Shown here: positions 1 through 61,685 of the stretch, one piece after another
How the letters are laid out: the number at the start of each line of letters is the position of its first letter
How positions within the stretch are numbered: the first letter of the stretch is position 1
NCBI GenBank assembly: GCA_944321125.1
Contig: CALUKD010000021.1
Location: 1-61,685, forward strand
From: Candidatus Butyricimonas faecavium
GTDB taxonomy: Bacteria > Bacteroidota > Bacteroidia > Bacteroidales > Marinifilaceae
Length of the DNA: 61,685 bases
Direction of reading: 5' to 3'
The notes under the pieces: model-generated
Told to the model about the DNA's origin: nothing
Databases searched by the model: none
What the model saw: only the letters and a program-made list of their open reading frames with translations
Translations under genes and position numbers: made by a program

Positions 1-389
1 ATTACGTTTGATGATTTTTAAGGATTCTGACATAGGTTTACTTAGATTTACAGTAAACTTTTCTCAGGATAATACAAGACAAAACTAGGGGAAATCCCAC
101 GGAAAACCTAGGGAAATAATTTCCCTTATTCAAAGTTCATTCGAAGCTTATTCGTAGCTCAAACATCACGGAATGACTAAGCTCTGAGTAAGCATCGAAT
201 GATCTCTGAGAAAGTGAAATTATTTGGGTTAGATTACTTCTTAATTTGGGTTAAATTAAAGTAATGACACAAACATTCAAATCTCGTCACTTTTCCTCCG
301 CATCCTTCATCATCTTTTCATTCCTTATTCTTAGAGATAGTCGTAAAAAAAGACTTTGAATTCAGCCTTATCCCCTTTTATTTATCGGG
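1..389. other. Intergenic stretch with three tandem 11-bp repeats
   Basis: No gene seen. At 126-158 there are three head-to-tail imperfect 11-mers (126-136, 137-147, 148-158) with consensus TTATTCGAAGC. An inverted relative differing at one base lies at 192-202. The stretch lies downstream of the minus-strand transporter gene. The 11-bp spacing places the copies on one face of the helix, which would suit protein binding, but no function is known to me. Confidence 0.6.
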
Positions 390-1325
390 TTAACATCGAT
401 TTCTTTTTATCGGAAGTTTTGGGAAAAGCTTCCTAAAACGTACTAAATAAGTTGTAACATTACTTCCTGCAACAATAATTGTCACAGCAAAAACAATCAT
501 CATAATCCCGCATCCCACTCTCACGGTCAAAGGTTCCCCGAAGATCGTCACCCCGAAAAATACCGCTGTCAAAGGTTCCAAAGCCCCTAAAATAGCCGTT
601 GGGGTAGAACCTATATACTGGATGGCTTGGGTAGTACAAAGAAATGATACGGCAGTTGGGAACACGGCCAAAGCAACTAGATTACCCCACAAATACCACG
701 TATCAACCACATGTAAATTAGCCCCGAAATCGACACGTACTAGGAATAAAGACAACCCGAAAAGTAAAACGTAAAATGTCAGTTTCAGTGTCGCAATCTC
801 CCGCAACAAGGGGCGATTTACAGCAACAATATAAATAGCATATGACAAAGCGGAAGCGATTACCAGAATTACTCCTGTCAAACTTAGCACAGAGCCATCC
901 TCACTTTTATAAAGTAAGGCAATACCACCCAACGCAAGCATGATACACAAAATCGTTTGTAACGTTAGTTTCTCTTTAAAAAGAAAAGCCATGATCAATG
1001 CCACCATAATCGGGTAAACGAATAACAACGTCGATGCGATACCAGCCGCCATATAATTATAACTCTGGAACAAGGTGAGGGACGAAAGGGCTACCAATAA
1101 TCCCACGATAATTAACGGAAATATCTCTTTCCGCTTTAATTTAAAATCTCTTCCCCGTAACTTAATCATTGCTCCCAACACCGGGATAGCAAACAAATAC
1201 CTGAAAAAAAGAACTGAATCCGGATTCATCCCCGCCTCGTACAGGGGAAGAGCAAACAAGGGGTTCATCCCATAAGTTGCTGCTGCAATGCCCCCTAACA
1301 CGTATCCTTTAGCTTTTACATTCAT
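390..1325 (-). CDS. EamA/DMT-family transporter
   Basis: A 311-residue, very hydrophobic protein with about ten predicted membrane segments arranged as two EamA repeats (roughly residues 5-140 and 150-290), the usual size for the drug/metabolite transporter superfamily. Family members sit in the inner membrane and typically export small metabolites or amino acids; the substrate cannot be inferred here. A proline/glycine-rich segment near residue 245 (SxPTAILGxLEPL) is typical of the second repeat. The gene stands alone, and a TACTTTTG-like -7 box on the minus strand (1356-1363) lies just upstream of the ATG. No -33 TTG was found at the right distance. Family call is secure, function is not. 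Confidence 0.88.
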   Translation of the reverse strand: MNVKAKGYVLGGIAAATYGMNPLFALPLYEAGMNPDSVLFFRYLFAIPVLGAMIKLRGRDFKLKRKEIFPLIIVGLLVALSSLTLFQSYNYMAAGIASTLLFVYPIMVALIMAFLFKEKLTLQTILCIMLALGGIALLYKSEDGSVLSLTGVILVIASALSYAIYIVAVNRPLLREIATLKLTFYVLLFGLSLFLVRVDFGANLHVVDTWYLWGNLVALAVFPTAVSFLCTTQAIQYIGSTPTAILGALEPLTAVFFGVTIFGEPLTVRVGCGIMMIVFAVTIIVAGSNVTTYLVRFRKLFPKLPIKRNRC

Positions 1326-1446
1326 AATTATAAACTCTCAAAATATTTAATCCGCCAAAAGTAAATCATTTATTTTGATCTTATATATGAATTCAGTAAA
1401 TTTAATTGATAGGATGACTATCTCTATTATCGCATAATTGGCAGAA

Positions 1447-1914
1447 TTATTTCAACGACTTTTTCAAAGTGGCAAGAGCCATATACATATGTGACCTTAC
1501 CGTATTTACCGAAATATTCAATTCATTAGCCACATCTATATATTTCCGTTTCCCCCAATAAACCTCTTTAAACACTTGACGACAGGCAAGTGGTAATTTC
1601 TCAACGGCCGCATAAATTTGTTTCAAATGTTGTACATACAATAATTCTCCCTCTATATCAACTTCCGTATCTGACAAATTATTATCAGGAATCTCATTAA
1701 TCAAATATCTAGTATCTCGTAAATAATTAAAAGCAAGGTGCCGCACGGCAACATACAAATACTGAATATCGACCTCTTTTTCTTGATGCTTTTCCAATAC
1801 TTTTAAAAACGCATCCTGTACAATATCTTCTGCAACGGATCTTATCTTCACGATCCGAAAAACATACAAAACAAGTTGTATGTAATAATGTTTAAAAAGA
1901 TCTTCCACCTTCAT
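1447..1914 (-). CDS. ECF RNA polymerase sigma-70 factor, FecI-like
   Basis: A 155-residue sigma factor of the extracytoplasmic-function type: region 2 at about residues 5-70 (with the AEDIVQDAFLKV core) and region 4 at about 100-153 (LPLACRQVFKEVYW, then a helix-turn-helix around ELNISVNTVRSHM). It would direct RNA polymerase to a small regulon, normally released by a FecR anti-sigma factor. No fecR gene adjoins it. It lies about 540 bp beyond the 3' end of SusCD locus 1, whose FecR (8360-9493) has only a stub sigma gene upstream. It may be the working partner of that FecR, which is inference. Confidence 0.9.
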   Translation of the reverse strand: MKVEDLFKHYYIQLVLYVFRIVKIRSVAEDIVQDAFLKVLEKHQEKEVDIQYLYVAVRHLAFNYLRDTRYLINEIPDNNLSDTEVDIEGELLYVQHLKQIYAAVEKLPLACRQVFKEVYWGKRKYIDVANELNISVNTVRSHMYMALATLKKSLK

Positions 1915-2458
1915 ATTCTGACACTTGATTTCAACAAATCTTCAAGTAGCAGAATCTCATAAATCAAATTTTGGATTAAAATGCCGCCATCTTTACCGAA
2001 ATACAGGAATTTCCTCATAATATCCAAGTATTTTCATTCTCTCCCCAGTCTCAAAAAAGAATATTTATCAAAATAAAGAAGGCGCAAGACTGTTAACTTT
2101 ATGCCATTGATAGGTTCTAGACAACCCAGCAGAACATAAGAAAACAGCTCACGCCTTTGGTTTTATATGCGTTCACACGTATACCACGACCAAAGAGAGA
2201 GCATCTTTTCCTTATTCCTTCTGCATAAATTGTCTAGATTCATCAATGAGGAATAAGCTAAACGCTTCCCAAAATTATACAAGTCTCCAATCGAGACCTT
2301 GCAAATATAAGAATAGTTTACCAAAGATGCCCAAACATGAGCTGTAATTATATAAAAGTAGGAAATATTTGGCAAATCAACGCTTCATATTTCCATTATC
2401 GTTTTTCATTATATTTTTAATAATGAAAAACGACAACAGCACTCAAAAGTATCTTAAA
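1915..2458. other. Intergenic region with unresolved small ORF
   Basis: No gene recognised in 544 bp. A 70-codon minus-strand reading frame (2163-2375) resembles nothing I know and has no clear ribosome-binding site. The inverted repeat described at 2400-2432 is the only clear structure. The stretch could be remnant DNA between locus 1 and the sigma gene. Confidence 0.4.
2400..2432 (-). terminator. Inverted repeat after the locus 1 operon, possible terminator
   Basis: A perfect 13-bp inverted repeat (2400-2412 and 2420-2432) with a 7-base loop lies 27 bp past the stop of the last locus 1 lipoprotein. The stem is AT-rich and no T-run follows it on the minus strand, so a terminator role is plausible by position but not demonstrated. 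Confidence 0.4.
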
Positions 2459-3379
2459 CTAAAATTCTGGAATTTTCTGAATCTTAGTCTGCAATGGTAT
2501 TTTAAAACCAATTAATTCTAGTCCCAAAATAACCCCTTTTCGTCCATCTTGAGTCATAAAACCGATTCGATCATCAGGAGCGACATCAATCACGTCCGTC
2601 GCATTCGAGAAATCCAATTGACGGATTTCCTCATCCCCAATCCTCATCCACGGTAAATCAACCTTAATAAATTTCGTATTCAACATGGTATTGTAATCAT
2701 AATTCAACAACACTGCATTCATCATCCCATCAATCTGATCTTGAGTTCTTGAGCTTCCAGGCGACATGAACCGAATTTTATAATCACTCGGACCATCTTG
2801 AAAACTAAACACAACCACATCAATTGAATCTTTTTTGGATTGGTAAAAATCTTCTGTATATGGTTTATGATGCGTGGCAGAATAGAATCGCCCACCTGTA
2901 GCTGTCAAGGGGTGTCCTCCTACAATCATTTTTACAGAGTTATAGATATAGTTCCCAACTTTAGCTTGAGCTTTCACGGATGAACGTACTCCTTTATCCG
3001 TGGTAAAGGTAAAACGCATACTGAGTGTATCACCAATCGTTACATCAGTCAACACGATCGGATAGTTGACAACAATACTCCGGACATCACGATTAAAATA
3101 CCCATTCTCATCCACACTAATTGTATCAACGATTTCATAACGAATCTTTCCTCCCAAAGGTTGAAAATCGTGACTTTTCTCCGTCAATTCCACCCGTTTT
3201 ATAATATCATTAGTTGTAGCCAATACCTTAAAGCTAATCGTGTCCCCGGGATTCCCAATCGGGAGAGAAGTCGTTTCCAACAAGATCACGTTAATATCAT
3301 CCGACTGTTCCAATACCTCACTGATATTGTCACAACTATAAACCAATAATCCCAATATAAATAACTTAATATATTTCAT
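2459..3379 (-). CDS. SusCD-associated lipoprotein, unknown family
   Basis: A 306-residue predicted lipoprotein: a short hydrophobic leader ends in a cysteine near residue 16 (LLVYSCDN). The rest is beta-rich and I do not recognise a named domain. It follows susD by 30 bp at the distal end of the locus 1 operon, the place where Bacteroidetes loci usually carry an accessory surface lipoprotein that helps bind the ligand. A surface-binding role is inferred from position only. The ATG at 3377-3379 opens directly onto a good signal peptide. Confidence 0.75.
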   Translation of the reverse strand: MKYIKLFILGLLVYSCDNISEVLEQSDDINVILLETTSLPIGNPGDTISFKVLATTNDIIKRVELTEKSHDFQPLGGKIRYEIVDTISVDENGYFNRDVRSIVVNYPIVLTDVTIGDTLSMRFTFTTDKGVRSSVKAQAKVGNYIYNSVKMIVGGHPLTATGGRFYSATHHKPYTEDFYQSKKDSIDVVVFSFQDGPSDYKIRFMSPGSSRTQDQIDGMMNAVLLNYDYNTMLNTKFIKVDLPWMRIGDEEIRQLDFSNATDVIDVAPDDRIGFMTQDGRKGVILGLELIGFKIPLQTKIQKIPEF

Positions 3380-3408
3380 AGCCCTTGTTATTTAATAAAT
3401 TATATAGA

Positions 3409-4833
3409 TTAAATTTTCGGATTATCTTCCATATTCGGGTTATTCTGTAGCTCGCCCATAGGAATCGGAAAAGCCAGCATGGCATCATCTTGATAATTAA
3501 TATTGAAATCTGCCAACTTACGTCCACCGCTTTTGGTCGATTTAAAACGAATCACCGTGAACCACTCACTATCATTTTCACAACAGACTTCACACAAGAT
3601 TTCTTTATAGATAGCCGTCATCAGTTTATCCTCTGTATCACACTCAGCCTCCGTCAACTCCGTGTTACCGGAACGCCTCCTCAATACGTTTAACTCTTCG
3701 ATAACATCTTTCACGGGAGCACCACTTCGAGCTAACCCTTCTGCCTTGATCAAGTACATTTGAGCCAAACGCATATAAAAAACCGGACAATTACCATCCT
3801 CTCTCCATATTTTACTCCAAACCCATTGTTTTTGATCCTTACTGGCCGCTTCGTATAGGATATTTTGTAATGTCTGTGAGAAACGTTCATCTTTATTCAG
3901 ACCCGACCCCATGTAAATATAAGCCGTGTAATCAATTATCCCACCAAACATTCTTTTCACACTTTCACTCTTATTATCAGCTTGTTTATATACCGTACTT
4001 GAAAGGAAACGAGAGAATATAACTTCTTTAGAATTATAATCTTTTGCAAAAACATCCGTAAAAGTCTCTTCCAACTGAAAACCGCCATGATCAATCACTT
4101 CCTGCGCAAGTTTTGCAGCATTGGCGTAATCCTCTCCTTCCCCACGGATCATCAACAAATTGGCTTTAAAAGCCATCGCAGCCCCCTTAGAAGCTTGAAA
4201 GCAGGTCGTATAATCCGGCCCGTTTTCTATTGCATAATCTAGATCCTCAATAATTTGATTGTAACTATCCCGCATACTCATCCGAGCCTTAGCATTTACA
4301 GCCAAAGAAGCCGGTTCTGTACGAATCAATACCCCATAAGGACTATTCACATCCCAAAAGTAAGCAAAATATTTCAGCAAGAACATATGCCCGAAAGCCC
4401 TCATAAAACGGGCTTCGGCAATAATCTCTTTTTTCCGGTTATCTCTAAACTTACTATCACTCAATTTATCTACATAATAAATCACGTTGTTTGCAGCATT
4501 GATCATCTGATAGGCATAACTCCATTTATCCCTCACTTCCAAACCATCTGCAGCAAGTCTCAATAAGGTTAAAGACTCAGCATAAGTTCCGGAAGTCCAT
4601 GAAACTAAACCGGACCGCACGGCATTGTCTGCGATGTAATAGGAGTCAAAAACCCGTTCGCCAAGAAAGGAATACACACCTAACAAAGCTGTTTCCGATG
4701 AAGCTTCATCCACAATAGCATTCTCGGCCGTCAAATCGTGTTTAGGAAGTTCGTTTTCGAACAAACTATCGCATGAACAACAAAGGTATACAGCCAAAAT
4801 GATTATCACAATTTTCATAAAACTATATTTCAT
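3409..4833 (-). CDS. SusD/RagB-family outer-membrane lipoprotein (locus 1)
   Basis: A 474-residue SusD-like protein. The leader ends at a lipobox cysteine near residue 21 (YLCCSCDS). An N-terminal SusD-like part and a C-terminal RagB/SusD part follow, with the typical helical TPR-like stretch including AEARFMRAFGHMFLLKYF. SusD proteins form the hinged lid over the SusC channel and bind the ligand at the cell surface. The gene lies 33 bp after the second half of the broken susC, so it can still be transcribed, but its partner channel is interrupted by a stop. A second in-frame ATG five codons in is an alternative start. Confidence 0.92.
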   Translation of the reverse strand: MKYSFMKIVIIILAVYLCCSCDSLFENELPKHDLTAENAIVDEASSETALLGVYSFLGERVFDSYYIADNAVRSGLVSWTSGTYAESLTLLRLAADGLEVRDKWSYAYQMINAANNVIYYVDKLSDSKFRDNRKKEIIAEARFMRAFGHMFLLKYFAYFWDVNSPYGVLIRTEPASLAVNAKARMSMRDSYNQIIEDLDYAIENGPDYTTCFQASKGAAMAFKANLLMIRGEGEDYANAAKLAQEVIDHGGFQLEETFTDVFAKDYNSKEVIFSRFLSSTVYKQADNKSESVKRMFGGIIDYTAYIYMGSGLNKDERFSQTLQNILYEAASKDQKQWVWSKIWREDGNCPVFYMRLAQMYLIKAEGLARSGAPVKDVIEELNVLRRRSGNTELTEAECDTEDKLMTAIYKEILCEVCCENDSEWFTVIRFKSTKSGGRKLADFNINYQDDAMLAFPIPMGELQNNPNMEDNPKI

Positions 4834-4866
4834 ACTTGGTCTTCATTTACATTTCACATTATTTTA

Positions 4867-7800
4867 TCAGAAAGATATTCTTGCTCCAACATTAAAAGTC
4901 CGAGTCATAGGATACACACTATTATCAACAGCTGCACCCGCGATACGATTAGAACTAAAACTTTCCGGATTAGGTCCCGGGTAACTCGTAAAAGTATATA
5001 CATTATTTACCGAGAACGAGATATCCAAAGATTTTATAAAACCTGTTTTCTCCACAATTTTAGTTGGTATACTATAATTCAAGTTCAAATTCTGTATTTT
5101 GAAATAAGAAGCATCATGTAAGTAGAAATCAGAAAAATAACTTGATAACTTGTTTTCTATCTTCATTTTCGGATATTTAGAAGTTGGGTTCTCGGGAGTC
5201 CAACGCTTCAACGCGATATCCAACAAATTTGCAGGAGTTGACCAACTCATATTGAATTGTTTACCTTCTCCATCCCAAGATTTCATGTTCCCATAACTAA
5301 AAGACCCCTGCACGCTCAAAGAAAATCCGTTCCAACTGACACGTAAAGATACTCCTCCTGAAAAATCAGGAACCGAAGAACCTAGTACAGTTTTATCTTC
5401 ATCAGATTGGTAATCGAAATTAACCCGTCCGTCACCACTCAAATCTACAAATTTAATGTCCCCCGGAGAAGTTTTATCATATTTACTCACTCCTTGATAA
5501 GGATAATCACCATTCAGAGCCTCACAACGATCCACCTCTTCTTGTGACTGAAATATCCCATCAGTTTTGTAACCATAGAATAAACCCAAGGTTTTACCTT
5601 CTTGAATAACGGTATTACTTAATGTAGAAGTAGTAAGCGATGACCTGAATTCTCGATCTAGATTGGTAATTTTACTTATATTTTTAGAGATATTAAACCC
5701 TAATTCTAAACGAACCTTTTTACCATCTAAAATACGAGTGTTCATATTGAATTCGATCCCTTTATTCTCGATCGAAGCCAAATTTACCGTCGCATTAGTC
5801 GTAATTCCCAAACTAGGTGCCGGAGTAAAAGGATAAAGCACATCTGTACTCTTTTTCAAATAAATGCCGAGCGTACCGGTAATCCGAGAACGTTTTAATA
5901 ATCCAAAATCAAGAGCTAAATTGTATTGTTCAGTACTTTCCCATTTCAAATCGTCATTTCCAATTTGTCTGGGAATAAAAGCCGGTTTATCTAAGTATTC
6001 CGTGGACCGGAACATAGCTCTCCAACCGTATTCCCCAACAGAAGCCATTCCCGTCAAGCCCCAACTAGCCCGAATCTTTAACAGAGTAAGCCACGATTTA
6101 TCTTTCAGAAAATTTTCTCCGGCAATATTCCAAGCCAATGCCACAGCAGGAAATGTCCCATAACGATTATTTCGGGCAAATGAAGAAGAAGCGTCTCTAC
6201 GAACGGAACCCGTAAAATAGTATTTCCCACCATAATTATAATTTAAACGTAAGAAGTAGGAGAACATAACGGCTGCCGAGGAACTACCATTTTTATAAGC
6301 AAAATTAGCTCCTTGCCATAATCCAGTTTGAATTTTATCATCCGGAAAATCATTAAACCCAATACTACAGCTTTCTCGGCTACGATGCGTGTAAGTCAAA
6401 CCGGCAACAGCGTCAAACATATGCTTTTTCAAAGCCTTGGCATAAGACAATGTGGCTTCTAATTCCTTTTTCTGAGAAGTCGTGGTCGTTTCAATTAAAC
6501 TTCCTTTTTGTCCCGTATAACCAGCACTTCCGTTATAGGTTGTACTCGGTTTATAATCCCGACCTTTTTCATCATCATAATTATAAGAGAACATAGCTCG
6601 TAAGTTCATCCCTTGAATAATTGAAGCTTCAGCAGAAACAGAACCATACAGATTTTTAGTTTTCCGATTATTCTCGTTTTACAGTTCCACCAATGGATTA
6701 CTTAAATAATTTGTCTGATTATTATAATCATATCTATGAATATAGTATGAACCATCCTCATTATAAGCAGGCAGATCAGGACGGGCTGAAGCTGCCGTCA
6801 TCAAAGATTGATTGTTAATATCATTATCCCCAAAATCACCTTTCAGAGAAATAGCTGTTCTCAAAAACTTATACGGACGCATATCCACGTTTAACGACAA
6901 ATTATATTTCTCATCTCTCGTATTAGGTAACATACCAACATTTTCATTGTAACCAAAAGAAAGATAATAACGAGCTTCTGGAACACCTCCCGAAATAGAA
7001 AAGTTGTGGGTTTGTTTAGATGGTGTACGCATAAGTAATTTCATCCATTCTGTATTTGCTTCTCCGAAAAAACCAGGAGCCATGATAGCCATATAGCCTG
7101 GATAAGATTCGATTCGGTCATAATTATTTTCCATGGCAGAATTTCTCACGGCCTCAAAAAGTAACAGTTTAAATTCTTCGGGAGAAAGAGTATTAATGCT
7201 AGACGTCAATTGTGCAAAACCACGATTATAACTATAAGAAACCCTCGGTTTACCTATCATTTCCCCTCGTTTGCTAGCAATGATGATCACCCCTGCAGAA
7301 GCTCGGGAACCATAAATAGCGGCCGCAGAGGCATCTGTTAACACATCTAAACTTTTTACATCACGAGGATTAAGTTGACCGATATTGAAATTATCTGGCA
7401 TAGGGACCCCGTCTAACACTATTAAAGGATTGACGTTCCCCTTAATGGAAGAAATACCACGAATCTGAATCTGCACTTCGGCCCCGGGAGCATCACTACC
7501 TGTCAGAACATACATACCCGGAACTTGTCCTTGGATGATCTGTCCGATGTCCGTGGCAGCAGATTCTGAAAGCAGTCGTTCATCTATATGGAATACGCTA
7601 CCCGTCAAATCTTTCTTTTGAGCAGTTCCGTACCCGATAGCTACGACTTCATTTAACTCGTTGATCTCTTCTTCCATCACAACAATGATTTCTTTTCCCC
7701 CTTCAGCAATAAACTCTTTCGATTTATATCCCACAAAAGTTGCTTTTAATGTAATTCCCGTTTGAGGAACGACGATCGTAAAGACTCCATTTACATCGGT

Positions 7801-8250
7801 TATTACCCCGGTTGTCGTATTTTTAATCATAATCGTTGCCCCAGGTAATAACTCTCCGGATTTATCTCGTACAATTCCTTTGATTTCAATCCCATTTATT
7901 GGGGTCTCTTTCTTGTCGGCAAGCGTGATGACGATGGTTCGCCCTTGCAGGATGTATTTCAATCCCGTACCTGTTAAACATGCTTCAAGAGCCTCCTCCA
8001 ATTTCACGTTTTTAACATCAATAGTTACATTCTTGTAAACATTGACCTGTTTCAGGTTAAATAACACTTTATAAGGAGATTGAGACTCAATGACCCGTAA
8101 TACTTGATCTAAAGGTTTGTTTTTCATTTTCAATGTTATATTCTGACTATAAACTCCATAAGAGAAACTAATTAGTAGAATAAACATAAGGCACAAGAGT
8201 TTCATGCATTTCGCCATTGGCGAAAATTCAAATAATAGATTTTTTTTCAT
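4867..8250 (-). pseudogene. SusC/RagA-family TonB-dependent receptor, interrupted by an in-frame TAA
   Basis: Read without the stop, this is a full-size SusC of about 1,127 codons. It has a signal peptide (to about residue 35), an STN domain (about 36-106), a carboxypeptidase-regulatory-like beta domain (about 120-195), a TonB-box-like stretch ending VVAIGYG, a plug, and a barrel closing with the C-terminal GARISF. Codon 524 is TAA (6679-6681). The frame is the same on both sides and protein homology continues through the gap, for example NPLVEL, stop, NENNRKTKNLYG. This is therefore a single nonsense change, not a frameshift. Either product alone would lack a complete barrel. The gene lies between fecR and susD. 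A sequencing error or suppression at the stop cannot be excluded. Confidence 0.88.
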
Positions 8251-8359
8251 ACTTTTGTTATGATTTGAATTTGTTGCTATCAGTATTTTTTTACAAATTT
8301 CGAATCGATGCCGGAAAATGTTGCTAGCTATTTCCGGCTTTTTTCGAAATATAAATATC

Positions 8360-9493
8360 CTATTTCCGGATATAAACAGTTCGATCTTTTATCTCATAGT
8401 GCATCGTTTTGGTTAATACTAACATATCTAACACTTCAGTAATTTCATCACTCCGGGTTATCGTTCCATAAAAAAGTTCCGATTTCAATTCTTCATTTTC
8501 AAATACAACATTCACGTCATACCAACGGGCAATTTTCCTCATCAATGATTCCATAGATTCGTTATCAAAGAAAAATTGACCATCAAGCCAAGAAATGAAA
8601 AGCCCAACATTTACTTGATTTACAACATACTTACCAGAGGTTATATCTACTACACACTGCTCTCCCGCTAACAATTTACAAATGTTCTCTCCCTCTGTTA
8701 AAATATTAACACCACCTTGAACCAAAGTTGTCTGAATGAAAGCTTCAGAAGAATAAGCCATCACATTGAAGGAAGTCCCAGTCACTTCCACTTCCAATTT
8801 TTTAGTCTTTACAATAAAAGGTTTCGTTTCATCCTTAGTTACCTCAAAAAATGCTTCTCCTTCAAGGTAAACGATTCGGGAATCACCTAAAAATTCTGAA
8901 GGATACTGTAATCGGGAATCAGCATTCAAACGAATTACAGTTCCATCAGCCAAAGTCAAAGAGAAATTGCATCCCTTGGGAACAAACAGTCTATTTAATC
9001 GGATTTCTTTTGCTACCACAATATTTCCGGAATCTTTCTTACAGGTATCATTTTCCATTTCCCCTTTATCATTCATGACTAAAGTTTTCACATCCAAAAC
9101 CAATGTCTCTCCATCTGCTCGTTCAAGAGTAACTTTTTTCGGATCTTGCTTATAAGTAATCGGATCTGCCTCCATTTTTGGAAAAGAAAAAAACAGAAAC
9201 GATATTCCAATCGCAAATAATAACATAGCAGCAATACTGGCAATAGATAGGAAAAGCATTCTTCTTCCTCGTAATTTTCTATTTTTCTTCTGCAATTTTT
9301 CCCATTCATTTTCAAGATCGATTGTTCCAACCAATTCCAATTCGTCAATATGCTCGTAAGAGAATTGCAATTTTTTAGCTAGAACCTGATATTCTGGAAA
9401 CTTTTGAAACAATACTTCCAATTCTTTCCGTTCATTTCCAGACAATTCATCTTGAAATGCTAACGCCAATAATTCTAACAATCTCTTTTCCAT
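8360..9493 (-). CDS. FecR-family anti-sigma factor (locus 1)
   Basis: About 377 residues from the ATG at 9493. The frame runs nine codons further upstream, but this start gives the usual short N-terminus. The order is a cytoplasmic sigma-binding region (about 1-70), one membrane segment (about 77-98), a periplasmic FecR domain (about 150-265, containing RLNADSRLQYPSEF and GEAFFEV), and a C-terminal DUF4974 domain (about 300-375). It should hold its sigma factor inactive until the SusC/TonB signal arrives. In locus 1 no full sigma gene lies upstream: the next gene is an oppositely oriented beta-galactosidase, and beyond it only a sigma stub. Confidence 0.92.
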   Translation of the reverse strand: MEKRLLELLALAFQDELSGNERKELEVLFQKFPEYQVLAKKLQFSYEHIDELELVGTIDLENEWEKLQKKNRKLRGRRMLFLSIASIAAMLLFAIGISFLFFSFPKMEADPITYKQDPKKVTLERADGETLVLDVKTLVMNDKGEMENDTCKKDSGNIVVAKEIRLNRLFVPKGCNFSLTLADGTVIRLNADSRLQYPSEFLGDSRIVYLEGEAFFEVTKDETKPFIVKTKKLEVEVTGTSFNVMAYSSEAFIQTTLVQGGVNILTEGENICKLLAGEQCVVDITSGKYVVNQVNVGLFISWLDGQFFFDNESMESLMRKIARWYDVNVVFENEELKSELFYGTITRSDEITEVLDMLVLTKTMHYEIKDRTVYIRK

Positions 9494-9578
9494 CTTGTCT
9501 ATTTTATAGACATAACACACATATTGAAAAAATCATTAGCACTTTTTACAATTTTAACAAAAAAACTACTATCTTTAG

Positions 9579-12836
<3,258 letters not shown>

Positions 12837-12842
12837 CAGAAA

Positions 12843-12893
12843 GGGTGTCAAAAGTTTATAAAGTCCTTAGAGATTTACGAACTTTTGACACAT
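12843..12893. terminator. Hairpin between convergent lacZ-like gene and sigma stub
   Basis: The arms 12845-12856 and 12880-12891 (GTGTCAAAAGTT and its exact complement) form a 12-bp stem starting 9 bp after the beta-galactosidase stop. The stop codon of the sigma stub lies inside the loop and stem. It probably ends transcription for the beta-galactosidase. The arms resemble the two GAGGGT hairpins in locus 3. Confidence 0.6.
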
Positions 12894-13129
12894 TCCTCTC
12901 TCACTATTCTCATGATCTGTACCCAAAAAAACAAACCACCCAGGCGACTTTTTAATCGATAAATAGTCTCCCTTTTACAAGCTCGCACATCTTTTTCCGG
13001 AAAAGAAAGAATTTCTGCAATTTCCTTATTATTCTTACCTTGAAGGTACAACCAAAATATCTTCCTGTAATCTTCAGGTAATTCCATAATAGCTAAATAT
13101 AACTCTCGATAAATATTTTCCCGTACCAA
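12875..13129 (-). pseudogene. Truncated ECF sigma factor, region 4 only
   Basis: Only about 84 codons remain, with a TTG as the first possible start. They encode the end of a FecI-type sigma factor: the LYLAIMELPEDYRKIFWLYLQG segment of region 4 (split here as LYLAIMELPEDYRK then IFWLYLQG), then a helix-turn-helix (NNKEIAEILSFPEKDVRA). Region 2, needed to bind core polymerase and the -10 element, is absent, and a stop lies in frame 9 codons upstream. It is most simply the relic of the sigma gene that once preceded the locus 1 fecR, now separated from it by the beta-galactosidase. A stand-alone regulator is possible but less likely. Confidence 0.75.
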
Positions 13130-13317
13130 ATTATAACCCTTTTGTCCAAATGATCACGGGCAAATATAAAACATTCTTTCCAACAAACAAAACCCTATAT
13201 AGTGGATAAATTTTATAGTCTAATAAAGAATGTGAAGTTAATTCTAAAACGGGAAAAAGTTGAAAAATTAAAATATAGACTAAAAAAACTAACTACTATA
13301 ATCTTTTCAAATAGAAA

Positions 13318-13369
13318 AAACTGTAATTTAAGATGATAAACCATATTGTTTTCATTTAAATTACAGTTT
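13318..13369 (-). terminator. Rho-independent terminator of SusCD locus 2
   Basis: A perfect 14-bp stem (13318-13331 paired with 13356-13369) lies 30 bp past the stop of the thioredoxin-like gene and is followed on the minus strand by a run of six T. It fits the end of the operon that starts at 23568. Confidence 0.8.
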
Positions 13370-13398
13370 CAAAGTACTAATTTTTAATGCCTTATCAA

Positions 13399-14517
13399 TT
13401 ATAATGCATTTTCGATTATAGAAACAATTTCTTGACTATTCGCTGTCACTCCTAGTATTCTATTTTGAGCATCTAAAATAAATACCTGTGGAATACCTGT
13501 TATACGATATTGTCTGGCAATCTGTCCAGAAGTCCCATCTAAATTACTAGCTTGTAACCACGTCAGATCATCTGCCTTCACTGCGTCTCTCCAAGCTTTA
13601 TCTGAGGTATCCATAGATATACTTAACATAACCAATCCTTTGTTTTTATATTGCTCATAAATTTTTTTCATATGCGGATTAGCCGCCCGACAAGGACCGC
13701 ACCAAGAAGCCCAAAAATCGATTACCTTTACTTTTCCTTTCAAACCATTCAAAGAAATCGTATCTCCATCAAGCGTAGTTACCAAAAAATTAGGAGCAAT
13801 AGATCCCGGATTTAGTTTCCGTAACACAGACAATCGCTCCTGTAAAATTTTACCTTCTACAGTATTCATCATTGTATCAGCTAAAAGATCCACTTTCTTC
13901 TTCAAGCCATCATAAGATAAAAATTTATATTTAGAAAACACAAGTCCTAACCCAACTATATTATCTCTATTAGCCGTAATAAAATTGTCTTCATGCCCCT
14001 CATAAATACCACCCATTTCTTGAAGAGAAAAACGATAATGCATCTTTGCTTCAATATTTCCTTCTTCATTTGCCTGTGCAATCAAATTCATAACTGAGTC
14101 TAATCCAGCAAAATCTTTCCGTTGTATTTCATAAAGCTGATTACGCACTTGCTGCCATTTTCCTCCACATACTTCATAATTCCGGAAATCACTAAGGTCT
14201 TTACTTAATATAGTAACCGAAAAAACAGTGTCTTCTAACATTAAAGGAATTTTTCCTTTGCTATCTCGTGCAGAAAACAAAAGGTAACAAATTTGCGGAT
14301 GTTCGATCATTCCTTCAAATCTGAATTCCCCGTCGACTGGTACAGTACGCTGGATCGTATCCCAAATCCCATACTCGCATGCACGTACCAATAATAATTC
14401 GTTTTCTCCTGTAACAGAACTTTTACCATTGATTACGAACTTTCCTTGGGAATTTGCTCTTTCACATCCTGTTAAAGACAGTAATAAAATAAAAAATACC
14501 ATTTTCATTTGTTTCAT
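13399..14517 (-). CDS. Thioredoxin-like (TlpA/ResA) lipoprotein with DUF4369 domain, active site intact
   Basis: A 372-residue predicted lipoprotein (lipobox LSLTGC, cysteine about 18). The N-terminal half is a DUF4369-type beta domain (about 28-120) followed by a helical linker. The C-terminal half is a thioredoxin fold of the AhpC/TSA-Redoxin type (about 240-372), with the redox motif WCGPC at C273 and C276 and the cis-proline loop TGIPQ near residue 340. Such proteins reduce or reshuffle disulfides in the periplasm. It is the last gene of locus 2, 27 bp after the PKD-like gene, which suggests it maintains disulfides in a locus product or the imported ligand. The related protein of locus 3 has lost the first cysteine. 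Confidence 0.9.
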   Translation of the reverse strand: MKQMKMVFFILLLSLTGCERANSQGKFVINGKSSVTGENELLLVRACEYGIWDTIQRTVPVDGEFRFEGMIEHPQICYLLFSARDSKGKIPLMLEDTVFSVTILSKDLSDFRNYEVCGGKWQQVRNQLYEIQRKDFAGLDSVMNLIAQANEEGNIEAKMHYRFSLQEMGGIYEGHEDNFITANRDNIVGLGLVFSKYKFLSYDGLKKKVDLLADTMMNTVEGKILQERLSVLRKLNPGSIAPNFLVTTLDGDTISLNGLKGKVKVIDFWASWCGPCRAANPHMKKIYEQYKNKGLVMLSISMDTSDKAWRDAVKADDLTWLQASNLDGTSGQIARQYRITGIPQVFILDAQNRILGVTANSQEIVSIIENAL

Positions 14518-14544
14518 AATTATCCTGTTAAAAAATCAAATAAG

Positions 14545-16101
14545 CTACTTTCCAGACTCCCGATAAACAATGTCCACAATCTTCCCAAATCTCATCCATT
14601 CTTCCTTTAATACCAAATCACCCATCAACTTTGGAGTTTCATATAATCGTACGACACCACACTCACTTTCTGGCGCATCCAAACGATTACTACCGACAAT
14701 TAGCATTTTTTCTCTCTCTCGTTGCCAATCTGGATAGGCTATACTACCAACCAATTTATTAAATTTCAATACTTTAACATTCTCCCCAGGGAAACTTAAT
14801 ACTTGCTTGGCAGGAGTCGATGGATCTTCCAAATCATACTGATATACTACATTTTGATCCGTCAAATAAAACAAATAACGATTCTCAGGAGCAAAAGCAT
14901 ACTTCAAGATTTTATCGTTCTCATTCCGTTTCAATTCCATATAATAACGCGGCAGATTTTTACCACCATTAACATGTTCTATTCCATAAATATACTGCTT
15001 ACCAAATTCATCACTACATACGGCAAATGTAAAATTATCTTTCGTACATTCCATGTATAATAACTCTTTACCTGTATGTACGTTGAATGATACATTACCA
15101 CCAGACAATTCCAACACTTGCGGATAATTCCACGTACTTGTATTATCTAAATACTCTCGAAAACATTGATTTGTCTGATCATATAATATCACCGAAGACT
15201 GCAATCGATAACTTCCATTTGGACAACCAAACCAAGGGGCACATTTAAAAGTCTCTCCTCCCCAGCTCTCTGCAGTATAATTCATTTGAATTCCATAGAC
15301 ATCTCCATTATCATCCGGATTTCTACTATAAAGATCCCCATTGTCTAACACCATTAAATCGCAACGATTATCCCTAGCCATACCAAAACACTGATTTTGC
15401 ATCGGGATCATAGGTAACACAATACCAAATATCAAATTCATATCTCCCTCTGGCAAAACAGCGAGCGTTTCCCCATCCATATTCCAAGTTCCTTTCTCGG
15501 TACGAACCAAACGATTACTTCCTTGTAACCTATAACTAAAACATAATTTTATCGGTTTTCCAATTTTTAAGTCATTGTCTTTCCAAATATTTCGAGAAAT
15601 TTCATTTTCCGTCTCCGATACTGGAGATATCATATCTAGACGGGCTTCCCCTCCTTCATCACATAAAATCATATATCCCTCAGAGACTGCAGTCCTCAAG
15701 CGTAAATAAAAATCTAATTTTTTTTGTACACCCGTCAAGGTATCCTTCACCCAAAAAAAACCACAATAATCCCCACTTTTTTCTATCAAGGGGTAATTCA
15801 GATCTTTTGTCCGAGCAATTGTGAAATCAAGTAGTTTTCCTGTAGTATCCGTTGTTTCGCTAGTTCTCCCCATCAATTTCCACTCGTATATATAAGGTTC
15901 TTTCCCTTTCTCATAGAGTGAACTTGTAATTTCTGGTGTAAATTTCAATGTATCAATATACGTAAATTTTTCAATCCAAATATCCTCAGGGATACCCGTA
16001 ATTTCAATTTCATCAATTGGTCTATAATCATAGTTGCCTTTATCTTGAAAACAAGAAACACAACTTAACAACACTATTATCAATATAACAATATATTTCA
16101 T
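14545..16101 (-). CDS. PKD-like family lipoprotein (locus 2)
   Basis: A 518-residue lipoprotein (leader ending at a cysteine near residue 17, then FQDKGNYDY, the characteristic opening of the Bacteroidetes 'PKD-like family' proteins). An Ig/PKD-like domain occupies about residues 25-130. The remainder looks like a beta-propeller-type repeat region rich in Trp, Tyr and Gly. These proteins are encoded with SusCD and DUF4843 genes, and their biochemical role is not known to me; ligand capture on the cell surface is the usual inference. The gene lies 15 bp after the DUF4843 gene and 27 bp before the thioredoxin-like gene. Confidence 0.82.
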   Translation of the reverse strand: MKYIVILIIVLLSCVSCFQDKGNYDYRPIDEIEITGIPEDIWIEKFTYIDTLKFTPEITSSLYEKGKEPYIYEWKLMGRTSETTDTTGKLLDFTIARTKDLNYPLIEKSGDYCGFFWVKDTLTGVQKKLDFYLRLRTAVSEGYMILCDEGGEARLDMISPVSETENEISRNIWKDNDLKIGKPIKLCFSYRLQGSNRLVRTEKGTWNMDGETLAVLPEGDMNLIFGIVLPMIPMQNQCFGMARDNRCDLMVLDNGDLYSRNPDDNGDVYGIQMNYTAESWGGETFKCAPWFGCPNGSYRLQSSVILYDQTNQCFREYLDNTSTWNYPQVLELSGGNVSFNVHTGKELLYMECTKDNFTFAVCSDEFGKQYIYGIEHVNGGKNLPRYYMELKRNENDKILKYAFAPENRYLFYLTDQNVVYQYDLEDPSTPAKQVLSFPGENVKVLKFNKLVGSIAYPDWQREREKMLIVGSNRLDAPESECGVVRLYETPKLMGDLVLKEEWMRFGKIVDIVYRESGK

Positions 16102-16116
16102 AACTTCCCAATTTAG

Positions 16117-16887
16117 TTACATATAAGCATCTTCTCCCATCTCGATTAACTTTCCGTTTTCGTCATACGTCTCATTATAATAAAAATAATCTGCCATCTG
16201 AATGGCTATAAAACGTACTTTAGCATACGTCAATGCCCCATCACTATCCAAAGGCAATTGAAAAACTTTCCTATCAATCTCCATGATATCGCATATCAAA
16301 ACCCCTTTCACCTCCGACCACTCTCCAACATAGTTCTCTTGGGTTTCCCACCAACTCGGTTTGGGAAATTTTTCATTTTGCCGGATAACACGATGTTCAT
16401 CATACATATAAGGTGTCAACGGATTCCCCAATGAATCTTGCGGTTCCATCCAGCGCATATACCCAAAATCAAATTCCTCATTTTCCTCCAAAAACACCTC
16501 AAAATAATTAACCTTTTTAACACTATCTCTCAACAATGTTATCGGGATCTCAACATAATCCACCATCGGGGGCATCTCATATTCTAATGGGAAATCCCTG
16601 TAATTGATCCCTTCTTCAGCTCGGACAGAATCTGGGAATTCATTTACTACCCGAATAGTAAATTTTCGTGGATAATTTGTTACTTTACCGAATAAATTCA
16701 CTCGTAAATTAAAAACCGCCTCTTTTATATCTGAATCAATCACACCCCAAGAATAGGTGAGCGTATCCTCTGTCTCCATGCTAAAATAAATAGAACTTTC
16801 CCCTGAATAAACGTCAATATCCTGTTCACAACCGATCAACAAATAGGATAGACACAAACTAAGTATAATATATTTTAAATATTTCAT
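16117..16887 (-). CDS. DUF4843-family lipoprotein (locus 2)
   Basis: About 256 residues from the ATG at 16887. A TTG three codons upstream is also in frame, but the ATG leaves a 5-bp gap from the susD stop and a standard leader (lipobox LLIGC). The mature part is beta-rich, with the SIYFSMETEDTLTYSWG stretch near the N-terminus that typifies DUF4843 proteins. These are small lipoproteins encoded directly after susD in many Bacteroidetes loci, probably surface-exposed accessory binders. Biochemical function is unknown. Confidence 0.8.
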   Translation of the reverse strand: MKYLKYIILSLCLSYLLIGCEQDIDVYSGESSIYFSMETEDTLTYSWGVIDSDIKEAVFNLRVNLFGKVTNYPRKFTIRVVNEFPDSVRAEEGINYRDFPLEYEMPPMVDYVEIPITLLRDSVKKVNYFEVFLEENEEFDFGYMRWMEPQDSLGNPLTPYMYDEHRVIRQNEKFPKPSWWETQENYVGEWSEVKGVLICDIMEIDRKVFQLPLDSDGALTYAKVRFIAIQMADYFYYNETYDENGKLIEMGEDAYM

Positions 16888-16892
16888 AACTG

Positions 16893-18329
16893 TCAATTAT
16901 ATTGGGTTTCACTTTCCGGTATCGGGAACACATAATTATTAGGAAAAACAGAAATTGTTCCACCTATTTCGGAAGCAGAGTACATTTCCGATGAATTTTT
17001 TCTTTTATAATAGAAAAACAATTGTCCTTCCAACCAAAATTCTCTATAATATTCCAAATTCAATTCTCCTTCGATACTCTGATACATTGGCATATCCGGC
17101 AAATTTCTAGCATGAAGTACTGTATTCAAATACTCTCTTGCAACCACTTCATTTTCCTCACATTCAGCTGCAATATAATAAGCTTCACTAACCCGTAACA
17201 TCGGGATCATCTGATTATAAAGAGTATCTGCATTTTCTGCTTTATATTTGGTTATTTCTTTGTAAGTAGCTCCACCATAATTGAAAGTACCCATATAGGC
17301 CCGATAGCGATAATCAGTCTGACGGTTCTCATACATATTCAAAACCACACCATCCAATGGAGCCAACATAGACGTGATCTTCAGATTTTCAGCATCAAAG
17401 TTATCCGTATAAATCGTATTCCTATTAACATTTTGCAAAGCAAATACCAATTCAGATGAAAATATTCGATCAGGATCATCCAACGAATTATTAATAACCG
17501 AACCATCAACCCAAGGGAATTTTTCTTCTTGTACATCAATCACTTCCTTTGCTGCCAAAAGTGCCGCTGACTTATCTCCCATATATAAGCAAACTCGAGC
17601 TTCCAACAATTTTACAGCAAAATAATTCATCCTTAACACCCTCCAACCATAAAATGAATTTGCCCCATTGGTAGCCTGCGGAGCCTGTGTAAAAATCGGG
17701 TCATCTTTCAAATAGATAACCGCTTCTCTCAAATCATCCAACACCGTCTTCATAAAATCTTCCGCACTCAAATACTCCGCCATAACCAACTGAAAATTTT
17801 TATAATAAGGTAATGTTACCCCACTATTATTAGCTGTTGTATAAACCGGACCATACAACCTGAAAAGATCAAAATGCAAGTAAGCTCTCAACGCTAAAGC
17901 CTCACCTTTAATCAAATTATAATAAGTATCTGATAAAACATCTCTCCGTTCCTCGCAGTTTTTCAAAATCAAGTTAACATTCGAAATCAAATGATAACCA
18001 GTTTCCCAGATATTGGCAATCCTACTTTCCATATTCAAACTAGTATAATTAAAGGTCATAGCTTGATATTTGCTCTCCGCATCTTTATTGATATTGTAAC
18101 GCTGTGCCATGATCTCCACCAGCTCATAGCTAAGTGCTTGTCCATATAATGCATTATCATTCAAATTGACATACACCCCATTAAGAGCCATCTCGAATCC
18201 TCGTTCCGTTGAAAAAGTTGCTTCTTCGGAGATTCGGTCATTAGGTTTCACGTCTAACCAATTATTGCAGGAAGAGATCATAAACCCAATCAATATAAAA
18301 TAACATAATTTTTTCATCATCCTATCCAT
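16893..18329 (-). CDS. SusD/RagB-family outer-membrane lipoprotein (locus 2)
   Basis: A 478-residue SusD-like protein. The leader ends at a lipobox cysteine near residue 21 (MISSCNNWLDVKP); the WLDVKP that follows is typical of the family. The TPR-like helices include GEALALRAYLHFDLFRLYG (about 143-161), a strong SusD signature. It binds ligand above the SusC pore. Its ATG shares one base with the susC stop (TAATG), so the two are translationally linked. A second start three codons in (MMKK) is possible. Confidence 0.95.
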   Translation of the reverse strand: MDRMMKKLCYFILIGFMISSCNNWLDVKPNDRISEEATFSTERGFEMALNGVYVNLNDNALYGQALSYELVEIMAQRYNINKDAESKYQAMTFNYTSLNMESRIANIWETGYHLISNVNLILKNCEERRDVLSDTYYNLIKGEALALRAYLHFDLFRLYGPVYTTANNSGVTLPYYKNFQLVMAEYLSAEDFMKTVLDDLREAVIYLKDDPIFTQAPQATNGANSFYGWRVLRMNYFAVKLLEARVCLYMGDKSAALLAAKEVIDVQEEKFPWVDGSVINNSLDDPDRIFSSELVFALQNVNRNTIYTDNFDAENLKITSMLAPLDGVVLNMYENRQTDYRYRAYMGTFNYGGATYKEITKYKAENADTLYNQMIPMLRVSEAYYIAAECEENEVVAREYLNTVLHARNLPDMPMYQSIEGELNLEYYREFWLEGQLFFYYKRKNSSEMYSASEIGGTISVFPNNYVFPIPESETQYN

Positions 18330-21300
18330 TATAAATTAATTCCTAAAGAAAACGAAATCGTACGTGCGAAGGGATAGTCTATACCTCTCTCTTGTTTAAT
18401 CGTTGCAATTCTCCAAATATCATTCATATAAGCATTAATTGTCAATCCGGAAATACCGAAACGTTTTAATACATCGTGATTAAATTCATAACCAACTCGT
18501 ACCGACTCCAATTTTAGATAATCATTATCCATGACAAAACGGGAAGAGATTGGAGTATTTTCATCCAACTTGATACTTTTATATTTTGCATAATCTCCTG
18601 GTTTTTGCCAACGATCATATAAAGCCCGTTTATCCTGATTTTCAGCAAGCCCGGTCGATGAAATATTTTCAACCTTATCATATAAAGTCGAATTAAAAGA
18701 TTGCGCCCCAATACTATAACGGAACTGTACACTGATAGAAAGTCCTTTATAATAAAGTACATTACCAAAAATTCCTTCTATCTTCGGACGAGTATCTCCT
18801 ACTTCCACCTCATCATCATAATTGTAATCATAAGTATATTCTCCATTTTTGGTGATAAAAATCTCCCGACCAGTTGCAGGATCTATGCCTAACGAGCGAA
18901 CAGCCCATAACGCTGTTGGTGAACCACCATTATAATAACGCGATAAACTATTACCTAAATTTTCACGATTGAATGCATCCAAAGCTTCCCCAACATGATC
19001 ATAATACCCTTTACCCGTCCGGAAACTTAAACTTGTTGTCCAATTAATCCGTTCTTTAGGTTTATACAAAAAGGCATAACGTAACGAACCGTCCACTCCC
19101 CATTCAACAGACTCTCCAACATTAGCAGTCCGACTAGTTACTCCTACAGAACTCGGAACCCCGATTAAAGCCATTAGAGGATCTGTTTTTTTCTTATAAT
19201 AATCCAATGTTAAATGTAAACGATTATTCAACATACTCAAATCTAGACCAATTGTTGTGTTAATAGTTCGTTGCCAAGCCATATCGGGATCTCCAAAACT
19301 AGACACCACAAGCCCGGTTCCGAAATTATTCAATAACCAATTATTAAATTCATACACTGTAATTGAAGTAAATGAACCGAAAGACTGGTTTCCAGGATTA
19401 CCTATCGAACCTCTCAACTTAAGCATATCAAAAACAGAAGTATGATCGCTAATAAATTTCTCATTATGCAGGTTCCATGCCAATCCAATTGACCAAGTAG
19501 TTGAAAAACGTTTATTCGCTCCAAATATAGAGGTTCCATCCGAACGCAAATTTACATCCATCAAATAACGGTTTTGATAAGAATAACCTCCATTAAAATA
19601 AAAACTTACATCCCGACTTACATCTTCACTGTAAGAAGGTTTATCGCCTTCCGGATAAGTATTAATAAAACCCGGCGAAGAGAAGCCACCTTCTGGAAAT
19701 CCTTGCCCAGAAAATCCTTTCGAAGAAGAATTTGATTCGTTGAGTGATACGCCAGCGACCAGATTCAATTGATGTTTCTCCGCAATCAATTGACCATAAG
19801 TCATAGAAAACTCTCCGTCATAACTCCAAATGTCAGAACGAGAATTCGAATAAGCCCCTTTATTCAAAATATCAGTTTTATCATAACGCGTATCTTCCGG
19901 TGAAGTAAAAGATTCCGACTCATCTGCATTTTTACTAATTCCAATTCTTACCCGAAGCCTCATATAATCCGTTGGAGCGTACTCTAAACTGAAATTATCT
20001 CGAACCGCAAAAGCATTTGTTTTGTTATAACTACTCAATGAAGCATTATAAAGTGGATTCTCAACCCAAAAACTCTGATAAATTACTCCGACGGAATTCA
20101 CATATTCTCTAGCTTCCAACCATTTTTCCACTCCTCCCCCCGGCGTTCGTTTCTCATAATAAGGATTAGCTCGCGAATAAGCTGAAAATGCAACAACTGG
20201 ATTTTGTGTTTTGGTATAATCAATAGACAACTTATTTTGAAAACTCAATTTATTTTTCCTATATAGCAAATCCAAGTTCGCACTCAACACATCACGAATC
20301 GATTCTTTCATAACACCATCTACATTGGAATAACTCACGCCTAATCCATAACGCATCTGATTATCTCCTCCCTCCGCATACAAGTTATGTCGATGGTTAA
20401 AAGCTATCCGCAAAGGTTCCGACATCCAGTAAGTATCTACCCCTCGTTTTACTTGTTCGAGCAGGTCGTAATAGCGCTCATTCAATTGCTCTTGACCACC
20501 AGCAGTATTGGTTGTAAAATTACCTGCTAAACGTTCAAATTCTAATTTTTCAGCCGAATTCATCAAATTATAATCGGTAAGATCTGCAAACGAAATATCA
20601 TAGTTACCATTATATGAAAGTCGCATTCTCCCTCTAGCCGGAGCCTTCGTTTCTACCACCACCACGCCATTAGCCGCTTTTGATCCATAAATTGCAGTCG
20701 AAGCCGCATCTTTCAGAATTGTAACTGAAGCAATCCGGTCCATACTCAAATCCATAATCGTTTGTAAAGTTGTCTCGAAGCCATCCAAAATAAACAATGG
20801 TTGATTCGGATCTTGACCAAATTCCTCTTTAAAACCAACAATACTTGTTTTCCCACGAATCTCCACGTCCGGCAACCGATTAGGGTCCGATCCGAATTGG
20901 TTATTCTCTAGAATCACAAATGATGGATCAAGTGTTTTCAAACTTTGTAACAAATTCTGGTTGCCCACCATTTTCAAATCTTCAGTTTTATAAGTTTGTG
21001 ATGATCCCGTAAAACTCTCTTTTTTACGAGTATAAATACCCGTGATAACCACCTCATCCACCATCTCGACATTTTCCTTGAGTATCACATTTATCGTATC
21101 CTGGCCCGTATACTTTACTTCCATTGTTTCCATTCCAACAAAAGAAAATAATATGGCTAAATCTTTCATTTCCGGAAGTTTCAGCATATATTTTCCATCC
21201 GCATCCGTGGCCGTACCAACTGTAGACCCTTTTACAATAACCGTAGCTCCCGGTATCGGTAGTTTTTTCTCATCCGTAACCTTACCGGTAATCTTAATTT

Positions 21301-21682
21301 CTTTTTTCTGTTGGGAAACTGCAAGTTTACGGATAATAACAATCTTATCCACAATCTCGTAGCCTAACCCATTCTGACATAATACCTGATCTAAAACCTG
21401 TTTTAGTGTTGCATCTTTCAATTCTACACTCTTTACTTTAAAATCTCCCAAACTTTCCCTACGATACACAAACTCGTAATCCGTATTCGCTTTCAAATAT
21501 TCCAAAACATCTTCAAGCATCTCATCACGGAATACCACATCCATTTTTTGTTCTTGCGAATAACTCATGGCACTTACAGAAGTAAATGCAACAAGCAAAA
21601 TAAAAACTTTTAATGCCATAATTAACAGAATTTTTCGCAATCTTCTCCTAAGAAGATTACAAGTCACACTCTTTTTTTTCAT
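18329..21682 (-). CDS. SusC/RagA-family TonB-linked outer-membrane receptor (locus 2)
   Basis: A 1,117-residue complete SusC. It has a signal peptide (about 1-43), an STN domain for FecR signalling (about 48-118), a carboxypeptidase-regulatory-like domain (about 129-205), a TonB box region with VDEVVITGIYTRKKESFTG (about 211-229), a plug containing the DRIASVTILKDAASTAIYG signature, and a barrel ending in the C-terminal strand SFSLGINL. The STN domain marks it as a transducer-type receptor, which fits the FecR and sigma genes just upstream. It imports an unidentified ligand across the outer membrane using TonB-ExbBD energy. No glycoside hydrolase is present in the operon, so a non-glycan ligand such as a peptide or metal chelate is possible. 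Confidence 0.95.
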   Translation of the reverse strand: MKKKSVTCNLLRRRLRKILLIMALKVFILLVAFTSVSAMSYSQEQKMDVVFRDEMLEDVLEYLKANTDYEFVYRRESLGDFKVKSVELKDATLKQVLDQVLCQNGLGYEIVDKIVIIRKLAVSQQKKEIKITGKVTDEKKLPIPGATVIVKGSTVGTATDADGKYMLKLPEMKDLAILFSFVGMETMEVKYTGQDTINVILKENVEMVDEVVITGIYTRKKESFTGSSQTYKTEDLKMVGNQNLLQSLKTLDPSFVILENNQFGSDPNRLPDVEIRGKTSIVGFKEEFGQDPNQPLFILDGFETTLQTIMDLSMDRIASVTILKDAASTAIYGSKAANGVVVVETKAPARGRMRLSYNGNYDISFADLTDYNLMNSAEKLEFERLAGNFTTNTAGGQEQLNERYYDLLEQVKRGVDTYWMSEPLRIAFNHRHNLYAEGGDNQMRYGLGVSYSNVDGVMKESIRDVLSANLDLLYRKNKLSFQNKLSIDYTKTQNPVVAFSAYSRANPYYEKRTPGGGVEKWLEAREYVNSVGVIYQSFWVENPLYNASLSSYNKTNAFAVRDNFSLEYAPTDYMRLRVRIGISKNADESESFTSPEDTRYDKTDILNKGAYSNSRSDIWSYDGEFSMTYGQLIAEKHQLNLVAGVSLNESNSSSKGFSGQGFPEGGFSSPGFINTYPEGDKPSYSEDVSRDVSFYFNGGYSYQNRYLMDVNLRSDGTSIFGANKRFSTTWSIGLAWNLHNEKFISDHTSVFDMLKLRGSIGNPGNQSFGSFTSITVYEFNNWLLNNFGTGLVVSSFGDPDMAWQRTINTTIGLDLSMLNNRLHLTLDYYKKKTDPLMALIGVPSSVGVTSRTANVGESVEWGVDGSLRYAFLYKPKERINWTTSLSFRTGKGYYDHVGEALDAFNRENLGNSLSRYYNGGSPTALWAVRSLGIDPATGREIFITKNGEYTYDYNYDDEVEVGDTRPKIEGIFGNVLYYKGLSISVQFRYSIGAQSFNSTLYDKVENISSTGLAENQDKRALYDRWQKPGDYAKYKSIKLDENTPISSRFVMDNDYLKLESVRVGYEFNHDVLKRFGISGLTINAYMNDIWRIATIKQERGIDYPFARTISFSLGINL

Positions 21683-21765
21683 ACATTTGCAAAGTATTAC
21701 ATTAAACTTTCATCTGCGACCAACAGATGTTTGGTAAAGGGGAATCGACCAAATTCCCCTTTTAT

Positions 21766-22941
21766 TTATTGATAAACAGTAACAGATTTATTTTTTACAC
21801 TAAACTTCACTTCTCCCGTTTTTTCCAATATACTCAAAACTGACTCGAAAGAGGCATAACGAGGAATTTTTCCTTTAAACGTGGCCTCCTTTAAAGAGGA
21901 ATTCTGATAGAAAACTGTAAAATCGTACCAACGAGCCAGTTTAGACATAATCTCCTCCAGAGTATGGTTCTCCAACACGAACATTCCATTTCTCCAACTT
22001 ATCACCTCTGCCACGTTAACTTTTCGAGTGTACATCTTTTCGTCATTTACCACGGATTGCATCCCCGGATCAAGAATCATGGTCTGCCCATCGGTATCCA
22101 CCTTCACCCTCCCACTAACCAAAGTGGTATACGTATTTTTCTCTTCCGGATAGGCATCCACGTTAAACTCAGTTCCTAATACCTCCACTGTTTGTTTTTC
22201 CACAACAACCCGGAAAGGTCTCTTCTCATCTTTCGTCACTTCAAAATATCCCTCACCTTCTAACTCTACTTCTCGTTTATCACTTCCAAAAGTAACCGGA
22301 TATTTCAACTTAGAATCAGCATTCAACCAAACCCGCGTTCCATCGGACAAAATCAAGTCAAATTCAGAACCCTTAGGTACTTCAATCGTATTATAGGCTA
22401 ATCGTATTTGTTGCGACAAATCTAAATCTTCTGCCGAATAGGACAATGTTGATTCTCCGGCTTTCTTTACCAAAACTCCAGCTTCCTCAAAATTTCCTTT
22501 CAAACTATCTAACAACATCGTCGTCCCATTATCTAACCTTAACACGGGGCGCTGTGGTTCCATCAAAGCAATCGAAAACTGTTCCTTTATAGGTTTTTCT
22601 GTCTCTCTCTCCAACAAATATAAGCTACTCAACACGGCCACTACAAATACTGCCGCTGCACTTCCCCAACGTAAAATCCGTAATCTTAACTTTTTCTTAC
22701 GTTGGAACTGTACTCGCTTTTCCATGTCCAATAATGCTTTCTGATAGCCAATTTTTTGGTAACTCTTAAAACCTGCCTCCAAAAATTCTCCATCCTGCCA
22801 GCGATCACACAACAGCTTATTTTCCGAAGAAACTTTTCCCCACTCTTCCAACTCTCGAAATTCCTCTTCAGAAAGCCGTCCAATCTGCTGTCGGGCAAGC
22901 AATTCAGCAATCCGAAACCATTTTTCGTTCTCACATGCCAT
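21766..22941 (-). CDS. FecR-family anti-sigma factor (locus 2)
   Basis: A 391-residue FecR: cytoplasmic sigma-binding region (about 1-85), one membrane helix (about 91-110), FecR domain (about 190-290, with WLNADSKLKYPVTFG and GEGYFEVTKDE), and C-terminal DUF4974 (about 318-390). It should sequester the sigma factor encoded 82 bp upstream and release it when the SusC STN domain signals. The order sigma-fecR-susC-susD on one strand makes this the intact reference copy for comparing loci 1 and 3. Confidence 0.95.
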   Translation of the reverse strand: MACENEKWFRIAELLARQQIGRLSEEEFRELEEWGKVSSENKLLCDRWQDGEFLEAGFKSYQKIGYQKALLDMEKRVQFQRKKKLRLRILRWGSAAAVFVVAVLSSLYLLERETEKPIKEQFSIALMEPQRPVLRLDNGTTMLLDSLKGNFEEAGVLVKKAGESTLSYSAEDLDLSQQIRLAYNTIEVPKGSEFDLILSDGTRVWLNADSKLKYPVTFGSDKREVELEGEGYFEVTKDEKRPFRVVVEKQTVEVLGTEFNVDAYPEEKNTYTTLVSGRVKVDTDGQTMILDPGMQSVVNDEKMYTRKVNVAEVISWRNGMFVLENHTLEEIMSKLARWYDFTVFYQNSSLKEATFKGKIPRYASFESVLSILEKTGEVKFSVKNKSVTVYQ

Positions 22942-23022
22942 AATACGATTTTTTAATTTCCCCTATAACGCAATCCTCCTCAAACGGGGCAATAAAAAAT
23001 TGAAGTTTTTTCAAAATAATTT

Positions 23023-23568
23023 CTACAAGCCTGAAAATAAGAACAAAAACAAAGAAGGCTCTAGTTTTTTACGCAAGAAATCTAAGGCATTTGCCTTGTA
23101 TTTTTTTACCGAACTATCGGATAGACCTAATTTTTCCGCAATCTCCACATTTTTTAACCCTTCCATAAAGCTCATCTCAAAAACAATTTTTGCTTTCTCC
23201 GGCAACTCCTCGATAGCGCGATACAACAATGTCTGAGCCTCTTGATCAATCACCGAATTGGCAAAATAGGATGCATTCTCTAACTCCTGAACATACCGCT
23301 CCCGGGCTGAATTTTTCCGATGAATACTAATGATGTCATTTTTGATCGCCATATAAAGAAAAGCCTTGAACGTATACACCGAATCAAACTTATTTCTTCG
23401 TTCCCAAGCACTGAAAATAGCATTTTGTACGCAGTCTTCTGCTAGAAACTCGCTTTCCTCTCCCAAATATTTAGTGGCATATAAAATTAATCCCGGATAA
23501 ACATTCCGGTACAACAAATCCAGCTTTCCTTGCTGAAAATCAATCAGTATCTGCGCATTCCAATTCAC
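23023..23568 (-). CDS. ECF RNA polymerase sigma-70 factor, FecI-like (locus 2)
   Basis: A 181-residue ECF sigma factor with region 2 at about 10-85 (AEDCVQNAIFSAWERR core) and region 4 at about 120-172 (LPEKAKIVFEMSFMEG followed by the helix-turn-helix NVEIAEKLGLSDSSVKKYKANAL). It begins at a GTG: an in-frame TGA lies two codons before it, and no ATG occurs near the N-terminus, so GTG is the only sensible start. It should transcribe locus 2. A 35-bp palindrome shared with the neighbouring ATPase gene lies about 100 bp upstream and could bear on its control. Confidence 0.93.
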   Translation of the reverse strand: MNWNAQILIDFQQGKLDLLYRNVYPGLILYATKYLGEESEFLAEDCVQNAIFSAWERRNKFDSVYTFKAFLYMAIKNDIISIHRKNSARERYVQELENASYFANSVIDQEAQTLLYRAIEELPEKAKIVFEMSFMEGLKNVEIAEKLGLSDSSVKKYKANALDFLRKKLEPSLFLFLFSGL

Positions 23569-23666
23569 TTGTCAAGTTTTACCGTGTAAACTTACATAAA
23601 AATCTTTGATTTCTTGCATCACTTTTACAAAGAGAAAACAAGAATTGTAATTGGGCTATTTTCAGC

Positions 23667-23701
23667 GACTGATTATTTTATAAGTTATAAAACAATCAGT
23701 C
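23667..23701. repeat. Palindrome 1 flanking the ATPase gene
   Basis: A 35-bp inverted repeat centred on G23684 with one mismatch (arms 23667-23683 and 23685-23701). Its 33-bp core matches palindrome 2 at 30 of 33 positions, and two of the differences are compensating changes that keep the stem paired. It lies 10 bp after the ATPase stop and about 100 bp before the locus 2 sigma start. It could be a terminator, an operator for the sigma gene, or the border of a mobile cassette. Confidence 0.85.
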
Positions 23702-23710
23702 ACATCGTTT

Positions 23711-24841
23711 TTATTTAAACCAATCTCGTTTCAACCATGCCTCGAATAAAGGATCTTGAAACGTAATTTCATTACCCCGCACATCAATCACTTCCCGTTC
23801 CATGAGAGCTTGTTTTATTCTAACCACATTTCCAGAAGTACCGATCCGATAAACCTGCAATGTTTGTTTTGAACTTAATTGTTTTTCTCCCGCTATTAAT
23901 GCCCTCAAAAAACCGAGTTGGGCATTACTAAACGTTTCCATGCTATTCAGAAAAAGTAAACTCAACTGATCAATCAATCCATTATACGCTTCTTTAACAA
24001 TAGACGGTACTACTAATTCCTCCGTCCTAAGCCACACTTGTTGAGCTAGTTGCTGCACATAATACGGATGATTGTCCACCAATTCAACCAACAATTGAAT
24101 TTCATCCCGTTCAATAACCTTATTAGCCATCTGGAATTTTTGTCGGATAAACGGGATCCATTCTTCCGTTTCTATTTTTTGAAGAAACATCAAGTCTCCA
24201 AACTTATAAAAAGGCATAGAAACATTTGCAAACACATCCATCAGTATGTGCCGCTTGCTACCAAACAAACAATAAGCGACATGTGTATGCCGCTGCCAAT
24301 GTACCCTCAACTTCTTTTGAAACGCCAAAGAATCCCCGAAGTTAGCCACATTCTGAAATTCATCGATACAAATAATTAAACGAACATTTTTAAATACAGC
24401 CAAAGCTTCTGCCAAATCTAAAATATCATCCGGATTACGTTTCAATTCCTCCAAACCAATCCCAAAGGACAATTCACTCTCCACATCAGCCGTAAAAGAA
24501 ATCCGAGGAATCAAGCGAGCAAGGAAGTTTTTAGCATTTACGGCTACTTCTTCCCACTTAGAAGATACAGACATTAAAACTTCTTTCGCCAATAACGTAT
24601 AAAACTCTTCCTCTTCCCTCACGTTAAAAAGATCGATCATACATAATTTTACATTTTCTTCGGATATTAAGAGTTGTTTAGCTGCATGCGTCACTAACGA
24701 AGATTTTCCCCAACGACGTGGAGAAATAATAATCGTGTTAGTCAAGCTTCTGAAATTCTGCAACAAACGTTCTGTTTCTACTCGTCGATCAGTGAAATTT
24801 TGACCTGTAGCTATTTTCCCAAAAACAAAAGGCGTTTCCAT
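23711..24841 (-). CDS. AAA-type ATPase with C-terminal winged helix (archaeal-ATPase-like)
   Basis: A 376-residue P-loop ATPase. Walker A is SPRRWGKSS (S40-S48) and Walker B is LIICIDEFQN (about 155-164), with further AAA-type motifs up to about residue 275. The C-terminal 70 residues (RALIAGEKQLSS, VVRIKQALMEREVI, then FQDPLFEAWLKR) look like the winged helix of the archaeal-type ATPases (COG1672-like). Family members are widespread in archaea and Bacteroidetes, are often strain-specific, and have no settled function. The gene is single, lies between locus 2 and radA, and is bracketed by two nearly identical palindromes, the upstream one covering its promoter. Confidence 0.85.
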   Translation of the reverse strand: METPFVFGKIATGQNFTDRRVETERLLQNFRSLTNTIIISPRRWGKSSLVTHAAKQLLISEENVKLCMIDLFNVREEEEFYTLLAKEVLMSVSSKWEEVAVNAKNFLARLIPRISFTADVESELSFGIGLEELKRNPDDILDLAEALAVFKNVRLIICIDEFQNVANFGDSLAFQKKLRVHWQRHTHVAYCLFGSKRHILMDVFANVSMPFYKFGDLMFLQKIETEEWIPFIRQKFQMANKVIERDEIQLLVELVDNHPYYVQQLAQQVWLRTEELVVPSIVKEAYNGLIDQLSLLFLNSMETFSNAQLGFLRALIAGEKQLSSKQTLQVYRIGTSGNVVRIKQALMEREVIDVRGNEITFQDPLFEAWLKRDWFK

Positions 24842-24866
24842 ATTTCTTCATTTGCTTATTCTAGAA

Positions 24867-24897
24867 CAAATATAACTGATTATTTTGTAAGTTACAA
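24867..24897 (-). promoter_or_regulatory. Promoter of the ATPase gene, overlapped by palindrome 2
   Basis: On the minus strand a -33 TTG (24895-24897) and a perfect -7 TATATTTG (24867-24874) are 20 bp apart, the Bacteroidetes spacing. The palindrome at 24874-24908 covers the -33 element and the whole spacer, a position where a bound protein would block polymerase. Confidence 0.7.
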
Positions 24898-24908
24898 AAT
24901 AATCAGTT
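24874..24908. repeat. Palindrome 2 flanking the ATPase gene
   Basis: A perfect 35-bp inverted repeat with 17-bp arms about G24891. It lies 33 bp upstream of the ATPase start and 27 bp past the radA stop. Its core is shared with palindrome 1. By position it is both a candidate operator for the ATPase gene and a possible radA terminator. Confidence 0.9.
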
Positions 24909-24934
24909 TGCAAAATTCAATATGAACAAACGAT

Positions 24935-26299
24935 TTAGCTAAACAACTCACGACAAATATCCCCCACTCGGGAAACAAATCTTACTTTTACATGTGCCGG
25001 AACTTTTGTCAAGGCTTTCTTATTTCCCGCCGGAACAAATATTTGTTGGAAACCGAGTTTTTCTGCCTCTAGTACCCGTTGCTCGATACGACTCACGGCA
25101 CGAATCTCTCCTGACAAACCGACTTCCCCTGCAAACACGGTATTCTTGGGTATCGGGGCGTCTATATTTGAAGAAAGAACTGCCATCACCACCCCTAAAT
25201 CCAAAGCCGGATCACTCACCCGTATTCCCCCGGCAATATTCAAAAACACATCTTTCGCTGCCAACCGGAACCCTACCCGCTTTTCCAACACGGCAAGCAA
25301 CATATTCAACCGTCGCGTGTCAAAGCCCGTTGCAGAGCGCTGGGGCGTCCCGTAAGCAGCCGTACTCACCAAAGCCTGTACCTCTAACAAAATCGTTCTA
25401 ACGCCTTCCATAGTGGCAGCAACAGCAACCCCACTCAAGTCCTGATCATGGTTGGATAACAACAACTCGGAAGGATTAGCCACCTGTCTCAAACCTGATT
25501 GTAACATTTCATAGATTCCGATTTCGGAAGTCGAACCAAAACGGTTCTTCATAGACCGCAAGATCCGGTACATATGTTGCTGATCCCCCTCAAATTGCAG
25601 AACTGTATCCACCATGTGTTCCAGAATCTTCGGACCGGCCAGCTGCCCATCTTTCGTGATATGCCCGATTAAAATAGTCGTGATCGTATTTTCTTTCGAG
25701 TAACGCAGCAACACGTTGGTACACTCCCGGATCTGTGATAAACTCCCCGGAATAGCATCCACGCTCTCTGTTGCCAGCGTCTGTATTGAATCAATAATTA
25801 ATAATCTCGGTTCAAGTGCACGTGAATGTTCTAGCACCGTTTCCAACGAGTTCCCTGAAAGAAACAAACAATCATCATTTTCCGCTCCCAATCGTTGTGC
25901 CCGCATCTTAATCTGTGACACACTCTCCTCCCCAGAAACATATAAAACCTTCCCACATCGATTATGCAAAGCAAATTGCAACACCAGCGTTGATTTACCT
26001 ATCCCCGGCTCTCCCCCCAGCAAAATCATAGAACCCGGTACGATTCCCCCTCCCAACACCCGGTTCAACTCCCCATCCCCGGTATCCATACGTTCATCAG
26101 AATTCGCCTTCACCTCCGACAACTTAAGAGGCCGCGAGGAACTCACTCCCACGATGGAAGTTACCCGGTTTCCCTTCGTAGAAACTTCCACTTCTTCCAC
26201 AAAACTATTCCACTCTCCACAAGTAGAGCATTTCCCTACCCATTTAGATTCCTTCGCCCCACAATTCTGACAAACGTACACAGTTTTTGTCTTAGCCAT
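24935..26299 (-). CDS. radA: DNA repair protein RadA
   Basis: A 454-residue RadA (Sms) of usual length. It has an N-terminal C4 zinc finger (C10, C13, C24, C27), a RecA-like ATPase with Walker A GGEPGIGKST (about 94-103), the RadA-specific KNRFG motif (about 250), and a C-terminal Lon-protease-like domain (about 330-454). It is a branch-migration helicase that processes recombination intermediates during homologous repair. It appears to be monocistronic; the neighbouring PBP gene is on the same strand but 355 bp upstream. Confidence 0.97.
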   Translation of the reverse strand: MAKTKTVYVCQNCGAKESKWVGKCSTCGEWNSFVEEVEVSTKGNRVTSIVGVSSSRPLKLSEVKANSDERMDTGDGELNRVLGGGIVPGSMILLGGEPGIGKSTLVLQFALHNRCGKVLYVSGEESVSQIKMRAQRLGAENDDCLFLSGNSLETVLEHSRALEPRLLIIDSIQTLATESVDAIPGSLSQIRECTNVLLRYSKENTITTILIGHITKDGQLAGPKILEHMVDTVLQFEGDQQHMYRILRSMKNRFGSTSEIGIYEMLQSGLRQVANPSELLLSNHDQDLSGVAVAATMEGVRTILLEVQALVSTAAYGTPQRSATGFDTRRLNMLLAVLEKRVGFRLAAKDVFLNIAGGIRVSDPALDLGVVMAVLSSNIDAPIPKNTVFAGEVGLSGEIRAVSRIEQRVLEAEKLGFQQIFVPAGNKKALTKVPAHVKVRFVSRVGDICRELFS

Positions 26300-26654
26300 A
26301 AAAATTGAAAATTAAAAACTGAAAATTGAAAATGATTAGTTTTCAACATTCAATCTGATTGTTTTAACTATGCTACCGTGAAGCGGATCAGCTCACGAGC
26401 CACCTTTATTACCGAATTAAATTCCAATTCAATTAAATATAATCTATTTCCTTCAATAAAAGGAGCCATATTTTGTTTCATTGCCCTCCTTTATCAAAAC
26501 ACTTATATCTCCGTTCTACTGCAAAGTAACTGTTTTGACAAAATAAACTCCTCCCGTTCCGCCCATAAAAACTTGTACAAATTAACAATCCATACTGTAA
26601 AGCGAAAGGACTTATTCGCAACAACATACACCTCCTTCAATTCTCCATTTTCAA
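26300..26654. other. Intergenic region between radA and the PBP gene
   Basis: No gene seen. The first 50 bp are a low-complexity run of AAAATTGAAA-type sequence. A plus-strand reading frame that crosses the stretch runs on antisense to the PBP gene and has no coding look. The hairpin at 26457-26494 is the only structure noted. Confidence 0.5.
26457..26494 (-). terminator. Possible terminator of the PBP gene
   Basis: AAAGGAG and CTCCTTT arms flank about 20 bases, and on the minus strand the second arm runs into TTTTATT. It lies about 160 bp past the PBP stop, rather far, so the call is tentative. Confidence 0.4.
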
Positions 26655-28988
26655 TCAATCGAAGATTTCATCTGAAGAGTCATAGTCCGTCATACCCTCT
26701 CTATCTGCATCTCCACAATCAAGCACATGGTTCACTCCATTCGGTTTTTGAAAATCACTTTGCGGTACTGCAAGGGATTTATCCGCATATACTTTCTGCA
26801 TAAACAAAGCCCAAATTGGAAGTGCCATACTAGCCCCCTGTCCATTCGCCAAATTCTGGAAATGGATCGAACGGTCTTCTGCTCCTACCCAAACACCTCC
26901 AGCAAGATCAGGCGTAATCCCGATAAACCAACCATCAGAGTGATTCTGCGTCGTTCCAGTTTTTCCTCCTATCTGATTCTTAAAACCATACCGGAAACGC
27001 AAACGACGCCCTGTTCCCTCATCCACAACCCCCTGCAACAGATTCGCCATCAAGAAAGCAGTGTTTTCAGTAATCACCTCTCTGGATTCCGGGTAGAAGT
27101 TCGCCAGCACGTTACCATATTTATCTTCTATTTTCGTTACCATCATCGGTGCATTATATACTCCCTTATTCGCATATATCGAGAATGCCCCGACCATTTC
27201 TTTCACGGAAACCTCGGAAGATCCCAAAAAAATAGCAGGAACCGGGTCTATATAACTCGTGATCCCCATTCGATGAGCCATTTGCACGACTGCCTCCGGG
27301 GTAAATTGCTTCAATACCCAGCCGGAAATATTATTCACTGAATTTGCCAATCCCCATTTCAATGTTACCATCTCTCCTTCTCGCTTATCAGTGGAATTAC
27401 GAGGTGTCCAAGTCGTCCCATCCGGCAAAACAAAAGTCTGTTGCACGTTCAGTACTCGATCACAAGGTCCCAATCCCTCCTGCATCGCCAACGTGTAAAG
27501 AATTGGTTTGATCGTCGAACCTATCTGCCGTTTTCCAGTACTTACCATATCATACTGAAAATAACGATAATCCGGTCCTCCCACGTATGCTTTAATATGA
27601 CCCGAAGAAGGCTCCATCGCCATGAATCCAGCCCGGAAGAAAGACTTATAATGTTTTAACGAATCCAACGGACTCATCACGGTATCCCGTACACCTTTCC
27701 ATGTGAAAACGGACATCGGGATCGCTTTATCAAATGACTTTCTTATCTCTTGGAAACTTTTACCTGCCTTATTCATTAACCGATAACGTTCGGTACGACG
27801 AATAGAAGTGTTCAAAATATCATTGATCTCGGAAACTGTCAAATCATTCGAAAAAGGCGGATGAGCCTTTTTACTTCTCTCTGCCATAAACGCTGGTTGT
27901 AACGTTCCCCCCAAATGTTCCGTCACAGCCTCTTCCGCATATTTCTGCATACGGGAATCCAACGTTGTGTAAATCTTTAACCCATCCGCATAAATATTAT
28001 AGTGCGAACCATCTGATTTTAGATTTTTGTTACACCATCCATAAAGCGGATTCGTTTCCCAAGCCAAAGAGTCTACTGCATACTGGTCCTTATTCCACTT
28101 GCTATAATTCTTTTTATTCGGTTTGGATGCTGTCATATATAACCGCAAATATTCTCGGAAATAGGTCGCAATACCTTCTTTATGATCCTCTTTGTGGAAA
28201 TCCAATCCCAAAGGCAGAACCTTCAACGAATCAAATTCAGCCTGTGAAATCTTACCATATTTCAACATCTGCCCCAACACCACGTTCCGGCGTCCTAATG
28301 TTTTCTCAGGTCTCCGTATCGGATTAAAAAGCGAAGGATTCTTGGCCATTCCCACCAACATGGCGGCTTGTTCTACTTTCAAAGAATCGGGAGTTGTTGA
28401 AAAATAAATATTAGCGGCAGAATTAATACCAACCGCCAAATTCAAAAAGTCAAACTTATTAAGATACATCGTGATAATTTCTTCCTTCGTGTAACTCTTC
28501 TCCAACTTCACCGCAATCACCCACTCTCGGAATTTACGCACGGCCAACTCCAAGAAATTCTGGTTTGCCTCCCGCGGAAACAACATTTTCGCTAACTGCT
28601 GCGTGATTGTACTTCCCCCTCCGGCAGAAGAATTTCCAGTCAACATACCTCGTGCCACCCGAAACAATCCTCGCACGTCAATACCGCTATGGTCATAGAA
28701 ACGTACGTCTTCTGTGGCTATCAACGCATCAATAACACTTTGGGGAATATCCTTGTAGTCCATATACCGACGGTTCTCACTCCCCTCGAAATACTTTCCT
28801 AAAATCTTTCCGTCCTCGGAATAAATTTCCGTGGCAAAATTATTGTTAGGGTTCTCCAATTCCTCGAATGTGGGCATAAAACCTAATTTACCTGCCGAAA
28901 CAAGGTAGAAAAAGAAAAATACTCCCGCAACGAAAACAATAAACAGCCCCCAGAAAATGGCAAAATCTTTCCAATATCTCTTAAACAT
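26655..28988 (-). CDS. Class A penicillin-binding protein (PBP1A type)
   Basis: About 777 residues from the ATG at 28988; the codon before it, GTG, is also in frame. A cytoplasmic tail and one membrane helix (about 10-32) are followed by a GT51 glycosyltransferase domain (about 65-245, with ATEDVRFYDHSGID carrying the catalytic Glu, and GGSTITQQLAKMLF) and a transpeptidase domain (about 430-720, with the acylated serine in GSTIKP, then ANSVNN and KTGTTQ). It polymerises and cross-links peptidoglycan at the inner-membrane surface. Length and motif set are complete. It has a minus-strand -7 box TAACTTTG at 29014-29021 just upstream. Confidence 0.95.
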   Translation of the reverse strand: MFKRYWKDFAIFWGLFIVFVAGVFFFFYLVSAGKLGFMPTFEELENPNNNFATEIYSEDGKILGKYFEGSENRRYMDYKDIPQSVIDALIATEDVRFYDHSGIDVRGLFRVARGMLTGNSSAGGGSTITQQLAKMLFPREANQNFLELAVRKFREWVIAVKLEKSYTKEEIITMYLNKFDFLNLAVGINSAANIYFSTTPDSLKVEQAAMLVGMAKNPSLFNPIRRPEKTLGRRNVVLGQMLKYGKISQAEFDSLKVLPLGLDFHKEDHKEGIATYFREYLRLYMTASKPNKKNYSKWNKDQYAVDSLAWETNPLYGWCNKNLKSDGSHYNIYADGLKIYTTLDSRMQKYAEEAVTEHLGGTLQPAFMAERSKKAHPPFSNDLTVSEINDILNTSIRRTERYRLMNKAGKSFQEIRKSFDKAIPMSVFTWKGVRDTVMSPLDSLKHYKSFFRAGFMAMEPSSGHIKAYVGGPDYRYFQYDMVSTGKRQIGSTIKPILYTLAMQEGLGPCDRVLNVQQTFVLPDGTTWTPRNSTDKREGEMVTLKWGLANSVNNISGWVLKQFTPEAVVQMAHRMGITSYIDPVPAIFLGSSEVSVKEMVGAFSIYANKGVYNAPMMVTKIEDKYGNVLANFYPESREVITENTAFLMANLLQGVVDEGTGRRLRFRYGFKNQIGGKTGTTQNHSDGWFIGITPDLAGGVWVGAEDRSIHFQNLANGQGASMALPIWALFMQKVYADKSLAVPQSDFQKPNGVNHVLDCGDADREGMTDYDSSDEIFD

Positions 28989-29489
28989 CACTTCTCGTTT
29001 TTATTTTAGTTTACAAAGTTAGAAAATTAAATTTATATCTCTACCGATCAAGAATAATCTCTCCTTGCACTTCCATAAAAACAATCAAAGAATGTTATCC
29101 AAACTCTCTGTATTCTGGTAGTTAGCCGTTGTGTAAAGGAGGATATAATCTGTCAATTATCTACTTATATTTGATCCAATAAGGATAGCATATGTTTCAC
29201 GAAATACAAAGTTTGAAGAACAAACGAAATACCTCATCAAATAAAAAGCATTTCCCTCTCTCACCCCAATTAAAGACACCCCTGAACGTCTTTGAAACGT
29301 CTTTGATTCGAAAGTGATACGTCTTTAATCCCTAAGAACCCCCTGTATTCAACGGATAATGTACGAATTTTACACGGATAACGAATCTACATTTCATTCA
29401 TAAATTTGTAGAGGGTATATCAAAAATCAATTTTGACATACCCTCTTAAAGCACGCACCTAATTTGACAAATATCTCGTCAAATCCTTT
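28989..29489. other. Intergenic region with an ACGTCTTTGA repeat array
   Basis: There is no gene in 501 bp. Three direct copies of ACGTCTTT(G/A)A start at 29286, 29297 and 29319, spacings of 11 and 22 bp. A hairpin at 29411-29445 closes locus 3. A half-match to parS (29193-29208) lacks the central TG and was not called. A minus-strand TAACTTTG -7 box for the PBP gene is at 29014-29021. Confidence 0.6.
29411..29445 (-). terminator. GAGGGT hairpin at the end of locus 3
   Basis: Arms of 15 bp with one mismatch (29411-29425 and 29431-29445) enclose a 5-base loop, 45 bp past the stop of the last locus 3 gene. It is a strong hairpin, though the T-run after it is poor. Arm sequence and size match the hairpin at 30596-30630. 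Confidence 0.6.
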
Positions 29490-30578
29490 TCATTTCTTTT
29501 TTAACAATTCTCTTATTTTCTTTCTCAATATATCTCCACTTAATCCTTTATCTACAATCACATTATCCTCATCTAAAATATAAGTATAAGGAATTGATTG
29601 TAAACAATAAGACTGTATCATTTCAGTATACTTTCCATCAAAATTAGTAATATGTCTCCATTCCGTTATGCCATCCTCCATTATAGCCTTTCTCCACAAC
29701 TGTTGATTCTCATCCAAAGACACACTGATAATCTCTACCCCTTTCAAATGATATTGTTCGTAAATACGAAGTAAATTCACATTTTCGGCACGACAAGGAG
29801 CATTCCAAGCAGCCCAAAAATTAATAATTTTCAAATCCCCTTTTACTTCATGTAACGTTGTATTGTCCAAACTAAAATCCGGTGCAACACTACCAATTTC
29901 CACATGCTCATAACGTTCTATTTGAGCTGCAATGGCCTTACCATAATAAGTTTCCTTAGCTGATTCTCCCAAAATATTATAGCGCATAGTCAGTTTTTCT
30001 AAATCAATATCCCGCATCGTCGAGGAAACAATATAGGCGGCAACGTAAGTATCAGCATTTCGCTTCAATAAATCTAACTCTTTTGCTTGTACATCTACTA
30101 AAAAACGCTGAAATTTAGCATCTACCTCTGCCATTTTCTCCCGGTCCTTTCTTTTTTCCGCCTCTATATAAAATTGCTGCAGACGTTCTCGTTCCTGCAC
30201 CATTTCAACATCTAACTGATTAAACCGTGCCAGCAATTCTTGTGAAGGTCCTCCACCTCCAACTAAGTTAGGCCCCATAATCGTAAATTCTGCATTCTCC
30301 AACATCATAGAAGCCAATATTTCTTGTTTAGCCGTTATCACATGTACCATTATTACCTCATTTACTTGCCCGGAAAAGAAAAAATTACCATTCACGGATT
30401 TAGTATTAGCTAATGTATCTATTTTCACCTCATTATCCGTCACCAAGAACAAATCACTATCCGGTAATCCTACAATCCGACCCGTGATTTTATAACCATC
30501 ATCCTTACTCCCTGTTTGGGCTGAAGTCTCTGTACACACCAATAATAACAAGAATAAATACAATATAATTCTTCCCAT
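29490..30578 (-). CDS. Thioredoxin-like protein with DUF4369 domain, degenerate active site
   Basis: A 362-residue exported protein with a signal peptide (about 1-20, ending SAQ). An N-terminal DUF4369-type beta domain (about 28-105), a long charged helical linker (about 110-215) and a C-terminal thioredoxin fold (about 230-362) follow. The redox motif reads WNAPC: N259 replaces the first, nucleophilic cysteine, while C262 remains. The change needs at least two base substitutions from a cysteine codon, so it is not a single-read slip. A conventional dithiol reaction is therefore impossible; a binding, mono-thiol or purely structural role is left. It is the last gene of locus 3, 58 bp after a lipoprotein gene, with a hairpin in between. 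Confidence 0.88.
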   Translation of the reverse strand: MGRIILYLFLLLLVCTETSAQTGSKDDGYKITGRIVGLPDSDLFLVTDNEVKIDTLANTKSVNGNFFFSGQVNEVIMVHVITAKQEILASMMLENAEFTIMGPNLVGGGGPSQELLARFNQLDVEMVQERERLQQFYIEAEKRKDREKMAEVDAKFQRFLVDVQAKELDLLKRNADTYVAAYIVSSTMRDIDLEKLTMRYNILGESAKETYYGKAIAAQIERYEHVEIGSVAPDFSLDNTTLHEVKGDLKIINFWAAWNAPCRAENVNLLRIYEQYHLKGVEIISVSLDENQQLWRKAIMEDGITEWRHITNFDGKYTEMIQSYCLQSIPYTYILDEDNVIVDKGLSGDILRKKIRELLKKK

Positions 30579-30595
30579 GTCTTACTTGTTTTATA

Positions 30596-30630
30596 AGAGG
30601 GTGTGGCAAAAAGTTTTTACCATACCCTCT
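30596..30630. repeat. GAGGGT hairpin between the last two genes of locus 3
   Basis: Arms 30596-30606 and 30620-30630 pair over 11 bp with one G-T type mismatch, plus a five-base A/T inner stem. It lies in the 57-bp gap between two co-oriented genes, where it might attenuate transcription of the thioredoxin-like gene or protect the upstream message. It is closely related to the hairpin at 29411-29445. Confidence 0.65.
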
Positions 30631-30635
30631 ATATA

Positions 30636-32147
30636 TTAAAATAAACTAATTTCAGAAACGACTACTCCCATATTAGAACTACTTTGTACCTGATCATTAA
30701 AAATAAATCTAATCATCAAAATATCTTTAGGTTCTGGGAAATAGATAATAGTTGCCTCTCGACTTGTTGTACCCAACGTATTTTCTTCTACATAAGTAGC
30801 ATTTTCCCAATCAATCCCATTTTCAGAAACTTGAATTTTAATCACCGTAGGAGATAGTTTACTATTTACAAATCCATTCGTAGCAAAACTCGGTTGCACC
30901 AATCGGATTCCACGAACGGTTTGTTTCTCAGCCCTACTCAATGTAATGATATGTTCACGCCAAGTTGCTTGAGTAGTAGGAGCCCAATTCGTCGATAAAT
31001 TCATATCAAACAAGTTTTCTATAGTAGAAGGTATTCCTTCTTCTTCACCCGGTTCTTCGGTAATGCTCCAATCTTCCAAGGATAAATAGGTTAACACGGG
31101 CTCAACAGGATTTCCAGCATGGTGAAAATAATCATTCTCTGCCATATCCGGCAAAAAATGTTTATTATACCTGTATACTTCCAGTCCATATACCTCATGT
31201 GCAACTTCCAAAGCAAAAGTACTACGATTTATATCATCATACAACACACTGGTTGTATTATAATAATTCGATAAATCCGGTTCATATTGATAACGATTTC
31301 CCGCAAGGTTTAACCGTTTTAATCCCGGAAGATACAGAATGTCTTCCAATGAATTCAGAGAATAATCGATATCAAATTCGGAAATCGTATTCAACTGTTC
31401 AATCGTTGGATTCTCCACCCCGAATTTTTCTCTGAATAATGTCTTAAAATCCACAGAGAAACTATGTTTTTTATCCAATTCAATGGCAGATAGGGGTACC
31501 ACTTCTCCTTCTATATTACCATTCCTATATAAAAGAACGATTCCATCCTCTTTGACATCTCTTAAACGATAATATTTGTTCGTCGTCACAAAAACAGAGT
31601 CCAAAAGAAGTTTCTGTTCCGTATTGTCAGATTTTCGAGTATAGGTGAAATACGCAGACTCGATCATACTATTCCAAGCGGAAAAATAAATAATCAAGTT
31701 ATCCTCCACAAAGAAATGTTTCTGAACCAAACGCGGGAAATTCAATATCATTTCGTGATTCTCCGTGTAAGGGCGGACATAATTAGTTACTACCAACGAA
31801 GTATTTCCTGCTTTATCAACTCCACAAATGGTTACCTCGTAAGCTCCCTCTTCTTTTAACCCTTCAATCGTGTATGATGTCGACGTCGGAGGTAGCATTA
31901 CTTTTTTAGTATCTTTATCCAATGTCCAAGTAATTCTAATACTATCTACCACGGGATCTGTACTATTTTTCCATGTCATATTCAATTTTTCCCAACCAGG
32001 GGTAATTTTTACATCATTACACTTTGTCAGGTAGCGGATCTGTCCATCTCCAGCATAATCGCTATACGTGTCTTCTAGATCATCGCACCCAACCAAGCCT
32101 AGGAATGCAAGTAAAATCCATAAATATCTTTTTGCTGCCATAATCAT
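30636..32147 (-). CDS. DUF4998/discoidin-type lipoprotein (locus 3)
   Basis: A 503-residue lipoprotein (leader ending at a cysteine near residue 21). The N-terminal part contains a fibronectin-III-like DUF4998 domain (about 30-125, with PGWEKLNMTWKNSTDP), the middle (about 230-330) resembles a leucine-rich-like segment (LPGLKRLNLAGNRYQYEPDL), and the C-terminal 150 residues look like an F5/8 type C (discoidin) fold. Discoidin domains usually bind carbohydrate or protein surfaces, so a ligand-binding surface role is likely. Its ATG overlaps the upstream stop by four bases (ATGA), indicating translational coupling. Confidence 0.78.
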   Translation of the reverse strand: MIMAAKRYLWILLAFLGLVGCDDLEDTYSDYAGDGQIRYLTKCNDVKITPGWEKLNMTWKNSTDPVVDSIRITWTLDKDTKKVMLPPTSTSYTIEGLKEEGAYEVTICGVDKAGNTSLVVTNYVRPYTENHEMILNFPRLVQKHFFVEDNLIIYFSAWNSMIESAYFTYTRKSDNTEQKLLLDSVFVTTNKYYRLRDVKEDGIVLLYRNGNIEGEVVPLSAIELDKKHSFSVDFKTLFREKFGVENPTIEQLNTISEFDIDYSLNSLEDILYLPGLKRLNLAGNRYQYEPDLSNYYNTTSVLYDDINRSTFALEVAHEVYGLEVYRYNKHFLPDMAENDYFHHAGNPVEPVLTYLSLEDWSITEEPGEEEGIPSTIENLFDMNLSTNWAPTTQATWREHIITLSRAEKQTVRGIRLVQPSFATNGFVNSKLSPTVIKIQVSENGIDWENATYVEENTLGTTSREATIIYFPEPKDILMIRFIFNDQVQSSSNMGVVVSEISLF

Positions 32148-33472
32148 TCTGCTTTAGTATAAATCTCTAATTCATGGAATGTCACATATTCATTCAAATT
32201 TTGATCCTGATGAGCAAATTTTACATCATAAGAATCATGAACCATTAATATCAGATACCGGAACATCTCCGCTTCAGCAGGAACACTGACCGTCATAAAC
32301 TCGGGTTCAGCCGCTGTAAACTCTTCAAGACTTTGTATTCTGGCTTCATTCCCCGCATTAGTTGCACAGTAACGACACCAACGGTTTTCATTCGGTCCTC
32401 CGGAAGCCTCTTCATAATGCCCTAATTTCACCCACGCCGATTGATCATTAGGATCATTGTTCGTACCATAAATCGTCACGCTACTTGGTAATTTATTTTG
32501 ATACTCCCTATCCCAAATTTTCTTTTGTGGAATTGTAGATGTCTGCACTGTTCCATCTGGCATAATGACACAACCATTCAGTATGGCATATAATTTCACT
32601 TGCGCAATCTGCTTGGGCGTCCCGAAATCTACAATAAAAGGTTTATCAAAAGCATTCGGTCCTGCCAAGAATGTATTGTATACCCCTTCAGACGGAGGAT
32701 AAACACCTTTTACATTTCCATCAAACAAATACTCCACGCCTGTTTTTGCCTGCTCGTGTACTTGTACTTCCGCTGTAGATGTAAAAGTAAAGTTTTCCGG
32801 TTCCAATTTCACCACTTTATAAGCAGCAACATCCTCCCACACTTTCTGTTTCACGGTATATCCTGCAAAATCCTCTGTCCGAATAATGACATCATACGAT
32901 TCCATATCTTGTTTCGGACTTAATTGCATACGTCCTTCCCCACCACTAAACACATAAGTACCAACAAGTAAAGTATCCATTTCAGAAGTAAAAGGACTTA
33001 CTCCCATATAAAATACATGCACTAATCCTTTCGCCCCGGCCGGAACATCCCATGTCATATCAAATCCTTTCCAACCCGGTTTAATTTGTAATTTATCAAA
33101 GAAGGCAACAGGACCTGAATCCTTTGTATTGAAAGTTACTTTTACAGGTTTCGACTCCACATTATTCCGATCACAAAATGTCACAAAAGCTTCCACATTC
33201 TGCCGAGCTTCATTAAAACCAATTAATTCAATGGAATCACAAGCATAACTCGCCGTTCTCAACACATCTTCCCCTTGGGCATTCCGATAGCGAACCTTGA
33301 CTCCCATGACATCCCCGTTTTTAGGCAATTGATAGTGCATAATAGCTCCACCTGATATCGGGGTAAAAGAAAAAGAATCTGAAATTTCTACATTAAAAAT
33401 TGTTGATTCATCATCCTTGCAACAACAAAATGTGCAAACAATCAACAGAACATATATAAATCTCTTTACCAT
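32144..33472 (-). CDS. DUF4959/DUF5000-family lipoprotein (locus 3)
   Basis: A 442-residue lipoprotein (cysteines near residues 16-18). It shows the DUF4959 N-terminal domain (about 28-110; TPISGGAIMHYQLPKNGDV), a DUF5126-like middle domain (about 120-220; KPGWKGFDMTWDVPAGAKG) and a C-terminal DUF5000 discoidin-like domain (about 240-440; YLFDGNVKGVYPP). Proteins of this architecture are encoded directly after susD in many Bacteroidetes loci and are thought to be surface glycan- or protein-binding. It lies 22 bp after susD. The specific ligand is unknown. Confidence 0.82.
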   Translation of the reverse strand: MVKRFIYVLLIVCTFCCCKDDESTIFNVEISDSFSFTPISGGAIMHYQLPKNGDVMGVKVRYRNAQGEDVLRTASYACDSIELIGFNEARQNVEAFVTFCDRNNVESKPVKVTFNTKDSGPVAFFDKLQIKPGWKGFDMTWDVPAGAKGLVHVFYMGVSPFTSEMDTLLVGTYVFSGGEGRMQLSPKQDMESYDVIIRTEDFAGYTVKQKVWEDVAAYKVVKLEPENFTFTSTAEVQVHEQAKTGVEYLFDGNVKGVYPPSEGVYNTFLAGPNAFDKPFIVDFGTPKQIAQVKLYAILNGCVIMPDGTVQTSTIPQKKIWDREYQNKLPSSVTIYGTNNDPNDQSAWVKLGHYEEASGGPNENRWCRYCATNAGNEARIQSLEEFTAAEPEFMTVSVPAEAEMFRYLILMVHDSYDVKFAHQDQNLNEYVTFHELEIYTKAE

Positions 33473-33494
33473 ATTCTTTATTCATTAATTATTA

Positions 33495-35483
33495 TTACCA
33501 ACCAGGATTTTGTACACAACCGGAAATCATCACTTCCTCGCTTTCCAACGGGAACAAATAATCTCTCGGTGCCATAAACTTACGTTGAGACCAAACAACA
33601 ACCGGTCCCGCATAATTATTATAAAACGACTCCGCATCTTTTCCTAAAATATTCCATCCAAAAAGGGAACTATTCAATTCTTCGGCAGCTATTAACCAAC
33701 GACGCAAATTCCAGAAACGACGTCCTTCAAAAGCAAATTCAATATTCCATTCTTGACGAATAATTTCCCTCATACCAGCCTGATTTGTCACTTTTTCAGG
33801 TGAATTAGAATAATCAGCCCATGCAACCTCAACATCTGGAATCCCCGCACGCCGACGTACCTCATTTAAAGGATCATATACATGTTCTTTGTCCGGAGCC
33901 GCCAAATATTCATTCCAAGCTTCCGCTTTCATTAAATAAAGTTCTGCCAAACGAGTTTCAACAAAGGCTTCTTCACGGTCATCAACTGTTGTATATTCTT
34001 TTGTACTAACGTTAGAATAAGTTCCCTTTTTAATCCAATATCCCGTCAAGTTTTGAGGAAGAGTAGTGATACTCGTAGACTGTGTCCCAAATTTTTCACC
34101 TTGATAAGCTGTTACCGCCATATTAGTTTTACCACGCATCCAATAACAACGATCTGCCGCAATATGAGCATAGAAACGAGGTTCTCGACGTAAATGTAAT
34201 GCCAAAACTCCTTTTGTATTATTTGTACCACTAACATATGGATTTCTAAAATTATATTCTTCACCAACCATCATTACCACATCTTTATATTTTCCATTCG
34301 TTTCTTGACTTAACTGGTAACGTTTGTCATAATTCCAAGTTTTATCCGCATTTATTGGTAAACCATTCTCCGTATAGTACATTTCTACCATTTTAATACT
34401 TGGAGAGATACACCCTAAACAATCAGCATTATAATCATCCAAATCAGAACTCTTAAAATACGGTAATGTCCAATTATGCCAAAAATTCATACTCGTATAT
34501 TCCGGACGAATCATAAAAACAGCCTCCGAATTTTTCCAATCTTGTCCCAAAACAGAGTACTCTATATCCAGCATTGTATTACGCAAATTAGAAGCATAGG
34601 ATTTATTACCTTCAACCAAATTCATTCCGCCATCCTTACAAATTTTGATAGCTTCCTCGACAGCTTCTGCCGCTATTCTCCACTTCTCTTTATTTTCAGA
34701 AGTTGGAAACAACAATTCTCCTTTTCTGTTTTTAAAATTGTTGTACATGACATTACCGTTAAAGATTGGCGAAGCCGCATAAAATAAAGTTTTTGCTTTT
34801 AATGCAGCAGCAGCCTCTAAACTATAATAGCCTTGACGAGAAATTTCTTTATTTGCCCAATGAGGTAACACCTTCATAGCTTGATTACAAAGAGAAACTA
34901 TCGTGTCTACACATTCTTCAATAGGACGACGGACAAATTGCATTTCTTCCACATCGGCATTCGCATCTACATTTTTATCAATCAATACAATCGGACCGTA
35001 ACGACGCATTAATTCAAAATAATAATGTGCTTTCAATGCTTTCAATTCAGCTACCCATAAATCCTTCTCCTCTTGTTTCATGTTATATACTTTTTCGATT
35101 TGTTCAAAAAAGATATTACAATAACGAATAGCCGTATAAAACTGTGATGTTTGCCAAATATCCCCATAAGGAGACTGTGACATCTGTAAACCATCGCCGA
35201 TAAACAAGCCATCCCAACAATAAGCATTACTCAAAGGGTAAGTTTGACGAAGATATTGTCCCGTCACAATCTCATCAGTCCCAGCATAGGCGGGATTCAT
35301 TACTACAGAAGCGACCTCTTTTATCAAATAAGAATGACAACTTTTAAACCACTCTTCTGCTTGTTCTCGCTTCTCGAAAATGGTTTCAATTGTCTCTATA
35401 TCATTCTCGGGGACCATATCCAAATAATCACACCCCGTCAAAAAGAGAAAACATATCATCAAAACAGAAACTATATATTTCAT
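33495..35483 (-). CDS. SusD/RagB-family outer-membrane lipoprotein (locus 3)
   Basis: About 662 residues from the ATG at 35483; a TTG two codons upstream is also in frame but less likely. The leader ends at a lipobox cysteine near residue 17 (FLFLTGCDYLDMVP). The TPR-like stretch (about 150-170, ELKALKAHYYFELMRRYGP) and the C-terminal RagB signature (EFAFEGRRFWNLRRW, about 603-617) are clear. At over 650 residues it belongs to the large SusD class, suggesting extra surface loops for a larger ligand. The gene starts 15 bp after susC. Confidence 0.95.
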   Translation of the reverse strand: MKYIVSVLMICFLFLTGCDYLDMVPENDIETIETIFEKREQAEEWFKSCHSYLIKEVASVVMNPAYAGTDEIVTGQYLRQTYPLSNAYCWDGLFIGDGLQMSQSPYGDIWQTSQFYTAIRYCNIFFEQIEKVYNMKQEEKDLWVAELKALKAHYYFELMRRYGPIVLIDKNVDANADVEEMQFVRRPIEECVDTIVSLCNQAMKVLPHWANKEISRQGYYSLEAAAALKAKTLFYAASPIFNGNVMYNNFKNRKGELLFPTSENKEKWRIAAEAVEEAIKICKDGGMNLVEGNKSYASNLRNTMLDIEYSVLGQDWKNSEAVFMIRPEYTSMNFWHNWTLPYFKSSDLDDYNADCLGCISPSIKMVEMYYTENGLPINADKTWNYDKRYQLSQETNGKYKDVVMMVGEEYNFRNPYVSGTNNTKGVLALHLRREPRFYAHIAADRCYWMRGKTNMAVTAYQGEKFGTQSTSITTLPQNLTGYWIKKGTYSNVSTKEYTTVDDREEAFVETRLAELYLMKAEAWNEYLAAPDKEHVYDPLNEVRRRAGIPDVEVAWADYSNSPEKVTNQAGMREIIRQEWNIEFAFEGRRFWNLRRWLIAAEELNSSLFGWNILGKDAESFYNNYAGPVVVWSQRKFMAPRDYLFPLESEEVMISGCVQNPGW

Positions 35484-35498
35484 AATCAATATTTAAAA

Positions 35499-38400
35499 TT
35501 AGAAACTCAAATTCAAGCCTACTGTAAATGTTTTCTGGATCGGATAGTTAAATCCGTTAGAGCCCATCTCTACATCCCATACATCGAAATTACTGAACAT
35601 AAATGGATTATTGGCACGGAAAAAACACTTCACATTTTGCAATTTCCATTTATCCATCAACTTTTTCGGAAGGTTATATGCTAATTCCAAAGAAGTACAA
35701 CGCAAGAAACGACATTCCCGCATGAAATAAGTACTCTTCCTTACTTCAGTCCCACTAGTCCAATTTTCTTGCGGATTATGCTCCGTAATATTAAAGGTTG
35801 ATAATCGTGGCCAGAAGGGACGATCACTCATGTTATTCTCCGACCAATGGTCTTCATAGATAGCTTTTAACATCGCTCGATCCTGTACGAAAGGAGAAAT
35901 ACTCTGCGGATTCATAAAGAAAGAACGTTGCCCACTTCCTTGGAAAGCGAAACTAAATTCCCAGTTTTTATAATTAAACATACCCATGAAACCGTAAATC
36001 ATACGCGGAGTTTCCGGAAATCCGATATAAGTAGCATCCTCCACCGTGATTGTTCCATCACCATTCAAATCGCGATAACGAATATCACCAGGCATTACGT
36101 TACCACCCTGTGTTGGTGAATTGTCAATCTCAGCTTGATCACGAAACAATCCTTCGGCAATGTAACCAATAGCTTGGGAAGACTCTTGACCCTTCATACG
36201 TTGATATTCAGGTTTATTAACAGCCTCATCAATTTCCAAATAAGAAGAACGGCTATATGTAATATTTCCATTCAAAATCATCCAGAAATTATTGTTGAAA
36301 GCATGCTGCACTTTACCCGAAAATTCAATACCACGAGTACGTCCCTTACCAATATTATCTAGTGGAGCATATTCAACACCAGCAACAGAAGGAATTGTTT
36401 GGCGATATCCTAGCACATTATGACGAATTTCTTGAAATGCATCTAAATTAAATTCCACCAATCCATTATATAAACGACCCTCCAAACCAAAATTAACGGT
36501 TTCGGCAATTTCCCATTTAATGTTATCATTAGCATAATAGTAAACGTGATATTGCTCAAGCATTCCTCCATAAGGCTCCGGATCACGGTAAGATCCTCGT
36601 TTACCAAGTGAAGGCAGGTAAGCGAAACGCGGTTCATTACCAATCGCATCATTACCCACTTGTCCGTAAGAAGCTCTTAATTTTAAATAAGATAACCAGT
36701 TCGAAGCTTTTTGCATAAAAGGCTCGTTAGAAACAATCCAAGACACACCTCCCGCGGGGAAAAATCCCCATCTTTCACCATCAGCAAAACGTTCAGAACC
36801 ATTATATCCAAAATTACCCTCGATAAAATAACGATCTTTAAACCCGTAAGTTCCACGCATAGAAAAAGTCATATTACGCTGAGGCTGACCATTTAATACA
36901 CTATTTACAGGGTCATTCTTCTTTTCCATCATCTGGAATACTCCGATTAAAGAAGTCTGATGATTTTTCCAAGCCGCTGTATGATACAAACTAACATCAT
37001 AAACAACTTGAGTAGAAGCTGTATTTGTTTTTTGTCCTACAGATAAGGTTCGAACCGCTTCTTGTGGATTGATGGCTTGTAAAGTATGTTCTCCTGTTTC
37101 TTCACTATAACCCGCCAGTGCATACAGAAAAGGTGTTGTTTTAAACATTGTTGAATTGTAACCTTCTGAACTAATAGAAACACCTGCGCGCAACTCCAAT
37201 CCTTTTACTAATGAAGAAAAATTTTGTATATACTCAAAACGATTGGAAGTAGAATAACGAGAACGTTCTTGATATCCTTGATGTAGCTGCATGTAAGGAT
37301 TGGTCTGTTTGGCGGTAGTCGTACCGAAACGGATATGCGGCCAATTATAAGTGTCATCTGCCGGATAAGTCGCCGCAAAATCTACCGGAGAGGCCGAAAA
37401 CGCCATTCCATATACACTACTAGCACCTACCATCGGACCATGATATTTATCAAATGTCGTGGCACTGTTTATTAATAACTGAATACCTGCCTTCAAATTG
37501 ATCGTCAAATTCGCACGAAAAGTAGTTGAATTACTCTTAATTCCGACTTCGAAATCATTCAATTTATCTGTTTTTTGTTGACCCAAATCTCGATTGTAAT
37601 TTACAGAAGCGTAATATTGTAATATTTTTGAGCCACCCCGGATATTTAAACCGAAACGATGATTTAACGTATAGTCCTTAATCATCATATCATACCAGTC
37701 ATTAGCCGGGTACAGCCAACTCGGATATTTACCCGAAGCCGTCCGGTTAATCTGCTCCACACTATATTTAGGTGTCGCATTCGGATTACGCGTTAATAAT
37801 GCCTGGTTGTACATTTTCATCCAAGTAATAGGATCTACTACTTCAATTTCTTTCGTTGGCATAGAAAACACGGCCTCGTAACGTGCTGTTGCATAAACAC
37901 TACCTTCTTGGCCCTTCTTTGTTGTCACTACAATAATACCATTCGCACCACGCGCACCGTACATTGCTGTTGCTGACGCATCTTTCAAAACACTGAAAGT
38001 CTCAATATCTTCCGGTGCCATGCGCGATAAATCCAATTTAGAAGATTCTACTCCATCAATTAAAATCAATGGTTCAGAACTCGCATTTTGGTTAAAAGAG
38101 GTAATTCCACGTACATAAAATTTAGTATTCATCTCTTCTTCAGTTAAGGCTCCCGGCATTCCACCTGTTTGCCACCCGATAATACCAGCAACACGACCAG
38201 CCAAACTGGAAGTTAAATCGGAACTGGAAGATTTCAAATCCATCGGGCGTACGGTCGTGATAGCCGATACAACACTTTCTTTTTTCTGTGTACCAAAAGC
38301 CACAACTTGTACTTCTTCAATATTTTCGGCAGTGGGATTCAATGCAATATTTACTTTCGTTTTTCCTTTTATCGCTACAATTTCTGGTTTGTATCCCACG

Positions 38401-38918
38401 AAAGAAACCCGTAACACGTCATCCGGTTTAACGGCTAAAGTATAACGACCATCAGCATCTGTAGCAACTCCTTGTGTCGTTCCATGAATGATTACAGTCG
38501 CCCCGGGAATTGAATTTCCTTTTTCATCAGTGACTTTACCACTTACTTGAATTAATTTCGCTGTAGGAGTTTCTTGTTGTTTCACGATAGCAATATTATC
38601 ACCTGTAATTTTATACGTGAATCCTGTATCCTTAAGTATTATTTTCAATACTTCCTCGATGGTTACATTTTTAACATTAATTGTTACCGGTTTAAATTGC
38701 TCTACCTGAGTCTTTTCATAGGCAAAATTAACCCCAGTTTGTTTTTGAATATCTAGTAATACATCTATTAAAGGAACATTTTTTAAATCAAGAGAAACCT
38801 TTTTATTGGGTATTTCTTGAGCGTTAAGATTTATAAATCCTATCAAAAATAGGCATACCAAAAGGTATATTTTGCAAAAAGAGACCCCCTCATTGCGAAA
38901 TAGTAAACTTTTTTTCAT
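35499..38918 (-). CDS. SusC/RagA-family TonB-linked outer-membrane receptor (locus 3)
   Basis: A complete 1,139-residue SusC. It has a signal peptide (about 1-34), an STN domain (about 40-112), a carboxypeptidase-regulatory-like domain (about 124-200; KVTDEKGNSIPGATV), a TonB-box region (EEVQVVAFGTQKKESV, about 205-220), a plug with the MAPEDIETFSVLKDASATA signature, and a barrel ending in FTVGLNLSF. The STN domain shows it signals to the FecR encoded 119 bp upstream. Ligand unknown; the accompanying discoidin-type lipoproteins make a glycan or glycoprotein ligand plausible. Confidence 0.95.
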   Translation of the reverse strand: MKKSLLFRNEGVSFCKIYLLVCLFLIGFINLNAQEIPNKKVSLDLKNVPLIDVLLDIQKQTGVNFAYEKTQVEQFKPVTINVKNVTIEEVLKIILKDTGFTYKITGDNIAIVKQQETPTAKLIQVSGKVTDEKGNSIPGATVIIHGTTQGVATDADGRYTLAVKPDDVLRVSFVGYKPEIVAIKGKTKVNIALNPTAENIEEVQVVAFGTQKKESVVSAITTVRPMDLKSSSSDLTSSLAGRVAGIIGWQTGGMPGALTEEEMNTKFYVRGITSFNQNASSEPLILIDGVESSKLDLSRMAPEDIETFSVLKDASATAMYGARGANGIIVVTTKKGQEGSVYATARYEAVFSMPTKEIEVVDPITWMKMYNQALLTRNPNATPKYSVEQINRTASGKYPSWLYPANDWYDMMIKDYTLNHRFGLNIRGGSKILQYYASVNYNRDLGQQKTDKLNDFEVGIKSNSTTFRANLTINLKAGIQLLINSATTFDKYHGPMVGASSVYGMAFSASPVDFAATYPADDTYNWPHIRFGTTTAKQTNPYMQLHQGYQERSRYSTSNRFEYIQNFSSLVKGLELRAGVSISSEGYNSTMFKTTPFLYALAGYSEETGEHTLQAINPQEAVRTLSVGQKTNTASTQVVYDVSLYHTAAWKNHQTSLIGVFQMMEKKNDPVNSVLNGQPQRNMTFSMRGTYGFKDRYFIEGNFGYNGSERFADGERWGFFPAGGVSWIVSNEPFMQKASNWLSYLKLRASYGQVGNDAIGNEPRFAYLPSLGKRGSYRDPEPYGGMLEQYHVYYYANDNIKWEIAETVNFGLEGRLYNGLVEFNLDAFQEIRHNVLGYRQTIPSVAGVEYAPLDNIGKGRTRGIEFSGKVQHAFNNNFWMILNGNITYSRSSYLEIDEAVNKPEYQRMKGQESSQAIGYIAEGLFRDQAEIDNSPTQGGNVMPGDIRYRDLNGDGTITVEDATYIGFPETPRMIYGFMGMFNYKNWEFSFAFQGSGQRSFFMNPQSISPFVQDRAMLKAIYEDHWSENNMSDRPFWPRLSTFNITEHNPQENWTSGTEVRKSTYFMRECRFLRCTSLELAYNLPKKLMDKWKLQNVKCFFRANNPFMFSNFDVWDVEMGSNGFNYPIQKTFTVGLNLSF

Positions 38919-39037
38919 AACTTTGTTTTTAATATTTATCGATAATTAATCGGTTCTCATTTCTCACCGAAGAACCATTAATTTATTACACAGGATGTTC
39001 AAGGCAAAAGGGCATCCTGTTAATTTTTCAGGATATC

Positions 39038-40201
39038 TTATTCTACAATCTTCACCTCCTTCCCCTCGATTAAGAATTTAACATCCGAAACAAATTCTAT
39101 TACGTCCAAAGCCTCTCGGAGTGACGCATGTTGTTTTATAGAAAATACGTATTTTTCCTTTTCCAAAGCAGCCCTATTTTTAACTAAAAAATGAACATCA
39201 TAGTACAATTCAAGACTGGAAATTACTTGTTTTATCGTTTTTCCGTTAAAGAGAATATATCCGTTACGTTTAGCGGTATACTCCGCTAAATCTGTTTGAG
39301 TAACCGACACCTGCCCTAGTTTATTCACGAATGACTTCTCACCGGGATGCAACACGGTTTCTTTTCCATCTAATGAATTTTTCGGGGTAATTCCAACAAC
39401 ACCTTCTACTAACACGGCCTCATCAGGTAAATCGCCTCTTGAAATAATGTTGAATGTTGTCCCGTACACTTGCAATTTCATATTACCCGTGTTTACCACG
39501 AAACGACGGGAAGATTTAGTCACTTCAAAGTATCCTTCACCACGAAGAGTAACTTCACGCACAGACGTCGAATCAAATTTCACCGGGTAAGTCAGTTCAC
39601 TCTCCGGATTAAGCAATACAAAGGTCCCGTCAGACAACACAAGTTCAAAGGTCTTTCCTCTTGGAACAACAACCGTGTGCATCGGGATTTCTCTCTTTAC
39701 CTTCATCGTATCAGCATTATAAATACTATCAGATACCGTGTAATTCAACTTATTATCGAGGATTTGCTGATCCATTTTTGAATTTAATTGCTCGGCAGTC
39801 AATTTATCCCCGGTCTCCGTGATAATAATGACCGATTCTCCCGTGTTCTCACCTTTCATCGCAACTTGTATACCGGTCATTTCTCCCGAATTCGTGTTAT
39901 AATACCACCAAATTCCTAACGAAATCAGCATCATAACAGATGCTGCCACGGTCATTCGTTGCCATAATACTCGTTGATGTTTATGTTTTCTTACCTTTTG
40001 TAATTTTAAATAGAGATTATCCAATTTTTCTTCTGAAAAAGATTCATTACGGGTCGGATGGCCTGCATAATAGTTAGATGAACGTTGATAAAATTCCTCG
40101 TTATGAGGATCTTTTTTCCGCCAAAGTTCCACTTCTTCGGCTATTTTTTTATCAGCTAGTCCATGTATATATGAGAATATTTTACTCCAATCAATCTGCA
40201 T
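39038..40201 (-). CDS. FecR-family anti-sigma factor (locus 3)
   Basis: A 387-residue FecR: sigma-binding N-terminal region (about 1-75), membrane helix (about 83-102), periplasmic FecR domain (about 185-285; LLNPESELTYPVKF, then GEGYFEVTKS) and C-terminal DUF4974 (about 310-385). Between the membrane helix and the FecR domain lies an unusually long linker of about 75 residues. Its sigma partner is on the opposite strand, starting about 400 bp away, so sigma and anti-sigma here are divergent rather than co-transcribed as in locus 2. Confidence 0.93.
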   Translation of the reverse strand: MQIDWSKIFSYIHGLADKKIAEEVELWRKKDPHNEEFYQRSSNYYAGHPTRNESFSEEKLDNLYLKLQKVRKHKHQRVLWQRMTVAASVMMLISLGIWWYYNTNSGEMTGIQVAMKGENTGESVIIITETGDKLTAEQLNSKMDQQILDNKLNYTVSDSIYNADTMKVKREIPMHTVVVPRGKTFELVLSDGTFVLLNPESELTYPVKFDSTSVREVTLRGEGYFEVTKSSRRFVVNTGNMKLQVYGTTFNIISRGDLPDEAVLVEGVVGITPKNSLDGKETVLHPGEKSFVNKLGQVSVTQTDLAEYTAKRNGYILFNGKTIKQVISSLELYYDVHFLVKNRAALEKEKYVFSIKQHASLREALDVIEFVSDVKFLIEGKEVKIVE

Positions 40202-40609
40202 AAACTTTCAATCTTTTTATATAATAAACGCTCAACGAAAAAAATGGGCCCCTATTTTTCTATATTTTTTTATCATTCGACTATTTTTATTACTATACAA
40301 TCCATATTTTGTTCGTTCCTACACTATCCCACTCTTACATTATCCCTTTACCCTTTCATTATGGTATCGATAACTCTTCGTTACTATAAAGGGGACTATT
40401 TATCGATCGGATGATAAATAGATATAAGACAAAATATTGAATAACATTGGAGTATCACAATATGTTAGAATAAAGTACAAATCATCCTTTCAAGAATAAT
40501 CCATAACTGTTTTCTAGATTTTTATTCATTTCAATACTTAAATCAAAATTTTATCCTATATATTTGCATAGTGTGTCTTTTTCAAAGGACAGAGATTTCA
40601 ATTCCTGCT
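40202..40609. other. Divergent intergenic region of locus 3
   Basis: An AT-rich stretch of about 400 bp between fecR (minus) and the sigma gene (plus). The only recognisable element is the TATATTTG -7 box at 40559-40566 for the sigma gene. It should also hold the sigma-dependent promoter for the fecR-susCD side, but I could not recognise its sequence. Confidence 0.5.
40559..40566 (+). promoter_or_regulatory. -7 promoter element of the locus 3 sigma gene
   Basis: TATATTTG matches TAnnTTTG exactly and lies 44 bp before the ATG at 40610. No TTG is seen 19-21 bp upstream, so the promoter would have a weak -33 element, which would suit a regulated gene. Confidence 0.5.
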
Positions 40610-41149
40610 ATGCGAGAAAAAGAATTCGAACATATTTTCAAATGCTATTATAGTGATATATACAATTTTATTTACCACTATATTATGGATAGAGATGACT
40701 CAGAAGATCTAGCCCAAGATGTTTTTATCTGTTTTTTCGAAAAATATAAATCGTTACCGGAAGAAGTCAATTCGAAACAATATCTTTTATCTATCGCCAA
40801 AAATCGATGTATTAGCTTTCTACGCCATAAGAATGTCATTGACCGGAATAACCTCAAATATTTTGAAACCCTATTATTCAGTGCCACCTCAGAGTATGAC
40901 ACCACGTATGATGATTTGTTTCTAAAATTGAATATTGCCATGGATAAACTTTCCAACCTGCAAAAACAAATAGTCCAGATGAAATTAGCCGGGAAAGATT
41001 ATTCCGAAATGTCAGAAGAACTAGGTGTGACTCACTCTCAGATCCATAAAAATATCAAAAAAGCTTATGATAAAATCCGACGTAATGTTGGAAAAAGTGA
41101 AACAATCATGCTTATTCTATCACCTCTATTTTCACTTTTATATCATTAA
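40610..41149 (+). CDS. ECF RNA polymerase sigma-70 factor, FecI-like (locus 3)
   Basis: About 179 residues from the ATG at 40610. The frame extends 13 codons upstream to a GTG, but the ATG gives the normal FecI N-terminus (MREKEFEHIFKCYYSDIY). Region 2 lies at about 8-75 (SEDLAQDVFICFFEKY) and region 4 at about 110-165 (LSNLQKQIVQMKLAGKDY, then ELGVTHSQIHKNIKKA). It is transcribed away from its fecR partner and overlaps a convergent small membrane-protein gene by 38 bp at the 3' end. Its likely target is the fecR/susCD operon on the other strand. Confidence 0.93.
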   Translation: MREKEFEHIFKCYYSDIYNFIYHYIMDRDDSEDLAQDVFICFFEKYKSLPEEVNSKQYLLSIAKNRCISFLRHKNVIDRNNLKYFETLLFSATSEYDTTYDDLFLKLNIAMDKLSNLQKQIVQMKLAGKDYSEMSEELGVTHSQIHKNIKKAYDKIRRNVGKSETIMLILSPLFSLLYH

Positions 41150-41519
41150 TAGTACATCCATCCGTCTTGAATTCTATAATCATCCCGGTATGAGTCCACA
41201 TAGTCTGGAAATCCCGATCTTTCAATTCTCCTGCTTTTAAAGGAAACGAACGACGGGAACGAATCCCGCTAGTCTCTCCGTCCTCTCTTATGGTCAAAAT
41301 AGCATCACAACCCAAGGTACCTTTAACCGTGATATGTAACCTTTGAGGTGTTTCTGTTTCCGTGTTATAAATAAAAGTGGCTAATTGCTTATTCTTAATG
41401 GTAAATGTTTGTTCTTCAACAACTCCACCGGATGATTGCATCCACATGACAATTCCTAACACCAACATGATTAAAACCGCAAAAACATATAGAATTATTT
41501 TCAATTTCTTACTCTTCAT
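41112..41519 (-). CDS. Small membrane-anchored protein, unknown
   Basis: A 135-residue protein with a basic N-terminus (MKSKKLK), one hydrophobic helix (about 8-27) and a beta-rich region of about 105 residues that should face the periplasm. It contains two cysteines near residues 68 and 117 that could form a disulfide. I do not recognise the family. The 3' end overlaps the convergent sigma gene by 38 bp, so full-length transcripts of the two would be antisense to each other. It may be unrelated to locus 3. Confidence 0.65.
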   Translation of the reverse strand: MKSKKLKIILYVFAVLIMLVLGIVMWMQSSGGVVEEQTFTIKNKQLATFIYNTETETPQRLHITVKGTLGCDAILTIREDGETSGIRSRRSFPLKAGELKDRDFQTMWTHTGMIIEFKTDGCTINDIKVKIEVIE

Positions 41520-41598
41520 AAATACCTGTTTTTGTAATAATGATTATTACAAAACTAACAATTTTAAGGTCAAATACCAAAAAATAATTATTACCCCA

Positions 41599-41628
41599 TA
41601 AAACTGCAAGTTGTATCTTGCAGTTTTA
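41599..41628 (-). terminator. Terminator after carAB
   Basis: A perfect 12-bp stem (41599-41610 with 41617-41628) has a 6-base loop and a T-containing flank on both strands. It lies 75 bp past the carB stop and upstream of the small membrane-protein gene, so it should separate the two transcripts. Confidence 0.75.
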
Positions 41629-41702
41629 TTCAGTTATTGTTTATTATATCACGTAAAATACAAAAAATACTAAATTAATCCTGTATTTTTAACTTTTATC
41701 TT

Positions 41703-44700
41703 CTAGTATTCATCCCAACTCTTAATTGCAATTTCGGCAGGATCTACCTTGCAAATAGCATAAATAAATGCACTGGCCAAACGGGCATTCGTAATTAACG
41801 GAATGTTATAATCTACGGCGGCACGACGGATTTTATAGCCATTATCCAACTCCCGTTTCGTGTGATTTTTCGGGATATTGATAACTAGGTCTATTTTCCG
41901 GTTATGCAAATATTCCATGATATTCGGCTCTTTGTCTTCATCCGGCCAATAAAGAATTTGAGTGTCAATTCCATTCTCCTTAAAGAATTTAGCCGTTCCT
42001 GCCGTACTATAAATTGTATATCCTTTTTCAATTAGCATTCGGGTAGAGTTCAGTAACTCCACTTTGGAGCGAGTCGGACCAGAAGAGATCAAGATGTTTT
42101 TCTTCGGGATACGATGTCCGACAGAAAGCATACTTTTCAATATAGCCTCGTAATAATTCTCCCCGATACAACCTACTTCTCCCGTAGATGCCATATCTAC
42201 TCCCAACACGGGATCGGCTTTCAAAAGCCGGGCAAAGGAGAACTGTGAAGCTTTCACTCCCACGTAATCCAGATCGAATACTGATTTATTCAAGGTTTCG
42301 ACCTTCTCTCCCAACATGATCCGAGTGGCCATATCAATAAAATTATATTTCAGTACTTTCGACACAAAAGGGAAACTTCTCGATGCCCGCAAATTACATT
42401 CAATGACCTTTATATCATTGTCTTTTGCCAAAAACTGCATATTAAACGGACCGGATATATCCAGTTCTTTAGCAATAGAGCGAGCAATCTTTTTAATACG
42501 ACGGATAGTCTCCACGTAAAGTTTTTGTGCCGGAAAAACGATAGTTGCATCACCAGAATGTACTCCGGCAAATTCAACATGTTCACTGATAGCGTAAGCT
42601 TTCACCTCGCCTTCTTGTGCCACAGCATCAATCTCTACTTCTTTTGCCTGTTCGATAAACTCGGACACCACTACAGGATGGTCTTTTGATACCTCTACTG
42701 CCAATTCTAAGAAATGCAATAATTCATCCTTGTTCGACACCACGTTCATAGCAGCCCCAGATAGTACGTAAGAAGGGCGAATCAACACAGGGAAACCCAC
42801 TTTATCCACGAAATGATAAATATCCTCTATACTCGTTAATTCACTCCATCTAGGCTGATCGATATTTAACTCGTCACACATGGTAGAGAATTTTTGACGA
42901 TCCTCTGCCCGGTCAATAGATTCAGGAGAAGTTCCTAGAATATTCACCTGTTGATTATATAATCTCATAGCCAAATTATTCGGAATCTGGCCACCTGTGG
43001 AAACAATTACCCCTTTCGGTTCTTCCAGTTCGACAATATCCATTACCCGTTCGAATGACAGCTCATCGAAATAGAGACGATCACAAGTATCATAATCCGT
43101 ACTAACTGTCTCCGGATTATAATTAATCATCACCGAACGATACCCAGCTTTTCGAATCGTATTCAAGGCACTCACACCACACCAATCAAATTCCACACTA
43201 CTACCTATACGATAAGCCCCAGAACCTAGCACGATCACGGAGCGTCCGTCATGCTCGTATTTCACGTCATTTTCTGTCCCGTTATAAGTGACATACAAAT
43301 AATTTGTCATTGCCGGATATTCACCTGCCAACGTATCTATTTGTTTCACACAGGGTAATATCCCTAATTTCTTCCGATAATTCCGAATTTTCAACATTTT
43401 CTCGTGATGAGATAATGAAGTTTTCTTCACGGTCAATCGCCCTATTTGAAAATCAGAGAATCCATATTGTTTTGCCTTTCGTAATAGACATTCACTAATA
43501 TCTGTTTCCTTATCAAATTTGCTTAATTCTTCTTTTAGTAAGTGAATATTTTCCAAACGTTGCAAAAACCAGTGATCAATTTTTGTCAATTTATGAATTT
43601 TCTCCACACTATATCCCTTGTCAAAAGCCCCAGCAATAGCAAATATCCGAGAATCTGTCGGGTTTACTAACTCTTCATCAATATCTTTCGTTTTTAATAT
43701 ATTACCAACAAAACCATGCATTCCCTGTCCGATCATCCGAATTCCCTTCTGAATAGCTTCTTCAAAAGATCGTCCGATAGCCATAATTTCTCCCACGCTT
43801 TTCATAGAAGAACCGATCACTTTAGAAACCCCTTCGAATTTATTCAAATCCCAACGAGGTATTTTACAAACCACATAATCCAACGCAGGTTCAAAACAAG
43901 CCGTGGTAACTTTAGTTACCGAATTTTTGATCTCATGCAACCCGTACCCTATTCCTAATTTTGCAGCAACAAAGGCCAAAGGATACCCGGTTGCCTTGGA
44001 TGCTAAAGCACTAGACCGCGAAAGACGAGCATTCACCTCTATTACTCGGTAATCTTCCGAATTCGGGTCTAAGGCATATTGCACGTTACATTCACCCACG
44101 ATGCCTATATGCCGAATTATTTTTATAGCTATTGATCTCAGTTTATGATATTCGCTATTACTTAAAGTCTGCGATGGAGCCACTACTATGCTCTCTCCGG
44201 TATGAATACCCAATGGATCGAAGTTTTCCATGTTACAAACCGTGATACAATTATCATATTTATCACGTACCACTTCATATTCTACTTCTTTCCATCCTTT
44301 TAAAGATTCTTCTATCAAAACCTGGGGAGAATAAGAAAAAGCACTCGTAATCAATCGTTTTAATTCCTCCTTGTTGGAACAAAAACCGGAACCTAATCCC
44401 CCTAATGTATAAGCTGCCCGAATAATTATCGGAAAACCTAGTTTATCCACAGCGGCAAATGCTTCTTCCATGTTGTTGGCAGCGATACTTCTGGGTGTCT
44501 TCACGTTAATTTCCGCTAGTTTTCCAGCAAAGATTTCCCGATCTTCAGTATCTATGATAGCTTGTACGGGTGTTCCTAGTACTTGTACGTTATACTTTTC
44601 TAAAATACCTGATTTATAAAGAGCCACTCCACAATTTAATGCAGTTTGTCCCCCAAAAGAAAGAAGAATACCATCCGGACGTTCCTTCTCGATCACCTGT

Positions 44701-44912
44701 TCCACAAATTCCGGTGTTACGGGTAAATAATATATTTTATCGGCTACTCCTTCCGATGTCTGTACTGTAGCTATATTCGGGTTTATTAACACACTGTAAA
44801 TACCTTCTTCTCGAAGTGCTTTCAAAGCCTGTGATCCGGAATAATCAAACTCTCCGGCTTCCCCTATTTTCAACGCCCCCGATCCCAAAAGCAATACTTT
44901 TTCTATACCCAT
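41703..44912 (-). CDS. carB: Carbamoyl-phosphate synthase large subunit
   Basis: About 1,069 residues from the ATG at 44912. The frame continues 25 codons upstream to a TTG, but MGIEKVLLLGSGALKIG is the normal opening of the enzyme. Two homologous ATP-grasp halves follow (about 1-400 and 550-935), joined by an oligomerisation domain, with a C-terminal MGS-like allosteric domain (about 936-1,069; ISSGPTRSKVELLNST). It makes carbamoyl phosphate from bicarbonate, 2 ATP and ammonia delivered by CarA, for arginine and pyrimidine synthesis. It follows carA by 91 bp. A divergent argR upstream of carA suggests this copy serves arginine. Confidence 0.96.
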   Translation of the reverse strand: MGIEKVLLLGSGALKIGEAGEFDYSGSQALKALREEGIYSVLINPNIATVQTSEGVADKIYYLPVTPEFVEQVIEKERPDGILLSFGGQTALNCGVALYKSGILEKYNVQVLGTPVQAIIDTEDREIFAGKLAEINVKTPRSIAANNMEEAFAAVDKLGFPIIIRAAYTLGGLGSGFCSNKEELKRLITSAFSYSPQVLIEESLKGWKEVEYEVVRDKYDNCITVCNMENFDPLGIHTGESIVVAPSQTLSNSEYHKLRSIAIKIIRHIGIVGECNVQYALDPNSEDYRVIEVNARLSRSSALASKATGYPLAFVAAKLGIGYGLHEIKNSVTKVTTACFEPALDYVVCKIPRWDLNKFEGVSKVIGSSMKSVGEIMAIGRSFEEAIQKGIRMIGQGMHGFVGNILKTKDIDEELVNPTDSRIFAIAGAFDKGYSVEKIHKLTKIDHWFLQRLENIHLLKEELSKFDKETDISECLLRKAKQYGFSDFQIGRLTVKKTSLSHHEKMLKIRNYRKKLGILPCVKQIDTLAGEYPAMTNYLYVTYNGTENDVKYEHDGRSVIVLGSGAYRIGSSVEFDWCGVSALNTIRKAGYRSVMINYNPETVSTDYDTCDRLYFDELSFERVMDIVELEEPKGVIVSTGGQIPNNLAMRLYNQQVNILGTSPESIDRAEDRQKFSTMCDELNIDQPRWSELTSIEDIYHFVDKVGFPVLIRPSYVLSGAAMNVVSNKDELLHFLELAVEVSKDHPVVVSEFIEQAKEVEIDAVAQEGEVKAYAISEHVEFAGVHSGDATIVFPAQKLYVETIRRIKKIARSIAKELDISGPFNMQFLAKDNDIKVIECNLRASRSFPFVSKVLKYNFIDMATRIMLGEKVETLNKSVFDLDYVGVKASQFSFARLLKADPVLGVDMASTGEVGCIGENYYEAILKSMLSVGHRIPKKNILISSGPTRSKVELLNSTRMLIEKGYTIYSTAGTAKFFKENGIDTQILYWPDEDKEPNIMEYLHNRKIDLVINIPKNHTKRELDNGYKIRRAAVDYNIPLITNARLASAFIYAICKVDPAEIAIKSWDEY

Positions 44913-45003
44913 TCTTGTTTTAAATTTTAGATTATAACCCATTAATCGCTCCACTTTTACTTGTAAATCATAATTCATCAATCGCAAATTAACTCGTATT
45001 CAA

Positions 45004-46086
45004 TTACTTCTTTGATGATTTCATTGCAGTAATGAAGTTATCAAAAAGAAATTCCGTATCCACCGGGCCACTCGATGCTTCCGGATGAAATTGAGCCGAG
45101 AAAAACGGTTTTTTCTTATGTCGAATACCCTCGTTCGTACCATCATTTACGTTTACAAATAATGGTTCCCAATCTGCTGGAAGTGTTGTTTCATCTATTG
45201 CAAATCCATGATTCTGGGAAGTGATATAACAACGAGTTCCGCCGGGATTCATAACCGGTTGATTATGACTTCTATGACCATATTTTAATTTATAGGTGGA
45301 AGCTCCAGCAGCTCTTGCCATTAATTGATTTCCCAAACAAATACCCATAATAGGAGTATTGCCTTTTAGCGCTTTCCGAATATTTTCTATAGTTTCCCCG
45401 CAACGAGAGGGGTCTCCCGGTCCGTTAGAAAGAAATATACCATCAAATTTTTCTTTTGTAAAATCATAATTCCATGGAACTCGTTTCACAGTAACATCCC
45501 GTTTTAACAAGCATCTCAATATATTGTTTTTTACTCCACAATCCACTAAGATCACTTTATATTTTCCATTACCATATTCCATGATCTTTTTTGTGGAAAC
45601 TTCGGCAACGATATTATCTTTATTCGGATCATAAAAGGGTATGTCTTCATCATCAAATAGTATCTTGCCCAACATTGCTCCATGATCTCTTAACTTTTGA
45701 GCTAATGCTCGGGTATCTATACCAAAAAGTCCCGGAATCTGTTGTTCTTTTAACCAATCTCCGAGACTTTTTTGTGAATTCCAATGACTATACCGGGAAG
45801 AATAATCCGAAATGACCAAAGCTTTACAATAAATCTTATCCGATTCGAAGAACTTAGATATTCCATCCCGCTCATCATCGACCGGAACTCCGTAATTTCC
45901 AATCATGGGATAGGTCGGAACTAAAATTTGCCCCTTATAAGAAGGGTCTGTTAAACTTTCCGGATAACCAGTCATTGCTGTATAAAAAACAACTTCCCCG
46001 GACACCGATTTCTCGTAACCAAAGGAAGTTCCCTCATAAACTGCCCCATCTTCTAAAATCAGACGGGCTTTCTTTAATTCATGCAT
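45004..46086 (-). CDS. carA: Carbamoyl-phosphate synthase small (glutamine amidotransferase) subunit
   Basis: A 360-residue CarA. The N-terminal CPSase small-chain domain (about 5-140; SLTDPSYKGQILVPTYP) precedes a class I glutamine amidotransferase domain (about 170-355) with the catalytic cysteine C250 in GICLGNQ and the histidine and glutamate in QFHPEAS near residue 334. It hydrolyses glutamine and channels ammonia to CarB. It is first in the carAB operon, with a well-formed promoter at 46124-46153 and the arginine repressor gene divergent. Confidence 0.96.
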   Translation of the reverse strand: MHELKKARLILEDGAVYEGTSFGYEKSVSGEVVFYTAMTGYPESLTDPSYKGQILVPTYPMIGNYGVPVDDERDGISKFFESDKIYCKALVISDYSSRYSHWNSQKSLGDWLKEQQIPGLFGIDTRALAQKLRDHGAMLGKILFDDEDIPFYDPNKDNIVAEVSTKKIMEYGNGKYKVILVDCGVKNNILRCLLKRDVTVKRVPWNYDFTKEKFDGIFLSNGPGDPSRCGETIENIRKALKGNTPIMGICLGNQLMARAAGASTYKLKYGHRSHNQPVMNPGGTRCYITSQNHGFAIDETTLPADWEPLFVNVNDGTNEGIRHKKKPFFSAQFHPEASSGPVDTEFLFDNFITAMKSSKK

Positions 46087-46123
46087 ATTTATTCAATCAA
46101 TCAACTATAAATTAAATTTTATG

Positions 46124-46153
46124 CAAAAATATGACGAATATATGAATTTACAA
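46124..46153 (-). promoter_or_regulatory. Promoter of carAB
   Basis: On the minus strand, -7 TATTTTTG (46124-46131) and -33 TTG (46151-46153) are 19 bp apart, the Bacteroidetes primary-sigma spacing. The predicted leader before the carA ATG is about 30 bases. Confidence 0.7.
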
Positions 46154-46156
46154 AGC

Positions 46157-46176
46157 ATATTTATGAAAATAAATAT
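46157..46176. promoter_or_regulatory. Palindrome upstream of the carAB promoter, possible ArgR site
   Basis: An 8-4-8 inverted repeat (ATATTTAT, GAAA, ATAAATAT) sits 3 bp upstream of the -33 element. Its TGAAAATA resembles half of an ARG box but lacks the classical TGAAT/ATTCA arms. ATTCA/TGAAT half-sites occur at 46206-46210 and 46323-46327. Binding by ArgR is a guess from position next to argR. Confidence 0.35.
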
Positions 46177-46321
46177 TTTTAAGATTATAGAGGTATCAGT
46201 ATATTGTATTCAAAAACTTATATAACCGTTATACTCTCCCAGTAAATGTACAAACTTTATATCTACCTAATATATCCTATCATTAAGGTTATAATGTCCT
46301 TTCTTTATTTTATATTCTGTA

Positions 46322-46351
46322 TTGAATATAAGACAAATTTCCCTAACTTTG
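46322..46351 (+). promoter_or_regulatory. Promoter of argR
   Basis: -33 TTG (46322-46324) and -7 TAACTTTG (46344-46351) are separated by 19 bp; the argR ATG follows the -7 box by 21 bp. The TTG lies inside a TGAAT half-site, so autoregulation by ArgR is possible. Confidence 0.75.
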
Positions 46352-46372
46352 TGAGGCGTAATATAAACACCT

Positions 46373-46852
46373 ATGAGAAATAAAACGAAACGCCTGTTGG
46401 CCATTCGAAAGCTTATTGAGAACGAACAGATTTGCTCGCAGGAAGAACTATTGTTCAGACTAAAAGAGTTAAATGTGGAAGCAACGCAAAGTACATTATC
46501 ACGCGATCTTAAATTCATGAGAGTAGCTAAAATACCTCATAAAGATAAAGGTTATATATATATTATCCCGGACAATATTCAAAATGAACAAGCTGATGAA
46601 AAAGCATCTACCATTGTGACAGATGCTATTTCAAGCATTGATTTTTCAGGTAACATTGCCGTGATGAAAACTCTTCCCGGATATGCTAAAGCCGTGACTG
46701 TTCTGATTGACAATGAGAATTATTTTGAAGTGTTAGGAACTATTGGTGGTGACGATACGGTTCTTATTGTCATGCGGGAAGGCGTTACTCATAACGAGTT
46801 GCTCGATGCTCTCTCGTCTATACACGCTAATATTCATTCACTATTTAAATAA
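46373..46852 (+). CDS. argR: Arginine repressor
   Basis: A 159-residue ArgR of usual length: N-terminal winged helix (about 1-70; SQEELLFRLKELNVEATQST with the recognition helix STLSRDLKFM) and C-terminal arginine-binding trimerisation domain (about 85-155; VLGTIGGDDTVLIVMR, which carries the conserved GT-x-GGDDT arginine site). With arginine it binds operators of arginine genes as a hexamer. It is divergent from carAB across a 286-bp region holding both promoters, so it probably controls carAB and itself. Confidence 0.95.
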   Translation: MRNKTKRLLAIRKLIENEQICSQEELLFRLKELNVEATQSTLSRDLKFMRVAKIPHKDKGYIYIIPDNIQNEQADEKASTIVTDAISSIDFSGNIAVMKTLPGYAKAVTVLIDNENYFEVLGTIGGDDTVLIVMREGVTHNELLDALSSIHANIHSLFK

Positions 46853-46878
46853 TCATTTTGAATTTTCAACTTTCAATT

Positions 46879-46910
46879 TTGCATTATATCGAAAATAGTT
46901 TGTAAACTTG
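46879..46910 (+). promoter_or_regulatory. Putative promoter of panC-panD
   Basis: TTG at 46879-46881 and TAAACTTG at 46903-46910 (one base off TAnnTTTG) are 21 bp apart, placing the start about 20 bp before the panC ATG. Confidence 0.5.
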
Positions 46911-46936
46911 CACCCCGTATTTTCAAGAATATAAGC

Positions 46937-47776
46937 ATGAATATTATAACTAAGAAAACGGAATTAAGCACCGTTATCGAGAAGTTGAAAAGTGAAGGGA
47001 AAACGGTGGGTTTAGTGCCAACAATGGGTGCACTTCATGAAGGTCACATATCCCTTGTGAAAGCCTGTAAAAAAGGAAATGATATTGCCGTGGTTAGCGT
47101 GTTTGTGAACCCGACACAGTTTAATGATAAAGAAGATTTAAAACGTTACCCCCGTACTCTGGATAAGGATATAGTTCTACTGGAAAAAAACGGATGTGAC
47201 TATGTATTCGCTCCTAGTGTGGAAGAAATGTATCCGGAAGAAGATACCCGTATATTTGACTTCGGATACGTGGAAAGCGTCATGGAGGGAGCAAGACGTC
47301 CAGGGCATTTTAATGGCGTGGGACAAATCGTAAGTAAATTATTTGATATAGTACAGCCACATCGAGCATATTTCGGAATGAAAGATTTCCAGCAAATTGC
47401 AGTGATCAAGAATATGGTGAAACAATTACATTATAATCTAGAAATTGTTTCATGTCCCATTATCCGGGAAAAAGACGGACTGGCTATGAGTTCCAGAAAT
47501 ACTTTACTGGAACCAGAATACAGAAAAAATGCCCCGCATATCCACAAAGTACTCGAAAAAGCTACTCACTTAACTTCTAAAATGAACGTGGAAGAATTAA
47601 AAAAATGGGTAGCAGATGAAATCAATAAAAACCCTTATCTAGAAACTGAATATTTTGAAATCGTGGATGACACGGAATTAAAACCTATTCAGAACTGGAA
47701 TGAAAACAATGTAAAGGTCGGATGTATAGCGGTTTATGCTGGTAAAATCCGATTAATTGATAATATTGTATTTTAA
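46937..47776 (+). CDS. panC: Pantothenate synthetase
   Basis: A 279-residue PanC. The HIGH-type motif MGALHEGH (about 30-37) starts the Rossmann nucleotide-binding domain. FVNPTQFN (about 57-64), the pantoate/ATP-binding region with GMKDFQQ (about 148-154) and a KMSKS-like AMSSRN (about 184-189) are all present. It condenses pantoate and beta-alanine using ATP (pantoyl adenylate intermediate) to make pantothenate, the precursor of CoA. It is followed after 6 bp by panD, whose product supplies the beta-alanine. Confidence 0.97.
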   Translation: MNIITKKTELSTVIEKLKSEGKTVGLVPTMGALHEGHISLVKACKKGNDIAVVSVFVNPTQFNDKEDLKRYPRTLDKDIVLLEKNGCDYVFAPSVEEMYPEEDTRIFDFGYVESVMEGARRPGHFNGVGQIVSKLFDIVQPHRAYFGMKDFQQIAVIKNMVKQLHYNLEIVSCPIIREKDGLAMSSRNTLLEPEYRKNAPHIHKVLEKATHLTSKMNVEELKKWVADEINKNPYLETEYFEIVDDTELKPIQNWNENNVKVGCIAVYAGKIRLIDNIVF

Positions 47777-47782
47777 ACTAAT

Positions 47783-48139
47783 ATGAAGATGTTTATAGAA
47801 GTAGTAAAATCTAAACTTCATAAAGTTACCGTTACTGATGCTAATCTTCAGTATGTGGGCAGTATCACTATTGACGAAGCTTTGTTGGAGGCAGCTAACA
47901 TGATTGAAAACGAAAAAGTTCAGATCGTGAATATTAACAATGGTGAGAGATTTGATACCTATATTATCAAAGGAGAACGTAATTCAGGTATTATTTGCCT
48001 CAACGGTCCAGCTGCACGCAAATGCGCCGTAGGTGACGTAATTATCATTATCTCATACGCTTCAATGGATTTTGAAGAAGCTAAATCACACAAACCTATA
48101 TTGGTTTTTCCAGACACCGCAACTAATAAACTTATTTGA
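47783..48139 (+). CDS. panD: Aspartate 1-decarboxylase proenzyme
   Basis: A 118-residue PanD, usual size, with the self-cleavage site G26-S27 inside QYVGSITID. Cleavage at the Gly-Ser bond gives the beta chain and an alpha chain whose N-terminal pyruvoyl group decarboxylates aspartate to beta-alanine. The [19 protein letters not shown] and [12 protein letters not shown] stretches, split by the core, are typical. It lies 6 bp after panC and feeds the same pathway. Confidence 0.97.
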
Positions 48140-48146
48140 CATTATC

Positions 48147-48638
48147 ATGGATTATTTACCACTTATTGAGAAAAAAATCGCATACACGGCGAAAGAAGCT
48201 GAAAATACATTGAATCTATGGAGATTTAAAGATGATAAGATCGTTTTCACAAACGGATGTTTTGATATTCTCCATAAAGGACATATAGAATATCTAGCCA
48301 AAGCGGCCTCTCTGGGAACTAAATTAGTGATAGGATTGAACACAGATAATTCTGTGAAACGATTAAAAGGTAATTCCAGACCCATAAACGACGAGAATGC
48401 CCGGGCGTTATTACTAGCTTCTCTCATGTTTGTTGATAAAGTGATTCTTTTCGATACAGATACACCTCGTGATCTAATTGATTTCGTTCAACCAGACGTG
48501 TTAGTAAAAGGAGGAGACTATAAACCCGAAGACATTGTAGGTTACGATATAGTAAAGGCCAAAGGAGGAGAAGTGGTTACTATTGATTTTATTGAAGGAT
48601 ATTCAACTACCACTACAATTGAAAAGATGGACAAATAA
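48147..48638 (+). CDS. rfaE2: D-glycero-beta-D-manno-heptose 1-phosphate adenylyltransferase
   Basis: About 163 residues from the ATG at 48147. An in-frame upstream ATG inside panD gives a 25-codon extension that matches nothing. It carries the HxGH nucleotidyltransferase motif in [16 protein letters not shown] (about 36-51), [12 protein letters not shown] near 126-137, and a GYSTTTTI tail. It adenylates heptose 1-phosphate to ADP-heptose for LPS core or other heptosylated glycans. It corresponds to the C-terminal domain of E. coli HldE, as usual for the split Bacteroidetes form. It starts 7 bp after panD and is followed by a strong terminator. Confidence 0.93.
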
Positions 48639-48678
48639 TCGTGTATTTCTCTTACAGGAAGTAATACGCTCTGTTATA

Positions 48679-48722
48679 AAAAATTGGAAATAGAAATTCG
48701 TTATATTCTATTTCCAATTTTT
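48679..48722 (+). terminator. Rho-independent terminator after rfaE2
   Basis: A perfect 17-bp stem (48679-48695 with 48706-48722) with a 10-base loop; the plus-strand arm ends in a T-run. It lies 40 bp past the stop and should end the panC-panD-rfaE2 transcript. Confidence 0.85.
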
Positions 48723-49154
48723 ATATTCTATCTATTATAACTGTTAATATCTCGTGTATTCATGGTGGAATAAAAAAGAACTAAAAAGAATAACTTTATT
48801 TTGATTTCTCGATTTAGAATTCAAGTAATAATAGAATTTAAAAATGCAAGAATAGTTATTCAAATTATTCCAATTCCTTTCTACAAAATACTAACATCAA
48901 TTCACTGGAATTTTACCGAATACTTTTTCAAAGCCTATTTTACTAACAAATGTGGATAACTCAAAAATAAATCTCATTATCAAGAATTAATAGAATTATA
49001 ACCTGTGAATAACTCTTCATTCCATAAATAATAACGATTTAAACAAAAGAATCACTCATTTTTTATACAAAAAACTCACAGTCTATCATAATGCTCATAT
49101 TTCTTTTAAAAAAATAAAAGATAAATATATATGATATTGTTATTGGGAACTTGT

Positions 49155-49162
49155 TACTTTTG
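49155..49162 (+). promoter_or_regulatory. -7 promoter element of the flippase gene
   Basis: TACTTTTG matches TAnnTTTG. The nearest TTG (49137-49139) is 15 bp upstream, shorter than the usual 19-21 bp, so the promoter may be weak. Confidence 0.45.
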
Positions 49163-49197
49163 CCTGTTGAATTACATTTGATAAAGATAAAGTTATT

Positions 49198-50679
49198 ATG
49201 AATCCTTTAAAGAAACTAATGGGGGAAACCGTGATTTATGGTTTCTCGACAATACTCGGACGGTTTATAAATTGGTTGCTGGTTCCACTATATACAAGGG
49301 TACTTTCTCCGGTTGATAATGGTATATTCACGAACTTGATGGGATATGTTGCTTTATTAGTTGTATTGTTGACTTATGGTACGGAAACTGGATTTTTCCG
49401 CTTTGCAACTAAAGACAATAAAGACCGGGTGTTTTCGACCTTGTTAACCTCTTTACTTTCTACTTCGATTTTGTTTTTATTACTTTGTTTTTCGTTTCTC
49501 CCGCAAATTGTCAGTTTTCTTGAAATAGGTAATCATCCGATTTACTTCGTTTTATTGATTGTAACGATTGCAATTGACGTGGTGAGCACTTTGCCCTTCG
49601 CCCTATTGAGAATGGAAGGAAAAGCCCTTCGTTTCGGGGTTATTAAATTCGTGAATATAATTATTAACGTGGGATTGAATTTATTTTTTTATTTGCTCTG
49701 TCCATTTTTAGAGAAAAAAGGAATTTCCGTTCCTTTTTATCAAGCTGATGGTGGGGTAGTTTATATTTTTATCTCTTATCTGGTTTCTTCTGTTTGTACG
49801 TTGGTAATGTTGTTTCCTTATATTTTCCGGTTTAAATTTGTTTTTTCGTTCTCTTTGCTGAAAGATATTTTGAAATATTCATATCCGATCTTAATAGTGA
49901 GTGTTGCCGGAATGATTAATTTGCAGGGAGATAAGATTTTGATGCCTAAAATTTTAGGAGATGGAGAAGAGGCTTTGGCTATTACTGGAATATACGGGGC
50001 AAGTTATAAACTGGCTTTAGTGATGTATATTTTCACGCAAGGTTTCCGTTTTGCATTCGAACCTTTCTTTTTCAATTATGCCAAGCATAACGATTCCAAG
50101 AAAATATATCAGGATGTATTACTCTATTTTACCGGATTCGGTTTAATGATCTTTTTAGGAGTTATGTACTTTTTGGATGTATTAAAATATTTTTTGGGAT
50201 CAGAATATTTTAGTGGGTTGACAATATTACCTTGGGTATTAATGGCTAACTTATTCCAAGGAATTTACTATTCGTTGTCTTTATGGTATAAATTGACGGA
50301 TAAAACAATATACGGGGCTTATATGGCGATTATCGGTTGTGTGATTACGATAGGGGGAAACGTGATTTTCTTGCCGAAAATAGGTTTTATGGCATCTGCT
50401 TACTCCGTTTTTACATGTTTCTTAGTTATGACAATTTTATCCTTTATTTTGGGAAGGCATTTTTATAAAATCAATTATGATATACCTAAGATTATTTTCT
50501 ATTTTGTGATTTGTTTGTTATTCTATTTTATTGGTGGCTATATAAAATTTGATAATAATTTGGTAACTTGTTTGGCTCGTTTACCATTATTCGTACTCTT
50601 CGTATATATTTTCGTAAGAAGAGAGATGAGTTTTTTGCTGACAAAAGATTTTATGTATAAATTAATTCATAAAAAATAG
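49198..50679 (+). CDS. Polysaccharide flippase (Wzx/MATE-like oligosaccharide transporter)
   Basis: A 493-residue integral membrane protein with about 12-14 predicted helices, of the polysaccharide biosynthesis (PST/MVF) superfamily. The N-terminal YGFSTILGRFINWLLVPLYT stretch is typical, and basic or acidic residues lie between helices as in lipid-linked-oligosaccharide flippases. It would move an undecaprenyl-linked glycan or similar precursor across the inner membrane. It precedes dut by 63 bp and no glycosyltransferase genes adjoin, so the glycan it serves cannot be named. Confidence 0.88.
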   Translation: MNPLKKLMGETVIYGFSTILGRFINWLLVPLYTRVLSPVDNGIFTNLMGYVALLVVLLTYGTETGFFRFATKDNKDRVFSTLLTSLLSTSILFLLLCFSFLPQIVSFLEIGNHPIYFVLLIVTIAIDVVSTLPFALLRMEGKALRFGVIKFVNIIINVGLNLFFYLLCPFLEKKGISVPFYQADGGVVYIFISYLVSSVCTLVMLFPYIFRFKFVFSFSLLKDILKYSYPILIVSVAGMINLQGDKILMPKILGDGEEALAITGIYGASYKLALVMYIFTQGFRFAFEPFFFNYAKHNDSKKIYQDVLLYFTGFGLMIFLGVMYFLDVLKYFLGSEYFSGLTILPWVLMANLFQGIYYSLSLWYKLTDKTIYGAYMAIIGCVITIGGNVIFLPKIGFMASAYSVFTCFLVMTILSFILGRHFYKINYDIPKIIFYFVICLLFYFIGGYIKFDNNLVTCLARLPLFVLFVYIFVRREMSFLLTKDFMYKLIHKK

Positions 50680-50742
50680 CTATCTTAGCGCAATTTATAG
50701 GAGTAGTTAAAAATATGTTTAACGTCCAAAGTTACAAGGAGA

Positions 50743-51177
50743 ATGAAGATTAAAATAGTGAATAAATCAAAGCATCCGCTTCCGGAATACAAAACAAAAT
50801 CATCTGCTGGTTTAGATATACGGGCTAATATTGATGAACCAATTATGTTGAAATCGTTGGAAAGGAGACTTGTTCCAACAGGTTTATTTATCGAATTACC
50901 TGATGGCTACGAGGCTCAAATGCGTCCGCGGAGTGGTTTGGCTTTAAACGAGGGAATCACTTTATTGAATACCCCAGGAACCATTGATGCAGATTATAGG
51001 GGAGAAATTGGGGTTATTTTAGTGAATTTATCTCATGAAGTGACACAGATTAATGATGGAGACAGAATTTGCCAGATGGTGATTAATAAGGTTGAGCAGG
51101 CTGAATTAATTGAGGTAGAGGAATTGGGTGAGACGGAGAGAGGAAGGGGAGGTTTCGGTCACACGGGTAAACAATAA
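50743..51177 (+). CDS. dut: dUTP diphosphatase
   Basis: A 144-residue trimeric-type dUTPase. It contains motif I (SAGLDIRA, about 22-29), motif II (RPRSGLA, about 63-69), motif III ([13 protein letters not shown], about 82-94), motif IV (GDRICQMVI, about 106-114) and motif V ([11 protein letters not shown]-terminal). It hydrolyses dUTP to dUMP and pyrophosphate, keeping uracil out of DNA. An AAGGAG lies one base before the ATG, too close to act as a normal ribosome-binding site. Confidence 0.97.
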
Positions 51178-51187
51178 ATCATTTATA

Positions 51188-52924
51188 ATGACTAGACTAG
51201 GTCGATTATTATTTGTTTTTTTATTGCTTTTGTATACTACTTATCTTTTTGCTGATAAAAAGAAAGTGGTAGAACCTACTTTAGAAGGTGAGACTAAAGT
51301 ACAGTTCGATTATGCTTTCATGGAAGGGATACGTTGTAAAATTTTAGGAGACTTGAAATCTGCTATTGCCTGTTTCGATCAGTGTATGAGAATTTACAAC
51401 AAAAGTGCCGCAGTACGTTATGAATTATCTAGTATACTGGTGTTGGGGGAGGATTATACACTACCTTTACAATTGATGCGGGAGGCTGTGGAATTAGAGC
51501 CGACAAATATTTGGTATAATTTATTGTTGGCTAATATTTTGCAGAGAAAATCAATGATTGAAGAAGCCTGTAAGGTATATGATAAATTGATATTATTACA
51601 TCCTGATAGAGAAGATTTTTATGTTGTTGAGACTGATTTATATTCTTCCGTAGAGAAATGGGATAAGGCCATAAACGTGCTGGATTGTTACGAGAAACAG
51701 TTTGGAATAAATGAGCCTGCTATTATAGAAAAGGCAAAACTGTATTCCAAAATGGATGATGTAAAGAATGCTTCGGCAGAAATCATGAAATTGGTGAAAA
51801 AATATCCTGAAAAAACAGATTATTTGGGTTTATTAGCCGAATTGTATTTGTCACATGATCAAGAGAAGAAAGGTCTTCAATTACTGAATAAAATAGTGAA
51901 GAATGATCCGGATAATGGTTTTGTACGACTTTATTTAGCTGATTATTATCGAACAAAGAATGATACTTTAAATACGGAAAAATATATTCGTTCGGCCTTA
52001 TTGAACGATAAAGTTGAAAATGGATTGAAGGTTCAATATTTGCTGAAGTTATTGGTTAACCAAAACGATGCGAATATTTCTTTGGACCATATTTATTCTT
52101 ACGTACAATTATTGTTGGATAAATATCCTGAAGATGTGGCTGTAAGGACTTTGAATGCTGATTTTTTGAAACGATATAACAGGCTGGAGGAATGTAAGGG
52201 TGAACTGGAATTTCTTATTTCCAAGGAAAAAAATAATTATTTGGTTTGGGAAGAGTTATTGATGTTATATAATCAATTGGAGGATACGGCTGCTATGTAT
52301 CGTGGTGGATTAGAATGTCTTAAATATTTCCCGAATGAGCCGCTACCTTACGTGATGATCAGTTTACCTTTATTAATTCGGAAAGATTTAGAAAGAGCAA
52401 AAGGATATTTAGAACAAGGACTTGCTTTATCTCCGGATAATTCTCCTATTAAAGCTCAATTTTTTGCCTATCTTGGTGAAGTATGTTATAAACAGGATAG
52501 CGTTGAACAAGCTTTTGCTATGTTTGATAGTACTTTGCTGATAAATCCGGGTGATATAATGACATTAAATAATTACAGCTATTATCTTTCATTGCGAAAT
52601 GAGCATTTGGATAAAGCTGAAAAGATGATTTCGACAGCATTGAGTGCAGATCCTAATAATTCAACTTTTTTAGATACTTATGCTTGGGTTTTGTTTAAAA
52701 GTAAAAATTATTCTTTAGCTAAATTTTATATGCGTTCAGCTATTGAGAACGAGAAAAATCCGAGTGGAGTTTTATATGAGCACTATGGAGATATTTTATT
52801 TATGAATGGGGAAAAGGAAGAGGCTGTGAAAATGTGGCGAAAAGCATTGGAATTTGGAGATGAAGAATGTGGTGATTTGAAATATAAGATAGAGAATGGT
52901 TTACCGGTAGATCATGAAAAGTAG
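51188..52924 (+). CDS. Tetratricopeptide-repeat protein, exported
   Basis: About 578 residues from the ATG at 51188. An earlier in-frame ATG inside dut would add 20 residues, but this start opens a clear signal peptide (MTRLGRLLFVFLLLLYTTYLFA). The rest is a solenoid of some 12-14 TPR-like units (for example NPGDIMTLNNYSYYLS and DTYAWVLFKSKNY). TPR proteins serve as scaffolds; this one is followed by the DUF4292 and EnvC-like genes, an arrangement I associate with Bacteroidetes envelope genes. It overlaps the next gene by 11 bp, so the two are translationally linked. Confidence 0.88.
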   Translation: MTRLGRLLFVFLLLLYTTYLFADKKKVVEPTLEGETKVQFDYAFMEGIRCKILGDLKSAIACFDQCMRIYNKSAAVRYELSSILVLGEDYTLPLQLMREAVELEPTNIWYNLLLANILQRKSMIEEACKVYDKLILLHPDREDFYVVETDLYSSVEKWDKAINVLDCYEKQFGINEPAIIEKAKLYSKMDDVKNASAEIMKLVKKYPEKTDYLGLLAELYLSHDQEKKGLQLLNKIVKNDPDNGFVRLYLADYYRTKNDTLNTEKYIRSALLNDKVENGLKVQYLLKLLVNQNDANISLDHIYSYVQLLLDKYPEDVAVRTLNADFLKRYNRLEECKGELEFLISKEKNNYLVWEELLMLYNQLEDTAAMYRGGLECLKYFPNEPLPYVMISLPLLIRKDLERAKGYLEQGLALSPDNSPIKAQFFAYLGEVCYKQDSVEQAFAMFDSTLLINPGDIMTLNNYSYYLSLRNEHLDKAEKMISTALSADPNNSTFLDTYAWVLFKSKNYSLAKFYMRSAIENEKNPSGVLYEHYGDILFMNGEKEEAVKMWRKALEFGDEECGDLKYKIENGLPVDHEK

Positions 52925-53768
52925 TTGTGTTTTATTGTTAGTTATATTGTGCTGCGTATCGTGTAAGTCTCTGAAGGAAATTACGGAAAGTCATAGAGAT
53001 TTACCGAATATTACTGAAGGAAAATTATTTAAAAATATTATTTCTAATGAGTTAGATTATAATACGATATATGCAAAGAAAGTTGATTTATCTTTAAAGG
53101 ATAATAAGAATTCCCATAGTCTTAAAGCTATTTTGAGAATTCAAAGAGATAGTTTTATATGGGTTTCAGTCAGTGCTTCTTTAGGAGTTGATGTAGCTAG
53201 ATTGTTATTAACTCCGGATAGCGTGAAATTTATCAGTCCAAGAGAGAAAAAGTATTTTGTTTCGGATTACAGTTATTTCGCTGAACGTTTTGATGTGGGG
53301 TTGACATTTGATTGTTTTCAACGAATATTGACAAATCAATTTTTTGATTTTGAATCTTGTACTACAGAAGCTGTGCGGGGGAAGCGTTATAAATTTGATA
53401 AGTCAGGTAATGACTATGTTTTATATAGCTTGGAAGAGAAAGCATTGGGAAGAAAATTGAAGAAATTATACAAGAAAAGGAGAAAGAATAAAGAATTTTC
53501 TTTAGTGTTACAGAAAATACATATCGATCCGGATTGTTTCCGACCTAATGCCGTTTCTATCGAAGATTTGGAAGAGGGTGTAGGAATGAGCGTAAAATAT
53601 AAGAATATGAAGGATTTTGGTGGAAAATTGTTTCCTGAAAAAATAACTTTTAATGTATTTTCGGATAATGATAATTGGGAAGTTATATTGATTTTTGATC
53701 GGTTGGAATTTGATGTAGAAGTTTCACCTAATTTTAAAATACCTAGTAAGTATAAAAGAATGTATTAG
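52914..53768 (+). CDS. DUF4292-family lipoprotein
   Basis: A 284-residue predicted lipoprotein (leader ending CCVSC, cysteine about 17), followed by the DUF4292 domain (about 40-270), a LolA/LolB-like half-barrel judged by features such as LRIQRDSFIWVSVSASLGV and a C-terminal IPSKYKRM. Such proteins may handle lipids or lipoproteins at the outer membrane, but the function is not established. It sits between a TPR protein and an EnvC-like gene, overlapping the former by 11 bp and preceding the latter by one base. Confidence 0.83.
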   Translation: MKSSCVLLLVILCCVSCKSLKEITESHRDLPNITEGKLFKNIISNELDYNTIYAKKVDLSLKDNKNSHSLKAILRIQRDSFIWVSVSASLGVDVARLLLTPDSVKFISPREKKYFVSDYSYFAERFDVGLTFDCFQRILTNQFFDFESCTTEAVRGKRYKFDKSGNDYVLYSLEEKALGRKLKKLYKKRRKNKEFSLVLQKIHIDPDCFRPNAVSIEDLEEGVGMSVKYKNMKDFGGKLFPEKITFNVFSDNDNWEVILIFDRLEFDVEVSPNFKIPSKYKRMY

Positions 53769-53769
53769 C

Positions 53770-54960
53770 ATGGATATTTGCCGTAACATATTAATCGTGA
53801 TTTTCTTATTTTCTTTTATTTTTTCTTATTCGCAGTCGATTGATGCAATTAAAAAGAAAAATGAAAAAACAGAAAAAGAAATTGCGTATTTGAATAAGTT
53901 ATTGAAAAATGCCCGTAAAGATAAATCCTCAACTATACAGAAAGTTTCAATTATAAATCAGAAAATTGTTAAAGGAAAAGAGATGATTCAATCTCTCACG
54001 AACGAGGTGAATTACCTTGATAGTCAAATTAAAAAGAATGAGTGTATTAAATCTGATCTGGAATCTGATAAGCAAAAGATGTTGGAATTCTATTCCAAGA
54101 TGGTATATGAGACTTGGAAGAAGAGGAATGAATCAGATAAACTAATCTATATTTTTTCTTCCTCAAATTTTGCTCAAGCTTATGCTCGGTATAAATATTT
54201 TGAACAAGTACAAGATTATTCTAAACGGCAGATTCAATTAATAGAGCAGACTAATGATTCATTGACGGCTATTAATGAAGACTTAAGTAAATTGATTGCT
54301 TTGAAAGGTGAGACGCAGTCTAAAATTGTCTCTCAGAATAATCAATTGATTCGAGAGCAAAATGAGGCAAACACGTATATAGCGGATTTGAAGAAAAAGG
54401 AAAAAGAACTTCTGCGAAAGTTAAATATTGAAATTAAGAATAGAGAACGTTTTAAAAAAGAGTTAGAGAAACTTATTGCTGCTCAGGCTAAAAAGTCGGG
54501 TAGTAAAAATTCTACATATAAATTAACACCAGAAGAGAAACTTATTTCTGATGATTTCGCTAAAAATAGAGGAAAGTTACCTTGGCCTGTTGAACAGGGA
54601 TTTGTTTCGGAGAAATTCGGAGTGAATGTACATCCTGTTTTTAAGCAGGTAAAGTTAAATAATGCAGGAATTACTATTACGACATCCCGGAATGCTGATG
54701 TTAGAGCTGTATTTAAAGGTGTGGTGACGGAAATAATGTTTATTCCGGGAGATAATAACGTTGTGATTGTGCGACATGGAAATTATTTGACGGTGTATTC
54801 GAATTTGGTGGAAATATTTATTAAGAAGGGAGATACTGTTAATGTGAAACAGAAAATTGGTAAACTGGCTGTGAGTACTGGTAATAACAGTACCTTAAAT
54901 TTTCAAGTTTGGAAAGATAAAGACAATTTAGATCCACAATTATGGTTAACGCCTTGGTAA
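53770..54960 (+). CDS. EnvC-like murein hydrolase activator, degenerate LytM domain
   Basis: A 396-residue exported protein: signal peptide (about 1-22), long coiled coil (about 25-255, Lys/Glu/Gln-rich) and a C-terminal LytM/M23-type domain (about 275-396). The domain keeps the N-terminal histidine (NVHPVF) but the later zinc ligands are lost: the usual GIDI position reads GITI and the terminal HxH is NFQ (LNFQVW). It therefore cannot be a peptidase and should act like EnvC, activating an amidase at the division site. It is the last gene of the dut-TPR-DUF4292 group. Confidence 0.85.
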   Translation: MDICRNILIVIFLFSFIFSYSQSIDAIKKKNEKTEKEIAYLNKLLKNARKDKSSTIQKVSIINQKIVKGKEMIQSLTNEVNYLDSQIKKNECIKSDLESDKQKMLEFYSKMVYETWKKRNESDKLIYIFSSSNFAQAYARYKYFEQVQDYSKRQIQLIEQTNDSLTAINEDLSKLIALKGETQSKIVSQNNQLIREQNEANTYIADLKKKEKELLRKLNIEIKNRERFKKELEKLIAAQAKKSGSKNSTYKLTPEEKLISDDFAKNRGKLPWPVEQGFVSEKFGVNVHPVFKQVKLNNAGITITTSRNADVRAVFKGVVTEIMFIPGDNNVVIVRHGNYLTVYSNLVEIFIKKGDTVNVKQKIGKLAVSTGNNSTLNFQVWKDKDNLDPQLWLTPW

Positions 54961-55138
54961 AGTATGAAATGTTTGAAAGATTAGTAATATACTTTATTAG
55001 TGGTTGGTATTTAAAAATATTTTACTTATATTCGCTAGACGGTAGATAGTAAGAATACTGCTTTTTATAGCTGTGGATGTGAGTAAAAAGGCTTGGTTAT
55101 GATTGCGATGATATCGTTATTAATTATTTGAAAAAGCG

Positions 55139-55537
55139 ATGGACAAATTAGAGTTTTCGATTGCCTCTGAAATTGGTAATATTGTTAAAGTTGAGAACTT
55201 TATCGATTATTTTTCAGATGTTTATAATGTTGAACCGGATGTGTTCGGTAAGATAAGTTTGTGTGTTATTGAAGCTGTTAATAATGCAATTCTTTATGGA
55301 AATAAACTGAATTCTTCAAAGTATGTTAAGTTTTTAGTTTACGAAGAAGAAAAGCGTTTATTTGTAACCATAAAAGATGAGGGAGAAGGTTTTGATTATT
55401 CTTATATCCCGGATCCTACTTTACCGGATAATATAGAAAAGGATGCTGGTCGTGGTCTTTACCTGATGAAAACGCTTTCTGATGATTTGATTTTTGAAGA
55501 CGGTGGATCAAAAGTGACCATGATTTTCAATTTATGA
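55139..55537 (+). CDS. RsbW-like anti-sigma/serine kinase ATP-binding protein
   Basis: A 132-residue GHKL-type ATPase of the HATPase_c_2 (RsbW/SpoIIAB) class. It has an N box EAVNNAILYGNK (about 45-56), a G1 box KDEGEGFDY (about 80-88) and a G2-like GRGLYLMKTL (about 104-113). RsbW proteins phosphorylate an anti-anti-sigma partner or bind a sigma factor. No such partner is encoded beside it, so its target in this organism is unknown. It starts 178 bp after the EnvC-like gene and only 7 bp before ybeY. Confidence 0.85.
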   Translation: MDKLEFSIASEIGNIVKVENFIDYFSDVYNVEPDVFGKISLCVIEAVNNAILYGNKLNSSKYVKFLVYEEEKRLFVTIKDEGEGFDYSYIPDPTLPDNIEKDAGRGLYLMKTLSDDLIFEDGGSKVTMIFNL

Positions 55538-55544
55538 TATATAG

Positions 55545-55973
55545 ATGAGCGAACTTCATTTTTTTAGTGAGGAATGTGATATTCCTTCTTTTTTTAATGA
55601 AAAGAGAGTGAGGCAATGGTTACAAGCTGTTGCGGATGATTATTCGTTTCAATTAGGAGCGATCTCTTTTATTTTTTGTAATGATGATTATATTCTGGAT
55701 GTAAACAGGAAATATTTGAATCATGATTACTATACTGACGTTATTACTTTTGACTATTCTGAGAGAAAAATATTGTCAGGTGATGTTTTTATCAGTCTTG
55801 ATACAGTTCAATCCAATGCTTTAGAATTTAATACAACTTATGACGATGAATTACACAGGGTAATTGTACACTCTGTACTTCATTTAATGGGTTTTAAAGA
55901 TAAATTAGATGTTGATGCAAAAGAGATGCGTCAAAATGAAAATCATTGCTTAGAATTGCTTAAAACGATATAA
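55545..55973 (+). CDS. ybeY: Endoribonuclease YbeY, rRNA maturation
   Basis: A 142-residue YbeY. The zinc motif reads HSVLHLMGFKDK (about 109-120): two metal-binding histidines are kept, while the third, H124 in E. coli GYDH, is Asp here, as in other Bacteroidetes where a GYKDK form is usual. It is a zinc endonuclease acting in 16S rRNA 3'-end maturation and ribosome quality control. It lies 7 bp after the RsbW-like gene and 2 bp before mnmG, probably in one transcript. Confidence 0.92.
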   Translation: MSELHFFSEECDIPSFFNEKRVRQWLQAVADDYSFQLGAISFIFCNDDYILDVNRKYLNHDYYTDVITFDYSERKILSGDVFISLDTVQSNALEFNTTYDDELHRVIVHSVLHLMGFKDKLDVDAKEMRQNENHCLELLKTI

Positions 55974-55975
55974 TT

Positions 55976-57859
55976 ATGTCACAATTACTGCCCGTATATG
56001 ATGTTATTGTAGTAGGGGCCGGACATGCTGGTTGTGAAGCAGCTTGTGCTGCAGCCAATTTGGGATCAAAGACATTACTTATTACATTGGATATGAATAA
56101 GATAGCACAAATGTCTTGTAATCCGGCAATGGGTGGTATTGCCAAAGGTCAGATTGTTAGAGAGATAGATGCTTTGGGCGGTGGATCTGGTATAGTAACA
56201 GATAAAAGTACGATACAGTTCCGTATGCTGAATCTTTCTAAAGGACCTGCTATGTGGAGTCCGAGAGCTCAATGTGATCGAATGATTTTTTCTGCTGAAT
56301 GGAGAAATAGGGTAGAGCATACCGACAACTTAGATTTGTGGCAGGATGATGTAATAGAGCTCCTTTTGGATAAAGAACGGGTTACTGGGGTCAAAACTAA
56401 ATTGGGGGTTTCTTTTAGTGCCCATCGAGTGATTTTGACTAACGGTACCTTTTTAAATGGTTTGATGCATATTGGGCGGGTTAGCTTTTCTGGTGGACGA
56501 ATTTCAGAACCGGCTACTTATGGTTTGTCTGATCAGTTAAAAGAGCATGGTTTTATAGTCGGTCGTATGAAAACGGGTACTCCGGTTCGTATCGATGGTC
56601 GAAGTATTGATTTTTCTAAATTAACCCGTCAAGATGGAGATAATGATTTCCATAAATTCTCTTTTCTGAGTTTTGCATATACGAATTCACTTGAGAAGAG
56701 ACCTTGTTATATTGCGTACACGAATAAAGTTGTACATAATATTTTAAGGGAAGGATTTGATGATAGTCCTTTATTTAATGGTACTATAAAAAGTATAGGT
56801 CCTCGTTATTGTCCGAGTATAGAAACTAAATTAGATACTTTTTCAGACCGGGATAGTCATCATCTGTTTTTGGAACCGGAAGGAGAGAGAACAACCGAAT
56901 ATTATTTAAATGGATTTTCTTCTTCCTTACCTTGGGATATTCAATTGAGGGCTTTAAGAAATGTGGAGGGTTTTGAAAATGTAAAAATTTTTAGACCGGG
57001 GTATGCCATCGAATATGATTTTTTTCAGCCTACTCAATTATATGCGACTCTAGAAACAAAATTGATCAGAGGACTTTATTTTGCCGGACAAATAAATGGG
57101 ACTACCGGATATGAAGAGGCAGCAGCTCAAGGATTGATGGCAGGAATAAATGCTCATCTTTCACTCCATGAAAATAAAGAGTTTGTACTGAATAGAGATC
57201 AAGCTTATATCGGAGTGTTGATTGATGATTTAGTTACAAAAGGAGTGGATGAACCTTACCGTATGTTTACTTCTCGTGCGGAGTATAGAATTTTATTGAG
57301 ACAGGATGATGCGGATGCCCGATTAACTCCTTTAGGATATTCTTTAGGACTTGTGAAAGAAGATCGTTTTACCATATTTAAAGATAAAATTTTAAAACGT
57401 GATCGGTTGATAGATTTCGTTACTAATTTTAGTATTTCACCCGAAGAAATTAATCCGACTTTAGAAGTTTTAGGATCTTCACCTATTAGGCAAAAAATAA
57501 AGTTGATTGATATTATTTCAAGACCGCAGGTAACTATTCCTAAAATTGTAAATTCAATTCCTTCTTTGAAAGAATTTATTTTTGATAATAATTTGAGAGA
57601 AGAAATCATAGAGGCTGCTGAAGTTTTAATTAAATATTCTGGATATATTGAAAGAGAAAGATTGATTGCCGATAAATTGAATCGATTAGAAAATTTGATT
57701 ATTGAAAATAAATTTAATTATATGGAGATAACTTCACTCTCTTATGAAGCTCGTCAAAAATTGACAAAGATTAATCCGAAAACTATTGGGCAAGCATCAC
57801 GTATTACTGGAGTATCACCTTCTGATATTAATGTTCTGTTAATTTTATTGGGACGATAA
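55976..57859 (+). CDS. mnmG: tRNA uridine-5-carboxymethylaminomethyl modification enzyme MnmG
   Basis: A 627-residue MnmG (GidA), full length. The FAD-binding GxGxxG motif is in VVGAGHAGCEAA (about 11-22). The NPAMGGIAKGQIVREIDALGG stretch (broken here at IV) near residue 48, GYEEAAAQGLMAG near 380 and the C-terminal helical MnmE/tRNA-binding region are present. With MnmE it makes 5-carboxymethylaminomethyl-uridine at position 34 of tRNAs. It follows ybeY by 2 bp. A consensus parS site lies 5 bp after its stop. Confidence 0.97.
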   Translation: MSQLLPVYDVIVVGAGHAGCEAACAAANLGSKTLLITLDMNKIAQMSCNPAMGGIAKGQIVREIDALGGGSGIVTDKSTIQFRMLNLSKGPAMWSPRAQCDRMIFSAEWRNRVEHTDNLDLWQDDVIELLLDKERVTGVKTKLGVSFSAHRVILTNGTFLNGLMHIGRVSFSGGRISEPATYGLSDQLKEHGFIVGRMKTGTPVRIDGRSIDFSKLTRQDGDNDFHKFSFLSFAYTNSLEKRPCYIAYTNKVVHNILREGFDDSPLFNGTIKSIGPRYCPSIETKLDTFSDRDSHHLFLEPEGERTTEYYLNGFSSSLPWDIQLRALRNVEGFENVKIFRPGYAIEYDFFQPTQLYATLETKLIRGLYFAGQINGTTGYEEAAAQGLMAGINAHLSLHENKEFVLNRDQAYIGVLIDDLVTKGVDEPYRMFTSRAEYRILLRQDDADARLTPLGYSLGLVKEDRFTIFKDKILKRDRLIDFVTNFSISPEEINPTLEVLGSSPIRQKIKLIDIISRPQVTIPKIVNSIPSLKEFIFDNNLREEIIEAAEVLIKYSGYIERERLIADKLNRLENLIIENKFNYMEITSLSYEARQKLTKINPKTIGQASRITGVSPSDINVLLILLGR

Positions 57860-57864
57860 AGAAA

Positions 57865-57880
57865 TGTTTCACGTGGAACA
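57865..57880. promoter_or_regulatory. parS: parS-type ParB-binding site
   Basis: TGTTTCACGTGGAACA agrees at every defined base with the 16-bp parS consensus TGTTNCACGTGAAACA read from the other strand, with its N as C. ParB nucleates here to segregate the chromosome; such sites cluster near the origin in most bacteria. It lies in the gap between mnmG and the ade promoter. Confidence 0.85.
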
Positions 57881-57904
57881 TAGAAAATAGTGCGAAGAGT
57901 ACTA

Positions 57905-57934
57905 TTGAATAAATCTAGGTAAAAAGTATATTTG
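57905..57934 (+). promoter_or_regulatory. Promoter of the adenine deaminase gene
   Basis: -33 TTG (57905-57907) and a perfect -7 TATATTTG (57927-57934) are 19 bp apart; the leader before the ATG at 57970 is about 28 bases. Confidence 0.75.
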
Positions 57935-57969
57935 TAGGGTAGAATTACAAACAAAAACCGATATATAAA

Positions 57970-59586
57970 ATGGAAATTGTAGAAGGGAATTTAATAGATA
58001 TAGAAAATAGAGAATTTTATCCTTGTGCTATATCTATATCTAAAGGAAAGATTATAAATATAGAAAGGAATAATAATTCGTATGATCAATATATTTCACC
58101 GGGATTTATAGATGCACATGTCCATGTGGAGAGTTCTATGTTGATGCCCGCAGAGTTTTCTAAATTAGTAATTTCGAATGGAACAGTAGGAGTAATTGCC
58201 GACCCACATGAAATTGCAAACGTTTTGGGGGTAGAAGGGGTGGAATTAATGATAAGTAATGGAGAAAAGGCACCTTTAAAATTCTTTTGGGGTATTCCTT
58301 CATGTGTCCCTGCAACTTCATTTGATAAACCGGGAGCTGTTTTATCCGTAGATGATACAGATAAGTTAGCAAAAAGCGGAAAATTTACAATGCTTTCTGA
58401 GGTCATGAATGTTCCTGGCGTTATAAATAATGATCCGGATGTCATTGGAAAAATAGAAATAGCCAAGAAATACCAATTAAAAATAGATGGCCATGCACCA
58501 GAACTTGTGGGTGATGCTCTGAGTTCATATATTGCTCATGGTATAGAAACCGATCATGAATCTTCCACCATAGAAGAGGCAGAAGAGAAAATTTCGAAAG
58601 GAATGTACATCATGATCAGGGAGGGAAGTGCTGCTAAAAACTATGATGCATTGAAGTCATTGATTGCTACACATACGGATAATGTCATGTTTTGTACGGA
58701 TGATTCGCATGCTGATGATCTATTAAATGGAGGTCATATTAATAAAATTGTTAGAAAAGCATTAGCTGATGGTTTTGGTATTTTTGATATTTTGCAGATT
58801 GCATGTCTTAATCCAGTACGTTTTTATAATCTAAACATAGGAACTTTGCATGTTGGAGATGATGCGGATTTCATTATTTTGGATGATATAGAATCTTTGA
58901 ATATAAGTGGAACTTATATTCGAGGAAAGGTAGTTTATAGTAAAAACAGTTCTAAAGACGATTCGGTTTGTGATATACCTTTATTGAATAAATTTCATCA
59001 TGATGAAATATGTTTATCTGATCTCTATACAGATGTTTTTGGAGATGTTGCTTGTATTCAAGTAAAACCTGATAGTCTTTTGACAGACCGTAAAATTCTT
59101 CATTTCGATAAAGAAATAGAAAATTTTCAATCTGATCTGGATAAAGATATTTTGAAAATAGTTTATTTAAATCGTTACTTTAATTCTAAACCGCAGATAG
59201 GTTTTATTTCAGGTATCGGTTTAAATCGGGGAGCTTTTGCTTCTTCTATATCGCATGACTCGCATAATATTATTGCGGTAGGTTGTACTGATAAAGATTT
59301 AGTGCTTGCAATAAATGAATTGATAAAGGAAAGAGGTGGTTTAATTGTGAATGAAGAGGGTAAATTACACTCTTTACCTCTTCCTATTGGTGGAATTATA
59401 AGTGATAAAAGTGGAAGGGAAGTGGCCAATCGTTACATGGAATTGAACAAAATACTTTCAAAAATGGGAACACTTTTAAAATCTCCTTTTATGACACTTT
59501 CATTTATGGCATTAATAGTAATACCTGTTTTGAAAATAGGAGAAAAAGGAATCTTTGATTTTGAGAAGTTTGATTTTGTGGAATAG
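57970..59586 (+). CDS. ade: Adenine deaminase
   Basis: A 538-residue adenine deaminase of the amidohydrolase type. The metal-binding motif DAHVHVESSM (about 43-52) is followed by GVIADPHEIANVLG (about 74-87), histidines around GHAPEL (about 173-178), the conserved CTDDSHADDL (about 242-251) and a C-terminal EEGKLHSLPLPIGGI stretch. It converts adenine to hypoxanthine and ammonia in purine salvage. It has its own promoter behind the parS site and ends 5 bp before uvrC, so the two may be co-transcribed. Confidence 0.95.
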   Translation: MEIVEGNLIDIENREFYPCAISISKGKIINIERNNNSYDQYISPGFIDAHVHVESSMLMPAEFSKLVISNGTVGVIADPHEIANVLGVEGVELMISNGEKAPLKFFWGIPSCVPATSFDKPGAVLSVDDTDKLAKSGKFTMLSEVMNVPGVINNDPDVIGKIEIAKKYQLKIDGHAPELVGDALSSYIAHGIETDHESSTIEEAEEKISKGMYIMIREGSAAKNYDALKSLIATHTDNVMFCTDDSHADDLLNGGHINKIVRKALADGFGIFDILQIACLNPVRFYNLNIGTLHVGDDADFIILDDIESLNISGTYIRGKVVYSKNSSKDDSVCDIPLLNKFHHDEICLSDLYTDVFGDVACIQVKPDSLLTDRKILHFDKEIENFQSDLDKDILKIVYLNRYFNSKPQIGFISGIGLNRGAFASSISHDSHNIIAVGCTDKDLVLAINELIKERGGLIVNEEGKLHSLPLPIGGIISDKSGREVANRYMELNKILSKMGTLLKSPFMTLSFMALIVIPVLKIGEKGIFDFEKFDFVE

Positions 59587-59591
59587 ATATC

Positions 59592-61394
59592 ATGGAAGAT
59601 GAATTTGGATTAAAAGAGAAAGTTAGTAAATTGCCTACTACTCCGGGTGTATATCAATTTTTTGATACAAATGGAGTAATTATATATATAGGTAAGGCTA
59701 AAAACCTGAAAAACAGAGTTTCATCTTATTTTGTGAAGACAAATCAAACTTCTAAAACGATGGTTTTGGTCCGTAAAATACGGGATTTGAAATACATTGT
59801 GGTTAATACAGAGGAAGATGCGTTATTGCTAGAGAATAATTTGATTAAGAAATACAAACCCCGGTATAATATTCTGTTGAAGGATGATAAAACCTATCCT
59901 TGGATTTGTATAACAAAAGAAGCTTTTCCACGGGTTTTTACTACTCGAAAATTTATTCGCAATGGATCAGAATATTTCGGGCCTTATACTTCAGTTAAAT
60001 ATGCTAACACATTGATTTCCTTGGTAAAATCATTATATAAATTGAGAACTTGTAATTTATCTCTCAATAAACCAGCTATTTATAGTGGAAAATATAAAGT
60101 GTGTCTGGAATATCACATAGGAAATTGTATGGGACCTTGTGTCGGGTACGTACAGGAAGAGGAGTACATGGAATATATTGCGCAAATTCGGAATGTTTTG
60201 AAAGGAAATATTTCTTCCGTCATTGATTTTATGACTCGGAAAATGAAGGAATATACAATTTCTCTTCAATTTGAAAAGGCTCAGGAAATGAAGGAGGCTA
60301 TAGAAGCCTTGAGGACTCATCAAGCGAAATCTACAATAGTAAGTACCTCTATAAACGATATAGATGTATTTTCTTACTTGGAAGACGAAAAATATGCTTA
60401 TGTAAATTACTTGAGAATCGTTCATGGAGCTGTAAATCAAGTGCATACTATTGAATTGGAGAAAAAGTTGGATGAATCAAAGGAATCCTTACTTTCTTTT
60501 GCCATTTTTGAAATCCGTCAGTTGATAAATAGCCATTCTAGAGAAGTTCTAGTACCTTTTTATCCGGATGTACTGATGGAAGGTATGAACTATGCAATTC
60601 CGCAAAGGGGGGAGAAAAAGCAATTGTTGGAGTTATCCGAACGAAATGTAAAATTCTTTAAAATGGATCGGGAACGTCAACGGGGATTACGTAGACAAGA
60701 TAGTAAGTTAGACCTCCTAAATACGATAAAAAATGATTTGAAATTACCTCGATTGCCCCATCGAATGGAATGTTTCGATAACTCTAATATACAGGGAACC
60801 AATCCTGTAGCTTCTTGTGTTGTTTTTATCGATGGTAAACCGGCAAAGCGGGAATACAGATGTTTCCACGTGAAAACTGTTATTGGAGCAAATGATTTTG
60901 CTTCTATGGAAGAGATATTGTACCGTCGCTATCACCGGGTACTTGAAGAGGGTGGAGAGTTGCCTGATCTGATTGTAGTGGATGGTGGAAAAGGACAATT
61001 GAGTTCAGCCGTGGCTACATTGCGTAAATTGAATTTATTGGAAAGGGTACCTATCATCGGTTTAGCTAAACAAATGGAAGAAATATATTATCCAGGAGAT
61101 AAAGATCCTTATTTGTTAGCGAAAACTTCCGTAGCCTTAAAGACATTAATGCATATTCGGGATGAGGCACACCGTTTTGGTATCACTTTTCATCGTAAAT
61201 TGCGAGAGAAAAAGCAGACAATCAGTGTATTGAGTGAAATTAAAGGTATAGGTGATAAAACAGAAGTATCTTTATTACAATATTTTAAAACAGTAAATGC
61301 TATAAAAGAGGCATCCCGTGAAGAATTAGCAAAAGCCATAGGCCCGGCAAAGGGAAGTATAGTATATGATTATTTCCATTCTTCTGTTTCTTAA
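59592..61394 (+). CDS. uvrC: Excinuclease ABC subunit C
   Basis: A 600-residue UvrC: N-terminal GIY-YIG nuclease (about 12-95; TPGVYQFFDTNGVIIYIGKA), UvrB-interacting UVR domain (about 200-235), a RNase H-like C-terminal nuclease (about 370-530, with acidic residues in ECFDNSNIQG and VVDGGKGQL) and a helix-hairpin-helix region (about 545-600). Recruited by UvrB, it cuts damaged DNA on both sides of the lesion in nucleotide excision repair. It is the last gene in the window before a non-coding stretch. Length and motifs are complete. Confidence 0.96.
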   Translation: MEDEFGLKEKVSKLPTTPGVYQFFDTNGVIIYIGKAKNLKNRVSSYFVKTNQTSKTMVLVRKIRDLKYIVVNTEEDALLLENNLIKKYKPRYNILLKDDKTYPWICITKEAFPRVFTTRKFIRNGSEYFGPYTSVKYANTLISLVKSLYKLRTCNLSLNKPAIYSGKYKVCLEYHIGNCMGPCVGYVQEEEYMEYIAQIRNVLKGNISSVIDFMTRKMKEYTISLQFEKAQEMKEAIEALRTHQAKSTIVSTSINDIDVFSYLEDEKYAYVNYLRIVHGAVNQVHTIELEKKLDESKESLLSFAIFEIRQLINSHSREVLVPFYPDVLMEGMNYAIPQRGEKKQLLELSERNVKFFKMDRERQRGLRRQDSKLDLLNTIKNDLKLPRLPHRMECFDNSNIQGTNPVASCVVFIDGKPAKREYRCFHVKTVIGANDFASMEEILYRRYHRVLEEGGELPDLIVVDGGKGQLSSAVATLRKLNLLERVPIIGLAKQMEEIYYPGDKDPYLLAKTSVALKTLMHIRDEAHRFGITFHRKLREKKQTISVLSEIKGIGDKTEVSLLQYFKTVNAIKEASREELAKAIGPAKGSIVYDYFHSSVS

Positions 61395-61401
61395 TAATTT
61401 T

Positions 61402-61470
61402 GGAAATTATATACAATTTTACAGCAATCAAGCGAGTAAGGTTCCTAATTGTATGTAAGTTTCCTTTTTT
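61402..61470 (+). terminator. Probable terminator after uvrC
   Basis: The arm 61402-61418 pairs with 61447-61464 over about 16 bp with small interruptions; a run of six T follows directly. The loop is long (about 28 bases). Confidence 0.5.
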
Positions 61471-61685
61471 ATTTCTGACGGTAGGAACCGGTGAAGATTT
61501 TCCTTGTTGTCCGTTGAAGTGATAACGAGATTCCGGTTTAAATTGTGATCAATGGCATGGGGACATACTGGCCAAAAACTTTTCCTTACACGGGGGAAGC
61601 CTGCCCCTTGCTAATCCTTCCTCTACCCCTGCCCGCGGGCATCAACAGAGTTCCAACATAACACGAACGGAGCATGTACACCGGC
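61471..61685. other. Non-coding window edge with a GC-richer tail
   Basis: No gene can be called. The last 120 bp or so are clearly richer in G and C than the preceding genes and may belong to a gene or element that continues beyond the window. Short open frames exist on the minus strand, but none carries a recognisable motif. Confidence 0.5.

Follow-up and report, generated by a model that had tools for sequence, protein, structure and literature searches.

The ATPase gene described here most probably encodes a protein that recognizes operator units in its own promoter and thereby represses its own synthesis. We assign this model as a whole, autorepression included, a probability of about 0.85; recognition of its own promoter by the ATPase is strongly supported by sequence comparison, and autorepression is its likeliest effect. 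What the sequences display is a set of sites confined to the gene, spaced with a 15-bp period, held in register with the promoter and agreeing with the predicted recognition helix of the protein. Archaea and Bacteroidota commonly encode ATPases of this type, most of which have no known function. Being readable from sequence, a self-operator would provide a handle on them, and it raises the question of why an AAA+ machine, and not a small repressor, governs its own dose.

Two near-identical palindromes bracket the ATPase gene

The window, i.e. the whole 61,685-nucleotide stretch of DNA that was analysed, contains the following features at this locus:

23711..24841, minus strand: ATPase gene, AAA+/STAND-like, 376 aa (open reading frame list; Pfam ATPase_2 match below cut-off; AlphaFold; Foldseek)
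24874..24908, no strand: palindrome 2, putative primary operator, covering the -33 box and the spacer at the ATPase promoter (family arrays, register)
24867..24874, minus strand: -7 box TATATTTG of the ATPase promoter, one base in common with the end of palindrome 2 (sequence)
23667..23701, no strand: palindrome 1, second site, known from the genus only (genus genomes, downstream-copy search)
23023..23568, minus strand: FecI-type ECF sigma gene downstream of the ATPase gene, a possible, unproven target of palindrome 1
24935..26299, minus strand: radA, upstream neighbour, outside the system (TIGR00416; genus context variable)

As the preliminary description had reported, the gene lies between two near-identical palindromes of 35 bp, whose 33-bp cores are identical at 30 of 33 positions (91%), and two of the three differences between the cores are indeed paired. 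Palindrome 2 is perfect, with 17-nt arms and a 1-nt centre, and at its heart is a TGTAASTTACA unit set between degenerate symmetric flanks. The corresponding core of palindrome 1 in the window reads TATAASTTATA, a paired change, and its single mismatch becomes a G-U wobble when it is read as sense RNA. A search of the whole window for palindromes with 16-nt arms, a loop of 0-3 nt and at most one mismatch returned just these two, and ten simulated windows (second-order Markov) returned none. The 33-bp core, with up to three mismatches allowed, likewise occurs in its own 3.85-Mb genome at palindromes 1 and 2 alone.

Both palindromes lie at the coordinates given at the outset. Read along the sense strand, the last base of palindrome 2 is also the first base of TATATTTG, and a TTTG lies 20 bp upstream of that box, so the palindrome covers the -33 box and the spacer; its unit is centred 17 bp before the -7 box. 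Palindrome 1 starts 9 bp past the ATPase stop codon, and 98 bp separate its end from the GTG of the sigma gene.

The protein is predicted to be an Orc-like ATPase ending in a winged helix

The C-terminal winged-helix-like domain that had been suspected from the sequence is present in an AlphaFold model of the protein (mean pLDDT 87). It occupies residues ~306-374 and consists of helices 306-316, 325-330 and 336-348, a wing at 352-361 and a final helix at 364-374. The helix at 336-348 is the predicted recognition helix, and residues 334-338 at its start read GTSGN in the window protein. The Foldseek matches to the model are led by two archaeal PF01637 ATPases that align over nearly the full chain, PABY2304 (2qen, E 9e-15) and SSO1545 (2fna, E 2e-13), at 18-19% identity. 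They are followed by archaeal Orc1/Cdc6 proteins (1w5t, 2v1u, 2qby), the Orc proteins being 9-16% identical to the window protein, and TnsC is also among the fold matches. A profile search recovered the same two leading structures weakly (2fna, E 0.0027; 2qen, E 0.053). The window protein scores 24.3 bits against PF01637 (ATPase_2; E 3e-5), below the gathering score of 33.2 bits, and its AAA_14 match is also below the curated cut-off. All 81 aligned family members match PF01637 at E <=0.001 (best 2.7e-12), and the Walker A (PRRxGKxS) and Walker B (CxDEFQ) motifs are invariant among these 81 sequences. The model and its fold matches have the Orc1/Cdc6-type layout, in which an AAA+ domain is followed by a winged helix, and this modelled fold classes the window protein with SSO1545/Orc-like AAA+ ATPases that end in a winged helix. 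Membership of a defence or phage family was considered and ruled out, as no PADLOC anti-phage defence family and no PHROGs entry matched the window protein at E <=0.001.

Relatives carry 15-bp operator arrays in register with the promoter

We compared the flanking regions of the best 80 of 221 relatives found, located on genome contigs and 49-67% identical, together with 22 loci from the genus; one locus with only 30 bp of upstream sequence (L084) was excluded from the upstream statistics. The mean best self-match of the upstream sequence is 0.705 at a lag of 15 bp, as compared to 0.42-0.47 at the other lags from 8 to 25 (97 loci) and to lag-15 values of 0.418 for downstream sequence and 0.438 for shuffles. 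A lag-15 value of at least 0.6 is reached by 79 of 101 ATPase upstream regions versus 13 of 281 regions upstream of neighbouring open reading frames. Six of the latter reach 0.7, and five of these six are divergent, so that their 160 bp enter the ATPase's own intergenic stretch.

The link between palindromes and gene that the preliminary description had proposed holds among the relatives: 73 of 79 (L025-L104) carry upstream palindromes with a 15-bp period at the 0.6 cut-off, the misses being L025 (0.50), L040, L061, L077, L080 and L101. The genus orthologs (L003-L006) fall below it, at 0.53-0.57, because a single central unit is intact there. Among genus paralogs, 6 of 18 pass (L009-L012, L015 and L016), and among the 13 at ~22-27% identity only L012 and L016 do. 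In a set of 16 further members, the window's apart, 14 reach 0.6 (misses L149 and L158), with some start codons uncertain; one of the 16, L147, is also a place found by the GTAASTTAC array search described below.

The repeated unit is palindromic and reads TGT-N4-ACA or TGT-N5-ACA; GGT..ACC variants also occur, and TGTAAGTTACA, TGTTAGTAACA, TGTTTCAAACA, TGTATATACA and GGTAAGTTACC are examples of unit words. Fully symmetric words occur at 5.22 per kb upstream and at 0.047 per kb in the rest of the same 79 loci (one locus excluded). Such a word is present upstream at 46 of the 79 loci, and at none of these 46 does the word recur in the remainder of the locus. The upstream array would predict a binding site for most members of this ATPase subfamily. 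Three loci (L074, L083 and L097) have about four near-identical 15-bp units upstream.

The arrays hold a fixed position relative to the promoter. A TAnnTTTG motif, which we take to be the -7 box of the Bacteroidetes -33/-7 promoter consensus, is found within 80 bp before the start at 73 of 80 family loci versus 5 of 99 downstream controls. The unit nearest to the start is centred 15-17 bp before this box at 40 of the 66 loci that have both a box and a unit, and 31-32 bp before it, which is one period more, at 13, so 53 of 66 loci are in register; at the remaining 13 it lies 2, 12, 13, 29, 42-46 or 62 bp from the box. Units with an N5 spacer favour 17 bp (22 loci, the window included) and those with an N4 spacer favour 15 bp (14 loci). 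Two of 84 loci were excluded from the register and downstream-copy analyses for too short a flank, and 82 were searched. These distances place the array over the -33 box and the spacer, i.e. in the position of a repressor.

Array searches lead back to the ATPase family

Array patterns used without any protein query recovered the same association. The pattern GTAASTTAC-N6-GTAASTTAC was found at three places in three of 395 class genomes (its reversed control in one genome), and all three places are upstream of a family ATPase (E 1e-143 to 1e-172). A second pattern, GGTATWATACC-N4-GGTATWATACC, derived from the arrays of the 16 further members, was found at four places among 390 genomes (control 0); all four are upstream of a family ATPase, and each of these proteins has the helix sequence GTPRN. 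At all seven places the array ends 28-55 bp before the ATPase domain, and the seven proteins share 44-56% identity with their closest counterpart among the 81 aligned members. One of the seven places (G095) was already contained in the profile search of 149 class genomes, which located family members in 15 of them, the window's included. The family is scattered over gut and environmental Bacteroidota as a solitary gene with no conserved partner: 70 upstream open reading frames fall into 52 clusters and 70 downstream ones into 55.

The start of the predicted recognition helix tracks the operator

We were able to assign an operator word to 72 of the 81 aligned members; the nine without one were excluded from the helix-operator statistics. 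The N4/N5 spacing is best predicted by residues 338, 337, 334, 307 and 336, four of which lie within 334-338. The 25 best columns for spacing include 10 of the 27 positions in 322-348 as compared to 15 of 350 elsewhere (Fisher p 1e-6). Residue 338 is asparagine in 44 of 44 members with TGT-N5-ACA units and serine or alanine in 28 of 28 with TGT-N4-ACA units; on a tree of residues 1-300 the switch in spacing is a single change, so this tie to residue 338 is unreplicated.

The first inner base of the N5 units is more variable than the spacing, with seven changes on the tree. Within this class, Ser335 occurs with an inner T in 10 of 10 members, and Thr335 with an inner A in 25 of 33, the other 8 having an inner T. 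The association between residue 335 and the inner base gives p values of 2e-5, 0.008 and 0.04, uncorrected for kinship, once the set is thinned at 90, 70 and 65% identity, and independent pairs run in the same direction in 1.9 of 4 cases and in the opposite one in 0, which is not significant. Residues 321, 335 and 340 rank highest for the inner base; taken as a region, the helix shows just a mild enrichment for this base, with 4 of the 25 best columns. Genus paralogs ~40% identical agree with these assignments, GSSAN occurring with TTATTAGTAATAA and GTPQN with GGTATTATACC.

From these covariations, residues 334-338 at the predicted start of the recognition helix appear to track the operator sequence. 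Helix classes among the members include GTSAN, GSSAN and SSATS, and operator words in the family include TGTAAGTTACA, TGTTAGTAACA and TGTAATTACA. This variety would constitute a natural set of protein-DNA pairs of differing specificity and a possible source of orthogonal repressors for Bacteroides genetics.

Palindrome 1 is a feature of the genus

In six genomes of the genus, the 33-bp core occurs at nine places, all of them within the four genomes that bear an ortholog of the ATPase (2, 2, 3 and 2 places), and at none in the two genomes without one (G003 and G005). A dispersed repeat, which the preliminary description had named as an outcome that would break the link to the ATPase, is ruled out by this distribution and by the restriction of the core to two sites at this locus in its own genome. 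Eight of the nine places flank the ATPase gene. The ninth, in G002, is an extra palindrome before a sigma gene, 14 kb from the ATPase (L119, reverse strand, ~17980-18035). The 17-bp inner core, with at most one mismatch, is found once in G005, as an exact match, and G002 and G004 have one or two one-mismatch extras each. The sites are in the gene's own promoter and confined to the gene, the extra sites in G002, G004 and G005 being the exceptions. The exact copy in G005 (TTTTGTAAGTTACAAAA; L136, ~1496-1526, G005:C14:10363) belongs to an orphan palindrome that lies upstream of a gene judged OmpA-like by eye, in a genome without the ATPase ortholog, and is perhaps a left-over site.

A downstream copy of the upstream site (at least 17 of 20 bases) accompanies 4 of 4 genus orthologs versus 1 of 78 other loci, and that one (L103) lies in AT-rich, low-complexity sequence. 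The two cores are 1207 bp apart, start to start, in the window and G001 and 1204 bp apart in G002 and G004, and TGTAASTTACA is retained in palindrome 1 of G001, G002 and G004. The gene that follows varies: it is the FecI-type sigma gene in the window, whereas G002 and G004 have a different sigma gene there. The next 1 kb of G001 contains a single 111-aa open reading frame, ~400 bp on. The constant spacing of the cores and the variable following gene favour a role of palindrome 1 with the ATPase gene itself; it is probably an auxiliary operator that acts through looping, to judge from these comparisons, and possibly also has a role as an mRNA hairpin. The preliminary description had proposed self-regulation with reach to the sigma gene. 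Its first half is strongly supported at the sequence level by the arrays, the promoter register and the helix agreement; action on the FecI-type sigma gene is unproven, and palindrome 1 faces other genes elsewhere. An operator of the sigma gene in the family's register was rejected, as the centre of palindrome 1 in G002 is ~49 bp from the sigma -7 box (hand count), a distance that differs from the 15-17 or 31-32 bp of the family. A separate sequence that resembles the operator unit, TGTAAACTTACA, is located at 23585-23596 of the window, 16 bp upstream of the sigma GTG; it is also present in the sigma upstream region of G002, and the G004 and G005 copies differ.

Alternative readings of the sites

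The ATPase might instead activate, like MalT or IniR, both its own gene and, via palindrome 1, the FecI-type sigma gene. IniR, which has an SSO1545-like ATPase domain, is reported to be required for iniBAC induction (PMC5760070), and in the window, as in G002 and G004, palindrome 1 is followed by a gene for an ECF sigma factor. We nevertheless regard activation as unlikely, because in 46 of 66 loci the centre of the start-nearest unit precedes the -7 box by no more than 27 bp, which is a repressor position, because G004 no longer has a palindrome in front of the gene orthologous to the sigma gene of the window, and because 376 aa are too few to accommodate a MalT-like sensor domain.

The palindromes could also act as RNA hairpins, palindrome 2 ending the radA transcript and palindrome 1 that of the ATPase, which is the pair of terminators that had been listed among the first readings. 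Both are worth ~-16 kcal/mol as RNA, and palindrome 2 is terminator-like in a scan (8 sites found, 1.0 expected). Palindrome 1, which directly follows the ATPase stop codon, varies between genomes by paired changes, the window's odd pair being G-U. Palindrome 1 is nevertheless absent from the terminator-like list and preserves TGTAASTTACA in three relatives, palindrome 2 of G001 no longer stands behind radA, and neither the 15-bp arrays in their promoter register nor the helix agreement would be explained. Two plain terminators are therefore very improbable, an added hairpin role for palindrome 1 being a separate matter.

A mobile or recombining cassette, with the palindromes as its ends or as hot spots and the ATPase as a TnsC/IstB-like mover, draws on the rearranged locus. 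The ATPase unit adjoins radA in three genus genomes and is 18 kb distant in G001, where homology to the window picks up again at the first base of palindrome 2. The interval from radA to the sigma gene measures ~12-16 kb in four relatives versus 1.4 kb, holding the ATPase only, in the window. The further palindrome of G002 follows a short stretch like the ATPase 3' end, the family's occurrence is patchy (15 of 149 class genomes), its neighbours are rarely in common, and TnsC is among the fold matches. Against this, the downstream copy is, the low-complexity case apart, missing from the 78 other loci, the two genomes that lack the gene (G003 and G005) show no clean empty site, six close pairs of loci have a common upstream neighbour, and the arrays hold their promoter register. 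Palindromic ends as a family-wide property are accordingly most doubtful; local mobility is conceivable within the genus, where the locus has been rearranged and either the gene or its surroundings may have moved. In the radA neighbourhoods of the five relatives (L119-L124), G001 and G002 carry different FecI/FecR/SusC/SusD-like clusters by eye, and on the radA side G003, G004 and G005 have only parts in common with G001 and G002.

Finally, upstream-sequence statistics alone cannot name a binder, but an unrelated regulator of the ATPase family is scarcely credible, as the operator co-varies with residues 334-338 of the ATPase, paralogs within one genome have different arrays, and the array searches reach the ATPase family only, where other targets would be expected.

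A model for autorepression and its relation to known systems

In the autorepression model, the C-terminal winged helix of the solitary ATPase would read short palindromic units (TGTAASTTACA in the window) in its own promoter. Across the family the units recur at 15-bp intervals and keep register with the -33/-7 elements, and in that register the bound protein should block RNA polymerase. Repression would be tuned by ATP and probably involves dimers or oligomers arranged side by side on the array. The genus version has its array cut down to a single intact unit, which is embedded in a longer palindrome, and palindrome 1 would probably serve as an auxiliary operator that an oligomer bridges by looping the intervening 1.2 kb. 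We infer binding itself, repression in preference to activation, the role of ATP, looping and any other targets or signals. A period of 15 bp is out of phase with the helical turn. A more far-reaching version, which we consider tentative and rather doubtful, is that Bacteroidota contain an unrecognized family of one-gene systems in which an Orc-like AAA+ ATPase assembles on its own 15-bp iterons. It would form a spiral filament that depends on ATP, and a readable code linking five helix residues to the operator would keep paralogs in the same cell orthogonal; the job of such a domesticated initiator would perhaps be DNA bridging or looping and not plain feedback.

Searches of open-licence PMC papers yielded no description of arrays of this kind upstream of such ATPases, nor any DNA site for SSO1545 or PABY2304. 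By analogy, the nearest working counterpart appears to be Orc1-2 of Saccharolobus islandicus, an AAA+ and winged-helix regulator that is reported to bind to an element within the promoter of its own gene (PMC9738581). Orc1-2 is described there as a global regulator in DNA damage that has several targets and uses an ANTTTC hexamer (PMC9738581), whereas the family of the window protein has palindromic 15-bp arrays that are found at its own gene only. The mycobacterial IniR, a signal-transduction ATPase, combines an SSO1545-like ATPase domain with a DNA-binding domain and is reported to have a transcriptional role (PMC5760070). IniR comprises 818 aa with a MalT-like domain, in contrast to the 376 aa of the window ATPase, and the main text of that paper contains no palindrom- or autoregulat- wording (PMC5760070).

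The arrays over their own promoter resemble plasmid Rep iterons, and the family is rare on plasmids and phages. Iteron-bound plasmid Rep initiators have cognate repeat arrays over the promoter of their own gene. A plasmid or phage initiator was rejected for the family, as only 26 plasmid records (all <60% identity), 2 phage records and 6 viral loci were found. Two contigs labelled Coriobacteriales (Actinomycetota), with a flank G+C content of 52-64% (L062 and L088), carry a family member together with an AT-rich operator array, and reflect either interphylum transfer or misbinning.
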